Below, one piece after another: positions 1 through 64,000 of a DNA stretch of 64,000 nucleotides. Source of the stretch: Chryseobacterium binzhouense (lineage in GTDB: Bacteria; Bacteroidota; Bacteroidia; Flavobacteriales; Weeksellaceae); the NCBI RefSeq assembly GCF_007474545.1, contig NZ_VKOG01000009.1, forward strand, positions 1 through 64,000, written 5' to 3'. Position 1 is the first letter of the stretch. Each line of letters starts with the position of its first letter. The notes under the pieces were generated by a model. The model saw nothing but the letters and a program-made list of their open reading frames with translations, did not search any database and had not been told where the DNA came from. A program made the translations under genes and the position numbers.

Positions 1-19
1 TTCCAATAATTTACAAAAA

Positions 20-40
20 AAGGATGGCAAAACCATCCTT
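20..40 (-). terminator. Hairpin with T-run
   Basis: Perfect 8-bp stem AAGGATGG/CCATCCTT with a 5-base loop. On the minus strand it is followed by six T residues, as in an intrinsic terminator. Confidence 0.6.
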
Positions 41-183
41 CTAAACTATTGTTTACAGCGTCGATTGTATTGCTGATGAGTTGCACCTCTGCATTGCTCA
101 TTTCCTCTTCCAATCAACCGCAGAATATTACAAATTATTTTTGTCAAAAGCACCAACTATTTTTGACCACATTACCAATAATG

Positions 184-191
184 CAAAAGTA
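184..191 (-). promoter_or_regulatory. Candidate -7 box TACTTTTG
   Basis: Read on the minus strand this matches the Bacteroidetes -7 consensus TAnnTTTG. No clear -33 TTG was found about 20 bases upstream. It would drive the short unit ending at the 20-40 hairpin. Confidence 0.35.
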
Positions 192-282
192 AATTTGACA
201 TCATGGAGACATTATAAAGACTTGTTATATCTAATAAATAAGTCTTTATTTATAACAAAATTTACTTGAGTTATTGAAATAA

Positions 283-314
283 AAAAGTCAGCAATTTCAA
301 TATTGCTGACTTTT
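283..314 (-). terminator. Intrinsic terminator after the DUF6702-like gene
   Basis: Perfect 13-bp inverted repeat (AAAAGTCAGCAAT/ATTGCTGACTTTT) with a 6-base loop and T-run, 19 bases past the stop codon of the minus-strand gene at 333-803. Confidence 0.85.
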
Positions 315-332
315 GCTATTTAAGATAGGTTT

Positions 333-803
333 TTAAAAAGTAACTTCATTTACTTCCTTTCCGCGCTGAAAATTCATCGTTCTCAGATTTCCTTTGTAAG
401 CAATGTTGACAAGGTTAATCTGCTTCGGAAAAGCACTCAAAAGTATGGTGTTTTTAATTTTCAGACTGTTAATATCCGAAACTCCGGATGTTTCAAAATA
501 AACCCAGACTGTTTCTCCGCTTACCTGACTTCCTGTAAAGGTCAGGTTTTTTGGAGCATCATTCACAAATACGTCAAAATTATTATTAACATATTTTTTT
601 ACTTCTGCCTCAAATCCGGCTGTATTTCTATTGATTTTTATAGCATCGGAAATATGGCTCGTATTCATCTTCGTTGTAAACTTCAGGGTCTTGCTTCCGT
701 CAATATAATCAACTTTAGTCATAGAAGAGTAGAAGTCTGCAACATTAAAACTCATCATTATTATTAATGTAAGTGCACTCAAAATATAGAATAATCTTTT
801 CAT
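333..803 (-). CDS. Small secreted protein, DUF6702-like
   Basis: A 156-residue protein with an N-terminal hydrophobic signal segment (about residues 4-20) and no lipobox cysteine, so probably exported to the periplasm or surface. The rest looks like a compact beta-rich domain with a central FETSGVSDINSLKIKNT stretch. Size and pattern resemble the Bacteroidetes family annotated as DUF6702, whose function is unknown; I assign this from memory of the family. It is the last gene before a strong terminator and lies 61 bases downstream of the LOG gene, so it may be transcribed with it or alone. ATG start at 803. Confidence 0.65.
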   Translation of the reverse strand: MKRLFYILSALTLIIMMSFNVADFYSSMTKVDYIDGSKTLKFTTKMNTSHISDAIKINRNTAGFEAEVKKYVNNNFDVFVNDAPKNLTFTGSQVSGETVWVYFETSGVSDINSLKIKNTILLSAFPKQINLVNIAYKGNLRTMNFQRGKEVNEVTF

Positions 804-863
804 CTCAATTGTTAGATTTTAAGCATATTGCTTAGTTTATAACAGGCTCAAATAATATGCCAA

Positions 864-1616
864 TTAAAAGTTAACATTTACAGAATATTTATCGTAAAAA
901 GCCTTGATGTGTGCTACTGCTTCATCGGCAGTATCTACTACACGGTACAGATCAAGATCGCCTTCAGAGATCATGCCTTCTTTGAGCAATGTTGCTTTGA
1001 ACCAGTCTAACAGACCGCTCCAAAACTCTGTACCCACCAAGACAATCGGGAATCTTCCTATTTTGAGGGTCTGAATTAAAGTTATGGCTTCAGTAAGTTC
1101 GTCTAAAGTGCCAAATCCGCCCGGCATAACGATAAATCCCTGAGAATATTTTATAAACATTACTTTTCTCACAAAGAAATAATCAAAATTCAGCGAATAC
1201 ATTTTGTTGATGTAAGGATTGAAATGCTGTTCAAAAGGCAGATCAATATTTAATCCGATGGATTTTCCCTGTGCATTGAATGCTCCTTTGTTACCGGCTT
1301 CCATAATTCCCGGACCGCCTCCGGTAATGACACCAAATCCTATTTTTGTAATCTTTTCGGCGATTTCTACCGCCATCTGATAATATTTGCTTTCTGGTTT
1401 CAGCCTTGCAGAACCGAAAATTGAAACACACGGACCAATTTTTGCCATTTTTTCGTAGCCTTCAACAAATTCCGCCATTACTTTAAAAACCATCCAGCTG
1501 TCTTTAGTAATGGTTTCGTCCCATGTCTTTTGTCTTAAGCTGTTGTGCAGTTTGGTCTCGTCGATCCTTAATTCTACATTTTCTAAGCTTTCGTCTTTTG
1601 TATTTTTATTTTCCAT
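864..1616 (-). CDS. LOG family protein (TIGR00730 Rossmann fold)
   Basis: A 250-residue protein with the two hallmarks of the LOG/lysine-decarboxylase-like family: a GGGPGIMEAGNKGA nucleotide-binding loop and PGGFGTLDE. Characterised members release the base from cytokinin riboside or AMP-type 5'-monophosphates; what they do in bacteria is often unclear, and the substrate here is not known. I chose the ATG at 1616 because an upstream in-frame start at 1670 would overlap the preceding gene by 47 bases and adds a poorly conserved N-terminus. From 1616 the gap to the MurU-like gene is 7 bases, which suggests one operon. Confidence 0.85.
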   Translation of the reverse strand: MENKNTKDESLENVELRIDETKLHNSLRQKTWDETITKDSWMVFKVMAEFVEGYEKMAKIGPCVSIFGSARLKPESKYYQMAVEIAEKITKIGFGVITGGGPGIMEAGNKGAFNAQGKSIGLNIDLPFEQHFNPYINKMYSLNFDYFFVRKVMFIKYSQGFIVMPGGFGTLDELTEAITLIQTLKIGRFPIVLVGTEFWSGLLDWFKATLLKEGMISEGDLDLYRVVDTADEAVAHIKAFYDKYSVNVNF

Positions 1617-1623
1617 CTTCAGT

Positions 1624-2337
1624 TTATTTAAAATATTTTTCAGCTTCCACCACAGATTCAGGTCTTCCAACGTCTATCAAAATATTGCTGTGTACATACC
1701 CATGAATTTTTTCGGTATGCATCAGATCCAGATATTCTTCCATCACAGAAAATTTTCCGGTTCTTTTAATCTTATCAAAAATAATAGGATTAATGCAATG
1801 CACTCCACTGAAAGCAAGAGGTTTAAATCCTTTATTAAATTCTGCAAGACGCTGTTCGCCTGTCTGCACATTCAGCCATCCACGTAAAACCAAATCTTCA
1901 TTAAACAGTAATTTACGCGAACTTTCTCTGTCTGAAACCGCTAAGGTAACAAAATCTTTAATTTCTTTATGATATTTAACAAATTCGTTGATATTGATAT
2001 CCGTTAAAATATCAGCATTCATAATGAGGAAATCTTCGCCATGATTCAGGAATTTTTTGGCAAAAACAAGACCGCCGCCCGTTTCAAGAAGTTCATCAGT
2101 CTCATCTGAAATTTCAATTTTGCAGTTAAAATTATTATTTTCTTTTAGAAACTGAATAATCTGATCCCCGAAATGATGAATATTAATCACAAAATCATTA
2201 ATACCAAAACTTTTAAGATAATTAATATTTCTTTCCAGAAGTGCTGTGCAATTTACCTTTGCCAGAGCCTTAGGATGATGATCTGTAAATGGCTTGAGGC
2301 GTGTTCCTTTTCCTGCTGCAAAAATTAATGCTTTCAT
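1624..2337 (-). CDS. murU: Nucleotidyltransferase, probable MurNAc-1-phosphate uridylyltransferase (MurU-like)
   Basis: A 237-residue sugar-phosphate nucleotidyltransferase. Its N-terminus has the family signature AAGKGTRLKPFTDHHPKAL and a metal-binding NADI motif follows near residue 110. The compact length, with no hexapeptide C-domain, fits MurU, which makes UDP-MurNAc from MurNAc-1-phosphate and UTP in peptidoglycan recycling. The assignment is strengthened by the AmgK-like kinase upstream in the same strand: AmgK and MurU act one after the other in Pseudomonas. Glucose-1-phosphate or mannose-1-phosphate nucleotidyltransferase activity is the main alternative. The gene is 70 bases downstream of the RapZ-domain gene. 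Confidence 0.7.
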   Translation of the reverse strand: MKALIFAAGKGTRLKPFTDHHPKALAKVNCTALLERNINYLKSFGINDFVINIHHFGDQIIQFLKENNNFNCKIEISDETDELLETGGGLVFAKKFLNHGEDFLIMNADILTDININEFVKYHKEIKDFVTLAVSDRESSRKLLFNEDLVLRGWLNVQTGEQRLAEFNKGFKPLAFSGVHCINPIIFDKIKRTGKFSVMEEYLDLMHTEKIHGYVHSNILIDVGRPESVVEAEKYFK

Positions 2338-2407
2338 GATTGATTGTTGATATGTGATGAACGATGATTGACCATTAGATTTTTAATATCATTTAATTTA
2401 TCAATCA

Positions 2408-2818
2408 TTATTGATGATTAAGTTGGTGCTGCTCATCATGATGCAGGCTGATTTCGACCTTATCACCATACTTTTCTTCTATGAAATGAGTGATTTTTAT
2501 GGCTGAATAGACCGATCTGTGCTGTCCGCCTGTACATCCGAAATTGATCTGCAGGTTTTCAAAACCTCTTTCCAGATAATTATCAATCGTAATGGAAACC
2601 AGATTTTTAATAAGTTCTAAAAACTTTGGCATTTCTGTTTTGGTTTCCAGGTATTCCTGTACTCCGATGTCGTTTCCGGTCTGAATTTTATACTCTTCAA
2701 CTCTTCCGGGATTTAAAATTCCCCGGCAATCGAAAGTAAATCCGCCTCCGTTTCCTGTTTCATCTTTTGGAATTCCTCCTTTTTTATAGGAAAAACTATG
2801 TATGTCTATGTGCAGCAT
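2408..2818 (-). CDS. Stand-alone RapZ C-terminal domain protein
   Basis: A 136-residue protein matching only the C-terminal half of RapZ/YvcJ. Visible marks are the FDCRGILNPG segment near residue 30, a TG-D stretch, and GCTGGQHRSVYSA near residue 95, equivalent to the GCTGGKHRSV motif of RapZ. The N-terminal P-loop kinase-like domain of full-length RapZ is absent. In Escherichia coli the C-domain binds glucosamine-6-phosphate and the small RNAs GlmY/GlmZ; whether this protein does either is unknown. Its place between an AmgK-like kinase and a MurU-like enzyme points to amino-sugar sensing or metabolism. Confidence 0.85.
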   Translation of the reverse strand: MLHIDIHSFSYKKGGIPKDETGNGGGFTFDCRGILNPGRVEEYKIQTGNDIGVQEYLETKTEMPKFLELIKNLVSITIDNYLERGFENLQINFGCTGGQHRSVYSAIKITHFIEEKYGDKVEISLHHDEQHQLNHQ

Positions 2819-2909
2819 ATTTGTTGTTTAATGATTTTAATTTTTTGACCATTAAGGTTTTTTATAAGACAATTGAAGCTTTATATTCTTAACTTCTTAA
2901 ATATAAAAC

Positions 2910-3929
2910 TTACTGGTTTAATATCTTTTCAATTTTCAGTTTTGTTTTTTCTGAATTTAACTGTTCAATCACTTTTTTAAGCTCAGGAAAATCACTCATC
3001 ATTTCCCAGCTTTGAGCAAATTCTGTAATGTTGTCTACTCCTTGTCCGATGCTTTCAATGAAATGCGGCTTCTTTTGAATCAGTCCCCGCAAACCATAAG
3101 CTCCCAAAACCTGAAGAAATCTCATCATCTTAATAGGGTTTACCGATTTTTTTAGTTGAGATTGAAATTCTTTATTATCAGATAATTGAATGTAAAATTC
3201 AAGCATTTCATTTTTAAAATGTTCAGAAAAATTAGCTTTTGCCTGAAAAAGAAAAGAAATAACATCATACATCAGTGGGCCTTTCATTGCCGACTGATAA
3301 TCAATGAATGAAACCTCATTCCGTTCATTTACCATAATGTTTCTTGATTGAAAGTCACGAATCATTAAACCTTTCGGTTCCAGACTTTCAATCAGACTAA
3401 CCATTTTTTTAAATTCTTTCAGAAGTGATGATTTGTGATATTCAAGTTCCAAAATGTCTGCAACAAAATTTTTGAAATAATATAAGTCATGCATTACCGG
3501 TAATTCATCATAACTTTCGTATTCAAAAGTTTTGGCGAAGTCTATTTTACCATCAGTTTTTGTCTGGAGTATAAACAATTTTTCCAGAGATTGTTTTATA
3601 AGAGATCTTACGCTTTCAGATGTTCCCTGTTCTGCAATTATTTCAGATAATGTTTTTTTTCCAAGAAATTCCTGAATATACATTGTTCTGTCTTCCGAAA
3701 TTGTATAAATTTTTGGAGTATTAAGTTCAGATTGGGTGAAAATTTCCGAAAAATAGATGAAACTTTCATTCTCCCGAATATTTTCGTTATAAGTAATGAT
3801 GAATGTGCCTCGTGAATTTTCTGCTATAAAATTGACTCTTGCAGATCCGCTCTGTGCCAGTGAAGCAAAGCGGGTTGATCTTTCATCATAATAATGTTCA
3901 AAAAATAATTTTGCGCGTTCTAATATCAT
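2910..3929 (-). CDS. amgK: Aminoglycoside-phosphotransferase-fold kinase, probable MurNAc/GlcNAc anomeric kinase (AmgK-like)
   Basis: A 339-residue protein with the phosphotransferase (APH) fold. The catalytic loop is RDFQSRN at residues 191-197 and the metal-binding Asp is D210 in FIDYQSAMKGP, a form typical of the AmgK/YihE-like subgroup rather than antibiotic kinases. AmgK phosphorylates the anomeric hydroxyl of MurNAc and GlcNAc, giving the substrate of MurU. The linkage to a MurU-like gene supports that role; substrate is inferred. A TATATTTG box 10 bases upstream of the ATG at 3929 suggests this is the first gene of the operon. Confidence 0.75.
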   Translation of the reverse strand: MILERAKLFFEHYYDERSTRFASLAQSGSARVNFIAENSRGTFIITYNENIRENESFIYFSEIFTQSELNTPKIYTISEDRTMYIQEFLGKKTLSEIIAEQGTSESVRSLIKQSLEKLFILQTKTDGKIDFAKTFEYESYDELPVMHDLYYFKNFVADILELEYHKSSLLKEFKKMVSLIESLEPKGLMIRDFQSRNIMVNERNEVSFIDYQSAMKGPLMYDVISFLFQAKANFSEHFKNEMLEFYIQLSDNKEFQSQLKKSVNPIKMMRFLQVLGAYGLRGLIQKKPHFIESIGQGVDNITEFAQSWEMMSDFPELKKVIEQLNSEKTKLKIEKILNQ

Positions 3930-3939
3930 AATACTGAAA

Positions 3940-3947
3940 CAAATATA
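3940..3947 (-). promoter_or_regulatory. -7 box TATATTTG for the amgK-like operon
   Basis: Matches TAnnTTTG on the minus strand, ending 10 bases before the ATG. No clear -33 element. It stands back to back with the xrtF box at 3968-3975. Confidence 0.55.
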
Positions 3948-3967
3948 CTAATTTGAATCCTAATTTT

Positions 3968-3975
3968 TATATTTG
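3968..3975 (+). promoter_or_regulatory. -7 box TATATTTG for xrtF
   Basis: Matches TAnnTTTG and ends 4 bases before the ATG at 3980, so the mRNA would be leaderless or nearly so. This decides the start over an upstream ATG at 3953, which would lie ahead of the promoter. Confidence 0.6.
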
Positions 3976-3979
3976 CATC

Positions 3980-4510
3980 ATGCTAAAGGATTTTAAACCT
4001 GTTTTGGGAATTCTCTTACGCTTCATCATTATTTATCTGGTGTTGCTTTTTGCGTATCAGTTTTATCTGAACAGCTTTAAAGATTCGGGTTTAGATCCTT
4101 ATTCGCGTATGATTGCCGATCATGTGCGTATAGTTCAGGAGACTTTAGGTTTCAAAACTTTGCTTTATGATGATGTTCCCAAGCAGCAGATATGGTTTTA
4201 TATCAGAACGACTGCCGTAAGCAGAATGGTAGAAGGCTGCAATGCAATATCTATTCTTATTTTGTTTTTAGCGTTTATTTTTGCTTTTTATAAAGGAACT
4301 AAAACTTTCGTTTTTGCAGGAATAAGTCTGCTTTTGCTTTATGTGATGAATGTATTTCGCATTGTAGGACTTAATATCATCAACAGTGATTACAGCAGTT
4401 ATGGAAAAATGGCTCATGATTATTTTTTTCCGGCAGTTATTTACGGAAGTGTGGTTATTTTGTGGCTGGTCTGGATTAAATTTTACGCTTTAAAAAATGA
4501 AAATTCTTAG
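3980..4510 (+). CDS. xrtF: Exosortase family protein XrtF
   Basis: A 176-residue integral membrane protein with about five hydrophobic segments. The exosortase catalytic triad is visible: Cys87 in MVEGCNAIS, Arg127 in NVFRIVG and His146 in AHDYFF. Exosortases are transpeptidase-like membrane proteases that process C-terminal sorting signals; the short XrtF form occurs in Flavobacteria and its substrate is not established. No PEP-CTERM-like target was recognised in the window. The start at 3980 was chosen because of the -7 box just upstream. The stop overlaps the next gene by 14 bases, a sign of translational coupling. Confidence 0.85.
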   Translation: MLKDFKPVLGILLRFIIIYLVLLFAYQFYLNSFKDSGLDPYSRMIADHVRIVQETLGFKTLLYDDVPKQQIWFYIRTTAVSRMVEGCNAISILILFLAFIFAFYKGTKTFVFAGISLLLLYVMNVFRIVGLNIINSDYSSYGKMAHDYFFPAVIYGSVVILWLVWIKFYALKNENS

Positions 4511-4940
4511 CTGGCTTTTCGTTATTATAGGATTTTGTGGTCTTGTAGGCGTAAGAATGCTGGAAGACAAGATCTTCTATGATCCTTTTTTAGATTATTT
4601 CCATAAGGCAGACCAAAGTGCTGTTCTTCCTGAGTTTGTTTGGGGTAAGCTGATTATTCATTATATATTCAGATTTATTCTGAACCTGTTTTTTTCCTGT
4701 GTTATTATACATTTTTTATTTAAAAATAAAGAATGGACGATTCAGGGAGCGATACTGATCACGATTATTTTCCTTATTACATTTCCAATATATCTATTCT
4801 GTATCTACAACCGTTTTGAAATAGGATATCTTTTCTCATTTTACATGAGACGGTTTGTCATTCAGCCGTTGATTCTTCTTCTGGTTGTGCCATTGTTTTA
4901 TTACCGGAAACAAATGTTGACTAGAAATAATAACTTTTAA
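4497..4940 (+). CDS. Exosortase F system-associated protein
   Basis: A 147-residue membrane protein with about four hydrophobic segments and a short basic tail. Its position, overlapping the 3' end of xrtF by 14 bases, and its length match the protein regularly found beside XrtF in Flavobacteria (TIGR04127-type). The role is unknown; it may be a partner of the exosortase in the inner membrane. It ends 23 bases from the convergent cation efflux gene, with no clear terminator between them. Confidence 0.8.
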   Translation: MKILSWLFVIIGFCGLVGVRMLEDKIFYDPFLDYFHKADQSAVLPEFVWGKLIIHYIFRFILNLFFSCVIIHFLFKNKEWTIQGAILITIIFLITFPIYLFCIYNRFEIGYLFSFYMRRFVIQPLILLLVVPLFYYRKQMLTRNNNF

Positions 4941-4963
4941 TATCAGATAACTTTATTTCAGCT

Positions 4964-5959
4964 TCAAAAAGTAGTATGCTTCTCCACGCTGGTAACGTTT
5001 TCGGGAGTCCATTGTATACGTTTGACCAACGGATGTTCCCGAACCGGACAATCCATGATTTGGCAGATAGAGCAGGAGATGGGTTTACAATCGTCCATGT
5101 GAAAATTAAATTCTACCGTCCTATTGGTGTTTTTAGCCAAGAGAAGAATTACATTTTCCATTTCTTTATGAGCTTCACGAAGACTGTAATACCAAGGCAG
5201 CGTAATGTGCGCATCAATGTGAAGGGATGACCCGAACTGCTGAATTTTCATGTTGTGAATATCAATCCATTCTGTTTTTCGGTTGTTTTCCAGGAGTTCG
5301 ATGATTTTATTGAGAAGTTCAGGATCCTGCTCATCCATAATTCCGCTCAGAGACTTTCTGACGATTTTATAGCCTATGAAAATAATGTATAATCCAAACA
5401 GGAGTGCAACCAATGAGTCGATCCAATAAATTTTGGTGAAATATACAATGATTAAACTTACAACAACACCCAAAGTAGTGATGGTGTCGGACTGCAAATG
5501 TTTTCCGGAAGAAATAAGGACAAGGGAATTTTCTTTTTTACCTTTTTCGATGGAGATATATCCGAGAAGATAATTGATTATCGCTGTTGCTGCAATGATG
5601 GCGATTCCCCAATCCAGTTTATTTAAAATCTTGCCGACAATCAAACTGTTGATTCCTTCATAAATAATCATCAATCCTGCAATACAAATGAGAGCACCTT
5701 CAATTCCTGAAGTTACAAATTCTACTTTTCCGTGACCGTAGGGATGATCTTCGTCTTTTGGTTTTGCTGCAAGATAGAGAGAATACAATCCCATAAATGC
5801 ACTGATGACATTGACAATACTTTCCATTGCATCAGAAAAAACAGAATCGGAATCGGTAAGTTTCCAGGCAATAATTTTTCCTATAAACAAAAGAATTCCG
5901 AATGCGGCAATGATTTTCTGAAACCCTATTTTATCGTTATTTATTTTATTTGCTATCAT
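4964..5959 (-). CDS. Cation diffusion facilitator family transporter
   Basis: A 331-residue CDF protein with six predicted membrane segments. Metal-site motifs are visible: SDSVFSDAMES in the second membrane segment region, HPYGHGKVE after it, and HLQSDTITT in the fifth. The C-terminal cytoplasmic domain carries an unusual Cys-rich tail (MDDCKPISCSICQIMDCPVREH) that could bind metal. CDF proteins export Zn, Fe, Mn or similar ions in exchange for protons; the ion is not predictable here. The ATG at 5959 is preferred over an in-frame TTG five codons upstream. It is followed convergently by the XrtF-associated gene. Confidence 0.9.
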   Translation of the reverse strand: MIANKINNDKIGFQKIIAAFGILLFIGKIIAWKLTDSDSVFSDAMESIVNVISAFMGLYSLYLAAKPKDEDHPYGHGKVEFVTSGIEGALICIAGLMIIYEGINSLIVGKILNKLDWGIAIIAATAIINYLLGYISIEKGKKENSLVLISSGKHLQSDTITTLGVVVSLIIVYFTKIYWIDSLVALLFGLYIIFIGYKIVRKSLSGIMDEQDPELLNKIIELLENNRKTEWIDIHNMKIQQFGSSLHIDAHITLPWYYSLREAHKEMENVILLLAKNTNRTVEFNFHMDDCKPISCSICQIMDCPVREHPLVKRIQWTPENVTSVEKHTTF

Positions 5960-6075
5960 TTTTCTACCGTTCAATTTTGAACAATTTTATTTGTGTTGAT
6001 GGATTCGTCCTTTAAAAGGTTGTTTTCAGGCTAACAGCTGAAAGCGATTTGCTATAAGCTTATTTATTTGATAAA

Positions 6076-6105
6076 AAAAAGAATCTCGCTTGAGACTCTT
6101 TTTCT
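6076..6105 (-). terminator. Intrinsic terminator after asd
   Basis: Stem of seven pairs with one mismatch (GAATCTC/GAGACTC), extended by an A-run and a T-run on the two sides, 12 bases past the asd stop. It could work in both directions. Confidence 0.75.
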
Positions 6106-6116
6106 TTTTTGTTAGT

Positions 6117-7109
6117 TTATACTAAGTTATTAGTTACCAAGTATTCTGCAATCTGTACAGCGTTGGTTGCTGCGCCTTTCCGCAGATTGTCTGCCACAAT
6201 CCACAGATTGAGTGTCTTCGGCTGTGAAAGATCTCTTCGGATTCTTCCTACAAAAACTTCATCTTTTCCTTCAGAATATAAAGGCATCGGATATTCGTTG
6301 TTTTTTACGTTATCCATTACAATGACTCCCGGAGTTTCAGATAAAATTTTTCTTACTTCATCCAGATCAAATTCATTTTCAAATTCAATGTTCACACTTT
6401 CAGAATGTCCTCCCTGAACAGGAACTCTTACGGCTGTTGCTGTTAAATTAAAGGTATCATCGCCCAGAATCTTTTTAGGCTCTTTCATCAGCTTTATTTC
6501 CTCTTTGGTGTAATCATCCTCTGCAAAAACATCGCAGTGTGGTAAAGCATTTTTGAAGATTTGATAAGGATATACTTTTTCTGCAGTACTGTCTCCTGAA
6601 ATTTCGGAATTTAGCTGGTCTACAGCGGCTTTACCTGTGCCTGTAACAGACTGGTAAGTGGAAACGATAACTCTTTTTAGGTCATATTTTTTATTCAGCG
6701 GTCCTAAAACCATCACCAGTTGAATCGTGGAACAGTTCGGATTGGCGATGATCTTATCTTCTTTAGTAAGAACATCTGCATTGATTTCCGGAACTACCAG
6801 TTTTTTAGTAGGATCCATTCTCCATGCAGAAGAATTGTCTATAACCGTGGTTCCTGCTTCAGCGAAAAGAGGAGCAAACTCCAGAGAGGTTCCGCCTCCT
6901 GCCGAAAAAATAGCGATTTCAGGTTTGGCAGCTATAGCGTCGTTCATGCTTACGATGGTAAATTCATCCTGTTTATACTTCACCTTTTTACCAATAGATT
7001 TTTCCGATGCTACCGGAATTAATTCTGTGATAGGGAAGTTTCTCTCTTCGAGAACTTTAAGCATAACCTGACCCACCATTCCGGTAGAGCCTACTACAGC
7101 TACTTTCAT
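6117..7109 (-). CDS. asd: Aspartate-semialdehyde dehydrogenase
   Basis: A 330-residue enzyme converting aspartyl-4-phosphate to aspartate semialdehyde with NADPH, the branch point to lysine, diaminopimelate, threonine and methionine. It has the N-terminal nucleotide loop GSTGMVGQ, the catalytic Cys126 in NPNCSTIQ and the GGHSE segment with the catalytic His. Length and motifs are normal for the bacterial enzyme. It is a single gene between terminators at 6076-6105 and 7144-7170, so it is probably transcribed alone, but no clear -7 box was seen upstream. Confidence 0.95.
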   Translation of the reverse strand: MKVAVVGSTGMVGQVMLKVLEERNFPITELIPVASEKSIGKKVKYKQDEFTIVSMNDAIAAKPEIAIFSAGGGTSLEFAPLFAEAGTTVIDNSSAWRMDPTKKLVVPEINADVLTKEDKIIANPNCSTIQLVMVLGPLNKKYDLKRVIVSTYQSVTGTGKAAVDQLNSEISGDSTAEKVYPYQIFKNALPHCDVFAEDDYTKEEIKLMKEPKKILGDDTFNLTATAVRVPVQGGHSESVNIEFENEFDLDEVRKILSETPGVIVMDNVKNNEYPMPLYSEGKDEVFVGRIRRDLSQPKTLNLWIVADNLRKGAATNAVQIAEYLVTNNLV

Positions 7110-7143
7110 TTTGTAATTAAAAATTTAAGATTAAATTATATTG

Positions 7144-7170
7144 CTTGCCTGAAGATCATAATCAGGCAAG
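7144..7170 (-). terminator. Hairpin after the four-helix membrane protein gene
   Basis: Perfect 9-bp stem CTTGCCTGA/TCAGGCAAG with a 9-base loop, 4 bases past the stop of the gene at 7175. The following minus-strand sequence is AT-rich but lacks a pure T-run, so the terminator is probably weak. Confidence 0.6.
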
Positions 7171-7174
7171 TATT

Positions 7175-7609
7175 TTATCCGAATAATCTGCCCCACTGGA
7201 AAGCCCAAAGCATTAATGCAACAGCTATAAGCGCCATGATCACCCAGCTCATATTGAGCCTGTCATTTGCCTTAAATTTTTTGTTGACAATCGTTAATAA
7301 TACAGCAGCAATGATCATTGCAGTAGGATGCTCAACATAGGTATTTCTGGCAACAGCATCTTTCATCAATATTCCTGCTTCTTTCGCGGCTTTGAAACCG
7401 GGTGAAAAGAAGAAAAGCATAATTAATCCTATCAAAGCCTGAGTATGAAAGAAAATCATTGTAAACAGTGTAGATTTTCTTAAAAGCTTTGATATTTTCC
7501 CGGAATATCCGAACATGGCTGCCAAAAGTGCTACGACAAAAATTGCAGTGGCAAGTAAAATTAAATAAGCAAAACCACGGTGTGCCTGAAGCATGATGTT
7601 GAAATCCAT
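7175..7609 (-). CDS. Four-helix integral membrane protein, possibly cytochrome b-like
   Basis: A 144-residue protein with four predicted membrane helices. Histidines occur in QAHRGF near the first helix, FFHTQA in the second and VEHPTAM before the third, a spacing compatible with haem binding, and related flavobacterial proteins are often labelled cytochrome B; no haem site is proven. I chose the ATG at 7609 because the promoter box at 7631-7638 and the upstream terminator leave no room for a longer protein, and the extra codons upstream are atypical. It is a single gene with its own promoter and terminator. Confidence 0.7.
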   Translation of the reverse strand: MDFNIMLQAHRGFAYLILLATAIFVVALLAAMFGYSGKISKLLRKSTLFTMIFFHTQALIGLIMLFFFSPGFKAAKEAGILMKDAVARNTYVEHPTAMIIAAVLLTIVNKKFKANDRLNMSWVIMALIAVALMLWAFQWGRLFG

Positions 7610-7630
7610 AATGTATATTTTTATTAGATG

Positions 7631-7638
7631 CAAATATA
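7631..7638 (-). promoter_or_regulatory. -7 box TATATTTG abutting a terminator
   Basis: Matches TAnnTTTG on the minus strand. It begins where the T-run of the upstream terminator (7642-7667) ends and lies 21 bases before the ATG at 7609. Confidence 0.6.
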
Positions 7639-7641
7639 AAA

Positions 7642-7667
7642 AAATCCCAGCGATAAAGCCGGGATTT
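7642..7667 (-). terminator. Intrinsic terminator after the TonB receptor gene
   Basis: Stem AAATCCC/GGGATTT continued by two further pairs after one mismatch, 6-base loop, and a T-run on the minus strand, 24 bases past the receptor stop. Confidence 0.8.
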
Positions 7668-7690
7668 GTTATGTAATAAAAGTTAATTTA

Positions 7691-10291
7691 TTAGAACTTG
7701 TAGGTAAGATTTGCAGACCATGTTCTTCCGAAACCAAAGTAAACTTGGTTTCTAACATCAATACCTTTATAGTTGGTTGTGTTGGTAGCATTATTATAAA
7801 TACTTGTTCTACCTTCAGATATATATACTGTGTCTAAAACATTGTAGATGTTAGCACCTATAGTTAGTGCATTTCTGTTTTTGAAGCTGAATGTATAGTT
7901 AACACCAGCATCCATAAGGTTGTAATCCGGCAGTCTCAAAGTTCCTTTTTGAGCAGCTTCAGGAAGCTCACCTGTAGTCATGTTTACCATAAAATCATTT
8001 ACGTTGATGTTTGAATACAAGTTGCCTACAAATCTCCAGTTAGCAAAAACTCTTAATCCTTTTACGGGTTTTACCACAGCTCCTAAAGAAGCAGTTAATT
8101 GCGGAGCGTCTCCAACTTTTGCCTTGTCAAGAGCTAAAGTTACAGTATTTGTTCCTCCTTGCACTGCAATTGGCTGGTTGTTATCATCAAAAACTGATCC
8201 TTCAGCATTGCCTTCATATTTATAATCTCCCCATGAGAACATACCTTCAAATTCAACATATTTTCCTAAGTTGTAGAACATTTCTAGTTCTGCACCATAG
8301 TGAACCTGAGTAATTCCTGAAATTTCAGCGTAAGCGTTCGGAATTGATACGTTATTTACATCAGTAACAGTAAGACCTGTTCTTCTTTGAAATCTGTCTG
8401 CCCAAGATGTTCTGAATAAGTTAACATTAGCTCTGAAATCACTAGAACGAAACCCATAACCTAATTCAGCACCAAAAATTTTCTCATTAGTTAAATTTGG
8501 ATTAAGAACCTGTCTGTTGCTAGGGTAAACTCCGCTGAAGAAAGGCTGTCTTGAGTAGTAACCCACATTTCCAAAAACATTATGCTGAGAATTGATGTTG
8601 TAATTGAGTCCTCCTTTAATGTTGTATCCTAAAAGGTCTTTGAATGGAGTTTTTCTGTTTACTATCTGACCTTGTGGAGTGTTTGGCTGTCTTGTGATAC
8701 CATCTACGATCCAGTTATCAATTCTTTGGAATGACTGATTGGAGGCAGCACCTTGTAAAAATACAGACAATTTATCATTTGAATATTCTATCTGACCAAA
8801 GGCACCATAGTATAATACACGACCGTCATAATTTCTGCTCACAATCTGAGTTTTATCTTTTATAGCTTTAGCAAAAGGGTTTGCAGATGGAGATACAGAT
8901 TGCGTAAGATTAGCAATAAAACCAGCCGGTCTGTTTAAATCTTGTCTTTCCTGATAGCCTGTGTTGCCTAGTAAATCTGTAAGTACTCCTGGGTGATAAC
9001 CATAATAGTATCTTGCATCTACACCAACTGAGAAATTAAGGTTTTGATTAATTTTATGGTTGAAGTTTGATAAAATTCCGTACCAGTCGTGAGAGTTAAT
9101 ATGAGCTCTTCTTACAATTCCATTGTTGCTTCTTGCAATTCCAGGACCTGCTGGGAAAGTATTATTGTTTCCAAAATCAGAAACATTGCCACCTTGATTC
9201 CATCTTGTGATATCATCCCATCTGATAAGTCCATCAGCAGTTCTTGGTAAAGAGCCAAAGTTTGTGTTTTTACCGTTAATAGAGCCAAGAATACCAGTTC
9301 CGCCACCTCTACCCCAAGATCCGTAAAGTACTGTGGATAGTTTTGATTTTTCAGACATTTTGTATTCCCAGTTAAAAGAAGCAATTGGTTTTGAGTAGAA
9401 GTTTCTGTTGGTCGAGAACTGACGAGCAGTTCCGTCTTCATCCGTTAAATATCCCCAGTTAGGATTGTATCTTCTATTAGGGTCATCAACACCGTTTCCA
9501 AATTTCAGATATGTTGCAATGGTACTAGAAAAATTTTGATTATGCCATTGAGGTGCTCCTGTAAAAGTGAATTGAAAATCATGTTTTTCATTTGGCTGAA
9601 AACCTAACGCGAAATAGTAGTTGTAAGCTTCAAAATCACTTCCGTCTATATACATTGCTCCAGCTGTTCTACTCATTAAAAATGAACTAGACCAACCTTT
9701 TGCGTTTTTACCTGTGTTGTATGAAAAGGATGTTTTCAGGAACCCGTCATTTGCTAGTCCCAAACTTACCATACCCTGTCTGCGCATATCGGCAGATCTT
9801 GTAAGGATATTAATTGTTCCTCCTACTGAAGGAATTGCTAATTTAGAAGCCCCCAAACCTCTTTGTACCTGCATTGCAGAAGTTACTTCGGAAATACCTG
9901 CCCAGTTGCTCCAATATACCTGCCCGTTTTCCATATCATTTACAGGCATACCGTTTACCATTACTGCGATATTCTCGTTGCCAAATCCTCTGATTCTTAT
10001 TGAAGAATCTCCAAAACCACCTCCGCCTTTTGTAGCATAAACTGATGGAGTCGTGTTTAATATTTCAGGGAATTCCTGATTTCCTAATCTTTCAACAATT
10101 TGTGCTGCTTTAATGGTAGAAACAGCAACCGGGGTTTTTCTGTCTTTTGCAATATCGGCAACACCAGTAAGTACAACTTCTTCAATGTCCTTGGAAGATG
10201 ATGCAGTATCTCTTACTTGTTGTGCATAATAAACGCTCGCTGTGGATAATGTAATTATCGCAGTAAGCATTGATTTGTTGATTAATTTCAT
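7691..10291 (-). CDS. TonB-dependent outer-membrane receptor
   Basis: An 866-residue receptor: signal peptide (about 1-23), a short N-terminal stretch with the TonB-box-like IEEVVLTG near residue 36, a plug domain (about 50-165, with IRIRGFG and VQRGLGASKLA), then a beta-barrel ending in the terminal aromatic motif NLTYKF. There is no N-terminal carboxypeptidase-regulatory-like domain and no SusD partner beside it, so a non-polysaccharide ligand such as a metal chelate or cofactor is possible; the substrate is not predictable. It is monocistronic, with a terminator at 7642-7667. A one-mismatch -7 box (GAATTTTG) lies at 10325-10332. Confidence 0.92.
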   Translation of the reverse strand: MKLINKSMLTAIITLSTASVYYAQQVRDTASSSKDIEEVVLTGVADIAKDRKTPVAVSTIKAAQIVERLGNQEFPEILNTTPSVYATKGGGGFGDSSIRIRGFGNENIAVMVNGMPVNDMENGQVYWSNWAGISEVTSAMQVQRGLGASKLAIPSVGGTINILTRSADMRRQGMVSLGLANDGFLKTSFSYNTGKNAKGWSSSFLMSRTAGAMYIDGSDFEAYNYYFALGFQPNEKHDFQFTFTGAPQWHNQNFSSTIATYLKFGNGVDDPNRRYNPNWGYLTDEDGTARQFSTNRNFYSKPIASFNWEYKMSEKSKLSTVLYGSWGRGGGTGILGSINGKNTNFGSLPRTADGLIRWDDITRWNQGGNVSDFGNNNTFPAGPGIARSNNGIVRRAHINSHDWYGILSNFNHKINQNLNFSVGVDARYYYGYHPGVLTDLLGNTGYQERQDLNRPAGFIANLTQSVSPSANPFAKAIKDKTQIVSRNYDGRVLYYGAFGQIEYSNDKLSVFLQGAASNQSFQRIDNWIVDGITRQPNTPQGQIVNRKTPFKDLLGYNIKGGLNYNINSQHNVFGNVGYYSRQPFFSGVYPSNRQVLNPNLTNEKIFGAELGYGFRSSDFRANVNLFRTSWADRFQRRTGLTVTDVNNVSIPNAYAEISGITQVHYGAELEMFYNLGKYVEFEGMFSWGDYKYEGNAEGSVFDDNNQPIAVQGGTNTVTLALDKAKVGDAPQLTASLGAVVKPVKGLRVFANWRFVGNLYSNINVNDFMVNMTTGELPEAAQKGTLRLPDYNLMDAGVNYTFSFKNRNALTIGANIYNVLDTVYISEGRTSIYNNATNTTNYKGIDVRNQVYFGFGRTWSANLTYKF

Positions 10292-10503
10292 AATCGTAAG
10301 TAATAGTTAGAATTAATTTTTCTGCAAAATTCGGCAAATAAAATTTAACTATTATTAACTATATGTTAATTTTTAATCAGTCTTAATAATGTTTAAATAA
10401 TTGATTTTCAATATTTTATAATTTAATTCAATTTTAGCATGAAAAATATCATATTATTTATAATTTAACAATTAGGGCTTGTTTTTGATAAAAATATAAT
10501 GTT

Positions 10504-11364
10504 TTATTTAATTGCTTTTAAACTTAAATCAATATTTTCTGCTGAGTGTGTGAGTGCGCCAGCAGAGATAAAAGTAACTCCTGTTGCTGCGATATCTTTG
10601 AGCTGATCTCTGGTAATTCCTCCAGAAGCTTCACTTTCACAAGATCCGTTGATGAGTTTTACGGCTTCCGTCATTGTGGTGATATCCATATTATCAAGCA
10701 TGATTCTGTCAACCTTTGCGTTGATCGCTTCCTGAACTTCTGCAATGTTTCTTGTTTCTACCTCAATTTTAAGTTTTTTCTTGTTTTTTTTGATGTAGTC
10801 TTTCGCCATTTTCACAGCATTGGTGATGCTTCCATTATAATCAATATGGTTGTCTTTCAGCATGATCATATCGTACAAGCCGTATCGGTGGTTGGTTCCG
10901 CCTCCTATTGTTACTGCCCATTTTTCACAAACCCTGAAATTAGGTGTAGTTTTTCGGGTGTCTAAAAGTTTGGTTTTAGAGCCGATCAGTCTGGAATCCC
11001 AATCGTGAGTCAAGGTTGCTATTCCGCTCATTCTCTGCATGCAGTTTAAAACCAGTCTTTCTGTGGAAAGAATGGATCTTGCACTTCCGGAAACAATAAA
11101 AGCAACATCTCCAACATTGGCGGTTTCTCCGTCTTTGATGAATGTTTCTACTTTTAAATTTTTGTCAAATGTTTTAAATATAATTTCTGCAAGCTCAACT
11201 CCTGCCAAAATGCAGTTTTGTTTTACCAGAAGTTTTGCACTTTGCTCAAGATCTTTTGGAATAGTAGAAAGAGTGGAGTGATCTCCATCCTGAATATCTT
11301 CTTCCAAAGCCCGTTTGATGAATTGTTTCAGAACTTTATCTGTAGCGTAATTTGGTCTTTTCAT
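10504..11364 (-). CDS. nadC: Nicotinate-nucleotide pyrophosphorylase (carboxylating)
   Basis: A 286-residue quinolinate phosphoribosyltransferase making nicotinate mononucleotide from quinolinate and PRPP in NAD synthesis. Family motifs include EEDIQDGDHST, RMSGIAT, DTRKTTP, GGGTNHRYGLYDMIMLKDNH and EVETRN, the last two lining the active site. Length is normal. It follows nadB by 24 bases in the same direction and is probably in the same operon. Confidence 0.96.
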   Translation of the reverse strand: MKRPNYATDKVLKQFIKRALEEDIQDGDHSTLSTIPKDLEQSAKLLVKQNCILAGVELAEIIFKTFDKNLKVETFIKDGETANVGDVAFIVSGSARSILSTERLVLNCMQRMSGIATLTHDWDSRLIGSKTKLLDTRKTTPNFRVCEKWAVTIGGGTNHRYGLYDMIMLKDNHIDYNGSITNAVKMAKDYIKKNKKKLKIEVETRNIAEVQEAINAKVDRIMLDNMDITTMTEAVKLINGSCESEASGGITRDQLKDIAATGVTFISAGALTHSAENIDLSLKAIK

Positions 11365-11388
11365 TATATTGAATAATAATCAATTATT

Positions 11389-12960
11389 TTAAATTAAATC
11401 CTTATTGTAAAATGCCCCTCTATTTTGAGTCATTTCCATGGATTGGGTAATGATGAGATGAGCAACGGTCGTAAGATTTCTCAATTCTGAAAGTTGTGGT
11501 GAAAGAATAAAGTAGTGGTAGATTTCATCAACGGCAGCTGCAATTTCAGCATGTTTTTGCAATGCCATTTTCAATCTGCTGTTACTGCGTACAATTCCTA
11601 CAAGATCGCTCATCATTTCCTGAAGCTGTTTTCTCAGATAGGAAACAATCACCATCTCATCAATGATTTTCATGCCTTCTTCATTCCATTCCGGAACTGC
11701 TTTTAGATCATCAAAGTTGAAATTATTTTCTTTTAGCAGTTCTACGGTTTTAATGGCTGCGTTATGACCAAAAACCAAACCTTCCAAAAGTGAATTGGAA
11801 GCAAGTCTGTTGGCTCCGTGCAGACCAGAATTAGTACATTCTCCTACAGCGAAAAGGTTTTTTATAGAAGACTGTCCGTCTTTATCAATTTCAATCCCGC
11901 CCATCAGATAGTGACATGCCGGAACTACTGGTATCAGTTGTGTAAAAGGATCTACACCTTCATCTTTACATTTCTTGTAAATATTAGGAAAGTGCTCCAG
12001 GAACTTTTCATGATTCATTTCACGACAGTCCAGACCAACATATTCGTCTCCGGTAATCTTCATTTCGGCATCAATTGCTCTTGCGACAATATCTCTGGAT
12101 GCCAATTCTTCACGCTCATCATATTTGTGCATGAATTTTTCGCCTCTTTTGGTTCGCAATTTGGCTCCGTCACCTCGTACTGCTTCCGATATTAAAAACA
12201 GCATTCCGTCAATTTTACTGTATAAAGCTGTTGGATGAAACTGGTAATACTGCATATTGGTCACTTTTCCTTTGGCGCGTGCAACAAAAGCAATTCCGTC
12301 TCCGGTGGCAATTGTAGGGTTAGTGGTGTTTTTATAAACGTGTCCTGCTCCTCCGGTAGCTACAAGGGTGATTTTGGACGTGATTTTTTTGATGGTTTTA
12401 GAGTTTTCGTCTAAAATATAGGCGCCGTAGCAGTGAATTTCATCCTCATTTAATTCTTTTCCGGGAACATGATGCTGGGTAATAATATCAATCACATAAT
12501 GATGGTCTAAAATTTCAAGATTCGGACTGTTTTTTACGGTCTGAAGCAATGCTCTTTCTATTTCAAATCCTGTGATGTCTTTGTGATGGACAATTCTATT
12601 TTCTGTATGTCCGCCTTCTCTGCCTAAGGTAAATTCACCGTTTTTTTTATCAAAATTGGCTCCCCATTCTACAATTTCTCTGAACCTTGCAGGTGCTTCT
12701 TTTACTACCATTTCAACAACGCTGCGTTGGTTTTCGCCATCTCCGGCACGCATGGTATCGTCAATATGCTTTTCGAAATTATCATTTTTAAAATCGGTAA
12801 CAACTGCAAGACCGCCCTGTGCATATTTTGTATTGCTTTCGTCTTCATCAGATTTTGTTACGATAATGATTTTTGCATCAGGGAGCTGCTCTGATATTTT
12901 AATAGCGTAAGACAAGCCGGAAATTCCGGAGCCAATCACTAATACATCTGCTTTTATCAT
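11389..12960 (-). CDS. nadB: L-aspartate oxidase
   Basis: A 523-residue flavoprotein oxidising aspartate to iminoaspartate, the first step of de novo NAD synthesis. It shows the FAD dinucleotide fold (GSGISGLSYA near residue 10), TKYAQGGLAVV, GREGGHTENRIVHHKD and the succinate-dehydrogenase-like HPTAL active-site region. It lies between nadC and a nitroreductase gene. The partner quinolinate synthase NadA is not encoded in this window. Confidence 0.96.
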   Translation of the reverse strand: MIKADVLVIGSGISGLSYAIKISEQLPDAKIIIVTKSDEDESNTKYAQGGLAVVTDFKNDNFEKHIDDTMRAGDGENQRSVVEMVVKEAPARFREIVEWGANFDKKNGEFTLGREGGHTENRIVHHKDITGFEIERALLQTVKNSPNLEILDHHYVIDIITQHHVPGKELNEDEIHCYGAYILDENSKTIKKITSKITLVATGGAGHVYKNTTNPTIATGDGIAFVARAKGKVTNMQYYQFHPTALYSKIDGMLFLISEAVRGDGAKLRTKRGEKFMHKYDEREELASRDIVARAIDAEMKITGDEYVGLDCREMNHEKFLEHFPNIYKKCKDEGVDPFTQLIPVVPACHYLMGGIEIDKDGQSSIKNLFAVGECTNSGLHGANRLASNSLLEGLVFGHNAAIKTVELLKENNFNFDDLKAVPEWNEEGMKIIDEMVIVSYLRKQLQEMMSDLVGIVRSNSRLKMALQKHAEIAAAVDEIYHYFILSPQLSELRNLTTVAHLIITQSMEMTQNRGAFYNKDLI

Positions 12961-12985
12961 AGGGGAGATTTCAGATATTCTTTTA

Positions 12986-13615
12986 TTAAATAAATTTAAA
13001 CAATTTTTCGTTTGGCTTTCTTACTTTTTTCATGTGCTGAAACTGATCTTCTTCCGAACGGTAACCTAAAGCCAGTGTAACGGTAACTTTTTCTATTTTG
13101 GAATCAATTTCTAATATTTCTTCTAAAACATCCTGTCTGAAGCCTTCCATCGGACAGGTATCTACGTTTTCTAATGCCGCAGCGTACATAAGATTTGCCA
13201 GAACAATGTACGATTGTTTTTCTGCCCAGTTCAGAAGTTCGTTTTCAGTTTGTTGATTAATATGCTGATTGATGTTGTTTTTAAATGATGTAAGCTGTTC
13301 CGGGGCAATATTTCTTACTTCTGAAATATGATTAAAATATCCGTTGATATAATGGTCTTCAATTATTTTCTTTGAAACAATCACAACAAGATGTGAGCAT
13401 GTCGTGATCTGGGAAGGATTATAAAATGCGGGAATAAGCTTCTGCAGCATATCATTGCTCTGTATGACAAAAATTTTGTAAGGCTGTAGTCCCTGTGAGC
13501 TTGCAGAGAGTTTACCCGATTCCAGAATATTTAAAAGTGTACTTTCCGGAACTTTTATATCAGGATTAAATTTTTTTACAGAATATCTTCTGCTGAGGGC
13601 TTCCAAATAATTCAT
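12986..13615 (-). CDS. Nitroreductase family NAD(P)H-dependent oxidoreductase
   Basis: A 209-residue FMN-dependent nitroreductase-fold protein. The N-terminal RRYSVKKFNP and SSQGLQPYKIFVI motifs bind FMN, and CPMEGF and TLALGYR near the C-terminus are typical of the NfsB-like group. Substrates of such enzymes range from nitroaromatics to quinones and dihydropteridine, so the true one is unknown. It is the first gene ahead of nadB-nadC (25-base gap) and may be co-transcribed. A TAAATTTG box lies 4 bases upstream of the ATG, suggesting a leaderless message. Confidence 0.88.
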   Translation of the reverse strand: MNYLEALSRRYSVKKFNPDIKVPESTLLNILESGKLSASSQGLQPYKIFVIQSNDMLQKLIPAFYNPSQITTCSHLVVIVSKKIIEDHYINGYFNHISEVRNIAPEQLTSFKNNINQHINQQTENELLNWAEKQSYIVLANLMYAAALENVDTCPMEGFRQDVLEEILEIDSKIEKVTVTLALGYRSEEDQFQHMKKVRKPNEKLFKFI

Positions 13616-13619
13616 AACA

Positions 13620-13627
13620 CAAATTTA
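13620..13627 (-). promoter_or_regulatory. -7 box TAAATTTG for nitroreductase-nadB-nadC
   Basis: Matches TAnnTTTG on the minus strand and ends 4 bases before the ATG, so transcription would start at or very near the start codon. Confidence 0.55.
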
Positions 13628-13682
13628 GCAATTGAATATGAATAAAATCGTTTTGAAAATTACTATTAGCAAATTTAAATAA

Positions 13683-13708
13683 AAACCACCCTTAATAGAG
13701 AGTGGTTT
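13683..13708 (-). terminator. Intrinsic terminator after the lectin-domain T9SS gene
   Basis: Stem AAACCAC/GTGGTTT extended by three pairs after one mismatch, with a minus-strand T-run, 27 bases past the stop at 13736. Confidence 0.75.
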
Positions 13709-13735
13709 CAATTTTAATATAATGATGAAAAAAAA

Positions 13736-15988
13736 TTATTCTCTGTTTTTCAATAGCACCCATCCATTGTAAGTTGTCGGAGTATTATTTTTGTCATTTT
13801 CTACCCATGTAATGGTGTACCAGTAAGTTCCTGTTGATAGTTTTTTGCCAGCGGAAGTACCGTCCCATTTGTAGTTTCTCAATTTTCCTGCTTCATACTT
13901 CATGTTACCATATCTGTCATACACAGTGAAGGTAAGATTTTTTTTGTAAGCTAATGCAGTGTAATCAATAATATCATTTATATTGTCTCCGTTGGGTGTG
14001 ATGACGTTGACAAGATTCGGAATGGTAATCTGCACTTCAGACGGTGTGCAATTATAGAAATCTTTTACGTAAAACTTGTTTTCGCCTCTAGGAAGATCTG
14101 TGAAGATATTAGAATCCTGCCAATTGAATCCGTTGATGGAAAACTGATAAGGAGCTGTGCCTCCCAAAACATTCACTGTAGCTGTATTGTTTTTGATGTC
14201 AATACTGGAAATGACGGGATTTACGGCAACTTTTACGGCAGCAGTCTGAATAGTATAGCAGTTTCCTGTTTTTAGTCTTACCCAATAAGTTCCTGCGGGA
14301 ACGCCTTGTATTGATTGTGTCGTTGCGCCCGTACTCCAAAGATAATCTGAAAAACCAGGACCGGCATCTAGTGTTGCTCTTTCATTAATGCATATTGTTT
14401 TGTCTTTTAAAACAGTTGATTTTACTGGCGGCGTAACTTTTAATGTAATTTTTTTAATGATAAAACAGTTGCTAATGGCAGTTACTTTTACAAAAACTTC
14501 TGAGTTAGAAGAAATGTATGCGATTGGATTGACGATTTCATTGGTTCCGTTTAAAGCGTTGTCAAAGGAAGTATAAAATTTCTTGGTAACTCCTGTGTCA
14601 CTGGTAACATTTGCTGTTGTGAGATTGAATAATCCGGTTGCAGTATTGGTTTCTATAAAACAAGATTCCAGCGCAGCATCCTGTACAACGGGAAGAGGGA
14701 AAAAGGCTAAAGTAATTTCCGCATTTCCGGTACATCCTTCCGGAGTTGTTACTTTTACATATACTTTACCCGGTGCTGAAACATAAGCTGTAGGATTGGT
14801 TATTTCGTTTATTCCAGCATTGAGATCAGCTAGAGTTTTAAAGTATTTTTTAGTGACTCCGGTTACAGCTGTTACATTGGCAGATGTAAGATTGAAGACC
14901 GCTGTGGTTGCGCCGTTGTTATTACACGCAGAGATAGTTCTGTTGGTTGCGCTGAAGTTCCCTAAAGTAAGCTGAATGTTTCCGTCTGGGTTGTCACAAA
15001 GCAAAGCAGAGTTGTCTTTGATAATTACATTTACCGTTGTATTGGCATTAAACTGATAATTTGCCGGATTTGCAACAGGAGTTCCTCCAACTGAATAAGT
15101 AAAAGTATATCCCGAAGGATTTGCAACAAACTGAGAATTAAGAGAAGTAAGGTTTACAGTTCCCAAACCTGTTGTCGGATTGGGGCAGACCTGCTGTGTA
15201 ATGGTGGATTGTAAGATAGTGACTTTGTCAGTAAAAACTTTCACATTCTTTATTGAATGTCTTGCACTTGCTGCGCCTGTAGAAGCAGAAAATCCAAAAT
15301 ATCCCTGTGTCATTCCAACGGCAGCACCAGAAGGCGCAAAAGATTGATCTACAACCAGATTGTTGTCGATTTTTATTTTTATAATCCAGTTGTTGACATT
15401 AGCGGGGTTAACTTCACTAGTCACCTCAACATGTTTATAAGCTGCCCCTGTAAAAGGTTGTGTAGCAATGAGATCTGCAGTGTGATAAGTACTTCCCGGT
15501 GTATTGTTGAATTCAATATTAGAACCTGCTGTATTATTGGTGCCATACAGTACGTGAACCTTGCTCATCTGAGCTTCGGTAGTATTGTTGAAAATATCAA
15601 AGCCTACCATCAGTCCTGTTGCATTAGCCGGAATTCCCAATCCTCCTCCGGAAGTGTATGATGCAGGTGGATTGGCGAGATACCAAAAAGCCAGACCATC
15701 ACCTTTGCCATAAGCTGGGGTTCCGTTTCCATCGATTCTAAAATCAAATTCTACGCGCCATTTGTCGCAATATTTTAAATTGATTGGAGCATTGAGCTTA
15801 ATACCTCCAACCTGCGAAGTCTGATCTGCTGTGAGCTGAATGAAATCTGTATTCACAGAAGCAGAAGGAACTACGTCCCATCCGGTTGTATTGACCGGGT
15901 TTCCTGTAAGCTGATAAGTTTGTGAGAATAGCTTTCCTAATGTACAAAATATGAAAAAAGGTACATATAAGAATAGATTTTTATTCAT
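13736..15988 (-). CDS. L-type lectin-domain protein with T9SS type B sorting domain
   Basis: A 750-residue secreted protein. Signal peptide about 1-22; an L-type lectin-like domain about 25-255, with GDGLAFWYLANPP and GLMVGFDIFNN typical of legume-lectin-fold proteins; then two or three Ig-like repeats sharing the pattern NLTSANVT..TGVTKKYFKTLADLNAGINEI; and a C-terminal gliding-motility-associated (TIGR04131) domain about 661-750, beginning ITPNGDNINDIIDY. The last domain directs export by the type IX system. Probably a cell-surface adhesin. The C-terminal half closely resembles the genes at 18432 and 20607, while the N-terminal domain differs. Confidence 0.9.
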   Translation of the reverse strand: MNKNLFLYVPFFIFCTLGKLFSQTYQLTGNPVNTTGWDVVPSASVNTDFIQLTADQTSQVGGIKLNAPINLKYCDKWRVEFDFRIDGNGTPAYGKGDGLAFWYLANPPASYTSGGGLGIPANATGLMVGFDIFNNTTEAQMSKVHVLYGTNNTAGSNIEFNNTPGSTYHTADLIATQPFTGAAYKHVEVTSEVNPANVNNWIIKIKIDNNLVVDQSFAPSGAAVGMTQGYFGFSASTGAASARHSIKNVKVFTDKVTILQSTITQQVCPNPTTGLGTVNLTSLNSQFVANPSGYTFTYSVGGTPVANPANYQFNANTTVNVIIKDNSALLCDNPDGNIQLTLGNFSATNRTISACNNNGATTAVFNLTSANVTAVTGVTKKYFKTLADLNAGINEITNPTAYVSAPGKVYVKVTTPEGCTGNAEITLAFFPLPVVQDAALESCFIETNTATGLFNLTTANVTSDTGVTKKFYTSFDNALNGTNEIVNPIAYISSNSEVFVKVTAISNCFIIKKITLKVTPPVKSTVLKDKTICINERATLDAGPGFSDYLWSTGATTQSIQGVPAGTYWVRLKTGNCYTIQTAAVKVAVNPVISSIDIKNNTATVNVLGGTAPYQFSINGFNWQDSNIFTDLPRGENKFYVKDFYNCTPSEVQITIPNLVNVITPNGDNINDIIDYTALAYKKNLTFTVYDRYGNMKYEAGKLRNYKWDGTSAGKKLSTGTYWYTITWVENDKNNTPTTYNGWVLLKNRE

Positions 15989-16146
15989 GTATTAGTTTTT
16001 ACTTAAAATTAGTAGGGTAAAGATATTAATTATCCACTAATAAATGAATGTGTTATGTTAATTTTGTTAAAATTAATAGTTATTCCTCAATGAATTTAGT
16101 GTTAAACAATAAAAAGGTTATTGAATCTGCAATTGCTTTCAGGATC

Positions 16147-16623
16147 TTAAAATAAAAGATTGCTGTCTGGATTTTCAAAATAATGGTCGACCTCTAAACG
16201 GTCTGAAGCAGCGGCTGTGACGGCAAGTTTATCACAAAGTTCATTTTCGAAATGACCTGCATGACCTTTTATCCAGTGTAATGTAGGTTTGTGAAGATTA
16301 AAAAGAGGAATAAACCTTTTCCATAAATCAGGATTTTTTACATTTTTCCAGCCCCTTTTTACCCATCCCGAAATCCAGTTTTGATTGACTGCATCTGAAA
16401 CATATTTGCTGTCTGTAAATATGTGAATATCATTTTCAGTAGATTTCAGTTTTTCCAATGCAGTGATTACGGCTAAAAGCTCCATTCTGTTATTGGTTGT
16501 TTTTCTGAAACCTTTAGAGAATGTTTTTTGGTAATTTTTCTCGGGGACTTTCATCAGGATTCCATATCCTCCTTTTCCGGGGTTTCCGCTGCACGCTCCG
16601 TCAGTGTAAATTTCAATTCTCAT
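16147..16623 (-). CDS. rnhA: Ribonuclease HI
   Basis: A 158-residue RNase H that degrades RNA in RNA-DNA hybrids. Catalytic acidic residues are visible: Asp8 in YTDGACSGNPG, Glu48 in NRMELLA and Asp71 in FTDSKYV, with a final Asp in the HAGHFENELCDKLA region. Length is normal. It lies 53 bases downstream of dnaB in the same direction and is probably co-transcribed with it. Confidence 0.96.
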   Translation of the reverse strand: MRIEIYTDGACSGNPGKGGYGILMKVPEKNYQKTFSKGFRKTTNNRMELLAVITALEKLKSTENDIHIFTDSKYVSDAVNQNWISGWVKRGWKNVKNPDLWKRFIPLFNLHKPTLHWIKGHAGHFENELCDKLAVTAAASDRLEVDHYFENPDSNLLF

Positions 16624-16676
16624 AAAATGATTGAGGATTAGGTCAGGTAAATTGTTAAATCAATTTTACTTTGATC

Positions 16677-18272
16677 TTAAAATGGAAAATCATCTTCATC
16701 ATCAAAATCATTCATAGAAGATCCTGAAAGTTTAGAATTGTCAGGAAGGTCGAATGCTGCGCCGGGCTGAATGGTTGTTTTAATTTTGTCAAAACCGCTT
16801 GGTTCTCCAAAACCAGATCCTGATGCAGATGGCGAAGAAAAATCTGAACCGTTAAAGGCGGCTTCAATATCTCCGAATTTTGCAAAATGTTTCAGGAAAG
16901 ACAGTCTTACATCTGCTGTTGCACCATTTCTGTGTTTTGCAATGATGAGCTCTGCCTGATTTTCGGTAGAAGTCTCCTGTCCCTCTTCGTCATTGTCCCA
17001 AACCGCAATTTTATAATATTCTGGTCTGAAGATAAAAGATACAATATCGGCATCCTGCTCAATAGCTCCAGATTCTCTCAAATCAGAAAGCTGAGGTCTT
17101 TTTCCAGGACGTGTTTCCACACTACGGGACAGCTGAGAAAGTGCAATTACAGGGACGTTTAGCTCTTTGGCAATTGCTTTCAGGGAACGTGAAATCATAG
17201 AGATTTCCTGCTCTCGGTTTCCGGTGCCTTTTCCACCGCCACCTGCAGTCATCAGCTGAAGGTAATCTACCATGATAAGTCTTACACCGTGCTGCATTAC
17301 CAGTCTTCGGCATTTTGCTCTGAAATCAAATATAGAAAGCGATGGTGTTTCGTCAATGTAAAGTGGAGCATTCTCCAACTCAGATACGTTTGAGAACAGT
17401 CTTTGCCATTCCTCATCATCTAAAGTTCCTTTTCTGAGCTTTTCTGACGAAATCCTTGTTTCTGAGGCTATCATTCTGGTAATCAGCTGTACGGACGCCA
17501 TTTCGAGAGAGAAAAGAGCCATTGGGATTTTGTGACCTACAGCGATATTTCTTGCCATTGACAGCAGGAAGGCTGTTTTTCCCATTGCGGGACGGGCTGC
17601 AATAATGATAAGGTCAGAATTTTGCCAGCCTCCTGTTTCTTTATCCACATCTCTGAATCCGGAAGGAACTCCGGAAAGTCCTTCTTTGTCTTTTAAAGAT
17701 TTGATGGTTTCAATAGCCTGTTTTACTAAAGAATTTGCAGTATCAAATCCTTTTTTTATGGTTCCGTTGGTGATTTCAAAAAAAGATTGTTCGGCTTTGT
17801 CTAAAAGTTCAAAAACATCTGTTGACTCTTTGTACGACGAGTCGATGACATTTGCTGATACGTTGATTAAGCTTCTGAGAATATATTTTTCCAGAATTAC
17901 CCTTACATGATATTCAATATGTGCTGAGGAACTTACACCCATGGTAAGCTCAATGATATAGTGGTCACCTCCTGCTGCATTCAGTTTATCAGTTTTTTTA
18001 AGCTCCTGAATGACCGTCATGATATCAACGGGATGGTTGCCTTCGTATAATTTTAGCAATGCAGAAAAGATCACCTGATGTCTTGGGTCGTAAAAAACTT
18101 CAGGTGTAAGAAGATCAATAGAATAATCTAGCCCTTTTTTATCAATTAAAAAAGTACCTATTACCAGTCTTTCAAAATCTACTGCATTGGGAGGCATTTT
18201 TCCGTCTGCAATCGACAATTCTCTAGCAAAATTACCTTGTGTAAGTGAAGAGAGTGTTTCTTTCTGCGCCAT
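16677..18272 (-). CDS. dnaB: Replicative DNA helicase DnaB
   Basis: A 531-residue hexameric helicase that unwinds DNA at the fork. N-terminal domain (about 25-130), linker, then a RecA-type core with Walker A AARPAMGKTAF near residue 225 and Walker B IMVDYLQLM near 330, followed by LSQLSRSVETRPGKRPQLSDLRESGAIEQDAD. The C-terminal 60 residues are a low-complexity Gly/Ser/Asp tail ending in DDEDDFPF, resembling the acidic tip found in SSB proteins. A TATCTTTG box ends 4 bases before the ATG. No intein is present. Confidence 0.97.
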   Translation of the reverse strand: MAQKETLSSLTQGNFARELSIADGKMPPNAVDFERLVIGTFLIDKKGLDYSIDLLTPEVFYDPRHQVIFSALLKLYEGNHPVDIMTVIQELKKTDKLNAAGGDHYIIELTMGVSSSAHIEYHVRVILEKYILRSLINVSANVIDSSYKESTDVFELLDKAEQSFFEITNGTIKKGFDTANSLVKQAIETIKSLKDKEGLSGVPSGFRDVDKETGGWQNSDLIIIAARPAMGKTAFLLSMARNIAVGHKIPMALFSLEMASVQLITRMIASETRISSEKLRKGTLDDEEWQRLFSNVSELENAPLYIDETPSLSIFDFRAKCRRLVMQHGVRLIMVDYLQLMTAGGGGKGTGNREQEISMISRSLKAIAKELNVPVIALSQLSRSVETRPGKRPQLSDLRESGAIEQDADIVSFIFRPEYYKIAVWDNDEEGQETSTENQAELIIAKHRNGATADVRLSFLKHFAKFGDIEAAFNGSDFSSPSASGSGFGEPSGFDKIKTTIQPGAAFDLPDNSKLSGSSMNDFDDEDDFPF

Positions 18273-18276
18273 ACTG

Positions 18277-18284
18277 CAAAGATA
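18277..18284 (-). promoter_or_regulatory. -7 box TATCTTTG for dnaB
   Basis: Matches TAnnTTTG on the minus strand and ends 4 bases before the dnaB ATG, which suggests a leaderless dnaB-rnhA message. Confidence 0.55.
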
Positions 18285-18385
18285 GTTTATTTCAAAAAAA
18301 TAATCTGAAATGAGTAACTAATATTTCTATGTTGATAACTTTAAAATAGCCTTAAAACAATAGCTAAAATGATGTTGATAAAAAA

Positions 18386-18407
18386 ATCACCCCGATTATG
18401 AGGTGAT
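18386..18407 (-). terminator. Intrinsic terminator after the first N-terminal-paralogue T9SS gene
   Basis: Stem ATCACC/GGTGAT with an 11-base loop region and T-runs on both sides, 24 bases past the stop at 18432. Confidence 0.75.
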
Positions 18408-18431
18408 AATTTTTTATTGAAAGATATAAGG

Positions 18432-20492
18432 TTATTCTCTGTTTTTGATAAGAACCCAACCGTCATATTTTGTTGAAGTACTGTTAGGATCATTTTCATT
18501 CCATGTAATAGTATACCAATACGTACCTGTACTTAGTTTTTTACCACCGGAAGTTCCGTCCCATTTGTAGTTTCTAACTTTATCTGCCTGATAAACTTTA
18601 TTTCCATACCTATTATAAACTGTGAATACTAAATTCTTTTTATAAGCTAAAGCAGAATAATCTATCACATCATTTACATTGTCTCCGTTTGGAGTAATTG
18701 CATTGACAAGGTTTGGCACTGTAAGCTGTACCTGAATAGGATTACAGTCGTAAGTATCTTTTACGAATATTTTGTTTTCACCTCTTGGTAAGTCAGTAAA
18801 GACATTTGAAGACTGCCAGTTGATTCCGTTTAAAGAATATTCATAAGGTGCAGTTCCTCCCGAAGCGTAGACTGTGATTGTATTGTTTTTAATATCAACG
18901 CTTGCAATAACGGGCTGCGGTGTAGGGTAGATCTTTACTTCCTGATATGTAAAACATTTACCTGTCTTCAATCTTACCCAGTAAGAACCTACGCCAACTC
19001 CCTGAATGGTTTGTGTTGTAGCTCCTGTGCTCCATTCATAACCATCAAAACCAGGTCCTGCATCTAAGGTAGTTCTGTCTTCCATGCAGATTGTTTTATC
19101 CTTTAAAACAGTAGACTTTACAGGAGGCAATACTTTTAAGGTAATACTTGTAATAGCAAAACATGCATCTGTACTTGTAACTCTTACATAAACTGTTGTA
19201 GCATTTGAAACAAAATTGTTAGGATTTGCAATTTGATTGGTTCCTGCCAAAGCATCGGCCTGAGTTCTGAAGAATCTCTTTGTAGCTCCTGCCAACGTAG
19301 TTACGTTTGCTTGGGTAAGATCAAAAGTTGCTGTTGTGATAGAGTTTTCGATAAAACAAGATTCCATTGTAGCAGGCGTTAAAGTAACTACCGGGTAAAA
19401 TTGCAACGTAATTGTAGAATCATCTGTACAACCTTCCACTGAAGTTACTTTCACATAAATTGTTTTGGGTGCAGACACATACGTTATAGGATTGGTGATC
19501 TCGTTGGTTCCGGCGTTAAGATCTGCTAAAGTCGGATAGTATTTTTTTGTGGCAGTAGGATCATCAAACACATTTGCAAGAGTAAGATTGAATGTTCCTG
19601 TACCTGCATTATTGTTGTTGCAGGCAGTAAGTGTAGCGTCTTTAGCTACTATATTTCCTTGTTTGAATTTGAATTTACCAGTTTGATAACATCCATTAAT
19701 AGGATTGTTTGGATTTGAAGGATCGTTATATTCTACTCGGAAATAGTAAACGGTTGTGCCATTTATTGTAGTAGTTGTGATAGGTTGGTCACCTGTAATT
19801 GCATCATTAACATTATCATGGTAACTGATTGTAAAAGCTGTATTGCCGTTTAAAATACCACTGCTTAAGGTAGTGAAGTCAAACTGCATTGGTAATGCGC
19901 ATTTGAGGATCTCCTGTGGATCTGCAGGGTTTGGTGCAGGATTTCCAGGCGTAATAAAGGGGTTTGGCGTTAAAGCAGGATCTGAAAATGGCGAAGATAA
20001 TGATGCGGTACCGCTCCATAACAAGGAAAAGCCACTATTTGCTGCGTTACTATAGTTATCAATTACCAGATAATAAGTTTGACCAGCCACAACATCCAAA
20101 TAAGGTTCAAAATAAGCTGAACCACTTGGTGTAAGTTCAAGACCCGTGTTTCCTGTGGGAGAAATTCCGGCAAAATTACATCTGATAGGCGTTCCCAACG
20201 CGGAACATGTTGCGTTTGGTGCATAAACTGCAAAGTCATAATCGGTACTGTTGTTAACTGCATCAATTGTAAATGCTAATGTTCCGGAGGTTTGTACTGT
20301 AAAAGTATACCATACCGAAAAGTTTTCATCGTCAATTAAACATCCTCCTAAGTCCTCCAAAATATTTCCCGGACCACCAGGAGTGAAGGAAATATCTGAG
20401 TTACCGCATACCGGAATTGCCGTAATACAATCCGATTGCGAATAGAAGAACTGCGATAATGTTATAATAAAAAGAAGTAATATTTTTTTCAT
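18432..20492 (-). CDS. Large secreted protein with T9SS type B sorting domain (paralogue 1)
   Basis: A 686-residue protein with signal peptide about 1-18. The N-terminal domain (about 20-165) has SDCITAIPVCGNSDISF, GNILEDLGGCL and VWYTFTVQTSGTLAFTID, features of a surface beta-sandwich domain seen in flavobacterial gliding-type proteins. A middle region (about 195-460) has Ig-like repeats with conserved Cys, and the C-terminal domain begins ITPNGDNVNDVIDY (TIGR04131), the type IX type B export signal. Almost the same architecture as the next gene upstream at 20607. Function unknown; probably surface attached or released. A TAAATTTG box lies 19 bases upstream of the ATG. Confidence 0.88.
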   Translation of the reverse strand: MKKILLLFIITLSQFFYSQSDCITAIPVCGNSDISFTPGGPGNILEDLGGCLIDDENFSVWYTFTVQTSGTLAFTIDAVNNSTDYDFAVYAPNATCSALGTPIRCNFAGISPTGNTGLELTPSGSAYFEPYLDVVAGQTYYLVIDNYSNAANSGFSLLWSGTASLSSPFSDPALTPNPFITPGNPAPNPADPQEILKCALPMQFDFTTLSSGILNGNTAFTISYHDNVNDAITGDQPITTTTINGTTVYYFRVEYNDPSNPNNPINGCYQTGKFKFKQGNIVAKDATLTACNNNNAGTGTFNLTLANVFDDPTATKKYYPTLADLNAGTNEITNPITYVSAPKTIYVKVTSVEGCTDDSTITLQFYPVVTLTPATMESCFIENSITTATFDLTQANVTTLAGATKRFFRTQADALAGTNQIANPNNFVSNATTVYVRVTSTDACFAITSITLKVLPPVKSTVLKDKTICMEDRTTLDAGPGFDGYEWSTGATTQTIQGVGVGSYWVRLKTGKCFTYQEVKIYPTPQPVIASVDIKNNTITVYASGGTAPYEYSLNGINWQSSNVFTDLPRGENKIFVKDTYDCNPIQVQLTVPNLVNAITPNGDNVNDVIDYSALAYKKNLVFTVYNRYGNKVYQADKVRNYKWDGTSGGKKLSTGTYWYTITWNENDPNSTSTKYDGWVLIKNRE

Positions 20493-20511
20493 TCTAAAAT
20501 GATATTTAGAA

Positions 20512-20519
20512 CAAATTTA
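20512..20519 (-). promoter_or_regulatory. -7 box TAAATTTG
   Basis: Minus-strand match to TAnnTTTG ending 19 bases before the ATG at 20492; separate from the upstream terminator at 20566-20588, so this gene has its own transcript. Confidence 0.55.
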
Positions 20520-20565
20520 CTTAAAAATTTATTTGTGGAATGTAATATTTGCAATCAAAAATGCA

Positions 20566-20588
20566 AAAAGCCGCAAAAAGCGGCTTTT
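20566..20588 (-). terminator. Intrinsic terminator after T9SS paralogue 2
   Basis: Perfect 9-bp stem AAAAGCCGC/GCGGCTTTT with a 5-base A loop, 18 bases past the stop at 20607; T-run follows on the minus strand. Confidence 0.85.
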
Positions 20589-20606
20589 ATTATAAGGTAA
20601 TAATTC

Positions 20607-22670
20607 TTATTCTCTGTTTTTTACCATTAGCCAGCCAGAATATTTGATTGGCGTTTTAGTTTTATTGTTTTCGTTCCATGTAACAGAATACCAGTAGTTT
20701 CCGGTAGAAACCCTTTTGCTTCCGTTGGTAGTTCCGTTCCATTTGTAACCGTTGGTTTTATCAGCCTGATAAACTTTTGCGCCATATCTGTCAAAAATAC
20801 TAAGAACAAGGTTTTCTTTTCCTGCTAATGCGGAATAATCTATTACATCATTTATTCCGTCTCCGTTTGGTGTAATGACATTTACCAGATTCGGAACGAC
20901 AATGTTTACCTGTATCGGCTCACAATCGTATGAATCTTTTACATAGATAGTGTGATCCCCTCTTGTTATGCCAGTAAATACGTTAGAATCCTGCCAGTTT
21001 ACATTATCAATAGAATACATATATCCCGGTGTTCCGCCCGTTGCATTTACGGTAATAGTGGTATTTGAAACATCAATGTTAGAAACTACCGGCTGTTCAG
21101 ATGCATATACTTTTACAGTCTGTGTAGAAGTACAGTCTCCAGTTTTAAGTTTTACCCAGTAAGTGCCTACTCCTACATTAGAAATTGTCTGCGTAGTGGC
21201 ACCTGTACTCCAAAGGTATGAGCTGAATCCCGGTCCTGCATCTAATGTAGTCTTGTCTTCAAAACAAATGACTTTATCCTGTAAAACTGTAGAATATACC
21301 GGAGGGAAAACAATTAAATTCACTTTAGCAACAGTAAAGCATCCGTTCCCGTCAGTAACTCTGATATATACTACTCCTGTTGGTGCAACATAGTCGGTGA
21401 AGTTGGTAATTTCGTTTGTTGAATTTACCGCATCTGTCATAGATGGGAAATACTTTTTAGTAGTTCCGGTTGGATTATTGATTAATGCCGTTTCCAGATT
21501 AAATGATCCTGTTGAAGGGTTCGATTCAATAAAGCAGCTTCGCAGCGTTGCTTCCGTTACTGTGATAACAGGATAAAACTGTAGCTTGATCTCTGCAATA
21601 TCTGAACATCCAAAAGGAGTAGTTATCAATACAAAAACCGAACCTCCAGCAGATGTATACTGGTAAGGATTAGCTATTTCTATATTGTTATTAAGATCAT
21701 ACATTGAGGCATAATACTTTTTAACATAAGTAGGATCATTGATTACATTCGCTGTCGTAAGGTTGAACACTGCCTGTCCTGTATTATTGTTATTACATTC
21801 TGTAAGCGTATCATCGGTAGCAACGATAGTACCGTCTTTAAATTTAAACTCACCTGTCTGTTTACACTTGTTGATAGGATTATTCGGATTGGTAGGGTCG
21901 GTGTAAGTTATACTGTAATAATAAGTGTCTGTGGTATTTACTGTAATTGGAGTTGTGATAGGATTGTCTCCGGTCAGCAAATCATTGGTGTTATAATGAT
22001 AGCTTACGGTAAAATTTGTATTGCCATTAATGATTCCATTGGTTAAAGAACTAAAATCAAATGTTGCAGGATTGGAGCAGACAATAATTTCGTTCGGAAG
22101 AGTAGGGTCTGCGTTTGGTAAGCCTGGAGCAATAAAAGGATTCGTAATCAGTGTAGGATCATTAAATGGTGATGCTAATGTAGCTGTACCTCCCCATGTA
22201 AGTGAAAACCCGTTCGGACTGTTGGAATAATTATCAATTACCAAATAATATGTTTCACCAGGTAAAACATTCATAAAACCGCTCCATTGACCATTTACAG
22301 CTGGATGTACTGTTGTAAGGTTAAGTCCTGTCGGACCATCAAGACCGGAAAAGTTACAGCGAATAGGTGCTCCTAAATTGCTGCATGCTTTATTAGGACC
22401 ATAGACTCCAAAGTCATAATCATCATCAAAAACATTAGGATTTATTGTAAAAGTGAGTGTTCCTCCGGTTTTAATAGTGAAAGTGTACCATACGGAAAAG
22501 TTTTCATCATCCGTTAAGCATCCTCCTAAATCTTCAAGGATATTACCCGGTCCGGAAGGGGTATAGGATATTCCCGAGTTTCCACAAACTGTAATCGCTG
22601 TAGGACAGTCAGATTGTGCAGAAATCATCTGAGAAATAATCATTAAAAATATCAGTAAAGCTTTTTTCAT
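20607..22670 (-). CDS. Large secreted protein with T9SS type B sorting domain (paralogue 2)
   Basis: A 687-residue paralogue of the gene at 18432: signal peptide about 1-18, N-terminal domain with SDCPTAITVCGNSGISY and GNILEDLGGCLTDDENFSVW, Cys-containing Ig-like repeats, and a C-terminal TIGR04131 domain beginning ITPNGDGINDVIDY. Both copies keep the same domain order throughout, with most differences in the middle repeats, so they look like a tandem duplication. Export by the type IX system is predicted from the C-terminus. Each copy has its own promoter box (here 22690-22697) and terminator. Confidence 0.88.
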   Translation of the reverse strand: MKKALLIFLMIISQMISAQSDCPTAITVCGNSGISYTPSGPGNILEDLGGCLTDDENFSVWYTFTIKTGGTLTFTINPNVFDDDYDFGVYGPNKACSNLGAPIRCNFSGLDGPTGLNLTTVHPAVNGQWSGFMNVLPGETYYLVIDNYSNSPNGFSLTWGGTATLASPFNDPTLITNPFIAPGLPNADPTLPNEIIVCSNPATFDFSSLTNGIINGNTNFTVSYHYNTNDLLTGDNPITTPITVNTTDTYYYSITYTDPTNPNNPINKCKQTGEFKFKDGTIVATDDTLTECNNNNTGQAVFNLTTANVINDPTYVKKYYASMYDLNNNIEIANPYQYTSAGGSVFVLITTPFGCSDIAEIKLQFYPVITVTEATLRSCFIESNPSTGSFNLETALINNPTGTTKKYFPSMTDAVNSTNEITNFTDYVAPTGVVYIRVTDGNGCFTVAKVNLIVFPPVYSTVLQDKVICFEDKTTLDAGPGFSSYLWSTGATTQTISNVGVGTYWVKLKTGDCTSTQTVKVYASEQPVVSNIDVSNTTITVNATGGTPGYMYSIDNVNWQDSNVFTGITRGDHTIYVKDSYDCEPIQVNIVVPNLVNVITPNGDGINDVIDYSALAGKENLVLSIFDRYGAKVYQADKTNGYKWNGTTNGSKRVSTGNYWYSVTWNENNKTKTPIKYSGWLMVKNRE

Positions 22671-22689
22671 TTTGAAAAATTTTTAAGCA

Positions 22690-22697
22690 CAAATATA
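22690..22697 (-). promoter_or_regulatory. -7 box TATATTTG
   Basis: Minus-strand match to TAnnTTTG ending 19 bases before the ATG at 22670, the same distance as for paralogue 1. Confidence 0.55.
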
Positions 22698-22760
22698 AAA
22701 AAAATAACAATCTAATGGTAAGTTTTTTATTTTGCATGTATTGTTAACGATAGATCACTC

Positions 22761-23996
22761 CTAATATTGCATTTTTCTTAATCTTGAGTTGGAAATTCCT
22801 ACAATTGCGGCAATAAGCACCGTCATACTGCCTCCCAGAATAACCGATCTTACCACTCCAAAAAGTTTTGCAGCCAAACCGCTTTCAAATTGTCCCATCT
22901 CATTGCTAGACATGATGAAAATAGAATTGGCACTCAATACCCTTCCCCGAATATGATCCGGAGTTTTCAGCTGTACAATGGTGCCTCGGATCACTACTGA
23001 AATTCCGTCCAGCATTCCGCTCAGAACAAGAAACATGAATGAAAGCCAGTAATATTCCGATAATCCGAATCCTATAATACATAACCCAAAGCCGGCAACA
23101 ACAGCCAGTAAAATTTTGCCCTGATTTTTTCTTAGCGGCACCAGAGAAAGCGTTGTAATAATAATCATTGAGCCAATATCTGATGCAGCATTCAGTAATC
23201 CTAGACCATTGGCTCCAGATTTTAATATATCAGTAGCAAAAACAGGAATCATGGCAACCGCACCGCCAAAAAGTACAGCAAACATGTCCAGACAAAGTGC
23301 TCCTAAAATTTCTTTTGTTTTAAAAATATAGGAAACTCCTTCTTTAATGCTTTCCATTACTTTTATTTCGTCTTTTTTGTGTTCAGAAAACTGGGGTTTA
23401 AGCTTCCAGAAGAAAAATGAAGCTAAAATCATGAAACCAATTACAGCAACCAGCGTCCATTTAATTCCATAAAACTCAATTAAAAATCCGCCTGCTGCAT
23501 GACCGCAAACAGATGAGATCAGAAATGTTGCCTGATTTAATGTAATTGCATTGGGAAGATTTACTTTTTGTACAATTTTAGGAATCATTGAAGGTACTAT
23601 AGGACCGATAAATGCTCTTGCAATTCCGGTAAGAAAAATTACGGCGTAAATAAAATAGGTAATTTCATGTCCGGAAAAGTGAAGTTTAACATTCAGAAAA
23701 GCAGGGATGAGTAAAAGACTGATGAGAAATACATAGGCGTAGTTACAGATGAGCAGCAGTTTCTTTTTTTCGTTCATGTCAATAACATGACCTGCATATA
23801 AAGCACAGCTTACGGCAGGAATTACTTCAGAAAGTCCTATCAAACCAATTGAAAACGGATCTTTTGTAAGCTGATAAACCCACCATCCTAATAATGTTGC
23901 CAACATTCTGAATGCTAAAACAATAAAAAATCTTCCGGTAAGAAGATTTCTGAATTCTGTATTTTGTAGTGTTTTGAGCGGTAAAGATGAAATCAT
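22761..23996 (-). CDS. MFS transporter
   Basis: A 411-residue membrane protein with about 12 hydrophobic segments and the N-terminal AFRMLATLLGWWVYQLTKDPFSIGL pattern of the EntS/MdfA-like DHA group (MFS_3 type). A central loop (about residues 195-215) splits two six-helix halves. Likely an exporter of siderophore, drug or metabolite; the substrate is unknown. The ATG at 23996 lies only 4 bases after a TATTTTTG box that overlaps the upstream terminator. Confidence 0.88.
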   Translation of the reverse strand: MISSLPLKTLQNTEFRNLLTGRFFIVLAFRMLATLLGWWVYQLTKDPFSIGLIGLSEVIPAVSCALYAGHVIDMNEKKKLLLICNYAYVFLISLLLIPAFLNVKLHFSGHEITYFIYAVIFLTGIARAFIGPIVPSMIPKIVQKVNLPNAITLNQATFLISSVCGHAAGGFLIEFYGIKWTLVAVIGFMILASFFFWKLKPQFSEHKKDEIKVMESIKEGVSYIFKTKEILGALCLDMFAVLFGGAVAMIPVFATDILKSGANGLGLLNAASDIGSMIIITTLSLVPLRKNQGKILLAVVAGFGLCIIGFGLSEYYWLSFMFLVLSGMLDGISVVIRGTIVQLKTPDHIRGRVLSANSIFIMSSNEMGQFESGLAAKLFGVVRSVILGGSMTVLIAAIVGISNSRLRKMQY

Positions 23997-24000
23997 GGTG

Positions 24001-24008
24001 CAAAAATA
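24001..24008 (-). promoter_or_regulatory. -7 box TATTTTTG overlapping a terminator
   Basis: Minus-strand match to TAnnTTTG. Its first bases belong to the 3' arm and T-run of the terminator at 24006-24033, and it ends 4 bases before the MFS start codon. Confidence 0.5.
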
Positions 24009-24033
24009 GCCTTAAATCTTCATTCAAGGCTAT
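24006..24033 (-). terminator. Intrinsic terminator after the small lipoprotein gene
   Basis: Perfect 8-bp stem ATAGCCTT/AAGGCTAT with a 12-base loop and five T residues on the minus strand, 57 bases past the stop at 24091. Confidence 0.7.
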
Positions 24034-24090
24034 CTGTATTTTTTATTTTCAAAAGATAAATAAAATATCTATTGAGAGATAAAGTCTATT

Positions 24091-24453
24091 TTAATCTGCA
24101 CGTGATGAGCTGATCACAATTGCAGCGGCTGCGGCGGCACCTATTACAACAGCACCTGTCGTTACTCTTGCTTTTGATCTGTCTTTCACAGATGCGATAT
24201 TAGCTTTTGGAATTACCACTTCCGTACTGTCTTTTTTGCCTTTTGTACCAATGATATTATCACCTGCTACATTTCGGAATAAAATCGTTTGCTTTTTTGA
24301 GCCGTCTCTTGGAGTTACTACATAGATTTTTCCTGCTTCAAGATTAGAGTAATTATTTTGTGCAACATCTTCGCTATATTTTGTAGTAGCGCATGATGAT
24401 ATTACAAATAACGACGTTAATAAAGATGATTTTAAAAGTACAGATGCTTTCAT
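24091..24453 (-). CDS. Small lipoprotein of unknown function
   Basis: A 120-residue protein with a lipoprotein signal ending FVISSC (cysteine about residue 21), a short polar domain containing GKIYVVTPRDGSKKQTILF and NIIGTKGKKDSTEVVIPKANI, and a hydrophobic Ala/Val-rich segment near the C-terminus (about 99-115) followed by SSSRAD. The second hydrophobic stretch is unusual for a lipoprotein and could be membrane-inserted. No function is recognised. It has its own promoter box at 24472-24479 and terminator. Confidence 0.75.
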   Translation of the reverse strand: MKASVLLKSSLLTSLFVISSCATTKYSEDVAQNNYSNLEAGKIYVVTPRDGSKKQTILFRNVAGDNIIGTKGKKDSTEVVIPKANIASVKDRSKARVTTGAVVIGAAAAAAIVISSSRAD

Positions 24454-24471
24454 TATAATTTTTTAGTTTTT

Positions 24472-24479
24472 CAAATTTA
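24472..24479 (-). promoter_or_regulatory. -7 box TAAATTTG
   Basis: Minus-strand match to TAnnTTTG ending 18 bases before the ATG at 24453. Confidence 0.5.
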
Positions 24480-24522
24480 TAATTTTTTTTGAATATATGT
24501 TTTTGTATTGAAGAAAATGTAG

Positions 24523-26022
24523 CTAAATTTTATAAACTTTCAGCAAATCTGCAATTTTTCTGTCATTTGCCAGTCTGGGAATCTTATTTTGTCCGCCCAG
24601 TTTTCCTTCAGATTTTGCATATTCATTGAAGGCGTTTTTTCTGAGTTTTGAAATTTTGAGTTTCTGCAGAATATTCCCTGAAATGAGATCGTCATAATAT
24701 GAGTTTCTTTTTCTGAGCTGATCGTCAAGCTCGCTGCTGAATAAATCGAAGTTTTGCGGTTCTTTTTCAAATTCAATAAACCACTCATGATAAGGTAATC
24801 CTTTTTCTGGGTTGACTTGAGGGGCGAGATGAAATTCAGTAATCTGTGCAGGATGCTTTTCCAATGCCGCTTTCATGGCTTCTTCCACTTCAAAAGCAAT
24901 GACGTGTTCTCCAAAAGCTGACGTAAAATGTTTCGTTCTTCCGCTTACCAGAATTCTGTGCGGTTGTTTGTCAATAAATCTTACCACATCACCGATGGAA
25001 TACGCCCAAAGTCCGGAATTGGTTGTAAGAATTAATGCATAATCTTTATTAAGTTCGACATCTTTCAATGTCAGTCTTCTGGCGTTGGGTTTGCCATATT
25101 CTTCCAGCGGAATAAATTCATAAAAAATTCCATGATTGGTTAAAAGCAGCAATCCTTCTTTCGTGTAATCATCCTGAAATGCAAAAAAACCTTCCGAGGC
25201 AGGAAACGTCTGAACGATATCTACACTTCCACCCAGAAGTTCTTCCATTTTATCGCGGTAAGGTTCGTAATTTACACCGCCTGTAACAATAAGCTGAAGA
25301 TTGGGGAAGATCTGTTTTATTTTTTTGCCGTGCTTTTCAATCAGTTTTTCAAAATACATAATCAGCCATGGCGGAATTCCCGAAATCAGAGTCATGTTTT
25401 CTTTTTCGGTTTCTTCCACAATTTTATCTACTTTGGTTTCCCAGTCTTCTATCAGGTTGGTTTCCCAGCTTGGCAAACGGTTTTTCTGGAGATAATTTGG
25501 AATGTGATGGGCAACAATACCCGAAAGTCTTCCGGTTTTTATCCCGAAAACTTCTTCCAGTTCCGGGCTTCCCTGTAAAAAAATCATTTTTCCGCCTACA
25601 AAATCGGCATTATTTTTTTTTGCGATATAATGAAAAAGTGCACTTTGAGCTCCTTTTACCTGATAAGGCATTCCTTCTTTTGAGATCGGAATATATTTTG
25701 CGCCGGAAGTAGTGCCGGAAGTTTTTGCAAAATATTCAGGAGTATCTGTCCAGAGAATATTTCGCTGTCCCTTTTTCACCTTTTCTATATAAGATTTCAG
25801 AGCTTCATAATCTGCGACAGGAACTTTATTTTGAAAATCCTGTACAGAGTATATTTCTTTAAAGCCGTGCGTTCTTCCGAAAAGCGTTTTTTCTGCGTGC
25901 CTCACAAGCGAGAGCAGCAGTTGCTCCTGATTCTTTTCTGCATTTAGTTTGAAATCCTGTGCTTTTCTTACGCTTTTTTTTGCCCAGATTAATGCTGCTT
26001 GTTTCTTTAGGAAATTTAACAT
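24523..26022 (-). CDS. GH3 auxin-responsive promoter family protein
   Basis: A 499-residue protein of the GH3 branch of the adenylating (ANL) superfamily. Visible marks are EYFAKTSGTTSGAKYIPIS near residue 100 (AMP/phosphate loop), a YTLLTTNSGLWAYSIGDVVRF-like segment near 335 and SGRTKHFTSAFGEHV near 365. Plant GH3 enzymes join amino acids to acyl acids such as auxin; bacterial members are common in Bacteroidetes and their substrates are mostly unknown. Length is normal for bacterial forms. A TAAATTTG box ends 4 bases before the ATG. Confidence 0.9.
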   Translation of the reverse strand: MLNFLKKQAALIWAKKSVRKAQDFKLNAEKNQEQLLLSLVRHAEKTLFGRTHGFKEIYSVQDFQNKVPVADYEALKSYIEKVKKGQRNILWTDTPEYFAKTSGTTSGAKYIPISKEGMPYQVKGAQSALFHYIAKKNNADFVGGKMIFLQGSPELEEVFGIKTGRLSGIVAHHIPNYLQKNRLPSWETNLIEDWETKVDKIVEETEKENMTLISGIPPWLIMYFEKLIEKHGKKIKQIFPNLQLIVTGGVNYEPYRDKMEELLGGSVDIVQTFPASEGFFAFQDDYTKEGLLLLTNHGIFYEFIPLEEYGKPNARRLTLKDVELNKDYALILTTNSGLWAYSIGDVVRFIDKQPHRILVSGRTKHFTSAFGEHVIAFEVEEAMKAALEKHPAQITEFHLAPQVNPEKGLPYHEWFIEFEKEPQNFDLFSSELDDQLRKRNSYYDDLISGNILQKLKISKLRKNAFNEYAKSEGKLGGQNKIPRLANDRKIADLLKVYKI

Positions 26023-26026
26023 GGTT

Positions 26027-26034
26027 CAAATTTA
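26027..26034 (-). promoter_or_regulatory. -7 box TAAATTTG for the GH3 gene
   Basis: Minus-strand match to TAnnTTTG ending 4 bases before the ATG at 26022; leaderless transcription is likely if used. Confidence 0.5.
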
Positions 26035-26175
26035 TAAATAAGATAAGATATGAGAGTGAAAAATTTGGTATGATTCGCTAATTTACTTTCAACAAACTAT
26101 TATCTGGCTATTTTTTTCAATAGTATTGAAAATTTCCGTTTACTGTATGTGATAGTCAAAATTTACTTAAATAAA

Positions 26176-26204
26176 AATGCTGATTCAAACATCGAATCAG
26201 CATT
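26176..26204 (-). terminator. Intrinsic terminator after the repeat-containing small gene
   Basis: Perfect 11-bp stem AATGCTGATTC/GAATCAGCATT with a 7-base loop; minus-strand T-run follows. It sits 4 bases past the stop at 26209. Confidence 0.8.
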
Positions 26205-26208
26205 GGAA

Positions 26209-26463
26209 TTATTTATTCACTTTATATCTTTTGTCCGGCGTTCCGTCCTTTTTCAGCTTTTGATTTTCCTTGTATCTTTTGTCTGGAGTTCCGTCTTTTT
26301 TAAGCTTTACCGGAGGTTTTGCAGATGGCGTTTCGGCTGCTTTCAAAGGTTTTATCTGTTTGGTTACAGTAGTTTTAGACGTTTTAGCGGCAGGTGCGGT
26401 CTGTTGTGCTGTAGCAAATCCCAATCCTATTACAAAGGATAGGGCAGTTAATAATTTTTTCAT
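26209..26463 (-). CDS. Small secreted protein with two LKKDGTPDKRYK repeats
   Basis: An 84-residue protein: signal peptide about 1-19 (ending ATAQ), a Thr/Lys/Pro-rich linker, then two copies of LKKDGTPDKRYK separated by three residues, ending KVNK. The DNA shows the same duplication, two nearly identical units of about 35 bases at 26223-26257 and 26274-26308. The product is strongly basic. Short proteins with this KKDGTPDKRYK motif are common in Chryseobacterium and relatives as far as I recall, without known function. It has its own strong terminator. Confidence 0.75.
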   Translation of the reverse strand: MKKLLTALSFVIGLGFATAQQTAPAAKTSKTTVTKQIKPLKAAETPSAKPPVKLKKDGTPDKRYKENQKLKKDGTPDKRYKVNK

Positions 26464-26555
26464 TAGTTTGAATTTTTAGTTAAAGTAAAATTAAAGAAAA
26501 ACTTAATATAAAAATTATTTTTTCTAATAATAAATCCGAATTTTCATAGCATAGA

Positions 26556-26583
26556 AAAATCCGCTTCTATTGAAACGGATTTT
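26556..26583 (-). terminator. Intrinsic terminator after the 129-residue lipoprotein gene
   Basis: Stem AAAATCCG/CGGATTTT extended by three inner pairs, with A and T runs, 23 bases past the stop at 26606. Confidence 0.75.
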
Positions 26584-26605
26584 ATTAAGCTTATTTTTTA
26601 GTTTA

Positions 26606-26995
26606 TTATCTGGTACAGTTGGCTCTCCATGTTTTACCATCGGCAGTGTAAAGCATCTTTAGTTCATTATTATCAATTCTTACATATACCAGAGCATTAG
26701 AATTAATCATAACTAAAGTGTTGTCTCCTTGTTTTTCAAACTCAAGACCGTTCAGATCAGGGATTCCGTTTGAAAACCTGAAGTTATACTTAGTTCCGCT
26801 GGCAATTTTTGTTACGAATACTTCTCCGTTGTCTGTAGAGATATTGTTTTGGTCGTCCGTGTAGGAAATACTTCCTTTATACGTTCCTGCAAAAAAGTCA
26901 TTGTCTGCGGGATCGTCATCACTTCTGCACGAGGTAATTGACGTTACTGCAAAAAGGAAAACAAATACTCCTAAAATTTTTAATACATTTTTCAT
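26606..26995 (-). CDS. Small lipoprotein of unknown function
   Basis: A 129-residue lipoprotein with signal ending TSITSC (cysteine about residue 23), followed by the acidic RSDDDPADND spacer typical of surface-exported Bacteroidetes lipoproteins, and a compact beta-rich domain with GTYKGSISYTDDQ and NELKMLYTADGKTWRANCTR. Length and strand pattern resemble small calycin-like domains, but I do not recognise a family. It ends in a terminator and starts about 190 bases from the divergent mfd promoter. Confidence 0.75.
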   Translation of the reverse strand: MKNVLKILGVFVFLFAVTSITSCRSDDDPADNDFFAGTYKGSISYTDDQNNISTDNGEVFVTKIASGTKYNFRFSNGIPDLNGLEFEKQGDNTLVMINSNALVYVRIDNNELKMLYTADGKTWRANCTR

Positions 26996-27147
26996 AATAC
27001 TTATTTTTTTGGTTTATGGAGTAACAATTTTCAAACATTGTGCCTAAGCTTGGTTTTGATTTATTTATTAACTTTTTTTAGAATATTTTGGATTTATTTT
27101 AAGGTAAATAAGATTTTATGTTAAAATTCATCTTGTTGTAAGGATTG

Positions 27148-27179
27148 TTGGGATAACTTTAAAACAAACCTTACCTTTG
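27148..27179 (+). promoter_or_regulatory. mfd promoter: TTG - 21 bases - TACCTTTG
   Basis: A -33 TTG (27148-27150) and a -7 TACCTTTG (27172-27179) with consensus-like spacing for the Bacteroidetes primary sigma factor. The leader to the ATG at 27243 would be about 60 bases. Confidence 0.65.
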
Positions 27180-27242
27180 TAGAGACATTTGTACGGTTTC
27201 GGAAAACTCCCGAAATCGTTTTTGTCGTTTTACAGATTATTT

Positions 27243-30200
27243 ATGCAGTTAAAAAATATCAGCGAAAAATTTTTGCCGGATTTGTTGAAAAAAGAATTTG
27301 GAAAAGAAATTCTGCATTCTACGGACAATCATTCACATCTTTTGGTAAGGGGAAGTGCAGGTTCTTCGCCTTCGGTAATAGCAGCCAAAATTTTCCTTAT
27401 AACAAATAAAACCGTGCTTTTTCTTCTTGACGAAAAAGAGGAAGCGTTGTATGCCAATACCGAAATGGAAGATTTGCTGGGCAATGAGAATGTACTTTAT
27501 TTTCCTGCCACTCATCTTGAGCCTTATCAGGTAGAGAAAACCCAGAATGCCAATCTGGTTCTTCGTACCGAAGTTCTTAATAAAATCAATTCTGATAAAT
27601 CTCCGAAAATGATTGTGGCTTTTATGGGAGCTTTGTCTGAAAAAGTTCTTAAAAAAGAAGACTTTAAAGCCATTTCGCATCATATTAAAGTTGGCGATCA
27701 GCTTGATTTTGATTTTGTGGATGAACTTTTGAACCATTATCAGTTTCATCAGACAGATTTTGTTTCTGAGCCAGGTGAGTTTTCTGTTCGCGGGGGAATT
27801 GTAGATGTTTTTTCTTATTCCAATGAAAAGCCTTATAGAATCACATTTTTCGGCAATGAAGTTGAAAATATTAAAACTTTTGATATAGAAACTCAGCTTT
27901 CGGTAGATAAAGTGAATGATTTTCAACTGGTTTCCAACATGAATTTTTCAGTTTCGGGAACGAAAGTTTCGCTGCTTGAAATTCTTCCGGAAGACACGAT
28001 CATAGTTTCTAAAAATGCAGTGGTAGGTCTTCAGAAAATTAAAGCATTTTATGAAAAATCGCTGGAAAAATATGAAAATCTAAACAAAGATATTGCTCAC
28101 AGAGCACCGCAGGAACTTTTTATTTCTGATGAAGAATTCTTGTTTGATTACAAAAAGTTCAAAACCATAGATTTTAGCAGTGTCGGAATTGATGCTGTGA
28201 AATCTTCTGAAGTAAAACTTAATCAGATTACGCAGCCTTCTTTTCATAAAAATTTTGAAATGCTTATTGAAAATCTTCTTGAAAAGCAGGAAGAAGTGTA
28301 TGATCTCTGGATTTCCTTTTCATCAGAAAAGCAAAAAGACAGACTCGAATCTATTTTTGAAGAATTGGGACATAAGGTTTCTTTCAAAAGTTTTAAATCT
28401 GAACTTCATGAAGGCTTTGTAGATCAGGATTATAAAATTCTAGTATACACAGATCACCAGATTTTTGACCGCTATCAAAGATACAAAGCGAAAAATGCTT
28501 TTGCCAAATCTGAACAGTTGACGCTGAAAGATTTAATGTCTTTAAAAATAGGAGATTATATTGCCCATATTGACCACGGAATTGGGAAATTTATGGGATT
28601 GGTGAAGGTGAATAATGATGGAAAAATTCAGGAATGTTTTAAACTGACTTATAAAAACGGAGATTTATTGTACGTAAGCATTCATTCTTTGCATAAAATT
28701 TCGAAATACAACGGTCCCGACGGAAAAGAAGTTGTATTGAGTAAGCTGGGATCTCCTGCCTGGAAATCTTTAAAACAGAAAACAAAAGCCAAAGTAAAAC
28801 AGATTGCTTTTGACTTGATTAAACTGTATGCAGAAAGGAAAACAGCAAAAGGTTTTGCATTCAGCCCGGATTCTTATCTTCAAAATGAGCTGGAAGCAAG
28901 TTTTGTATACGAAGATACCCCCGATCAGGAAAAGGCAACCATTGATGTGAAAAATGATATGGAAGATGACGGAGTGATGGATCGCTTGGTTTGTGGAGAT
29001 GTAGGTTTTGGTAAAACTGAAGTTGCGATCCGTGCTGCTTTTAAAGCGGCAACAGACGGAAAGCAGGTTGCAGTTCTGGTTCCGACTACCATTCTTGCTT
29101 TTCAGCATTACAGAAGTTTCAAAGACAGATTAAAAGATTTTCCGGTTAATATATCGTACATGAACCGCTTCAGAACAGCAAAACAGAAGAGTGAAACGAT
29201 TGAGGGTTTAAATAACGGAAAAATAGATATTGTAATCGGAACGCATCAGCTGACTTCCGAGAAAGTAAAATTCAAAGATTTAGGATTGCTGATTATTGAT
29301 GAGGAACATAAATTTGGTGTTGCCGTAAAAGATAAACTCAAAACGCTGAAAAGCAATATAGATACCCTTACTCTGACCGCAACTCCGATCCCGAGAACAT
29401 TGCAGTTTTCGTTGATGGCTGCAAGAGATTTGTCGGTGATAAAAACTCCGCCTCCCAACAGGCAGCCTGTAGAAACCCAGATTGTCGGTTTTAATGAAGA
29501 ACTGATCCGTGATGCGGTTTCATACGAATTACAGCGTGATGGACAGGTTTATTTTATCAACAACAGGGTAGAAAACCTAAAAGATATTGCAGGACTTATT
29601 CAAAGGTTGGTGCCTGACGCAAGAGTAATTACAGGTCACGGTCAGATGGACGGAAAGCAGCTGGAACAGAATGTTCTGGACTTTATGGAAGGCAAATATG
29701 ACGTATTGGTTTCTACCACCATTGTGGAAAGTGGGGTAGATGTTCCGAATGCGAATACCATTTTCATCAATGATGCGCAGCGTTTCGGAATGGCAGATCT
29801 TCACCAGATGAGAGGAAGGGTAGGACGAAGCAACAGAAAGGCTTTTTGCTATCTCATTACACCACCATTTGATATGATGACTTCTGATGCAAGGAAAAGA
29901 CTGGAAGCTATTGAGCAGTTTTCGGATTTGGGAAGTGGTTTCCAGATTGCAATGAAAGATCTTGAAATTCGTGGAGCCGGAGATTTACTAGGTGGTGAAC
30001 AGAGCGGATTTATCAACGAAATGGGTTTTGAAACGTATCAGAAGCTCATGCAGGAAGCTTTGGAAGAGCTTAAAGATGATAAAGATTTTGAAAATTTGTT
30101 TGAAAATGAAGAAGAACGGCAAAAATTATTCAAATCTGTAAAGGAAGTAAATATTGATACTGATTTAGAGTTGATGCTTACAGATTCTTACGTATCAAGC

Positions 30201-30605
30201 ACCGAAGAAAGATTACAGCTTTACCAGAAACTGGCTGAAATTGATAACGAAAAAGACCTGCAGAAGTTTGAATCTGAACTGAAAGATCGCTTTGGAGAAC
30301 TTCCTAAAGAAGCAGTTAATTTACTGAAAAGTGTCTCTCTAAAATGGCTTGCGGCAGATATTGGTTTTGAAAAAATTGTTATGAAAAACGGAATTTTCCT
30401 TGGTTATTTTCCCGGAAATCCGCAGGATAAGTTTTATCAGACGGATAAATTTCGTCACATTATTTCGTATCTCACCCAAAATCCTGCTCAGGCTCAACTC
30501 AAAGAGAAGGTGGCAAAAGAAGGAAATCAACTGATGATGCGAAAAGATAAAGTGAAAAATGTGGATGAAGTAAATGTGTTGCTTCGATCTATTTTAGGGC
30601 AGTGA
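27243..30605 (+). CDS. mfd: Transcription-repair coupling factor Mfd
   Basis: A 1120-residue translocase that removes stalled RNA polymerase and recruits nucleotide excision repair. In order: UvrB-like N-terminal domains, an RNA-polymerase-interacting domain around GDYIAHIDHGIGKFMGL (near residue 435), a helicase core with Walker A GDVGFGKTE, DEEH box LLIIDEEHKFG, TLTATPIPRTL and the motif V/VI region VESGVDVPNAN..QMRGRVGRS, and a C-terminal TRCF domain (LELMLTDSYVSS onward). The ATG at 27243 is chosen over an in-frame TTG at 27189 because MQLKNISEKFLP is a typical start. Length is normal. Confidence 0.95.
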   Translation: MQLKNISEKFLPDLLKKEFGKEILHSTDNHSHLLVRGSAGSSPSVIAAKIFLITNKTVLFLLDEKEEALYANTEMEDLLGNENVLYFPATHLEPYQVEKTQNANLVLRTEVLNKINSDKSPKMIVAFMGALSEKVLKKEDFKAISHHIKVGDQLDFDFVDELLNHYQFHQTDFVSEPGEFSVRGGIVDVFSYSNEKPYRITFFGNEVENIKTFDIETQLSVDKVNDFQLVSNMNFSVSGTKVSLLEILPEDTIIVSKNAVVGLQKIKAFYEKSLEKYENLNKDIAHRAPQELFISDEEFLFDYKKFKTIDFSSVGIDAVKSSEVKLNQITQPSFHKNFEMLIENLLEKQEEVYDLWISFSSEKQKDRLESIFEELGHKVSFKSFKSELHEGFVDQDYKILVYTDHQIFDRYQRYKAKNAFAKSEQLTLKDLMSLKIGDYIAHIDHGIGKFMGLVKVNNDGKIQECFKLTYKNGDLLYVSIHSLHKISKYNGPDGKEVVLSKLGSPAWKSLKQKTKAKVKQIAFDLIKLYAERKTAKGFAFSPDSYLQNELEASFVYEDTPDQEKATIDVKNDMEDDGVMDRLVCGDVGFGKTEVAIRAAFKAATDGKQVAVLVPTTILAFQHYRSFKDRLKDFPVNISYMNRFRTAKQKSETIEGLNNGKIDIVIGTHQLTSEKVKFKDLGLLIIDEEHKFGVAVKDKLKTLKSNIDTLTLTATPIPRTLQFSLMAARDLSVIKTPPPNRQPVETQIVGFNEELIRDAVSYELQRDGQVYFINNRVENLKDIAGLIQRLVPDARVITGHGQMDGKQLEQNVLDFMEGKYDVLVSTTIVESGVDVPNANTIFINDAQRFGMADLHQMRGRVGRSNRKAFCYLITPPFDMMTSDARKRLEAIEQFSDLGSGFQIAMKDLEIRGAGDLLGGEQSGFINEMGFETYQKLMQEALEELKDDKDFENLFENEEERQKLFKSVKEVNIDTDLELMLTDSYVSSTEERLQLYQKLAEIDNEKDLQKFESELKDRFGELPKEAVNLLKSVSLKWLAADIGFEKIVMKNGIFLGYFPGNPQDKFYQTDKFRHIISYLTQNPAQAQLKEKVAKEGNQLMMRKDKVKNVDEVNVLLRSILGQ

Positions 30606-30690
30606 TCATTGTTTGTTTTATTAATTTTTAGTGGAATTGTTTTTTTAGTGCGAAATTTTCAATTTATATCCTTTGGAATTGAAAAATAAT

Positions 30691-30698
30691 TATATTTG
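30691..30698 (+). promoter_or_regulatory. -7 box TATATTTG for lipoprotein 1
   Basis: Matches TAnnTTTG, ending 20 bases before the ATG at 30719. A TTTG at 30672-30675 lies 15 bases upstream, closer than the usual spacing. Confidence 0.5.
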
Positions 30699-30718
30699 TG
30701 CCAAAATAAATTAAAACC

Positions 30719-31609
30719 ATGATTAAAAACTATTTCATTAAAGCTGTTGCAATTCTTGCGATGGGATTTGTATTTTCTTGCGATAACACGACGGAAGATC
30801 CCATCAACAACAATAAGAATAATCCTAACAGTCCCAATGGAGGCGGAAGTACTACAACAATAACAGGACCGAGGATTTTACATAAAATCACTGCAAACAA
30901 CATCATTAATCAGGAGTATGTAACCAATGGGACAATACTTGAAAAAGCGATTTTTAAAGAAACAAGTGCGGCTAATTCTTATATCATAGGAAAAGTTACC
31001 TACACATCAGGGAAAATTACGAAAGTTAAGTTTGATCAGGAAATTAATGGCTCCGTGCCTGCAAATAATATGTCGCAAGAATATAATATCACTTACGATG
31101 CTAGCGGGAAAATTAATTTCACGACCTGTTATAGAACGATAGGAGGTGTTCCTAATTTTGATAGTGAATATACCTATACATATGACGGAGCCGGCAAAAT
31201 GACAAAAATTGTTGAAAAGAAAAAATCAGGAAATGCTTACTCATTCTTTTTCAATTATAATATCACATATACTGGCAGCAATATTTCAAAAATGATTATG
31301 GAAAATGGAATGACCAATTCTGCGGGAGTTCCGGATATGTCAACAGTGTTCACATCAACCTATAATTATAGTAGTTATGACAGTAAAATAAATCCGTACA
31401 ATACGTTACCAAAAGAATTTTTTGTTGTTTGGAGTTTATATCATCCTTTTAATTTTTATTCTTTATCGGCAAATAACCTTACAGATTTCAGTATTGTTAC
31501 ACCTCCAGCTCCAGCAATTCCTGGAACGATCAACTATCTGTATGATTCTCAGAATTATCCGGTTTCTGATCAGTCACAGTCACAGAAATATATTTACAAA
31601 GCTTTGTAA
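30719..31609 (+). CDS. Lipoprotein of unknown function (tandem paralogue 1)
   Basis: A 296-residue lipoprotein with signal ending MGFVFSC (cysteine about residue 21), an Asn/Gly-rich spacer, then a repeating pattern of short strands: GPRILHKIT, VTYTSGKITKVKF, YNITYDASGKINF, YTYDGAGKMTKI, YNITYTGSNISKMI. The periodic Y-TY---GKI units resemble YD/RHS-type or beta-propeller-like repeats. It ends YIYKAL. The gene at 31710 has the same plan and a similar C-terminal motif SYDSKIN, so they are paralogues. Surface exposure is plausible; function unknown. Confidence 0.75.
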   Translation: MIKNYFIKAVAILAMGFVFSCDNTTEDPINNNKNNPNSPNGGGSTTTITGPRILHKITANNIINQEYVTNGTILEKAIFKETSAANSYIIGKVTYTSGKITKVKFDQEINGSVPANNMSQEYNITYDASGKINFTTCYRTIGGVPNFDSEYTYTYDGAGKMTKIVEKKKSGNAYSFFFNYNITYTGSNISKMIMENGMTNSAGVPDMSTVFTSTYNYSSYDSKINPYNTLPKEFFVVWSLYHPFNFYSLSANNLTDFSIVTPPAPAIPGTINYLYDSQNYPVSDQSQSQKYIYKAL

Positions 31610-31674
31610 TTTATTTTTTATTGTATTTCTTGTGATAATATCTGTAAAAAGGTAATTTTTATACAAAAAAAAAT

Positions 31675-31682
31675 TATATTTG
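31675..31682 (+). promoter_or_regulatory. -7 box TATATTTG for lipoprotein 2
   Basis: Matches TAnnTTTG, ending 27 bases before the ATG at 31710, so the second paralogue has its own transcript start. Confidence 0.5.
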
Positions 31683-31709
31683 TAGAAAATTATATAATCC
31701 CATTTAGAA

Positions 31710-32630
31710 ATGAAAAAACTTTTCTATTTTGTTATACTAATAGCAGGTTTGTCTTCTATACACTCGTGTAAAGATTTGGTAAATGAAGAAGGGGATCCGC
31801 TTTTGGATCTGAATGATAATACGGGGCTTATCGGTCCAAGAGCTTTATCCAGAGAAGTTACCGATGTTGGTACTATTGCAGAATATCAGTACAGCGGTCT
31901 GCTTTTAACTAAAGTATTAACTGAAAAAGGCTCTGTAACCAATATCGAATGGAGCGGTGATAAAATAAGCAAAATTACTTATTACGGTTTTCTGGATTCT
32001 GACGGAGACGGTACTTTAGATACAGACAGTACGGCATATACCCAACAGTTTACTTATGGAAATTTGGGAAGGCTTACATTGATTTCAGAAAACAGAACAA
32101 CTTACACAAAAGCTCCCGGAACTCCTCCACAGCCATGGGTAGTTTCAGCTAAAAGAAAAGCATTATATAATCTTACGTATAGCTCTACAACCGGAAAACT
32201 TGCTTCTATTGATATGAGAGACGGAGCAGACGCAGGAGGAAGCTCTTTTGTTTATACAGATTATTCTAAAGCTACTTTTACCTATTTAGGAGATAATGTA
32301 TCTTATGTTCTAAAAGAAATTGGAGTACTCAACGGTAATACATTTGACCCTCCTACGCAGAGGTATGGCTTTGAATTTTCCAATTATGACTCCAAAATCA
32401 ATGCTTATACATTGCTTCCTTTTGAGTACAAAGTTTCACATTTAATCTCTACAGAGATCAATGATGACAGAAGTATGATTTTGTCGCCCAACAATCCTAA
32501 AAGAGTATCGTTTACAAATTTAATGATGCCTATTCCTGATCCTATTATATTCTCAACAGATTACAGATATGATCCTCAGATGTATGTTACACAAGGTTTT
32601 TTAGTAAATTATTTTTACAAACCTCTGTAG
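31710..32630 (+). CDS. Lipoprotein of unknown function (tandem paralogue 2)
   Basis: A 306-residue lipoprotein, signal ending SSIHSC (cysteine about residue 20), followed by an acidic spacer and the same repeat-like domain as its neighbour: GPRALSREV, YSGLLLTKVL, WSGDKISKITY, YNLTYSSTTGKLASI, then NYDSKINAYTLLPFEYKV and a terminal FYKPL. Paralogy with the gene at 30719 is seen in order and spacing of these motifs. Function unknown. A strong terminator follows at 32652-32686. Confidence 0.75.
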   Translation: MKKLFYFVILIAGLSSIHSCKDLVNEEGDPLLDLNDNTGLIGPRALSREVTDVGTIAEYQYSGLLLTKVLTEKGSVTNIEWSGDKISKITYYGFLDSDGDGTLDTDSTAYTQQFTYGNLGRLTLISENRTTYTKAPGTPPQPWVVSAKRKALYNLTYSSTTGKLASIDMRDGADAGGSSFVYTDYSKATFTYLGDNVSYVLKEIGVLNGNTFDPPTQRYGFEFSNYDSKINAYTLLPFEYKVSHLISTEINDDRSMILSPNNPKRVSFTNLMMPIPDPIIFSTDYRYDPQMYVTQGFLVNYFYKPL

Positions 32631-32651
32631 ATAATGTCATTAAAATATTTT

Positions 32652-32686
32652 AGCTCAATCCTTTTATGGGGTTGAGCTTTTTGTTT
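32652..32686 (+). terminator. Intrinsic terminator after lipoprotein 2
   Basis: Ten-pair stem AGCTCAATCC/GGGTTGAGCT (one T-G pair) followed by a T-run at 32678-32686. Confidence 0.8.
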
Positions 32687-32703
32687 TATAAACCTTAATT
32701 TTG
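32672..32703 (+). promoter_or_regulatory. pth promoter overlapping the terminator: TTG - 21 bases - TAATTTTG
   Basis: The -7 box TAATTTTG (32696-32703) is 14 bases before the ATG. The TTG at 32672-32674 at consensus spacing lies in the 3' arm of the terminator stem. Confidence 0.55.
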
Positions 32704-32717
32704 CAAAAAATAATTTC

Positions 32718-33281
32718 ATGAAATATTTAATTGTAGGTCTTGGAAATAAAGGAACAGAATATGAAAATACCCGTCATAATATAGGTTTCAAAGTAGCTGA
32801 AAAAATTGCTGAGGATCTTGAGGTTTCTTTTAATACAACCAATTTTGGCTGGATGGCAGAAGGTAAATATAAAGGTAGAAAAGTTTTTGTTCTAAAGCCC
32901 GACACTTACATGAATCTCTCCGGAAATGCTGTAAAATACTGGATGCAGAAAGAAAATATTCCCTTAGAAAATGTAATGATCATTACTGATGATCTCGCTT
33001 TGCCCTTTGGGACTTTGAGAATGAAAATGAAGGGTTCTGACGCAGGTCATAACGGACTGAAGAATATTCAGGAAGTTTTAAAGACTCAAAATTATGCGAG
33101 ACTTCGCTTTGGGATTTCGGCAGAGTTTTCAGAAGGGCGGCAGGTAGATTACGTTTTAGGAAGCTGGAATCAGGAAGAAAATGAAAAGCTGCCAGAAAGA
33201 ATTGAAAAGTCTGCAAAAGCCTGTCTTTCATTTGTTTTTGCAGGAATTAATAATACGATGTCTGCATTTAACGGAAAATAA
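32718..33281 (+). CDS. pth: Peptidyl-tRNA hydrolase
   Basis: A 187-residue enzyme that frees tRNA from peptidyl-tRNA lost by the ribosome. Active-site residues Asn10 in GLGNKGTEYENTRHN and His20 are present, as is ITDDLALPFG with the catalytic Asp and SDAGHNGLKNI. Length is normal. It is transcribed alone between a promoter-terminator overlap and a GC-rich convergent hairpin. Confidence 0.96.
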   Translation: MKYLIVGLGNKGTEYENTRHNIGFKVAEKIAEDLEVSFNTTNFGWMAEGKYKGRKVFVLKPDTYMNLSGNAVKYWMQKENIPLENVMIITDDLALPFGTLRMKMKGSDAGHNGLKNIQEVLKTQNYARLRFGISAEFSEGRQVDYVLGSWNQEENEKLPERIEKSAKACLSFVFAGINNTMSAFNGK

Positions 33282-33284
33282 AAT

Positions 33285-33309
33285 CCGCCGTAAGCTTTGC
33301 TTGCGGCGG
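33285..33309 (-). terminator. GC-rich hairpin between convergent pth and SulP genes
   Basis: Eleven-pair stem CCGCCGTAAGC/GCTTGCGGCGG (one wobble pair) with a 3-base loop, 3 bases past the pth stop. T-rich sequence follows only on the minus strand, so it best ends the SulP transcript, though it could block both. Confidence 0.65.
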
Positions 33310-33368
33310 AAAGAATATGAATGCTAAAATAAGTTGGTTATCATAAAATAATCATCTGCTTTTAATGA

Positions 33369-34955
33369 TTAGATTGTTCGTCTATGTGTTACTTTTACAT
33401 GTGATTGCTGATCATTTGCGTAATCTTTGTATGAAGTTTTAAAGCCTTCCAAACGCACATCTATATTTTCTTCTACAGCTCTTACATTGGCAAAATCTTC
33501 TATCATTTCGATAATGTCATCAGAAATATAGGAGGTTTTGCTGGCATTAATAACTACTTTAGAATTAGATTCGATATTTTTAAGCGTTTTCTTTATGGCG
33601 GCTTTGTTTAAGAAAGAAACTTCTTCAGCAAGATCAATTTTCACCTCATCTGCATCTTCCAGCTGTTCTTTACTGAAGTAATAGGCTCTTTTCATATTTC
33701 CCTGCAATAGGTAGAATATAGAGAAGCCGATTCCTATAGCAACACCCTTTAGAAGATCTAATGCAACAACAGCGATTAATGTAGCAATAAATGGCAGAAA
33801 CTGATACTTTCCTTTTTCCCAAAAATGTTTTAGTTTGGAAGGACTTGCAAGTTTATAACCTACGATTAACAATACTGCAGCCAATGTAGCCAAAGGAATT
33901 TTATTAAGCAGGAAAGGAATTGTAAGCACACAAATCAACATAAATACACCATGGATGATGGCAGAGCTTTTACTGGTTGCACCGGCATTGGCATTGGCAG
34001 AAGATCTTACGACAACTGATGTCATTGGTAATCCTCCAATGAATGAAGAGATCAGATTTCCTATTCCCTGAGCTTTTAACTCCAGATTGGTATCTGTAAT
34101 TCTCTTGTGTACATCCATTCTGTCAGATGCTTCTATACAAAGCAACGTTTCTATTGATGCTACAACAGCTATAGTTGCTCCTAAAATCCAGACTTTTACA
34201 TCCAGAAATCCTTTGAAGTCAGGAAAAGTAATTAATTTTTTAAAGTCCTCCGTAGATTGAGGAACCGGTAGGTTTACCAGATGTTCTTTAGCGATTTCTA
34301 AAGAGGTGCCTTTAAAAACTTCATTCAGAACAATTCCTACAGCTACTGCCACCAAAGCACCGGGAAGCATTTTTATTCTTTTTAAAATATAAACTTTGTC
34401 CCAAGTGATAAGAATCGCAAGCGAAACCAAGGTTACAATTACCGCTCCTGTGGAAATTGCACTGGTTAGGTTGGTTAGATATTCCTGAAGATTAAAACCG
34501 TCAAAAATTCTTTGGTTACCTTCAAAATCTTTATCATAGCCCACAGAATGGGGAATTTGTTTCAAAATAATAATGACACCAATACCTGCAAGCATTCCTT
34601 CGATTACATTATTGGGGAAATAATTGGAAATACTGCCTGCTCTTAAAAAACCAAGAACCAGCTGTATAGCTCCTGCTATAATTCCGGCTGCCAAAAACAG
34701 CTCGAAACTTCCCAAATCAGTAATTCCTGCCAAAACAATTGCTGCGAGACCTGCAGCCGGACCAGAAACAGAAATATTAGAGTTACTTAAAAATCCGATA
34801 ACAAGACCACCTACGATACCTGCAATAATCCCTGATAATGGTGGTGCTCCGGAAGCCAGCGCAATTCCCAAACACAAAGGAAGAGCTACCAGAAATACTA
34901 CTAATCCGGATGGCAGATTTTGTTTTAAATCTGCAAAAAATGAAACTTTTTTCAT
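33369..34955 (-). CDS. SulP family inorganic anion transporter
   Basis: A 528-residue SLC26/SulP protein with about 10-12 membrane segments (VSGPAAGLAAIV near residue 60, and SVVVRSSANANAGATSKSSAI near 310) and a C-terminal STAS-type domain (about 430-510). SulP proteins carry sulfate, bicarbonate or other anions. Because a beta-carbonic anhydrase lies upstream on the same strand, bicarbonate is the likely substrate, as in known SulP-carbonic anhydrase pairs; this is inference. A small membrane protein gene lies between them. Confidence 0.9.
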   Translation of the reverse strand: MKKVSFFADLKQNLPSGLVVFLVALPLCLGIALASGAPPLSGIIAGIVGGLVIGFLSNSNISVSGPAAGLAAIVLAGITDLGSFELFLAAGIIAGAIQLVLGFLRAGSISNYFPNNVIEGMLAGIGVIIILKQIPHSVGYDKDFEGNQRIFDGFNLQEYLTNLTSAISTGAVIVTLVSLAILITWDKVYILKRIKMLPGALVAVAVGIVLNEVFKGTSLEIAKEHLVNLPVPQSTEDFKKLITFPDFKGFLDVKVWILGATIAVVASIETLLCIEASDRMDVHKRITDTNLELKAQGIGNLISSFIGGLPMTSVVVRSSANANAGATSKSSAIIHGVFMLICVLTIPFLLNKIPLATLAAVLLIVGYKLASPSKLKHFWEKGKYQFLPFIATLIAVVALDLLKGVAIGIGFSIFYLLQGNMKRAYYFSKEQLEDADEVKIDLAEEVSFLNKAAIKKTLKNIESNSKVVINASKTSYISDDIIEMIEDFANVRAVEENIDVRLEGFKTSYKDYANDQQSHVKVTHRRTI

Positions 34956-35059
34956 TACTTAGTTTAATATAATAATTATAAAATGACAATACACTTATAT
35001 GAAAAATATAAGCACACTGTATCAGGCAACTAATAATTTAATTGCTGTAAATATTAATG

Positions 35060-35368
35060 TTAAACTTCGGGAGGCGGTGAAAATATAGAGATAAAAGGGT
35101 TTAGATGTATAGAAACATCTCTTTGTTCGAATTTGTTTTTTTTATCTTCTATAGATTGCTTTACCAATATATAATCGCTGGATTTGTAAGGTTTAGGTGG
35201 GAATTTTTCATTAAAATTCGCAGTATTGGTTTTTACTTCTTCTTCGATTATATCATTGCTAAGTGTGGTAAGATTCCATTCAAATATTACGGATAAACTA
35301 GGCAGAACGATAAAGTTGACAAAAATTGCCAACGTTAAAATGCCCGTGTATTTCAGTAATGTATTGAT
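35060..35368 (-). CDS. Small single-pass membrane protein of unknown function, start codon unclear
   Basis: An open frame between the carbonic anhydrase and SulP genes. Its stop is at 35060. In-frame coding potential runs up to the carbonic anhydrase stop: the translated upstream part NTLLKYTGILTLAIFVNFIVLP makes a full hydrophobic signal or anchor. No ATG, GTG or TTG stands at the head of that segment; the codon there is ATC (35366-35368), 3 bases after the carbonic anhydrase stop. The first usable codon is TTG at 35330-35332, giving 90 residues and a shortened anchor. The tail is polar and ends SIFSPPPEV. Coordinates use the ATC as a possible start; function unknown. Confidence 0.55.
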   Translation of the reverse strand: MNTLLKYTGILTLAIFVNFIVLPSLSVIFEWNLTTLSNDIIEEEVKTNTANFNEKFPPKPYKSSDYILVKQSIEDKKNKFEQRDVSIHLNPFISIFSPPPEV

Positions 35369-35371
35369 GGC

Positions 35372-36055
35372 TTAATCTTTTAAATTGATGTTGTTTTTTC
35401 TGCTCATAACCCAGTCAGAATTGGTAAGGTCATATACTTTCTGAATGTCCTTTAATATTTTTTCAAAGTCAATGTTCAGATCAATGATTTTTCCTGTTTC
35501 CAGATCAAAAACCCATCCGTGTACAATGGGATATTGTTCCAGGATATATCTTTCTTGCACCACTGCCATTTTTACGACGTTTACGCATTGTTCCTGTACA
35601 TTTAGCTCTATTAAGCGGTTGTATCTTTGATGTTCGTTTTCTATTGCATCCAGCTCAGCCTGATGTAATCTGTACACATCTCTGATGTTTCTTAGCCAAG
35701 GATTCATTAATCCGTAATCTTGTGGAGTCATTGCCGCTTTTACGCCACCGCATCCGTAATGTCCGCAAACAATAATGTGTTTTACTTTTAAGTGCTGTAC
35801 AGCATACTGTATTACAGCGGTAGAACTCATATCCAGAGTGTTTACAACATTAGCAATGTTTCTGTGGACGAAAATTTCACCAGGACCGGCTCCCATTAGT
35901 TCTTCTGCTGTTACTCTGGAGTCACTGCATCCGATGTACAGGTAGTCAGGTGATTGACCGGCAGATAGTTTCTTGAAAAAATCGGCATCTTCGCCTAGCT
36001 TTTTGTCAATCCACGCTTTGTTGTTTTCAAAAATTTTGTTGTACTTTTGAGACAT
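35372..36055 (-). CDS. can: Beta-class carbonic anhydrase
   Basis: A 227-residue zinc enzyme interconverting CO2 and bicarbonate. The zinc ligands Cys43, Asp45 (with Arg47) in GCSDSRVT and His99, Cys102 in GHYGCGGV are all present. Length is normal for the bacterial beta class. It is the first gene of a presumed operon with the small membrane protein and SulP transporter. A near-consensus box TATATTTA occurs upstream at 36083-36090. Confidence 0.95.
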   Translation of the reverse strand: MSQKYNKIFENNKAWIDKKLGEDADFFKKLSAGQSPDYLYIGCSDSRVTAEELMGAGPGEIFVHRNIANVVNTLDMSSTAVIQYAVQHLKVKHIIVCGHYGCGGVKAAMTPQDYGLMNPWLRNIRDVYRLHQAELDAIENEHQRYNRLIELNVQEQCVNVVKMAVVQERYILEQYPIVHGWVFDLETGKIIDLNIDFEKILKDIQKVYDLTNSDWVMSRKNNINLKD

Positions 36056-36152
36056 TTAGTTATTTTTTTAAATTTAAACGTATAAATATAATAAAATAAA
36101 TTTAAACAAACCCTTTATAAATGCGTGGTTTCTGCTTTCAGCAAAAGGTTTG

Positions 36153-36707
36153 TTAAACTAAATGGTTGATATAGCCCTCTGTAGCATTTTCTTTTAAAAT
36201 AATCTGTGCAGGATTTCCGATAACTAAAGAATTTGATGGAACATCTGAGTTAACATAAGCATTTGGAGCAATAAGTACATTGTCTCCAATTTTTATTTTT
36301 CCTACAATTACTGCATTAGGACCAATCCAAACCTGATTGCCAATCTCAGGAACGCCTTCATTTTTTCCTCTGTTGGCTTGTGCGATGGTTACACCTTGTG
36401 CAATATTGCAGTTTTTGCCAATTTTTGTTTTGGGATTAACGACTACTGCTCCCCAATGTCCTAAATAAAAACCTTCTCCTATCTCAGTTTCAGGATAAAT
36501 CTGAAAACCGTATTTAATCTGATAATGTCTTAATAAAAATCTCCAGAAAATACCCGGAATTGATTTTTTTGAATGTTTTTGACACTTTCTCAAAAGAAAG
36601 ATATAATGCAGGTTTGGATTAATACATTTTATCAAAATATCTTTGCTAGAAAGCCATTTTCCGCTTTCCCTGTAGAAATCCTTCTGTATTGTAGTGTAAT
36701 TTTTCAT
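36153..36707 (-). CDS. Serine acetyltransferase-like hexapeptide transferase
   Basis: A 184-residue acyltransferase with a left-handed beta-helix made of hexapeptide repeats (about 85-170: GEGFYLGHWGAVVVNPKTKIGKN, IGNQVWIGPNAVIVGKIKIG). HWGAVVV holds the likely catalytic His. It is closest to the short CysE-type serine acetyltransferases that lack the long N-terminal domain, but sugar O-acetyltransferases look alike. Two ATG codons are possible, 36707 and 36734; I use the inner one, which gives the normal family N-terminus MKNYTTIQKDFYRE. A TACTTTTG box at 36755-36762 allows either. It stands alone next to the LysR gene. Confidence 0.72.
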   Translation of the reverse strand: MKNYTTIQKDFYRESGKWLSSKDILIKCINPNLHYIFLLRKCQKHSKKSIPGIFWRFLLRHYQIKYGFQIYPETEIGEGFYLGHWGAVVVNPKTKIGKNCNIAQGVTIAQANRGKNEGVPEIGNQVWIGPNAVIVGKIKIGDNVLIAPNAYVNSDVPSNSLVIGNPAQIILKENATEGYINHLV

Positions 36708-36754
36708 ATTGTGCAGAGAATGAAGATTGATCAACTGATGTTGATTAATTTAAA

Positions 36755-36762
36755 CAAAAGTA
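36755..36762 (-). promoter_or_regulatory. -7 box TACTTTTG
   Basis: Minus-strand match to TAnnTTTG upstream of the acetyltransferase gene. An inverted repeat ATCAAC-tgat-GTTGAT at about 36728-36743 lies in the predicted leader and could be an operator. Confidence 0.45.
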
Positions 36763-36816
36763 ATTAATTGTAACTAATCTATTTAATTTTAAAAACTTGA
36801 TTTTATGTCTTAGAAA

Positions 36817-37740
36817 TTAATACTTCTCATACCACCTAAACGTTTCGTGGGCAATAGTTTCTTTTTCTTTTTGCAGAAATTCTAAAAATGCTTCAGAAAC
36901 CGGACTGTGTTTTTTCTCTCTAAGCCAGATCAAACTCCAGTTGGTTTTGATAGGTAAACCTTTCATCGGGATAATTTGTAACTCTTTATTCCGCAGCTCG
37001 TTTCTGATTCCTATGAGCGGCATAATAGAAAACCCTAAACCTGCTAACAAAGCCTGTTTTACCGCTTCGTTGGAGGTAAGTTCCATTTTTTTGAGTACAG
37101 AAATATGGTTTTGGTTAATGAATTTTTCCATAGTTTGTCGGGTTCCTGAACCTTTTTCGCGAAAAATTAACGGCAGACTTTCAAAAAAATCTTTTACATT
37201 TTCCTGACTTTCCACGTTTTGCTGCGCATTTCCTACCAAAAAAAGTTTGTTTTGCAGTAAGTCTAATTTTTCGATACTTAAATTTTTAGGCAATATGGAA
37301 ACCAGCGCAAAATCTACCTCATTATTTTCCAGACTTTCTATTACTTTTTGTTTGTTGGTTACATCCATTTCCAGCTCAATTCCGGGATGTTGCTGCATAA
37401 ACTGGCTCAAAAAATAGGGCATCACATATTTTCCGGTAGACACTACAGAAATTTTTAATCTGCCTGTAAGTTGCCCTTTATAAGCCATCGTTTTATAATT
37501 AATGGCGTGTACCTGCTGAATAATTACTTCGGCTGCTTTGGCTATTTCTCTGCCAAAATCGGTAATGTAAATTTTTCTGCCAATGACTTCAGTAAGCGGA
37601 ATATTAAACTGATCCTGAAAGTTTCTCAATTGTATCGAAACTGCAGGCTGCGTCAGATGAAGCTCTTCCGAAGCTTTTGTAACGCTCTGAGTCTGTACAA
37701 TTTTCAGGAATATCTGTAGTTGATTTAACGTGTAATTCAT
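36817..37740 (-). CDS. LysR family transcriptional regulator
   Basis: A 307-residue LTTR: N-terminal winged helix-turn-helix (about 1-60, VTKASEELHLTQPAVSIQLRNFQ) and a two-lobe effector domain (about 90-300). It is transcribed away from icd with 97 bases between start codons, the usual layout for a LysR protein and its target. The N-terminus resembles the CbbR/CmpR/CysB-like group that controls carbon or sulfur assimilation, and the target operon ends in a bicarbonate permease, so a CO2- or metabolite-sensing role is plausible but not shown. Confidence 0.92.
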   Translation of the reverse strand: MNYTLNQLQIFLKIVQTQSVTKASEELHLTQPAVSIQLRNFQDQFNIPLTEVIGRKIYITDFGREIAKAAEVIIQQVHAINYKTMAYKGQLTGRLKISVVSTGKYVMPYFLSQFMQQHPGIELEMDVTNKQKVIESLENNEVDFALVSILPKNLSIEKLDLLQNKLFLVGNAQQNVESQENVKDFFESLPLIFREKGSGTRQTMEKFINQNHISVLKKMELTSNEAVKQALLAGLGFSIMPLIGIRNELRNKELQIIPMKGLPIKTNWSLIWLREKKHSPVSEAFLEFLQKEKETIAHETFRWYEKY

Positions 37741-37764
37741 AAAATATGTTTATATAAAACATTA

Positions 37765-37772
37765 CAAAAATA
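37765..37772 (-). promoter_or_regulatory. -7 box TATTTTTG for the LysR gene
   Basis: Minus-strand match to TAnnTTTG ending 24 bases before the ATG at 37740. On the opposite strand a one-mismatch box CAAATTTG at 37799-37806 could serve icd. Confidence 0.5.
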
Positions 37773-37837
37773 AATAAAAATTTATGAATTTCATTTCTCA
37801 AATTTGTCCACAGAAATAACAAACTAAAAATTATTCA

Positions 37838-39274
37838 ATGAAAAGAATTACAGTAGCTAAAGGTGATGGTATAGGTCCGGAAATTATGGATGCAACCCTG
37901 AAAATAATTTTAGCAGCAGGAGCACAATTGGAAATTGATGAAATAGAAATTGGAGAGAAAATATATCTGTCCGGAAACACTTCCGGAATTTCTTCCGAAA
38001 GCTGGGATATTATCAGAAGAAATAAAATTTTCCTGAAAGCACCTATCACCACTCCTCAAGGCGGAGGATATAAAAGTCTGAATGTAACTACCCGAAAATT
38101 TTTAGGATTGTACGCCAACGTAAGACCTTGCACCAGTTTGCACCCTTTCGTAAGTACCAAACACCCGGTAATGGATATGGTGATTGTGAGAGAAAATGAG
38201 GAAGATTTGTATGCAGGAATAGAACATCAGCAGACCGATGAGGTAATACAATGTCTGAAACTCATCAGCAGACCGGGCTGCGAAAAAATTGTAAGATATG
38301 CTTTTGAATATGCAAAACAGCAAAACCGAAAAAAGGTAACCTGCTTTAGCAAAGACAATATTATGAAACAAACCGACGGATTGTTTCACCAGGTGTTCAA
38401 TGAAATTGCAAAAGAATATCCGGAAATAGAAAATGAACACTGGATTGTTGATATAGGTGCTGCAAAAGTGGCAGATACACCGGAAGATTTTGATGTGATT
38501 GTGATGCCGAATTTATACGGAGACATCATCAGCGATATAGCTGCACAAATTACGGGTTCTGTTGGTTTAGCAGGCTCTGCCAATATCGGCGAAGAATGTT
38601 CTATGTTCGAAGCGATACACGGTTCTGCGCCTACCATTGCAGGACAAAACGTTGCTAATCCTTCAGGTTTATTGCAGGGAGCGGTGATGATGCTGAACCA
38701 TATCGGACAAAACGAGGTGGCCGAAAAAGTACACAATGCGTGGCTGAAAACGCTGGAAGACGGTATTCATACCCAAGATATTTTCAGCGATGAAACCAGC
38801 AAACAAAAAGTAGGAACCCAAGCGTTTGCCGATGCCGTAATTGCTAATCTGGGACAAAAACCAGCCCAGCTAAAACCGGTGCATTATGCCAACAATACGG
38901 TAATGGATCTTCCAAAATACCAAAGAAAACCTTCGGCGAAAAAAGAATTGGCAGGAGTAGATGTTTTCGTGCATTGGAGCGGAACAGATCCTAACGAATT
39001 GGCAGAGAAAATGAAAAAAATTCAAACAGAAGGCATTCAACTTACAATGATTACCAACCGTGGTATTAAGGTGTGGCCCGATGGTTTTAAAGAAACTTTC
39101 TGTACCGATCATTGGAGATGCAGATTCAAACCTTCTGAAAATCAGAAAATTCAGAAAGAACATATCATTCAGTTATTGCAAAGCGCGCTGCATCAGGAAA
39201 TTGATGTCATTAAAACAGAAAATCTGTATGAATTTGATGGAAAAGCCGGATATTCTCTGGGGCAGGGACAGTAA
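37838..39274 (+). CDS. icd: NADP-dependent isocitrate dehydrogenase, Thermus-like with C-terminal domain
   Basis: A 478-residue TCA-cycle enzyme giving 2-oxoglutarate and CO2. Substrate motifs are present: GDGIGPEIM at the N-terminus, TTPQGGGYKSLNVTTRKFLGLYANVRP near residue 70, VIVRENEEDLYAGIE near 110 and GDIISDIAAQITGSVGLAGSANIGE near 230. A C-terminal extra domain (about 375-478, VFVHWSGTDPNELAEKM) is as in Thermus-type enzymes. It is the first gene of the operon divergent from the LysR regulator; cofactor choice is inferred from the family. Confidence 0.9.
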   Translation: MKRITVAKGDGIGPEIMDATLKIILAAGAQLEIDEIEIGEKIYLSGNTSGISSESWDIIRRNKIFLKAPITTPQGGGYKSLNVTTRKFLGLYANVRPCTSLHPFVSTKHPVMDMVIVRENEEDLYAGIEHQQTDEVIQCLKLISRPGCEKIVRYAFEYAKQQNRKKVTCFSKDNIMKQTDGLFHQVFNEIAKEYPEIENEHWIVDIGAAKVADTPEDFDVIVMPNLYGDIISDIAAQITGSVGLAGSANIGEECSMFEAIHGSAPTIAGQNVANPSGLLQGAVMMLNHIGQNEVAEKVHNAWLKTLEDGIHTQDIFSDETSKQKVGTQAFADAVIANLGQKPAQLKPVHYANNTVMDLPKYQRKPSAKKELAGVDVFVHWSGTDPNELAEKMKKIQTEGIQLTMITNRGIKVWPDGFKETFCTDHWRCRFKPSENQKIQKEHIIQLLQSALHQEIDVIKTENLYEFDGKAGYSLGQGQ

Positions 39275-39295
39275 AAATCATTTAAAATAATTTTT

Positions 39296-39472
39296 ATGAT
39301 AACTAAAAATCTAAGTCTTGCCCTATCATTAGGATTTTTGATGTTGTCCCTAATGTTAGGAATCTTCATAGAAAATACCATCTACAGCCATCTGTTTACT
39401 TTGCTGGCTATTGTTACCGGAGCAGATTGTTTACAGAAATTTTCACCTCAAAATAATAAAGACAATGAATAA
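39296..39472 (+). CDS. Small membrane protein, 58 residues
   Basis: A short open frame with one long or two adjacent hydrophobic segments (SLALSLGFLMLSLMLGIF about residues 7-24, and HLFTLLAIVTG about 32-42) and a polar tail. It starts 21 bases after the icd stop. Its last bases overlap the next start codon by 8 bases (ATG at 39465, stop at 39470-39472), which argues that it is translated and coupled. No family is recognised. Confidence 0.6.
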   Translation: MITKNLSLALSLGFLMLSLMLGIFIENTIYSHLFTLLAIVTGADCLQKFSPQNNKDNE

Positions 39473-39746
39473 TTTAGAAAAATTGACCCTTATAGAAGGG
39501 AACTTTACCACAGAAGAAGCCAAAGAAATTTTGCAGAATGTTTTTATGACTAAAATTAAATTCCATGAGCATAAGAATTTCAGCAGTATTGAGCGGTTCG
39601 GAAAGGATGACGAAACTGCGGTAAGCAGAATTCCGGAACTTAAAAAAGAATTGCAGCGGCTGAACGAAATTTTCACCTGGGCGCAACAGCATCATAAAAG
39701 ACTTCATTTATCATCAGAAATTCATATTTCTTTTATTGAAGAATAA
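39465..39746 (+). CDS. Hypothetical protein in the icd-sbtA operon
   Basis: A 93-residue soluble, probably helical protein. Visible features are NFTTEEAKEILQNVFMTKIKFHE, a RFGKDDETAVSRIPELKKEL stretch and a final LSSEIHISFIEE. The helix-rich charged middle looks like a small regulatory or adaptor protein, but no family is recognised and it lacks the T-loop of PII/SbtB-like proteins. It is sandwiched between the small membrane protein (8-base overlap) and the DUF6671 gene (2-base gap). Confidence 0.75.
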   Translation: MNNLEKLTLIEGNFTTEEAKEILQNVFMTKIKFHEHKNFSSIERFGKDDETAVSRIPELKKELQRLNEIFTWAQQHHKRLHLSSEIHISFIEE

Positions 39747-39748
39747 AT

Positions 39749-40585
39749 ATGTTTGAAGGAAGAACCCTGCTTATTGCAACCAAACATCAAAAAGAGAAGG
39801 TGATTGCCCCAATTTTTGAAAAAGAATTTGGGGTAAAATGTATTGTTTCGCAGCAGTTTGATACAGATGTTTTAGGAACTTTTACAGGGGACGTAGAACG
39901 CGAAAACGATCCGCTTACCACGGTAAAAGAAAAATGCAGAGCAGCGATGAGTTTGGAAAAATGCGATTTGGCTATTGCAAGCGAAGGTTCTTTTGGGGCG
40001 CATCCCAGTGTGTTTTTTGCTTCGGCAGACGAAGAATTTCTGGTGTTGCTGGATGAAAAAAATAAGCTGGAAATTATAGCCCGAGAAATAAGTTTGGAAA
40101 CCAATTTTGCAGGATCAGAAGTGGCAACAGAAAAGGAATTATTGGAGTTTGCTGCTAAAGCAGGTTTTCCGCAGCACGGCTTGATTATTAGAAAAGAAGC
40201 GCAGGATGCTACCCATTTGGTAAAAGGAATTACAGATGAAACTACGCTGCTCAATAGTTTTAAAGAATTTCAAAAACTATACGGAAAAGCATTTGTAGAA
40301 ACCGATATGCGGGCAATGTACAATCCTACCAGAATGAGCGTGATTGAAAAAACCGCAAAAAAACTGGTGGAAAAAATTAAATGTACCTGCCCCAATTGCC
40401 AAACACCCGGTTTTGATATTACCGAAGCCGTGAAAGGTTTGCTTTGCGCACAATGTGGTTTTCCTACCAGAAGCACGCTCAGTTACATTTATTCTTGTAA
40501 AAAGTGCGATTTTAAAAAAGAGGAAAAATATCCGCATCAAAAACAATTGGAAGATCCTATGTACTGCGATTTCTGCAATCCTTAA
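39749..40585 (+). CDS. DUF6671 family protein with C-terminal zinc ribbons
   Basis: A 278-residue protein. The N-terminal domain (about 1-200) has the pattern GRTLLIATKHQKEKVIAPIFEKEFG and ASEGSFGAHPSVFFA, which I recognise as the DUF6671 family; its function is unknown. The C-terminal 75 residues carry four Cys pairs, CTCPNC, CAQC, CKKC and CDFC, likely two zinc ribbons. The mix suggests a nucleic-acid- or metabolite-linked role. It is tightly packed in the icd operon, 2 bases after the upstream gene and 10 before the tsaC gene. Confidence 0.75.
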   Translation: MFEGRTLLIATKHQKEKVIAPIFEKEFGVKCIVSQQFDTDVLGTFTGDVERENDPLTTVKEKCRAAMSLEKCDLAIASEGSFGAHPSVFFASADEEFLVLLDEKNKLEIIAREISLETNFAGSEVATEKELLEFAAKAGFPQHGLIIRKEAQDATHLVKGITDETTLLNSFKEFQKLYGKAFVETDMRAMYNPTRMSVIEKTAKKLVEKIKCTCPNCQTPGFDITEAVKGLLCAQCGFPTRSTLSYIYSCKKCDFKKEEKYPHQKQLEDPMYCDFCNP

Positions 40586-40595
40586 TGAAGAAAAA

Positions 40596-41546
40596 ATGAT
40601 TACAAAAGATATTCAAAAAGCTATAGAAGCATTAGAAAATAATGAGTTGATAGCGCTGCCAACAGAAACGGTTTATGGTTTGGCAGGAAATGCTTACAAC
40701 GAAACGGCCATTAAAAAAATTTTTGAGCTTAAAAAAAGACCGTTGTACAATCCGTTAATTGTGCATCTGCATTCGGTAGCACAGTTGAAAGAAGTAGCAA
40801 GGGAAATTCCGGAAAAAGCAAAGATACTTGCAGAAAAATTCTGGCCAGGATCGCTCACTTTAGTATTGAAAAAGCAGGCTCATATTCCTGATTTGGTAAC
40901 GGCTGGAAAAGATACTGTGGCGGTAAGAATTCCGCAGCATTTAGTTGCATTGGCGTTATTGGAACAGTTAGATTTTCCTTTAGTAGCACCCAGCGCTAAT
41001 CCTTTTGGAAGCATTAGTCCTACTTCTCCACAACACGTCAGTAATTATTTTCAAGACAAACTGCCCGTTATTTTAGATGGCGGAAATTGTGCAAACGGAG
41101 TAGAATCTACTATTGTTGGTTTTCGGGGCGATTCAGTTGTTTTGTACCGGCACGGTTCGGTATCAGTAGAAGAAATAGAGCAGGTGATTGGCAAAATAGA
41201 AACCATAACCCACAACGATACCACGCCCGATGCACCCGGAATGCTTTCAAAACATTATGCCCCCAAAACTCCTGCGGTACTTACGGAAAATATTGAAAAC
41301 GAAATTCAGAAAAATTCAGGAAAAAGAATTGGTGCTTTAATATTTAAAAATCAAACGAAAACAGCAGTTGCGTATCAGGAAGTTCTTTCTGTAAAAGGAG
41401 ATTTAAAAGAAGCCACCAAAAATTTGTATGCCGCTTTGCATCGGTTGGATGCAATGGATTTGGACATCATTATTGCTGAACGTTTACCAGATAACGGTTT
41501 GGGAATCACATTAAATGACAGGCTCAGCCGCGCCGTAAAAAGATAA
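40596..41546 (+). CDS. L-threonylcarbamoyladenylate synthase (Sua5/YrdC/YwlC family)
   Basis: A 316-residue protein making threonylcarbamoyl-AMP from threonine, bicarbonate and ATP for t6A in tRNA. The YrdC domain has LPTETVYGLAGNA near residue 17, KRPLYNPLIVHL, WPGSLTLVLKK and APSANPFGSISPTSPQHV. A linker leads to the Sua5-type C-terminal domain (GMLSKHYAPKTP near 210), which matches the two-domain Sua5 form. The ATG at 40596 is chosen because a longer frame would overlap DUF6671 by more than 130 bases. It uses bicarbonate as substrate, of note beside sbtA. Confidence 0.92.
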   Translation: MITKDIQKAIEALENNELIALPTETVYGLAGNAYNETAIKKIFELKKRPLYNPLIVHLHSVAQLKEVAREIPEKAKILAEKFWPGSLTLVLKKQAHIPDLVTAGKDTVAVRIPQHLVALALLEQLDFPLVAPSANPFGSISPTSPQHVSNYFQDKLPVILDGGNCANGVESTIVGFRGDSVVLYRHGSVSVEEIEQVIGKIETITHNDTTPDAPGMLSKHYAPKTPAVLTENIENEIQKNSGKRIGALIFKNQTKTAVAYQEVLSVKGDLKEATKNLYAALHRLDAMDLDIIIAERLPDNGLGITLNDRLSRAVKR

Positions 41547-41568
41547 AAAATTAAGTAAAATTAAACGA

Positions 41569-42531
41569 ATGAATTTTGATTTATTGATAGAAAATTTAAC
41601 CAATCCTGCACTGTTGTTTTTTGTGTTGGGGGTAATAGCTGTGCTGGTAAAAAGCGATTTGGAAATACCGCCCAACTCTTCCAAGTTTATCTCTTTATAC
41701 CTGCTTTTTGCTATTGGATTTAAAGGCGGACAGGAATTGTCGCACGAGCATTTTACGGCAGAAATCGGTTGGTCTATGCTTTTCGGAATTGCTTTATCGC
41801 TGGTGATTCCGCTGTACACATTTTTTATTTTAAAGAAGCGTTTATCACTCTATGATGCAGGAGCTATTGCTGCAGCTTATGGCTCGGTAAGTGCCGTAAC
41901 TTTTGTGACCGCAGCCAGTTATTTAGAAACTCAGCAGTTGGAGTTGCACGGTCATATGGTAGCCATTATGGCGCTGATGGAATCTCCGGCAATTATTATG
42001 GGCTTAGTGCTTATTTCAATTTTTGGGAAAGATCAGGGCAGTGAAATCAAAAAAAGAACCGCCATTAAACATTCATTTACCAACGGAAGCGTGTTGCTTA
42101 TTTTGGGAAGTTTGGCAATTGGTTTTTTAGCCGATGATAAACAGGCAGAAGGTATAAAACCTTTTACCAACGATTTATTCAAAGGGTTTTTAGCCATTTT
42201 TCTTTTGGATATGGGTGTTACCAGCGGACGAAAGCTAAAATCTTTTTTCTCTTTCGGCTGGTTTCCTATTTTATTTGCAGCGATTATTCCGTTGATAAAC
42301 GGCTGTATTGTTGCGTGGATAAGTTCGTGGGTTACTCCTGATGTTTCTAGCCGTTTTATTTTTGCTATTCTTGCGGCAAGTGCATCTTATATCGCCGTAC
42401 CTGCCGCAATGAAAATATCTGTGCCGAAAGCCAATCCGGGATTGTTTTTACCGATGGCACTGGCAGTTACTTTCCCTATGAATATAACAATCGGGATGCC
42501 TTTGTACTTTCTGGTGGTGCAAAATACTTAG
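41569..42531 (+). CDS. sbtA: Sodium-dependent bicarbonate transport family permease (SbtA-like)
   Basis: A 320-residue inner-membrane protein with about ten predicted helices in two inverted halves. Motifs match the SbtA (DUF897) family: IAAAYGSVSAVTFVTA near residue 100, and LAASASYIAVPAAMKISVPKANPG near 265. Cyanobacterial SbtA takes up bicarbonate with sodium. No SbtB-like PII gene follows. It is the last gene of the operon divergent from the LysR regulator and meets the convergent glycosyltransferase gene with only 2 bases between stops. Confidence 0.9.
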   Translation: MNFDLLIENLTNPALLFFVLGVIAVLVKSDLEIPPNSSKFISLYLLFAIGFKGGQELSHEHFTAEIGWSMLFGIALSLVIPLYTFFILKKRLSLYDAGAIAAAYGSVSAVTFVTAASYLETQQLELHGHMVAIMALMESPAIIMGLVLISIFGKDQGSEIKKRTAIKHSFTNGSVLLILGSLAIGFLADDKQAEGIKPFTNDLFKGFLAIFLLDMGVTSGRKLKSFFSFGWFPILFAAIIPLINGCIVAWISSWVTPDVSSRFIFAILAASASYIAVPAAMKISVPKANPGLFLPMALAVTFPMNITIGMPLYFLVVQNT

Positions 42532-42533
42532 AT

Positions 42534-43727
42534 TTATACAGAAAGCTCGTCAATAATTTCCATAATAGAATTGACAGAATTTTGCAGACTAAAAGGCATT
42601 TGATAATCTTTAAGATTGTTTTGATAGGTGTTAAAATGATCTGGTGTTGTCAATGCCTTTTTCATTCCCTCATAAATTCCTTCTTCGGAATTCTCAACAA
42701 TTAAGCCTAATTTGCCGTTTTCCAGCATTTCATTTACTCCGGAAACTTCTGTAGCAATAATGTTTTTCTTAAGCGTAATCGCTTCAAACAAAACCGTAGG
42801 AAAGCCTTCGTATCTTGAACTGAGAATATAAAACTCTGCTGCTTTAAAATAGGGATAAGGATTGTCTGTAAAACCAAGCATTTCAGCAGTATTATCTACG
42901 CCTAATTCTGCTTTTAATTTTCGGATGTTTTCAAAATCATAACCGTCGCCAATAATTTGAACCCGATGTTGGTAGCCTTCATCCAAAAGTTTTTTATGAA
43001 CTTTCAGCAATCTGTCAAAACCTTTCTGTGGGAAAACCGTTCCTACACTTACGAGAGTTGGTTGTCGGTTGTTGGTTGTTGGTTGTTGGTTGTCATTGTG
43101 AGGAACGAAGAAATCTGTTGCTTTTTCATTGGACTTTTTTAGAATTTCTTCCGTATCCAAAGGGTTGTAAATTCTGACGATTTTGTTTTTCTCCTTTTCA
43201 TTTCGGGCTAATTTTTCAAAATCGTTTTGAATTTTCTCTGAAATCACCATTATTTTATCAAACCCAAAGAATTTTCTAAACTCATCATCCGTATAATGGT
43301 GAAATTCTGTTTTAGTGAGATCATTATGAATCCAGACCATTTTTTTAGATGAAGAAATGGGGGAGTTTAGAATCTCGTCTCTCATTCCGTGAATGGCGGC
43401 AAATTCTATGTCGTATTTTTTGTTTTTGAGAATAACAGAATATAGAATTTTTGGAAATTTTTTCAGTAAACCTTGGTAAAAAACTCTAAATGCTTTCTTT
43501 GGAAGATCCTGCAAACGGTTAGTAGTAATCATCTCTCCTTTATTCAGATAGATAATGTTGATCCATTTCGGGATTTCACTCAAATACTTTCCTGAGTATA
43601 AGTTTAAAAGCAAATCTATTTCATATTTATCTTCAGGTAGATTTTTAAGAAAGGTCGCCAAAACTTTTTCTGCACCACCGTGGCGCAGAGAACCTATTCT
43701 GATGAGGATTTTCTTTTTGGGGCGCAT
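42534..43727 (-). CDS. Glycosyltransferase, GT4-like, with repeat-derived insertion
   Basis: A 397-residue GT-B enzyme that adds a sugar to a glycan acceptor on the cytoplasmic side. The N-terminal lobe begins RIGSLRHGGAEKVLATFL; the C-terminal lobe has LVSVGTVFPQKGFDRLL near residue 230 and SSRYEGFPTVLFEAITL near 310, the nucleotide-sugar EX7E-type region. Between the lobes (about residues 210-230) is an Asn/Gln/Pro-rich insertion, TDFFVPHNDNQQP..., encoded by five 7-bp repeats and an adjoining repeat-like element at 43060-43116. The paralogue at 44296 lacks it. The donor and acceptor are unknown. First of a minus-strand run of four polysaccharide genes. Confidence 0.88.
   Translation of the reverse strand: MRPKKKILIRIGSLRHGGAEKVLATFLKNLPEDKYEIDLLLNLYSGKYLSEIPKWINIIYLNKGEMITTNRLQDLPKKAFRVFYQGLLKKFPKILYSVILKNKKYDIEFAAIHGMRDEILNSPISSSKKMVWIHNDLTKTEFHHYTDDEFRKFFGFDKIMVISEKIQNDFEKLARNEKEKNKIVRIYNPLDTEEILKKSNEKATDFFVPHNDNQQPTTNNRQPTLVSVGTVFPQKGFDRLLKVHKKLLDEGYQHRVQIIGDGYDFENIRKLKAELGVDNTAEMLGFTDNPYPYFKAAEFYILSSRYEGFPTVLFEAITLKKNIIATEVSGVNEMLENGKLGLIVENSEEGIYEGMKKALTTPDHFNTYQNNLKDYQMPFSLQNSVNSIMEIIDELSV
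43060..43094 (-). repeat. Five tandem 7-bp repeats inside a glycosyltransferase gene
   Basis: Plus strand reads GGTTGTC once, GGTTGTT three times, then GGTTGTC. The unit is not a multiple of three, so gain or loss of one unit would shift the reading frame. On the coding strand it gives the Asn/Gln/Pro/Thr-rich linker. Confidence 0.85.
43092..43116. repeat. Dispersed intergenic-type repeat within a coding sequence
   Basis: The stretch GTCATTGTGAGGAACGAAG plus AAATCT resembles, from memory, the short repeat (GTCATTGCGAGGAACGAAG and variants) scattered between genes in many flavobacterial genomes. Only this copy was seen in the window. Together with the heptamers it makes a 57-base in-frame insertion. 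Confidence 0.5.
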
Positions 43728-44291
43728 CTATTTTTTTATAGGTTTATATTTGTGCGGCAGGTTTTCTTTTATATAAGCATCAAGCTTTGGTCTTATGACT
43801 TCTAGCTCACGCGGATACATTACATTATTTTCCAGAGCCTTATTGCCATATTCTTCTATGGTGCATATAAATTTTGCAGGAACTCCTGCATAAACAGAAT
43901 TATCCGGCATTGATGAATTTAAAACTGATCCTGCTCCCAGAATACAGTTGTTTCCCATACTTGATCCTGGTAAAAATGTGCAGTTATTTCCTACGAAACA
44001 GTTTTCTCCAAGCCTGATTCTGCCAAAATTTCTCGCATCTTCATATTTTTCTATATTTCTGATTACATACATGGCCCCGTCATGATTGATGAAGGTGCAA
44101 CCTGCTGTAATTTTTGTGCGATCTCCAATTTCTATAAGATAGGGCTCAGAGCCAAACGAAGGGGCTTCAATAAAAATGACATTCTTCCCAACTTTCATGC
44201 CTTTAACTTTACAAATTTCAATGTAGGATTTGTCGTAAAGCTGTTTCCAAATCGTATGTATTTTTATAACAATACGGTACAGTAAATTCAT
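43728..44291 (-). CDS. Hexapeptide-repeat acyltransferase
   Basis: A 187-residue trimeric-type acyltransferase with an N-terminal helical part and a left-handed beta-helix (about 55-145: PYLIEIGDRTKITAGCTFINHDG, LGENCFVGNNCTFLPGSSMGNNCILGAGS). The pattern is that of sugar O- or N-acetyltransferases of polysaccharide loci (WcaF/VatD-like). The ATG at 44291 is used because the next upstream codon is TTG. It starts 4 bases after the stop of the next gene (44296) and its stop touches the gene at 42534, so it is part of one operon. Confidence 0.85.
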   Translation of the reverse strand: MNLLYRIVIKIHTIWKQLYDKSYIEICKVKGMKVGKNVIFIEAPSFGSEPYLIEIGDRTKITAGCTFINHDGAMYVIRNIEKYEDARNFGRIRLGENCFVGNNCTFLPGSSMGNNCILGAGSVLNSSMPDNSVYAGVPAKFICTIEEYGNKALENNVMYPRELEVIRPKLDAYIKENLPHKYKPIKK

Positions 44292-44295
44292 CAAG

Positions 44296-45453
44296 TTATT
44301 TTTCTGCTAATTTAATAATGATATTCTCAACGGCATCAAAAATTTTCTGATTGTCAAATTCTGTTTCAATATTTGTCAAATTTTCTTTAATCTTATTAAC
44401 ATATTCAGGTTCTATCATAAACTTCTTCGTGGCATCATACATTTCTTCTATGCTATAATTGATAAGATATCCTGTTTTATCATGGGTAATCATCTCAGGA
44501 ATACCTCCTACATTTGTTGAAATGATGGGCTTTTGTAAGATCAAAGAATCAGCAATAATCAATGGCCAACTTTCAGATTCTGAAGGCAGAATAAAAAAGT
44601 CTGCATTTTTGACGTAGGGATATGGATTAAGTAATGAACCGATTAGCTCAAAAGTTTTTGTAACACCTAGCTCCAGAGCCTGTTTTTTAAGGTTTGTCAT
44701 TTCCTCACCGTCACCAATAATGATAATATGATGATCGAAACCGTCATTTATCAATCTGGAATGAGCCTGCATAAGTTTATGAAAACCTTTTCTGCTGTGG
44801 AGCCTGCCCACGGAAACAAAAATGATTTTTTCGGGAAGCTGAAGAGCACTTTCGCTGGCTTTATTTTTTATTTCTTCAATCGGAATGGCATTTCTGATAA
44901 CCTGATTTTCAGGAATGTGTAAATTTGGGTATGTTTCTATCAAGATATCCTTGGTTTGCTGAGATCCGAAAATGAAATAATCAAACTGAGGAATCTGTTT
45001 TAAAATTTCCGGCACCAGCGGCTGTAATTTGGGTAGCGTAATGTCTGAATGAAACCAACCAATTTTTTTTGAATTTTTGTTTGATGAATTTAAAACTGAA
45101 GAAAAAGCTGCGTAAGTAGGAGCTATTTCTACATCAAAATGGTCATTTAAAATTTTAGTAGAAATTTTAGGGTTTCTGCTGGCTTTATTGAGCCTCAGTT
45201 TTCTTTTTGCAAGCTGCAATTTATGAATAAGAGGGTTTGCAGAAAAATCTTCTTTTCCTCCGGCGATAAAAACTTTTCTTACATGAGACGGAATTTCATT
45301 ACGGAGCTCTCCCTGATTGATATTAAGACATAAAGTAATCTCAAATTTTTCCTTGCTGAGATGATTCAGCATGCTGAGAACAACCTTTTCTACACCTCCC
45401 ATCTCCATAGAACGGTGTCTGAACAGTACTTTTATTTTTTTATTTTCTTTCAT
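44296..45453 (-). CDS. Glycosyltransferase, GT4-like
   Basis: A 385-residue GT-B enzyme, paralogous to the one at 42534. Motifs: RHRSMEMGGVEKVVLSML at the N-terminus, FVSVGRLHSRKGFHKLM near residue 215, and LPSESESWPLIIADSLIL near 300, in the donor-binding region. The N-lobe/C-lobe linker is short (LQLPEKIIFVSVG), without the insertion seen at 42534. It probably transfers a sugar during surface-glycan assembly; specificity unknown. It lies 8 bases from the GT2 gene upstream. Confidence 0.88.
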   Translation of the reverse strand: MKENKKIKVLFRHRSMEMGGVEKVVLSMLNHLSKEKFEITLCLNINQGELRNEIPSHVRKVFIAGGKEDFSANPLIHKLQLAKRKLRLNKASRNPKISTKILNDHFDVEIAPTYAAFSSVLNSSNKNSKKIGWFHSDITLPKLQPLVPEILKQIPQFDYFIFGSQQTKDILIETYPNLHIPENQVIRNAIPIEEIKNKASESALQLPEKIIFVSVGRLHSRKGFHKLMQAHSRLINDGFDHHIIIIGDGEEMTNLKKQALELGVTKTFELIGSLLNPYPYVKNADFFILPSESESWPLIIADSLILQKPIISTNVGGIPEMITHDKTGYLINYSIEEMYDATKKFMIEPEYVNKIKENLTNIETEFDNQKIFDAVENIIIKLAEK

Positions 45454-45460
45454 CCTGATT

Positions 45461-46291
45461 TTACTGCATCATTATTTTCAATTTTTTCAAAATCCGGAAG
45501 GAGATTGAGTTCTGGTATTCCAAAAGATCATAAATCTCTTTTGGCTGGCTGTATTTTGAAGGGATTTTTTTTCCGTTAATGGTTTGTAAGCCACGTCTTT
45601 TCATCGCATTGAAAATTACTTTTGCAAAATACTCTCTGGCTTTAGGCAGGTTTTCATTCTGTGAAATTCCTCCGGAATGTGTACGGTACAGATAATTTGG
45701 TTCATTGATGTATTTTACATTACCTTTTTCATACATTTTCAGATACAGATCCTGATCTTCTGCAATTTTCATTTCAGTATTTATTTTCTCGGTCTTTTCA
45801 TAGACATCTTTTCTGAAACATACAAAATGCACAATGTGTACAGGGCAGTTGAAAAAGTAAGGATCATTATTGACCACCTGCATTCCTGATATGAATGACT
45901 CAACAGGTTTCAATTGTTCATCACATTTTACGAAACTGGAATATGTAAGTACAATCTTGTGATCTTTTTTAAAAACATTAACTGCAGATTCCAGAGCATT
46001 GAATGTAATGGCATCATCGGGATCTACAAATCCGCATATATCTCCAGTTGCAAGCTCAATCAGTTTGCTTTTTGTAATGCCAACTCCGCTGTTTACATCA
46101 TTTTTATAGATTTTAAAACGAGGATCATCAGCTACAAGTTCAGAAATGATTTTTAAAGAGTTATCTGTAGAAGCATCATCCAAAATAATAACTTCCCAAT
46201 TTTTAAAATTTTGTGCAATAATGGAATGATAGCAGTCATGAAAGAACTTTCCGTTGTTGTAATTGGCAATTAAGATTGAAAATTTTATCAT
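45461..46291 (-). CDS. Glycosyltransferase family 2
   Basis: A 276-residue GT-A enzyme. N-terminal domain SILIANYNNGKFFHDCYHSI, DDASTDNS nucleotide-binding loop, and VDPDDAI near residue 90, the DXD-like metal site. It likely adds one sugar to a growing polysaccharide. The ATG at 46291 is chosen over an in-frame TTG at 46327 because the -7 box at 46325-46332 lies over the longer N-terminus. First gene of the minus-strand group 42534-46291. Confidence 0.88.
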   Translation of the reverse strand: MIKFSILIANYNNGKFFHDCYHSIIAQNFKNWEVIILDDASTDNSLKIISELVADDPRFKIYKNDVNSGVGITKSKLIELATGDICGFVDPDDAITFNALESAVNVFKKDHKIVLTYSSFVKCDEQLKPVESFISGMQVVNNDPYFFNCPVHIVHFVCFRKDVYEKTEKINTEMKIAEDQDLYLKMYEKGNVKYINEPNYLYRTHSGGISQNENLPKAREYFAKVIFNAMKRRGLQTINGKKIPSKYSQPKEIYDLLEYQNSISFRILKKLKIMMQ

Positions 46292-46324
46292 GAGGGACGC
46301 ATCTTTTATGTTAATAAATTTACA

Positions 46325-46332
46325 CAAAGATA
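46325..46332 (-). promoter_or_regulatory. -7 box TATCTTTG for the minus-strand glycosyltransferase operon
   Basis: Minus-strand match to TAnnTTTG ending 33 bases before the ATG at 46291. It is back to back with the plus-strand box at 46362-46369. Confidence 0.5.
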
Positions 46333-46361
46333 AATATTCTGCTCAATCTGATAAAAATCTT

Positions 46362-46369
46362 TATTTTTG
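46362..46369 (+). promoter_or_regulatory. -7 box TATTTTTG for the plus-strand glycan operon
   Basis: Matches TAnnTTTG, ending 19 bases before the GTG at 46389; decides the GTG start. Confidence 0.5.
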
Positions 46370-46388
46370 TAACATTAAAATAAACACT

Positions 46389-47159
46389 GTGAGCGAAATA
46401 AGACGAGTTCTCAAAACTTTTATAGGGTACCTGAAGCGTCCGGATCTCTATCCTGAACTGGGTAGAAAAATAATCAAGAATATTTTTAACAGAAATAATG
46501 CTTTTAAAGGAAAAGAAAAAACCAATCTTTGGGCTTCAAAAATTGCTGTGAGTCAGCAGGAAGCAATTAAAAAAATATTTGGTTTAGATTTTCAGAGATT
46601 TTCAGAAAAATATCCTCAAGAATTTAAACATGCTTTAGATCTTCAAAATGCATGTCCCGTAAAAATGGGAGGTGCTGGGGCATTAGAGCTTTTATACAGT
46701 GCTTGTGAATTTACTCAGGCAAAATCTGCTATAGAAACCGGCGTCGCCTATGGATGGAGCTCGTTTGCAATACTTACTTCTCTTCAAAAAAGAAACGGAA
46801 TTTTATACAGTTCTGATATGCCTTATCTGGGGCAGAATGGAGATAGATATGTAGGTTGTGTTGTTGCTGAAGATCTAAAAAGTAACTGGAAGCTTTTTCG
46901 TCATGCTGACCGTGAATCTTTACCTAAAATTTTAAAGGAATGTGGAGAGGTAGACGTGATGCATTATGATTCCGACAAATCCTATGAGGGAATGAAATGG
47001 GCTTATGAAACACTTTATCCAAGATTAAGAAAAGGAGGGGTTTTCATTTCTGATGACATTAACGATAATTCTGCTTTTCAGGACTTCTGCGAACAGCAGA
47101 AAATTACTCCCGTTGTAGTTGAATTTGAGGGAAAATTTGTTGGAGTTTTTGTGAAATAA
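46389..47159 (+). CDS. Class I SAM-dependent methyltransferase
   Basis: A 256-residue methyltransferase of the Methyltransf_24 type. SAM-binding motif I is AIETGVAYGWSSFAILTSL near residue 118; VMHYDSDKSYEGMKWAYE and LRKGGVFISDDINDN follow at positions usual for O-methyltransferases of surface glycans. The GTG at 46389 is chosen because it follows the promoter box; no ATG occurs between that box and motif I except far downstream. It heads the plus-strand group 46389-51804 and may methylate a sugar of the polysaccharide; the substrate is unknown. Confidence 0.85.
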   Translation: MSEIRRVLKTFIGYLKRPDLYPELGRKIIKNIFNRNNAFKGKEKTNLWASKIAVSQQEAIKKIFGLDFQRFSEKYPQEFKHALDLQNACPVKMGGAGALELLYSACEFTQAKSAIETGVAYGWSSFAILTSLQKRNGILYSSDMPYLGQNGDRYVGCVVAEDLKSNWKLFRHADRESLPKILKECGEVDVMHYDSDKSYEGMKWAYETLYPRLRKGGVFISDDINDNSAFQDFCEQQKITPVVVEFEGKFVGVFVK

Positions 47160-47206
47160 ATTCTGATTGCCATTAATTACTTTTACTAAAGAAACACTGT
47201 ATAATT

Positions 47207-48160
47207 ATGAGGAAAGTTTATCTGATTATATCTGCTTATAACGAAGAAGAGAATCTGGAAGTTCTTTATTCTGGTCTTCATGAAGAATTAAATAGGATTT
47301 CTTTTGAAAATTATGAGATGGTTTTTGTAAATGACGGTTCGAAGGATCATACGCTGCACATATTAAAGGAGTTACAAAAAAAAGATTCTTGTATTACGAT
47401 CATTAACCAGTCTAAGAATTTCGGACATGAAATGGCTATGACCGCAGGATTAAATTATGTTGCACAGCAAAACAAAGAGAAAGAGTTTGCGGTGCTTTTT
47501 ATGGATGCGGATCTGCAACATCCGCCTGCAATGGCTGCAGAAATGATTCAGAAATGGATAGAGGGTTATAAATTAGTTCTTACTCAAAGGACAGATAATG
47601 AAGATAAAGGATTAAAATACAGAATTCTTGGAAATACTTATTACAGAATTCTAAACTTTCTTTCTGATGTAAAAATCCCGAGAAATATGCCTGATTTCAG
47701 ACTTCTAGACAAAAAATATGTAGTATGGATAAATCAGCTTAATGAGACTGACAGGATGTTCCGGGGAATGCTGTCGCTGGTTGGGCTTCAGGATGCTTTG
47801 ATCTTGGAATTTACAGCTCCCAAAAGATATGCAGGAACTTCTAAATATAATTTTTTGAAACTTTATAAACTTGCCATTGACAGCGTTATCCAGTTTTCTG
47901 TAAAACCATTGAGATTAGCAACGTTATTAGGTTTTTTAGGCTGTTTCAGTTCTATTTTGTTTTTAGCATTTTCTATTTACAAAAGCCACCTTAACCATGA
48001 GCCAAAAACAGGGTTTCTGACTCTTCTTTCAGTAATGATTTTTTTCTGTTCTCTGATTATGCTTTTCCTGGGTATTTTGGGGGAATATATAGGCAGAATT
48101 CATATAGAAGTAAAAAACAGACCATTGTATTTTAACGAAATTATTAAAAATGAAGACTAA
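47207..48160 (+). CDS. Membrane-bound GT2 glycosyltransferase (GtrB/DPM1-like)
   Basis: A 317-residue polyprenyl-phosphate glycosyltransferase: N-terminal GT-A domain (SAYNEEENLEVLYSGLHEEL, VNDGSKDHTL, FMDADLQHPP near residue 105) and two C-terminal membrane helices (about 235-305). Such enzymes make undecaprenyl-phosphate-sugar, used by membrane GT-C enzymes. The next gene (48150) overlaps it by 11 bases and encodes a multi-pass protein, so the pair looks like a GtrB-GtrC unit without a GtrA flippase. Confidence 0.9.
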   Translation: MRKVYLIISAYNEEENLEVLYSGLHEELNRISFENYEMVFVNDGSKDHTLHILKELQKKDSCITIINQSKNFGHEMAMTAGLNYVAQQNKEKEFAVLFMDADLQHPPAMAAEMIQKWIEGYKLVLTQRTDNEDKGLKYRILGNTYYRILNFLSDVKIPRNMPDFRLLDKKYVVWINQLNETDRMFRGMLSLVGLQDALILEFTAPKRYAGTSKYNFLKLYKLAIDSVIQFSVKPLRLATLLGFLGCFSSILFLAFSIYKSHLNHEPKTGFLTLLSVMIFFCSLIMLFLGILGEYIGRIHIEVKNRPLYFNEIIKNED

Positions 48161-49496
48161 ATATTTACCTTTATTTTTAATTGTGTTTATCAATATCGGA
48201 TTTCTTTTGAGTGTGTATTGGTTTCCGGTTACCCGTGATGAATTTTACTATCTCGACAAGACACAATTGCCGTATGCTTTTTCTGAATACTGGACTAGCT
48301 ATAATTATGTAAATCCAAGAATTGGGCAGTTTTTTCTAAATATTGTTGCACGAAGTAAAATATTAAAACTAATATTCAGTTTTCTCATTTTCAACGGGTT
48401 TTTATGGGCATTATTTGCTAATATTTTCAGAAGATTTCCAAAAATTTCTGATAAAGAAGATATGTGGAAACTTTTAATTTTAGCAGGAGTATTCATATTT
48501 TTAATTAATTATTTCGGAGAACTGTTTTATTACAGCCCTTTTGCAACCAATTATACATTTACACATGTTCTGTATCTTTTGTATTTGTTTGTAATGACAG
48601 AATATTTTGTTTTTCAGAATAATGTACTTCCAAAATCTCCTGTAAAAGCTGTTTTATTATGTTTTGTAGGTTTTGTTATAGGAATGGGTAATGAGCATGT
48701 TCCCCCTGTTCTTCTGCTATTTTCTGGACTATTTGGTTTAAAATTTCTACTTCAAAACAAGAAACTGCCAGATTTCAATATCATAATAACTAATATTTCC
48801 ATTGCGATTGGTTATCTGGCTTTATTTTTTGCACCGGCAAATTCGATTAAATATAAAACTGTAGGTAAAGTTCAGTACGGATTTAGTCTTTCTGATTATA
48901 TTTCTACTTTCACAAAAATTTTAAAAACATATTATTATTTCAATCTAGAACTGATGATTGTTTTGGGAATTGTTATAACTGCGTTTGTTTATCTGATCAA
49001 AAAAAGGAAATTTTCGCGTAAAGAATTTTTGCTGGTAATAAGTCATTTAATCATGGGTTTTTTAACAATACTTATCATTTCGTACTCTCCTCTTACCGGA
49101 ACACGTCTTATGTTTTTCACAACAATATCTTTTATCATTGTAATTTGTTTTATTGGTGTAAGACTTGCTGAGGAATATCATTTTCATTTAAAATTATTAA
49201 AAGGAATCACAACAATCTGGCTTTTGATATTTTTCACTTTGGGTTGTATTATTTGTTGTCATGCAAACCTTATTTTTGAAAGGCTTTGCAATGAAATATC
49301 AGAAAAACGAAGAACTTCCAAAGATATAATTCTTGACAAAAAACTGGATTATTTTGTAAATGATTTCTCTACATTTAACAGGCGTATTTTATTTGAAAAC
49401 GGTAATGAATACATTGATAATAATCCGGATCAAAATACTGCTGAAGAAAAGAATCTCATCTTATATTTTAATTTAAAAACACTTTCGCATCATTAA
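48150..49496 (+). CDS. Multi-pass membrane protein, probable GT-C glycosyltransferase (DUF6056-like)
   Basis: A 448-residue protein with about ten hydrophobic segments and a soluble C-terminal tail (about 385-448). VTRDEFYYLDKTQLP near residue 27 has the acidic loop typical of GT-C enzymes, which use lipid-linked sugars. The family name is from memory (DUF6056 or similar) and not certain. It overlaps the GtrB-like gene by 11 bases, so it probably uses the lipid-linked sugar made by it. Confidence 0.7.
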   Translation: MKTKYLPLFLIVFINIGFLLSVYWFPVTRDEFYYLDKTQLPYAFSEYWTSYNYVNPRIGQFFLNIVARSKILKLIFSFLIFNGFLWALFANIFRRFPKISDKEDMWKLLILAGVFIFLINYFGELFYYSPFATNYTFTHVLYLLYLFVMTEYFVFQNNVLPKSPVKAVLLCFVGFVIGMGNEHVPPVLLLFSGLFGLKFLLQNKKLPDFNIIITNISIAIGYLALFFAPANSIKYKTVGKVQYGFSLSDYISTFTKILKTYYYFNLELMIVLGIVITAFVYLIKKRKFSRKEFLLVISHLIMGFLTILIISYSPLTGTRLMFFTTISFIIVICFIGVRLAEEYHFHLKLLKGITTIWLLIFFTLGCIICCHANLIFERLCNEISEKRRTSKDIILDKKLDYFVNDFSTFNRRILFENGNEYIDNNPDQNTAEEKNLILYFNLKTLSHH

Positions 49497-49497
49497 A

Positions 49498-50322
49498 ATG
49501 AAGAATAGATTAATTGTAAATGCAGACGATTTTGGTTTGTCTGTAGGCGTAAATCAGGCAATACTAAAAGCAAATACAGAAGGTTTTTTAAACTCAGCAA
49601 GCTTAATGGCAAATACGGATTTTTTTGACCATGCAATTAAAGAAATAATTCCGAATTGCAGTAATCTCAATGTAGGTCTTCATATCAATCTAACCTGTTG
49701 CAAAGCGCTTTCCGGCAAAAGTACTATTACAGACAAGAATGGTTTTTTGACAAATGACTTTATAAGACTTTTATTTTTGAGAAAATCTGAAAAAAACCTT
49801 CAGATTATAGAAACTGAAATTGAATTACAGCTAAAAAAGCTTCTCGAAAATAATGTGAAAATTTCTCACATTGATGGTCATGAACACGTGCATATAATCC
49901 CTTCTATTAATAAAATCGTCCATAAACTTGCAAATAAATATAATATTGAAAGAATTCGTGAAATTAATGAAAATTTTGGAACAACCTTTAAATATAATTT
50001 AAGAACAGCAACCGTTGCTAATGTAATCAAGTTCTTTTTGCTTAAATTTCTGAGCAGTTTCAATCAAAATAAGAATGAGAGAGAGTTTTATACCATTCTC
50101 AATACTTGCGAAATTAATTCTGAAAATCTTTTCAATTATTTAGAATCTCAAAATGGCAAAACAGTAGAAATAATGCTGCATCCGTCATTAAAAGAATTTG
50201 ATAATAAGAAAATGAACCTTGATCGCCGATTTGAAAAATTTTTGAAATCGGATTTCAGAAAACAGGAGTATGATTTATGTTTTAATAAAAAATTTAAAGA
50301 ATATGCATTTTTCGGAAACTGA
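49498..50322 (+). CDS. ChbG/HpnK (YdjC) family deacetylase
   Basis: A 274-residue protein of the YdjC carbohydrate deacetylase family. Metal-binding motifs are present: NADDFGLSVGVNQAI near residue 4 and DGHEHVHIIPS near residue 125. Known members deacetylate chitooligosaccharides or hopanoid glucosamine. In this locus it would remove an N-acetyl group from a polysaccharide sugar, perhaps exposing an amine. The start lies 1 base after the stop of 48150, and its end overlaps the FemAB-like gene by 20 bases. Confidence 0.88.
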   Translation: MKNRLIVNADDFGLSVGVNQAILKANTEGFLNSASLMANTDFFDHAIKEIIPNCSNLNVGLHINLTCCKALSGKSTITDKNGFLTNDFIRLLFLRKSEKNLQIIETEIELQLKKLLENNVKISHIDGHEHVHIIPSINKIVHKLANKYNIERIREINENFGTTFKYNLRTATVANVIKFFLLKFLSSFNQNKNEREFYTILNTCEINSENLFNYLESQNGKTVEIMLHPSLKEFDNKKMNLDRRFEKFLKSDFRKQEYDLCFNKKFKEYAFFGN

Positions 50323-51229
50323 AACCTGGAAGAAGATCGTATTAGAAACGTATTCACTTCAAGCTAAGAAAATTTCTTTGTTTGGAAATGAGGTGTATCT
50401 TTTCTTCAACGGAAAACTTTTTGCTAATTCGCCTTACATTAGTCATTCTGGAGATTGTTTTCGAGAAAAGGAGCAAAACTTAGATAAAATAAAAGCGCTT
50501 CAAAAGCCAGTATTGATAAAATCAAAAAACAAAATAATCTTACCTGAAGATTATCCTCATTTTTTAATTGAAGATTATTTTACCTATGTTTTAGACCTTT
50601 CAAAAGGAAGAGATTATGTTTGGAGTAATCTAATTAAAGCAAAAGTAAGAACTCACATAAGAAAAGCAGAGAAAGTTTCGGCAGATGTAAAGTTTGGCAG
50701 AGAAGAACTAGTAGATGATTTTTACAAAGTAATTTCTGAAGCGTGGAGAGATTTGGGAACGCCTACTCACAGTAAAGAATTTTACTCAAATATTATTAAA
50801 AACCTAAATGAGTCCGAAGATTGGAACTCAGGATTTATTGTAATCTATATTAAGGGGATTCCCATTGCTTCTGCTTGTTTTGTTTACGATAGAGAATCAA
50901 TACACCATCCTTATTCTGCAACCCTAAATGCTTACAAAAAATACTCTTTAAATAATTTGATTTATTGGAATCTTATCTTGTTTGCGTTCGAAAAAAATAT
51001 TCAAAGATTCGATATGGGAAGAAGCAGGAGGGATCAGGGAACCTCAACATATAAAAAAGGTTGGGGAGCAGTAGAAGAGCAATTATACTATTATTACTTC
51101 AATAAAAAAAATCATAAAAACGATGAAGATGGAAAGCTAATAAAGTTTCTCATTCGTATGTGGAAGAGACTGCCGGTAAGTGTTGCAAATTTTTTAGGAC
51201 CAAAACTAATTTATAAAGTATTGAAATGA
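50303..51229 (+). CDS. FemAB-like acyl/aminoacyltransferase (GNAT fold)
   Basis: A 308-residue protein. Its middle (RTHIRKAEKVSADVKF..SEAWRDLGTPTHSKEFY) and C-terminal part (YDRESIHHPYSATLNAYKKYSLNNLIYW, RFDMGRSRRDQGTSTYKKGWG) match the FemAB-related transferases often annotated with exosortase or polysaccharide loci. Relatives add amino acids from aminoacyl-tRNA to peptidoglycan or modify sugars. It directly follows a sugar deacetylase, so aminoacylation of a freed amino group is an attractive idea. The ATG at 50303 is used; an ATG at 50270 is also in frame. Confidence 0.75.
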   Translation: MHFSETETWKKIVLETYSLQAKKISLFGNEVYLFFNGKLFANSPYISHSGDCFREKEQNLDKIKALQKPVLIKSKNKIILPEDYPHFLIEDYFTYVLDLSKGRDYVWSNLIKAKVRTHIRKAEKVSADVKFGREELVDDFYKVISEAWRDLGTPTHSKEFYSNIIKNLNESEDWNSGFIVIYIKGIPIASACFVYDRESIHHPYSATLNAYKKYSLNNLIYWNLILFAFEKNIQRFDMGRSRRDQGTSTYKKGWGAVEEQLYYYYFNKKNHKNDEDGKLIKFLIRMWKRLPVSVANFLGPKLIYKVLK

Positions 51230-51804
51230 TTGTAAATATTCAAAAAAAAGATATTGCAGAAGTTGTAAAGATTCATAGGAATAATTTACCAAGTTTAATC
51301 AATTTTTATAATGATCTATTTATTAAAGAATTTTATATTCATCACTTGAACAAATGTGATAAAACAGTTTTGGTCGGCTATAAACAAAATTCAGAATTAT
51401 GTGGTTTTGTTTTTGGTACCCTTGATGTTGAAGATATGTTTAGTAGTTTTATTGCTCAAAACAAACTGTATTTTATCAAACATACTTTTTTAGCATTAAT
51501 ACAACATCCTAAATATCTGTTTTATATTTTCCAAAGTTTTTTATCCAAAGGATTCAAACAGGGAGATTCTAAGACCCAACTGGTTTATATAGCCGTTGAT
51601 CAACAGTATAAAGGATCAGGAATTGGAAAAAAGCTTTTGGAGGCATTTGAAGATAAACTGAAACAATCAGAAGATTATTACGAGCTAGAAGTTGAACAGA
51701 ATAATCCTGCTCTTGATTTTTATAAAAGCAAAAATTTCAAAATCGTCAGAGAAGTTAATAATGTTCTGGAAAAAAAATATTTAATGGGAAAATCTTTAAA
51801 ATAA
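51226..51804 (+). CDS. GNAT family N-acetyltransferase
   Basis: A 192-residue acetyltransferase with the acetyl-CoA loop AVDQQYKGSGIGKKLLEAFEDKL near residue 125 and the LEVEQNNPALDFYKSKNF motif after it. The target may be an amino sugar of the surface glycan, given the neighbours. Its ATG overlaps the stop of the FemAB-like gene (ATGA). The 3' end overlaps the convergent glycosyltransferase gene by 9 bases. Confidence 0.82.
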   Translation: MIVNIQKKDIAEVVKIHRNNLPSLINFYNDLFIKEFYIHHLNKCDKTVLVGYKQNSELCGFVFGTLDVEDMFSSFIAQNKLYFIKHTFLALIQHPKYLFYIFQSFLSKGFKQGDSKTQLVYIAVDQQYKGSGIGKKLLEAFEDKLKQSEDYYELEVEQNNPALDFYKSKNFKIVREVNNVLEKKYLMGKSLK

Positions 51805-52737
51805 TTCGTTCCTGAAATTAATATTATACAACCCTGATTTTATACTTTTAAAATCCAGCACCGTATATTTTAGAATCATTCCCCATTTTTTCAGGAAGGG
51901 AGCTTGCGCAATTTCCCAGCTTCTGTGGGTTCTTTTAATGTGAAGCTTTATGTGTTCAGGTATCGTTTTTTCATTTTGTGCCCACTGATTTACTTCCCGC
52001 CAAAGCTTTACTCTTGTATTGGAAGGTTTTACTTTTTTGGCATCTACCTGCGTTATTCTGTTGCTCTCATGTACCCCTCTCATGGCAACTGCCTCATGTA
52101 AAATCCCTGGATGGAATTTCAGATAGTACGAAGATCTAAACAATAATTCTGTATCCTGATGCAGCCTTAAATGGGTCTTAAATAAAGGTTGCACTTTTTC
52201 CAGCAGTGACGTTTTTCTTATTGTTAAGGCGTCTATACTAAAAAGACCAAAACTTCCTTTCATATTCAGCTGTCCCTGAAAGACATCTTCAGGCATATGT
52301 TTTCGATACACCGTAGTCAAACGGTCACCAAATAAAGGGTAATATTGTTCTTTTGCTTTTTCAGAATAATAATGTACACCTAGAGCTCCATATACAGCAT
52401 CAACTTCAGGGTTTTGGAAAAGTCTTTTTTCAGCATCAAAACGATTTGGAAGATAATAATCATCAGCATCTAAAAAAGCAATAAAGTCTCCTGTAGCTTT
52501 TTCGATAGCAAGATTTCTGCTTGCTCCTGCACCATGATTTTTTTTATCAGGGTGTTGGTAAAGCTTTACGCGGTCATATTTCTCAGCAAGTTGTCTGCAA
52601 ACTTCCAAAGCATTATCAGGCGATTGATCCTCGACTAAAATAACTTCGTGTACTTCTTTAAATTGAAGAGCGGATTCTACAGCTTGGATTACATATTTTT
52701 CGGCGTTATAAACGGGCGTGATGACAGAGATTTTCAT
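51796..52737 (-). CDS. Glycosyltransferase family 2
   Basis: A 313-residue GT-A enzyme: SVITPVYNAEKYVIQAVESAL at the N-terminus, VEDQSPDNAL loop and LDADDYYLPNRFDAEKR near residue 92. It is a close paralogue of the gene at 53915, with near-identical DNA around the DADD motif. It adds a sugar to the surface polysaccharide; donor unknown. It ends in a 9-base overlap with the convergent GNAT gene and stands apart from the gene at 52855 by 117 AT-rich bases. Confidence 0.88.
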   Translation of the reverse strand: MKISVITPVYNAEKYVIQAVESALQFKEVHEVILVEDQSPDNALEVCRQLAEKYDRVKLYQHPDKKNHGAGASRNLAIEKATGDFIAFLDADDYYLPNRFDAEKRLFQNPEVDAVYGALGVHYYSEKAKEQYYPLFGDRLTTVYRKHMPEDVFQGQLNMKGSFGLFSIDALTIRKTSLLEKVQPLFKTHLRLHQDTELLFRSSYYLKFHPGILHEAVAMRGVHESNRITQVDAKKVKPSNTRVKLWREVNQWAQNEKTIPEHIKLHIKRTHRSWEIAQAPFLKKWGMILKYTVLDFKSIKSGLYNINFRNELF

Positions 52738-52854
52738 TATATATTGTGTTTTCTATAAGGTAGTTTGACTAAAAATATAATTTATCTTAAAATTTTAAAA
52801 ATTATAATTTAATATTTAGGTTCTTGTTTTACTATTATTTGTAAGAAAGATTGT

Positions 52855-53925
52855 TTAGCTAAATTTTATACTTCTGTGTTCCGCCTGTAAATATATAAGT
52901 TTTTTCTTTTCAAGACTTTTATTGAGATTTTTCACCAAGGCTTGCGGAGTGAGATAGTTATTATAATAATCTAAAACATTTTTTCTCATTACAGCAATTT
53001 CCTGTTCCTGAAAAGTGAAAATTTCGTCCTTAAGAATTTGTTCTAAATGATGAAGGTCTTCAAATACAATTGCATTCATTTTATGCTTGAGATTAGGATA
53101 CATTACTGCAGCATATTCTCTTTGTATGAGAGGAATGGTTCCTACGGACATTGCTTCGATCACATTATGACAGAGAGGCATTACGACTCCGGGACAGCAT
53201 AAATAAAAGCTGAAATAGGAGAGTAATTCGCGGATGTCCTCCATTTTTATAGGATAGTTTTCCTTGATCGCGAAAACATATTTTTCATCTAAACTTCCGT
53301 TCGGATAAACAATATCTTTTTTACCGTAAATTGAAATAAACTGCTCTTTTTTCTGGAAAAAATCTAAAAGTGCAGCTCGTGTTTCCACAATAAAAGCAGT
53401 TCTTTTGATATCTAAATAAGCTTTAGCATCAAAATTTCCATAACAGAAAATGGAGTTGAATCTCTTTCTTTCTGTATCAATTTTATGATTCCAAATCTCT
53501 TTATTGTACATGAATGGATGAAAACTCATAGGAATATGAAAAGCATTTTCATCAATATTATTATGTTCGAAATAAGTAGAAAAATAATCAGGACTGAACA
53601 TTTCATCATTTATTTCGATACAGTTTTCTGGAATATTTCTTTTGTGAATGCTTAAAAAGTTTTTTTCCCGGACAATAAGTCCTAAGTAACGGTCTTTATT
53701 TCTAAGATTCCTGAATCTTGCGAAATTCATGGGATACACAATATGATAGCCTGAAAGCTGGTAGAATTTAACCAATAAGTAAAAAAAACGATGATAAAGA
53801 TTCGGGTTCTCAAAATTGATCAGCAATGTTTTATCATTCTTTGGCGGATTGTAAAACTTTAATTTCACATAAGCTAAAGAATCGCTCACAAGTCTTTTGA
53901 TCGGGTTAATTTTTCTACTCATCAT
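52855..53925 (-). CDS. Probable GT-B glycosyltransferase of unknown family
   Basis: A 356-residue soluble protein. The N-terminal part (KTLLINFENPNLYHRFFYLLVKFYQLSG) and the C-terminal CCPGVVMPLCHNVIEAMSVGTIPLIQREYA (near residue 245) give a GT-B-like end motif of exostosin/GT-10-like enzymes. I do not recognise the exact family. The N-terminus overlaps the preceding gene by 11 bases, so it belongs to the same operon. Function in glycan assembly is inferred from context. Confidence 0.65.
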   Translation of the reverse strand: MMSRKINPIKRLVSDSLAYVKLKFYNPPKNDKTLLINFENPNLYHRFFYLLVKFYQLSGYHIVYPMNFARFRNLRNKDRYLGLIVREKNFLSIHKRNIPENCIEINDEMFSPDYFSTYFEHNNIDENAFHIPMSFHPFMYNKEIWNHKIDTERKRFNSIFCYGNFDAKAYLDIKRTAFIVETRAALLDFFQKKEQFISIYGKKDIVYPNGSLDEKYVFAIKENYPIKMEDIRELLSYFSFYLCCPGVVMPLCHNVIEAMSVGTIPLIQREYAAVMYPNLKHKMNAIVFEDLHHLEQILKDEIFTFQEQEIAVMRKNVLDYYNNYLTPQALVKNLNKSLEKKKLIYLQAEHRSIKFS

Positions 53926-54868
53926 AAGGGTTGTTTAAAGCGTGAAACCGATATCTTGTTTTCAGAAATTCCGGATATTGCAGTGCTGTACCCAAAAATG
54001 AAAGCCATTTTGTTAACCCCTTCTGATTTGCTATTTTAAAGCTGAAATAATCCAAAGCTATTTTTTTTGCATATTCTTTTTCTAAAGCATTGGCTTTGCT
54101 CCATAAATAAACAGACTCACTATACAGTAAACTGTTTTTGTAAAATTTTGAAGAATAAGGTTTTATCTTTGTAATTCTGTTATCATCATGTATTCCTCTA
54201 ATGGCAACAGCCTGATCAATAATTCCTGATTTTAAATAACAGAGATATGCCAGTTTAAGGTTGAAATCAGAATCCTGATGTACACGGAGATTTACATTAA
54301 AACGAAGGTTAGCTTTGTCTAAAGCTGATTTTTTTATCGTTAAACTATTCAGATGAAAAAAAGAGCCGAATGTTTTTGAAGTTAAGCCCAGCAAACCTTT
54401 CAAAACTTCTTTTCCTTCCGCAGAATAATTTACGGTGGTAAGATTAGATTCTTTAAATTTCTGCTGAAATTCCTGTTTGCCTTTTTCCGTTATGTATTCC
54501 ACGCCAATTGCTCCAAAAACACCATCGATTTTCGGATCTTTGAAAATTTCTTTTTCCGCATCAAAACGGTTGGGAAGATAATAATCATCTGCATCCAGAA
54601 AAGCAATAAAATCACCTGTCGATTTTTCGATTCCCAAATTTCTTGTCGCTCCGGCGCCGTGATTTCCTTCGTCGTGATGCAGGAATAACTTAATTCTGGA
54701 ATTTTCTGAGGCTAGTTTTTTACAAATTTCTAAAGAATTGTCAGTAGAACAATCTTCTGCCAAAACAATTTCTTTTACCTCATCAAATTGCAGAGCAGAT
54801 TCTACAGATTTTCTTAAAAATCCGGAAGCGTTATAAACGGGGATGATCACAGAAATGTTCAGGTTCAT
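53915..54868 (-). CDS. Glycosyltransferase family 2 (paralogue of the 51796 enzyme)
   Basis: A 317-residue GT-A enzyme with SVIIPVYNASGFLRKSVESAL, AEDCSTDNSL and LDADDYYLPNRFDAEKEI near residue 93. The shared DADDYYLPNRFDAE core and gene length show it is a paralogue of the gene at 51796. It overlaps the GT-D gene by 4 bases (ATGA) and the gene at 52855 by 11, typical of tight polysaccharide operons. Donor and acceptor unknown. Confidence 0.88.
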   Translation of the reverse strand: MNLNISVIIPVYNASGFLRKSVESALQFDEVKEIVLAEDCSTDNSLEICKKLASENSRIKLFLHHDEGNHGAGATRNLGIEKSTGDFIAFLDADDYYLPNRFDAEKEIFKDPKIDGVFGAIGVEYITEKGKQEFQQKFKESNLTTVNYSAEGKEVLKGLLGLTSKTFGSFFHLNSLTIKKSALDKANLRFNVNLRVHQDSDFNLKLAYLCYLKSGIIDQAVAIRGIHDDNRITKIKPYSSKFYKNSLLYSESVYLWSKANALEKEYAKKIALDYFSFKIANQKGLTKWLSFLGTALQYPEFLKTRYRFHALNNPYDE

Positions 54869-55770
54869 TCTTTTATTTCTAAAATGATACTTTCTTGATA
54901 AGATCGGGCAAATTCCTCAGGAATATCAAACGACTCCTGTTTTTCTGCTTCGTTCACGTGTCTTCCTTCGATGGCAATTTTTTCTGTAGCTTTCTTTAAA
55001 AACCAGATGTATTCAATATCAATATGTCCGATATCAATAGTCCAGTAATTATCTTTAGCGAGATCATAAGCCAAAATGGTTGCTGTAGGACCTAAAGCCG
55101 CCAAGATAAGTCTGTCTTTTCCCAGTTCTGCTGCAGCTTCAAAAATTTTATCATAACATCTGAAGGCGTTTTTTTCGGGACAGATAATCCTTTTAAGAGA
55201 GGCTGCATTGTCAAACAGATCATTTCCTACTCCCAATCGGGAATATCTTCCTTCAATAATCAGTATATCTTTTTTGTCCCATATTTTTTTTAGGGATTTG
55301 ATGATATCTGTATTTCTTTTTTCGGATTTGTCTTCATAACCAAGATAAAATCTCGTGATGAATGAATTTCCGTAGGTTTTGTTTTGATCTAAAAAAGGAG
55401 AAATTCTGGAACCGTAATTGTTAATGAATTTTTTCCACCAATATTTGGTAATAATATCAAATGAGCGTACTGTAACAAGTGGTTCAGGAAGACAAACTAA
55501 ATGGTTTTTAAGATCTGAACTTATTACCTCACGCATTTTTTCACGAATTCTCTCACTGTTTTCCTGAAATTCCAGTTCGTACTGCGGAAGCATCAATCTG
55601 AATTCTCCATCTCCGAATCTGCTTACCGAACGACGGTTTTTAACAATCTCCTCAATCGTCTCTTTTATATTCAAAATACGATAAGCGGGAAAGTCTGCAC
55701 GAAGTTTCCGCGTATTGAAAAGCCACTGATAATAGTAGAAACGGGAAGTTATTCTTTTTTTCAGACTCAT
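54865..55770 (-). CDS. GT-D fold glycosyltransferase (DUF1792)
   Basis: A 301-residue protein with the marks of the GT-D fold (DUF1792, first described for a streptococcal Fap1-modifying enzyme): SRFGDGEFRLML near residue 50, and AALGPTATILAYDLAKDNYWTIDIGHIDIEYIW near 240. Residues in RFGDGE are expected to bind the nucleotide-sugar and metal. It likely transfers a hexose to the polysaccharide repeat. Its end overlaps the GT2 gene at 53915 by 4 bases and it is 2 bases from the AsnB-like gene upstream. Confidence 0.88.
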   Translation of the reverse strand: MSLKKRITSRFYYYQWLFNTRKLRADFPAYRILNIKETIEEIVKNRRSVSRFGDGEFRLMLPQYELEFQENSERIREKMREVISSDLKNHLVCLPEPLVTVRSFDIITKYWWKKFINNYGSRISPFLDQNKTYGNSFITRFYLGYEDKSEKRNTDIIKSLKKIWDKKDILIIEGRYSRLGVGNDLFDNAASLKRIICPEKNAFRCYDKIFEAAAELGKDRLILAALGPTATILAYDLAKDNYWTIDIGHIDIEYIWFLKKATEKIAIEGRHVNEAEKQESFDIPEEFARSYQESIILEIKE

Positions 55771-55772
55771 AA

Positions 55773-57569
55773 TTACAGATGTTTTTCGTTGTTATGAGCC
55801 CAAAGAGCCAACTGCAAAAGACACCAGTGTTTGTAATCTTTGGTCAGTAAATTCTGTGTAGCCTTAAAATCGATGTAATTAAAAATCTTTTGGTTAGGAT
55901 TTTTTAACAGTTCATCGGAAAAGCGAAGAAGGCTGTCTTCTGTAAACCAGTTTTTTACATTCATCCCGAATCCCTGTTTATGTCTTTTTCTGATGGTTTC
56001 CGTCCAGTAAGAACCCATCGATTCGCGAAGTATAATTTTATCGTTATCGTTACTAAGTTTAAGATTTTCCGGAAGCTGAATGCAGAATTCTGCAAAATCC
56101 AGATCAAGAAACGGTGTTCTTACTTCTAACGAATTTGCCATTGCCATTCTGTCGGATTTTACCATCATATTCGATGGCACAAAATCTTCGATATCCAATC
56201 GCATAATATCATTTAAAGAATCCGGATCCGGAATAAAGCTGTAAGGCTGCTCATAATCTGAATGCAGTCCTAAAGCCTCTCTTTCTTGCTTTGAAAAAGC
56301 TCTTCTTACATAATTTCTGTGGAAGTTCAGAATATTTTTGTTTTCAATATTCTGCTGACTGATAAAAGAAATAGGTTTTAATTTCTGATACAGTTTTAGT
56401 CCAAACTGGGCAATGATATTTTTGTAACTGAAATGACTTCTCAGTTTATTTTCAACGGTGTAAAAATGATAGCCGCCAAATAATTCATCTCCCACATCAC
56501 CTGAAAGAACAACGGTTAGATTTTTCCGGGCATTTCTGCAGATCTCAAAATGCGGAATGGAAGAAGAATCTGCAAAAGGTTCATCGAAAAAAGGAGAAGT
56601 TTTTAAAAGAGCTGTTACCAGATCTTCCTTTTTCTCGTGAACTTCAATATGATTGGTATTGTATTTATCGGCTATTTCTTTGGCATATTTCAGTTCGCTG
56701 TCTTCATGATCATAACCAAAGCTAATGGTTGTCTGTTTCGGTAAAAATTCGGCAACAAGCCCTACAATAGAAGAAGAATCTAAACCGCCACTCAGAAAAC
56801 TTCCTACTTCAACATCGGCTACCAACTGTTTTTTAACAGCATTCTTTAAAAGATAAGTAAATTCTTCTTTAGCATCCGATAAACTGATGATTCTGTCTTT
56901 TTTGGGAAGACTGTAATATCTTGAAACGGATATTTTGCCATCTTTCCAGATCAGCTGATGAGCAGGAGGAAGCGCATGAATATTTTCGTAAATACTTTGG
57001 TATGTACTTACATAACCATGCTGAAGATAGTAGGAAAGAGCTGAATTATCTACTTTCGGACGAATTAACCCGGAAGCAAGAATAGCTTTTATTTCAGAAG
57101 CAAAAATAAATTCATTATTGTTCCCGATAGCGTAATAGAAAGGTTTTTCTCCAAAACGGTCTCTGGCGCAGAACAGTTCCTGCTTTTCGTTGTCCCAGAT
57201 GGCAAAAGCAAACATTCCCGGAAGATCCTGGATGAGGTTTTCTTTTTTTCTCTGATACATGGCAAGAATTACCTCCGTATCAGAACTTCCGCGGTAAGGA
57301 TATTCAGGGTAATTCGCTTTAATGTCCAGATAACCGTAGATTTCACCATTTAGAACGATGCACTCTCGTTTTGTGGCAGAAAACATGGGCTGTTTTCCGT
57401 TTTCGGAAAGATCAATAATAGAAAGCCTCCGGTGTCCTAAAGCTGCATTTTCATAAAATTCAAAATGCGAAGAATCCGGACCGCGATGGGCAATAGCATC
57501 AGTCATTTTTTTTAGCTTCTCCTGATAATTTCTGGCGTTGTTTGTGACGATTCCCGCTATTCCGCACAT
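55773..57569 (-). CDS. asnB: Asparagine synthase (glutamine-hydrolysing)-like amidotransferase
   Basis: A 598-residue enzyme: N-terminal glutaminase domain with catalytic Cys2 (MCGIAG) and an ATP-pyrophosphatase domain with the PP-loop SGGLDSSSIVGL near residue 260 and DVGDELFGGYHFY near 350. AsnB-like proteins in polysaccharide loci often amidate uronic acids or other carboxyl groups rather than making free asparagine, so the substrate here is uncertain. It lies between the GT-D gene and the WecE-like aminotransferase, both in the same direction and 2 bases away. Confidence 0.88.
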   Translation of the reverse strand: MCGIAGIVTNNARNYQEKLKKMTDAIAHRGPDSSHFEFYENAALGHRRLSIIDLSENGKQPMFSATKRECIVLNGEIYGYLDIKANYPEYPYRGSSDTEVILAMYQRKKENLIQDLPGMFAFAIWDNEKQELFCARDRFGEKPFYYAIGNNNEFIFASEIKAILASGLIRPKVDNSALSYYLQHGYVSTYQSIYENIHALPPAHQLIWKDGKISVSRYYSLPKKDRIISLSDAKEEFTYLLKNAVKKQLVADVEVGSFLSGGLDSSSIVGLVAEFLPKQTTISFGYDHEDSELKYAKEIADKYNTNHIEVHEKKEDLVTALLKTSPFFDEPFADSSSIPHFEICRNARKNLTVVLSGDVGDELFGGYHFYTVENKLRSHFSYKNIIAQFGLKLYQKLKPISFISQQNIENKNILNFHRNYVRRAFSKQEREALGLHSDYEQPYSFIPDPDSLNDIMRLDIEDFVPSNMMVKSDRMAMANSLEVRTPFLDLDFAEFCIQLPENLKLSNDNDKIILRESMGSYWTETIRKRHKQGFGMNVKNWFTEDSLLRFSDELLKNPNQKIFNYIDFKATQNLLTKDYKHWCLLQLALWAHNNEKHL

Positions 57570-57570
57570 A

Positions 57571-58707
57571 TTATATTTTATTTTGGAAATTTTGTATAAC
57601 GGTTGTTATTTTCTTCATTTCACTATCCGATAAATCATAGAACATTGGTATTCTCAGTAGTGTGTTTTCAAAAATATCTGAATTCGTAAGTATTCTTCCA
57701 TCATGTTTGTTTTGGTAATATTCGCTTTTATGAAGCGAAAGGTAATGAAAAACAGACAGAATCTGATTTTGTTTTAGATGCTCAATCATTTTGCTTCTGC
57801 TTTCTATATTGTCAAAAAGCAAATAAAACATATGAGCGTTATTGGTAGCATATACAGGAATTTCTGGTAGTTTTATAAAATTTGATTCTTTGAGATTGTC
57901 GAAGTAATAATTCCATATTTTTAATCTTTTCTCCTGAATGACCTCTAAATTTTCCAATTGAGCCCAAAGAAATGCAGAAATTATTTCACTGGGTAAAAAA
58001 GAGGAACCTGTATCTACCCAACCATATTTATTGATTTCACCTCTGAAAAACTGATTTCTGTTTGTCCCCTTTTCCCAAATTATTTCTGCACGATCAATGT
58101 ATTGTGAATCATTAACCGTTAACATTCCTCCTTCACCTGAAATTATATTTTTGGTTTCGTGAAAAGAAAATGCTCCGAAATGTCCTATACTGCCTAATGC
58201 TTTTTTGGTACCGTCAGAAAATGTATAATAACTATCAATAGCTTGTGCCGCATCTTCTATTACAAACAATTGATGACGATTTGCAATATTCATTATTTTT
58301 TCCATATCACAAGCTACTCCTGCGTAATGTACCACAACAATAGCTTTCGTTTTTGATGTTATCAAACTCTCAATTTGATCAGCATCAATATTTGGATTAT
58401 TTTTATATGAATCTGCGAATATTATTTTTGCCCCTTGTCTCACAAATGCCAAGGCAGTGGAAACAAAAGTATAGCTTGGAATAATAACCTCATCACCCGC
58501 TTCGATATCAGCAAGGATAGCAGCCATTTCTAATGCGTCAGTACAAGAAGTTGTAAGGAGTACTTTACCGAACATATATTTTTCCTCAAAAAAATGATGA
58601 CACTTTTGGGTGAAAATTCCATTGCCTGAAATCTTCCCTGATTTTACAGCTTCTTCAATATAATGAGTTTCTTTTCCGGTAAGGTGAGGTTTGTTAAAGG
58701 GGATCAT
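57571..58707 (-). CDS. wecE: dTDP-4-amino-4,6-dideoxygalactose transaminase
   Basis: A 378-residue PLP enzyme of the DegT/RffA group that makes TDP-Fuc4N from TDP-4-keto-6-deoxyglucose. Marks include TTSCTDALEMAAI near residue 55, VVHYAGVACDM near 125, IEDAAQAIDS and FSFHETKNIISGEGG with the PLP-binding Lys. The ATG at 58707 is used; an in-frame TTG lies three codons upstream. In this locus the WecD-like acetyltransferase at 61994 would give TDP-Fuc4NAc. The genes making the keto-sugar (RmlA/RmlB) are not in the window. Confidence 0.92.
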   Translation of the reverse strand: MIPFNKPHLTGKETHYIEEAVKSGKISGNGIFTQKCHHFFEEKYMFGKVLLTTSCTDALEMAAILADIEAGDEVIIPSYTFVSTALAFVRQGAKIIFADSYKNNPNIDADQIESLITSKTKAIVVVHYAGVACDMEKIMNIANRHQLFVIEDAAQAIDSYYTFSDGTKKALGSIGHFGAFSFHETKNIISGEGGMLTVNDSQYIDRAEIIWEKGTNRNQFFRGEINKYGWVDTGSSFLPSEIISAFLWAQLENLEVIQEKRLKIWNYYFDNLKESNFIKLPEIPVYATNNAHMFYLLFDNIESRSKMIEHLKQNQILSVFHYLSLHKSEYYQNKHDGRILTNSDIFENTLLRIPMFYDLSDSEMKKITTVIQNFQNKI

Positions 58708-58817
58708 GTTATTCAAGTATTGATTTGTTTTTAACTTTGAAAAGTGCTTTGAAATTAGCTTATAGAATTATAAATTAACATTAAAGATATAATGTTTTAT
58801 GTTATATAACAATAGAT

Positions 58818-60326
58818 CTATTCTAATTGATTGCTGATTCTGAAAAGGTTTGTTTTAATTTTAATTAATCTTCTTTTGTTTTTTTTCAAATGCTTTTCTA
58901 TCATTGTCTGTGTATTATTCTCTGCAATATAGTATAGATGTTTATCATTGAAATGCTTGTCATCTACTAATGACAAATGAATTGATGGATGATGTTTTTT
59001 ATACTTTTGCTTTAATAAAGGTAAATTGGTGAGCCATCCTCCGGGAATAACAGTAGACTTTTCATCAATTTTTTGAATGGTTGTTTGTGAAAAGTAGTTG
59101 CTTCCATCCAGCATTATCGTATCTTCAGGTAAATTTAAATGTTCAAATTTTTTTTTGGATTCAGGATAAAAAATATAAATTTTTATAATAATAGCTGCTA
59201 AAAAAATAAACAGAATTGATTGTATTCTATTTTCTTTTGAAAAGTTAATTTTTGCATTTTCAAGAACAAGATAAGCGCTCAAAAAAATCATCGGAAGTAT
59301 GATTCTATCTTTTAAAGTATGGGTTAACATTAAATAGCTCATTAATAATAACAAAACTCCTATCACAGCAATAAGTTGAAATTTCTTATTTATAATACAT
59401 ATTAATATGCTGATAATTGAAAATATGAGTAGATAGAAAAAGTTTGTAAATCTCAAATTTTTAAGCACATTGTAAATAAAAATGGAGTGATTTGTTTTTA
59501 ATTTGTTATTGATTCCTTTTAATGCCTCTAAGGTCATAGCATCTGTAAAGATAAATCTTCTTGCAGCCAATTCAAGATCATTTTTTGCCGGATTTTTCTT
59601 TTGTTCATATTCTGCCAAAAGATAACCGATACCAAAGTTATCATTTATTGTACCTCGCTCTTTATTATATTCACTATAAAATATCCAATCCTGATTTTCT
59701 TTATAAGTTTTATTGTTAATTGTATTGATAATTAACGCATTAATACAGGCAATAGAGAGATATATAATTAGTATTTTTAGTTTTTTTCGATAATTTTTTA
59801 GAATTAAGTATAAAGCCAAAATTCCAAAGCATAATATTACCATATCAAATCTATATAACATACCAATTAACAAGAGAATTAATGATGTAATTATGGATAT
59901 GATTTTTTTATCTTTTAAATACGATTCTAAAAGTAAAAAACTCGCAAACGACAATAAAAAAGATAATGTTGTAAAATTTAAATAACAGAGATAATAAAAT
60001 AGAGGGAGCAGAAATATAAGCGACTTAAGAGATCCCGTTTTTTCTTGTAATTTAATGATTATAATAAAGCTACTCAAAAATTGTGAAAGAATAAAAATAA
60101 TAAAATACCATTCGTAGGTGGGCCAATTTGTGTAAAGAAATACAAAGAAATAGCCTAAAATAGAATTTATAAAAACCAAATGATAATCTTTAGTTCCGAA
60201 AAAACTCCCATTTGCAATTCTCATCATATATCCATCATCACCTGCTATAAATATTATGTTTAAATAATTCAACGCAAGAATGTAAATGATCAATAATATT
60301 GCAAAAACGATAAATTTCCTATTCAT
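58818..60326 (-). CDS. Multi-pass membrane protein, possible GT-C transferase or polymerase
   Basis: A 502-residue, very AT-rich gene product with about eleven hydrophobic segments, an early GDDGYMM acidic motif (about residue 30) and a soluble C-terminal domain (about 400-502). The early acidic loop is typical of GT-C enzymes using lipid-linked donors; an O-antigen polymerase (Wzy) is the main alternative. No family is firmly recognised. It overlaps the upstream gene at 60319 by 8 bases. Confidence 0.65.
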   Translation of the reverse strand: MNRKFIVFAILLIIYILALNYLNIIFIAGDDGYMMRIANGSFFGTKDYHLVFINSILGYFFVFLYTNWPTYEWYFIIFILSQFLSSFIIIIKLQEKTGSLKSLIFLLPLFYYLCYLNFTTLSFLLSFASFLLLESYLKDKKIISIITSLILLLIGMLYRFDMVILCFGILALYLILKNYRKKLKILIIYLSIACINALIINTINNKTYKENQDWIFYSEYNKERGTINDNFGIGYLLAEYEQKKNPAKNDLELAARRFIFTDAMTLEALKGINNKLKTNHSIFIYNVLKNLRFTNFFYLLIFSIISILICIINKKFQLIAVIGVLLLLMSYLMLTHTLKDRIILPMIFLSAYLVLENAKINFSKENRIQSILFIFLAAIIIKIYIFYPESKKKFEHLNLPEDTIMLDGSNYFSQTTIQKIDEKSTVIPGGWLTNLPLLKQKYKKHHPSIHLSLVDDKHFNDKHLYYIAENNTQTMIEKHLKKNKRRLIKIKTNLFRISNQLE

Positions 60327-61992
60327 TGGATATCACTTTATATATATAGATATGTTGCCAGTATTTTGAATATATAACCTTGTATGGAGTGAGGTATATA
60401 TTTGTTAGGGGTATTGTAGAAAAAACGTAATTGATATTTAAATCGGGAACAGCCTCTTTATCAATCAAAAGTTCTTTTGGCTCTTTAGAATATTTTTGTA
60501 ATACCTGTTGTCCGATAACAAAATTGTCAGTAAAAATAAAATTCTGTCCCATATAGGAATCATATTTTATTTGTAATTCTGGATTTTTATTCAATATAGG
60601 TGTAATGAGCTTTCTGAATTTGTTTTTATAGGATTTTTCGTAATAAGGAAAATAACCATCAGCGGTATAAAATCCATGGTATTGAGCTGCTGCAGGATCA
60701 AAGCCATAACTTATGACCCGGTATTTTGATTTGTCTTCGGGCAGTAATTTAGAGATTTCTTTAAATTCTTCAATCATGTAGTAATCTTTAAATGAAAAGT
60801 AGTATTCTCTGAAAGAATGTCTGATATTCTGGTAAGGAATATTAATCCTTAATACTGTGTAAAAATTAACAAGAAGAAAAAGGGCAGCTGTAATGCTAAT
60901 GGTTTTTTTATCCATGCTACTGAGATCTTCTAAAATAAAAATCAATATTATATACCAGAGCAGACCGTTGAAAAAATAGAATCTGTAGAGCGTAAGACCA
61001 AACAGAAAATCAAGCTTCAAAGCTTTTATAAGACAGGGGAACATATTGATATTGAAATATGAAAAAAAACAGGTGAAGATAATCAAGCAAAAAAGAGCAG
61101 CTGTTTTCTTTATATTTTTTAAAGGGATGAAAAATGAAGTAATACAATAGATAATAAAAGAAGCAATAATAAACTGATGTCTTGCGGGAGCGTGAGACCC
61201 GTTTTCTGTCCACAATCTTGTAAAAACTGTTTCTAAGCCTGTTTTCCAAATAAGTTCACCGGCTATACCAATATTTCTATTGGAAACAAAAGTGGGATTT
61301 ACAGTTTCCATAATAAAACGATAATTGGTTATTAAGTAGCCGATTACCAGTAAACCTAAAAAGAGAAATGCTGATTTGTTTATTTTCTTAGTTGTTATGC
61401 TATAGTATATAGTGAAAATACCTAAGAGGAAAATGAGAAACATTCCATAAACAATAAAACTTGAATATAAAATGTAAAAAGCCGCAAATAAATAATAGAA
61501 AAAATGAATACGTTGATATCTTAATAGTTTTACTAATATCAATATCATAATCGGAGCAGCTGCCGTGCTGATGCCCCCAAATTGCCAAAAATTAAGTAAC
61601 GCAAAAGTTAAAGATACAATGACTAAAAGAGCGATGTTAATTTTAGGACATAAATATTTTCCTAAAATTAAAAGCGAAATGTATCCGGTAAGCGAAATTA
61701 GCAAGCTGTTAATGACAAGCGCATAGAAAGGACTAAGTATATTATATAAAAAATAAATAAAGTCCAGCTCATTTCCATAGCTAACTCTAAATTGGTTCTC
61801 AATATTTGGAAGTGGAGTGCTGTTTGCTGAAAATGACAATCCGCTTTCCGAAAGAATTTTTAGCCAAACCGCATTAGAATCCAAATAATCTGCGGGAGAT
61901 CCTAAATAGGAATTCTCGCCAAAAATAAAAAAAGAAACATACAGGATGATAATGAATATTACCCCGCTTACAATAATCATTTTTCTTTTCAT
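60319..61992 (-). CDS. Multi-pass membrane protein, DUF6044/YkoS-like
   Basis: A 557-residue protein with about ten hydrophobic segments and a soluble C-terminal half-domain containing YRVISYGFDPAAAQYHGFYTADGYFPYYEK. The N-terminal pattern (GENSYLGSPADYLDSNAVWLKIL) and the C-terminal motif match what I recall of the DUF6044 family (Bacillus YkoS), presumed glycan-related but uncharacterised. It starts 1 base after the stop of the WecD-like gene and overlaps the gene at 58818 by 8 bases. Confidence 0.7.
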   Translation of the reverse strand: MKRKMIIVSGVIFIIILYVSFFIFGENSYLGSPADYLDSNAVWLKILSESGLSFSANSTPLPNIENQFRVSYGNELDFIYFLYNILSPFYALVINSLLISLTGYISLLILGKYLCPKINIALLVIVSLTFALLNFWQFGGISTAAAPIMILILVKLLRYQRIHFFYYLFAAFYILYSSFIVYGMFLIFLLGIFTIYYSITTKKINKSAFLFLGLLVIGYLITNYRFIMETVNPTFVSNRNIGIAGELIWKTGLETVFTRLWTENGSHAPARHQFIIASFIIYCITSFFIPLKNIKKTAALFCLIIFTCFFSYFNINMFPCLIKALKLDFLFGLTLYRFYFFNGLLWYIILIFILEDLSSMDKKTISITAALFLLVNFYTVLRINIPYQNIRHSFREYYFSFKDYYMIEEFKEISKLLPEDKSKYRVISYGFDPAAAQYHGFYTADGYFPYYEKSYKNKFRKLITPILNKNPELQIKYDSYMGQNFIFTDNFVIGQQVLQKYSKEPKELLIDKEAVPDLNINYVFSTIPLTNIYLTPYKVIYSKYWQHIYIYKVISNE

Positions 61993-61993
61993 A

Positions 61994-62695
61994 TTATTTT
62001 TTCCAAAAATGTTTTAAAATAATACGCTCCTTTACTGTATACCCCATTTTTTGATAGAAACTACATGCACCAACATTTTGCTCTTGTGTTGGAATATCCA
62101 TTTCAGTCATTGCATTTTCCCTGCAATAGTTTTCTGCTTTCTTTAACAGGCGTTTTCCTATGCCTTGTCCTTGTAATTTAGGGTGGGTAGCTATGAGCCC
62201 TATTTTTGCTGTTGTGTTACTTTGCTGAACTGTTACAAAACCTGTTGCTCCCAAATTTTTATCTTTTGTGAAAAAAGTTTTGATTGCGAATTTTTTATTA
62301 AGACTATTTCTTACCCATAATTCATAAAGATTTTTGAACTTCGCTTCACCAAATTTAGAATCTAAAAGAAATCTGCTGTATTTTCCGCTTTCGTATGCAA
62401 GCTGAAAAAAATATTCATCTTCTTGTGGCAAACAATCTGTGTCAAAAATTTCATGTGAAGACTCTGTATTTTCTTCACATAGTTTTTTTGAAAATACAAT
62501 CTTTGTTTCACTAAATGTTTCGGTAAAACCTTCAATTTTGATATCTGAATCCCTTTTTTGCTTAATAACAACCAAATCGTAGTAATTGCCATCAAGTTCC
62601 AGGTTTATTAAATCATCGTTTACGATGTGTAATTCTCCAATATTTTTAGCAAAAAAATTGCTGTCCCATTGAAGTTTAGTAAGATTATTCTTCAT
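61994..62695 (-). CDS. wecD: WecD-like GNAT acyltransferase (TDP-Fuc4N acetyltransferase)
   Basis: A 233-residue protein with the WecD-type N-terminus (LTKLQWDSNFFAKNIGELHI) and a C-terminal GNAT domain with the acetyl-CoA loop IGLIATHPKLQGQGIGKRLLKKAENYC near residue 175. In enteric bacteria WecD acetylates TDP-Fuc4N to TDP-Fuc4NAc. A WecE-like transaminase is three genes downstream in the same direction, which supports the role. The ATG overlaps the GtrB-like gene by 11 bases. Confidence 0.85.
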   Translation of the reverse strand: MKNNLTKLQWDSNFFAKNIGELHIVNDDLINLELDGNYYDLVVIKQKRDSDIKIEGFTETFSETKIVFSKKLCEENTESSHEIFDTDCLPQEDEYFFQLAYESGKYSRFLLDSKFGEAKFKNLYELWVRNSLNKKFAIKTFFTKDKNLGATGFVTVQQSNTTAKIGLIATHPKLQGQGIGKRLLKKAENYCRENAMTEMDIPTQEQNVGACSFYQKMGYTVKERIILKHFWKK

Positions 62696-63593
62696 CGATA
62701 ATATATACAGGTCTGTTCTTTGTCTGGTTAAAAGTTTTTCCGAGATATATTCCTAAAATACCAAGACACATAAAAGTAACACCAAATAAAAACCAAATTG
62801 AAAGTATGAGTGAGCTGTAGCCAGGCTCACTTATTTCTCCTCGGAGAGTTTTTATAAATACCCATGCTCCTCCTAAAAATGATATTAGAGAAATTGCAGC
62901 TCCCAGATTCACAAACAATTTTAAAGGTTTATCGGAAAAAGAGACAATCACATTGAAAGCAAGAGATATAAGCTTTCCAAGGCTATACGATGATTCTCCC
63001 TCATCTCTCTCCTGATGATCTACAGCAACAGTGGTAGCTCTATAACCTACCCAATTGATAAAAAGTGGAAAGAATTTTATATAATCGTTGACATTTAAAA
63101 CCTGTCTGATAACTTTTTCGTGATAGATACCAAAGTTGGCTACTTCATTGTTGATCTTAATGCCGGCAAGGTAATTAAAAATCTTATAAAATACCCTTGA
63201 ACTTAATTTTTTTAATCTTCCATCCTTTCTTTGTACTCTACTTGCCTGAACAATATCATACCCTTCAAGAGCCTTGAAATAAAGCTTTTCAATCTCCTTG
63301 GGCTGATCCTGAAGATCACAGTCCATTACAACAATCCATTCACCCTTCGCTTTTGATAATCCGGCCATTATTGCGGCATGCTGTCCAAAATTTCTGCTCA
63401 AACGGTAAATTCTTAAAGCTGGATGAAGCCCTGCTAAATTTTCCATGACTTTCCATGAATTATCTGGACTTCGGTCATCAACCAGAATAATCTCATAATC
63501 AGCGTTGAATTTTTGCATTATGGCAGTAATCTCACTTACTAGTTTTGGGAGAATTTTTTCTGCACGATATACAGGACTTACTATACTTATCAC
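62685..63593 (-). CDS. Membrane-bound GT2 glycosyltransferase (GtrB/DPM1-like)
   Basis: A 302-residue polyprenyl-phosphate glycosyltransferase: SIVSPVYRAEKILPKLVSEI, VDDRSPDNSW and VMDCDLQDQPKEIEKL near residue 95 in the catalytic domain, then two C-terminal helices (about 225-290). It is the second GtrB-like protein in the window. Start is GTG at 63591-63593, overlapping the TGA of the preceding gene. Probably forms a lipid-linked sugar for a GT-C enzyme such as the ones at 58818 or 60319. Confidence 0.9.
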   Translation of the reverse strand: MISIVSPVYRAEKILPKLVSEITAIMQKFNADYEIILVDDRSPDNSWKVMENLAGLHPALRIYRLSRNFGQHAAIMAGLSKAKGEWIVVMDCDLQDQPKEIEKLYFKALEGYDIVQASRVQRKDGRLKKLSSRVFYKIFNYLAGIKINNEVANFGIYHEKVIRQVLNVNDYIKFFPLFINWVGYRATTVAVDHQERDEGESSYSLGKLISLAFNVIVSFSDKPLKLFVNLGAAISLISFLGGAWVFIKTLRGEISEPGYSSLILSIWFLFGVTFMCLGILGIYLGKTFNQTKNRPVYIIDEE

Positions 63594-63919
63594 AACTCAC
63601 CGTTTTTAATGGAAGACTTTTTACAAAAAAACAAATCTTCTTCAGGATTTAAGCCATAAGAAGGGTATTTGTCGGATGGAAGTTTTAAATCTGCAATAAG
63701 AAATGCATAAAGTAATCTTTCTCTGTCTCGGGAATGGCATTTGTAGCATCCTGCAGCTCTTTTTCCTCCGCCTATAACATGCTTTTCTTTGAGCATAGGA
63801 AGGTTATGACCTACAGTTTCTAAATCTTCCGACTGATAACCACAAAACGGACATTGATAGCGTGTTTCGGAGTGACTGTCTAGTTTTATTTTTCTTTGGA
63901 TTTTTTTTAAAAAATTCAT
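63590..63919 (-). CDS. Zinc-ribbon protein, probable remnant of a methyltransferase
   Basis: A 109-residue protein with a zinc ribbon: Cys pairs CPFC near residue 23 and CYKC near 59. The following RDRERLLYAFLIADLK matches the N-terminal part of SAM-dependent methyltransferases found in polysaccharide loci (zinc ribbon then RHRLLWLYL-like helix), but the SAM-binding domain is missing: the frame ends at GEL, whose TGA overlaps the GTG of the next gene. I read it as a C-terminally lost or degenerate methyltransferase. It is the first gene of the minus-strand polysaccharide operon. Confidence 0.6.
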   Translation of the reverse strand: MNFLKKIQRKIKLDSHSETRYQCPFCGYQSEDLETVGHNLPMLKEKHVIGGGKRAAGCYKCHSRDRERLLYAFLIADLKLPSDKYPSYGLNPEEDLFFCKKSSIKNGEL

Positions 63920-63949
63920 ATTTGCATTGTATTGAGGGAATTAAGGTGT

Positions 63950-63980
63950 CAAATTTACACATTCAGAAAGGTTAATCCAA
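63950..63980 (-). promoter_or_regulatory. Polysaccharide operon promoter: TTG - 20 bases - TAAATTTG
   Basis: On the minus strand a -33 TTG (63978-63980) and a -7 TAAATTTG (63950-63957) have consensus spacing, 30 bases before the first gene (ATG at 63919). This is the best promoter match in the window. Confidence 0.65.
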
Positions 63981-64000
63981 CTTCTTTTACCTGATTGCGC

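Follow-up and report, generated by a model that had tools for sequence, protein, structure and literature searches.

Short tandem heptamers dispersed in the genome, the STRR sequences, are found in cyanobacteria, and the palindromic elements of Rickettsia are a case of repeat DNA that proteins tolerate in frame. The heptamer array described here, which lies in a glycosyltransferase gene of Chryseobacterium binzhouense, can be compared with both. Its unit occurs in cyanobacteria as well, and we liken it to the STRR sequences by description, not by sequence. Unlike the Rickettsia elements, it is non-palindromic and heptamer-built, and the GTCATTG element that adjoins it is single-copy in its own genome at up to 2 mismatches.

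Direct repeats of the heptamer TAACTGA have been described in Beggiatoaceae, Cyanobacteria and five Bacteroidetes (MacGregor, 2015; PMC4679880). As presented in the accessible parts of that report, they resemble our repeats in being tandem heptamers that are mostly intergenic, with some in frame within ORFs (a murG included), in their overlapping host groups and in having, likewise, no known mechanism; they differ in that one unit is used across lineages and in that the copies within ORFs are mostly at protein ends. The heptanucleotide elements of Geobacter metallireducens, according to the accessible text of PMC2700814, number 49 copies of four repeats each, within and between genes, but have another unit, belong to one genome and are predicted to be regulatory. 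The hmw1A arrays of Haemophilus influenzae are likewise built of 7-bp units in tandem, and changes in unit number could affect expression, although in the accessible parts of PMC2651432 and PMC8262952 these are promoter arrays of at least 13 units with proven variation, compared with about four uninterrupted units here. We found no description of slot-wise replacement of heptamer units in the accessible parts of PMC4679880 and PMC2700814 or in other open-licence PMC literature, and no recognised description, in the open-licence PMC literature, of these heptamers in the bacterial family to which the window belongs. Several groups of bacteria are known to have heptamer repeats, for which no origin has been generally accepted. 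With slots whose flanks can be aligned, one can count and date replacements and pair them with possible donors, which makes the question of origin testable; the slots also provide natural cases in which repeat DNA has become a loop of an important enzyme, and one coding strand is strongly favoured.

A heptamer array in a glycosyltransferase linker

The window, a stretch of 64,000 nucleotides at the start of contig NZ_VKOG01000009.1, contains the features listed in Table 1. The array reads GGTTGTC, three GGTTGTT and a final GGTTGTC, and its longest uninterrupted period-7 tract (43067–43093) comprises about 3.9 units. TRF assigned period 7 to 43057–43093 (5.3 copies, 93% matches), which had the top score among the 8 rows returned for the window. 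The end of the array is overlapped by GTCATTGTGAGGAACGAAGAAATCTG, so that, as the first-pass annotation had described, five GGTTGTY units run into a second repeat, in frame, in the linker that joins the two lobes of a protein whose 397-codon frame is open. Reading of its ORF confirmed that the paralogous glycosyltransferase nearby has no such stretch. A structure model of the repeat-bearing protein had a mean pLDDT of 76.3, with 18 aligned sequences.

Table 1. Positions in the window of the repeats and of the genes discussed in the text.
Feature	Position	Strand	Basis or remark
GT4-type glycosyltransferase gene, 397 aa, host of the repeat	42534..43727	-	ORF; Pfam Glycos_transf_1, 5.3e-28
Five GGTTGTY heptamers (coding strand CCAACAA)	43060..43094	+	Sequence read, TRF, chance test
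26-base piece of second repeat (GTCATTGYGAGGAACGAAG type)	43092..43117	+	Shares three bases with the last heptamer
Codons of residues 205-220 (DFFVPHNDNQQPTTNN), repeat-coded	43068..43115	-	Longest of the model's four segments with pLDDT <50
Paralogous glycosyltransferase without the repeat (comparison)	44296..45453	-	ORF, Pfam

A 14-mer of the array, allowing up to 2 mismatches, matched the window six times against 0.64 expected (0 of 100 shuffles reached six), and the 19-mer GTCATTGTGAGGAACGAAG, allowing up to 3 mismatches, matched once, exactly, against 0.03 expected. Shuffled sequence accounts for neither match. The fold test found no palindrome in the glycosyltransferase linker (z +1.6) and no second arm or terminal inverted repeats in this copy. 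Elsewhere in the window, a loose scan picked up an imperfect period-7 stretch at 2317–2395, with a possible minus-strand start codon at its edge.

The glycosyltransferase gene has matches at E ≤ 0.001 in all 174 genus genomes searched, each representing one species. Matches of at least 69% identity are present in just 68 of these genomes, and we therefore call the gene widespread, not core; among the matches listed, most other genus genomes show 55–59% identity, and G046 has a distant match alone (2.0e-9). The matched span exceeds 1,152 nt, again among the matches listed, only in the window's own genome and in the relatives G030 and G107. In the 30 best-scoring orthologues the linker is ordinarily 66–72 nt, compared with 102 nt in the window, 93 nt in G030 and 120 nt in G107. 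The gene was initially thought to have received a clean insertion of 57 bases; its net gain over the ordinary orthologues is 30 nt (102 versus 72 nt), which implies that about 27 nt of the ancestral linker were replaced.

To score linker periodicity we used the self-match of the DNA at lags of 2–14, with codon shuffles and other windows of the same gene as controls. Lag 7 was the best in all three long linkers (self-match of 0.51, 0.56 and 0.49); the match at this lag was equalled by none of 2,000 codon shuffles and by none of the other windows of the same gene (0/296, 0/299 and 0/278). Of the 27 ordinary linkers, none had period 7 at P 0.01, and one (L015) had P 0.045. The comparison with orthologues thus yielded 27 ordinary linkers out of 30, with clear 7-nt periodicity limited to the three long ones. 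By eye, the units are CCAACAA in the window, a degenerate AATCAGA-like unit in G030, and GGAAGCC with CATCCAG in G107.

Both lobes of the glycosyltransferase are under purifying selection, dN/dS against G030 being 0.045 before the linker and 0.076 after it, in a comparison near saturation (dS 1.17 and 1.05).

Dispersal of the two repeat types

Relatives carry both types of repeat, in intergenic positions as well as in frame within coding sequences. In the window's own genome, GGTTGTT arrays (19-mer, up to 1 mismatch) are present at four places: the glycosyltransferase gene, murG and leuS, both in frame, and the atpA–atpG spacer (murG and leuS were named from their translations and Pfam, atpA and atpG by eye). 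The copy in the glycosyltransferase gene consists of tandem 7-nt units with several, albeit few, dispersed copies in the genome. The heptamer array type was found in 26 of the 174 genus genomes and GTCATTGYGAGGAACGAAG in 75. In its own genome, a search for the GTCATTG element at up to 2 mismatches gave a single copy. A relative also has the GTCATTG type in frame, read as SGHCEERSDEAIS, within a ketosynthase-like protein (L096, 1005–2165, minus strand; also L097; type assigned by eye). In five genus genomes (loci L046, L054, L058, L063 and L064) a TrpG-like ORF, named by eye, has a CCAACAA array at its N-terminus.

Perfect-array searches of 400 kb of the window's own genome (G000) and of 400 kb of G020, a sample with 7,500 N for which the codon-shuffle control was not used, revealed no excess of period 7. 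A looser scan (threshold 0.55) found 6 period-7 places in G000 versus 5 each at periods 8, 10 and 11, and 12 in G020 versus 2, 6 and 8, respectively; in the 400-kb samples, then, no clear period-7 excess was found for the window's own genome. Rfam returned one match for seven loci, with an E-value of 0.32 and far under its gathering score.

A scan of genome contigs with a 27-base array, which may leave out records of the window's genome, found 105 stretches. Judged by their titles, 56 of the 80 stretches listed are from Bacteroidota (32) or Cyanobacteria (24). Of the 105 arrays, 58 were not spanned by any ORF of 200 aa or more. ORFs of that length with at least 25 codons on each side of the array read it as PTTNNQQ in 20 cases and as LLVVGCW in five; Pfam recognises 15 of the former and none of the latter, so that CCAACAA arrays in Pfam-recognised proteins are read as polar PTTNNQQ in 15 of 15. 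Ten of these 15 arrays are clearly internal and five lie closer to the N-terminus, and there the actual start codon may be downstream of the array. The 15 proteins include MnmE (whose array segment is, by eye, the same as in G031), a valyl-type tRNA synthetase, LeuRS, PurD and an integrase. The CCAACAA unit has no stops in any of the six frames and encodes PTTNNQQ in each coding-strand frame, which makes it a tolerable linker.

Heptamer slots in murG and leuS

The genes murG and leuS are normally essential. The heptamer loop of murG belongs to the C-terminal domain and was compared in the best 30 loci from 60 genomes searched (L204–L233; L334–L360 also represent this loop). The mean lag-7 match was 0.453, with 0.385 at lag 14 and 0.22–0.31 at other lags, and period 7 was supported at P ≤ 0.01 in 21 of the 30 loci and at P ≤ 0.05 in 25, the exceptions being one locus at 0.06 and four loci of one clade at 0.43–0.79. 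Units identified by eye include CCAACAA, CAGCAAC, CTCAAAT/CTCGGAT, CTTCCAG and GGAAGCY. In a murG search at family level (28 rows, five of them from the genus itself) P was ≤ 0.01 in 11.

In leuS, a long loop is present in four of 30 loci, two of which have CCAACAA; in G157 and G150 the LeuRS loop is long but, by eye, not built of heptamers. The repeat copies in murG and leuS of relatives partly fold (z -0.7 to -5.8).

Differences in units between species

Sister species can have entirely different units in the murG loop and in the atpA–atpG spacer, with the same period and conserved flanks. Quick trees for atp and murG, built without the repeats and having 15/27 and 8/27 starred inner branches, respectively, need three class changes for the atp spacer and eleven for the murG loop (30 loci); on the starred murG branches, each of the three larger classes requires no fewer than three changes. 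The sister species G163 and G020 have different spacer classes between adjoining blocks that are alike (46/47 and 60/60), with the caveat that one atpA stretch about 200 nt away is closer to another species. The murG inserts of G142 and G010 are wholly different, yet their flanks are identical at 58/60 and 56/60 positions and the rest of the gene at 655/693 and 315/342.

Array matches to CATCCAR, counted with overlaps, number 66 in G107, whose linker contains CATCCAG, three in G030 and one in the window's own genome. Genomes with CTTCCA in murG have more such arrays elsewhere (P 0.0013; 0.005 after subtraction of up to 2 for the slot), whereas no association was found between CTCRRAT in murG and arrays elsewhere in the genome (P 0.13; 0.62 after the subtraction); both tests ignore kinship. 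A long CATCCCG heptamer array is located near 301000 of contig C12 of G107.

Dispersed CTTCCA elements from four relatives (G025, G033, G002 and G044) could be aligned. All twelve (L371–L382) have inverted heptamer ends of the form GGAAGNN and interiors that vary, and several share a AATAACTTCC-like inner edge; eleven are 133–171 nt long and one is 87 nt. In their dispersal and inverted ends these elements may recall MITEs, from which their varying interiors would set them apart.

Origin of the glycosyltransferase array

The glycosyltransferase array is probably a dispersed heptamer repeat, a solo array beside an incomplete copy of another dispersed repeat, that sits in the flexible linker between the lobes of a working enzyme. 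We consider this the best reading because the same arrays occur in frame at other slots and because their units differ between species. It retains part of an early suggestion, that of a mobile palindromic-type element tolerated within a protein: the presence of the repeat in other genomes and in frame in other proteins, and the low pLDDT of the stretch, agree with a tolerated dispersed element, but the fold result does not agree with a palindromic one. We infer that heptamer families which differ by genome, and which are often hairpin-armed, would be copied into permissive slots or exchanged there; inside genes, survival would be limited to copies that preserve the frame, contain no stop codon and are read as polar residues. 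The glycosyltransferase array is probably a passenger that now acts as a linker, without a switching role. Several results speak against this reading: the 400-kb samples of the window's own genome have no clear period-7 excess, one of the two abundance tests (CTCRRAT) was negative, the G030 units are degenerate, the copy in the window has no second arm, and the atp spacers are conserved well beyond four-fold sites.

We put forward more tentatively, as a possibility, that an active process rewrites heptamer cassettes, often hairpin-armed, at fixed slots that include those in essential enzymes. The unit would be swapped for the current heptamer family of the genome, with period, frame and flanks kept, and the glycosyltransferase linker would be a newly filled slot.

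Alternatively, the heptamers could have arisen within the linker's own sequence and grown there in 7-nt steps by slippage, with no element moving. Each long glycosyltransferase linker does have a separate unit, the murG loop offers the graded variants CTCAAAT, CTCGAAT and CTCGGAT, and heptanucleotides have been proposed to favour polymerase slippage (Mrazek et al., 2007, as cited in the accessible part of MacGregor, 2015; PMC4679880). We nevertheless regard an origin by local slippage alone as unlikely, since one CCAACAA unit recurs across unrelated genes of a single genome, the murG and leuS inserts have in common (by eye) a composite of CAGTTGT-like and CCAACAA parts, wholly different murG inserts lie between flanks of 94–97% identity, and the unit of the G107 linker is abundant elsewhere in G107.

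The first-pass annotation had also raised a phase-variation switch, in which strand slippage that adds or removes a single 7-bp unit toggles the glycosyltransferase. A period of 7 does shift the frame, and the other frames read at the array reach a stop within 1 or 12 codons and truncate the protein. In addition, the accessible text of PMC2651432 gives a permissive threshold of three units, which the roughly 3.9 uninterrupted units here exceed, and describes an intragenic 14-unit heptanucleotide array with a frame shift in H. influenzae hmw1a. Known H. influenzae arrays, however, have 13–38 units (PMC2651432 and PMC8262952, accessible parts), the glycosyltransferase gene is widespread, both of its lobes are under purifying selection, and different units make up the long linkers of two relatives. 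As the same arrays are in frame in murG and leuS, and whole units differ between species, phase variation is not supported and we judge it very unlikely. For annotation, a 7-bp tract in a glycosyltransferase is by itself no evidence of phase variation.

It is highly improbable that the heptamer-coded peptide was itself advantageous in the glycosyltransferase. The exclusive reading of CCAACAA as PTTNNQQ in Pfam-recognised proteins could be taken to favour a selected linker, but the three long alleles each differ in linker sequence and length, 27 of 30 orthologues do without a long linker, and the codon-shuffle tests make the period a property of the DNA and not of amino-acid content. An assembly error has a negligible chance of being the cause, even though the assembly is a 16-contig draft, given that the frame is kept, the array is just 35 nt and the genomes of relatives hold comparable arrays. 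Explanations involving CRISPR, attC or retron-like sequences were set aside on general grounds.

Conservation of the atpA–atpG spacer

Period 7 was present in the atpA–atpG spacer at all 30 genus loci compared (L304–L333; P ≤ 0.002 with single-base shuffles), and the spacer has two main unit classes. The six spacers that were folded gave a hairpin, with z from -4.3 to -6.6. Within a class, conservation of the spacer was 0.954 compared with 0.663 at the four-fold sites of atpG (higher in 36/36 pairs), and in a second within-class comparison it was 0.868 compared with 0.649 (190/190 pairs). Conservation above that of four-fold sites points to either constraint or recent homogenisation, and suggests that some heptamer copies are functional and more than passengers.
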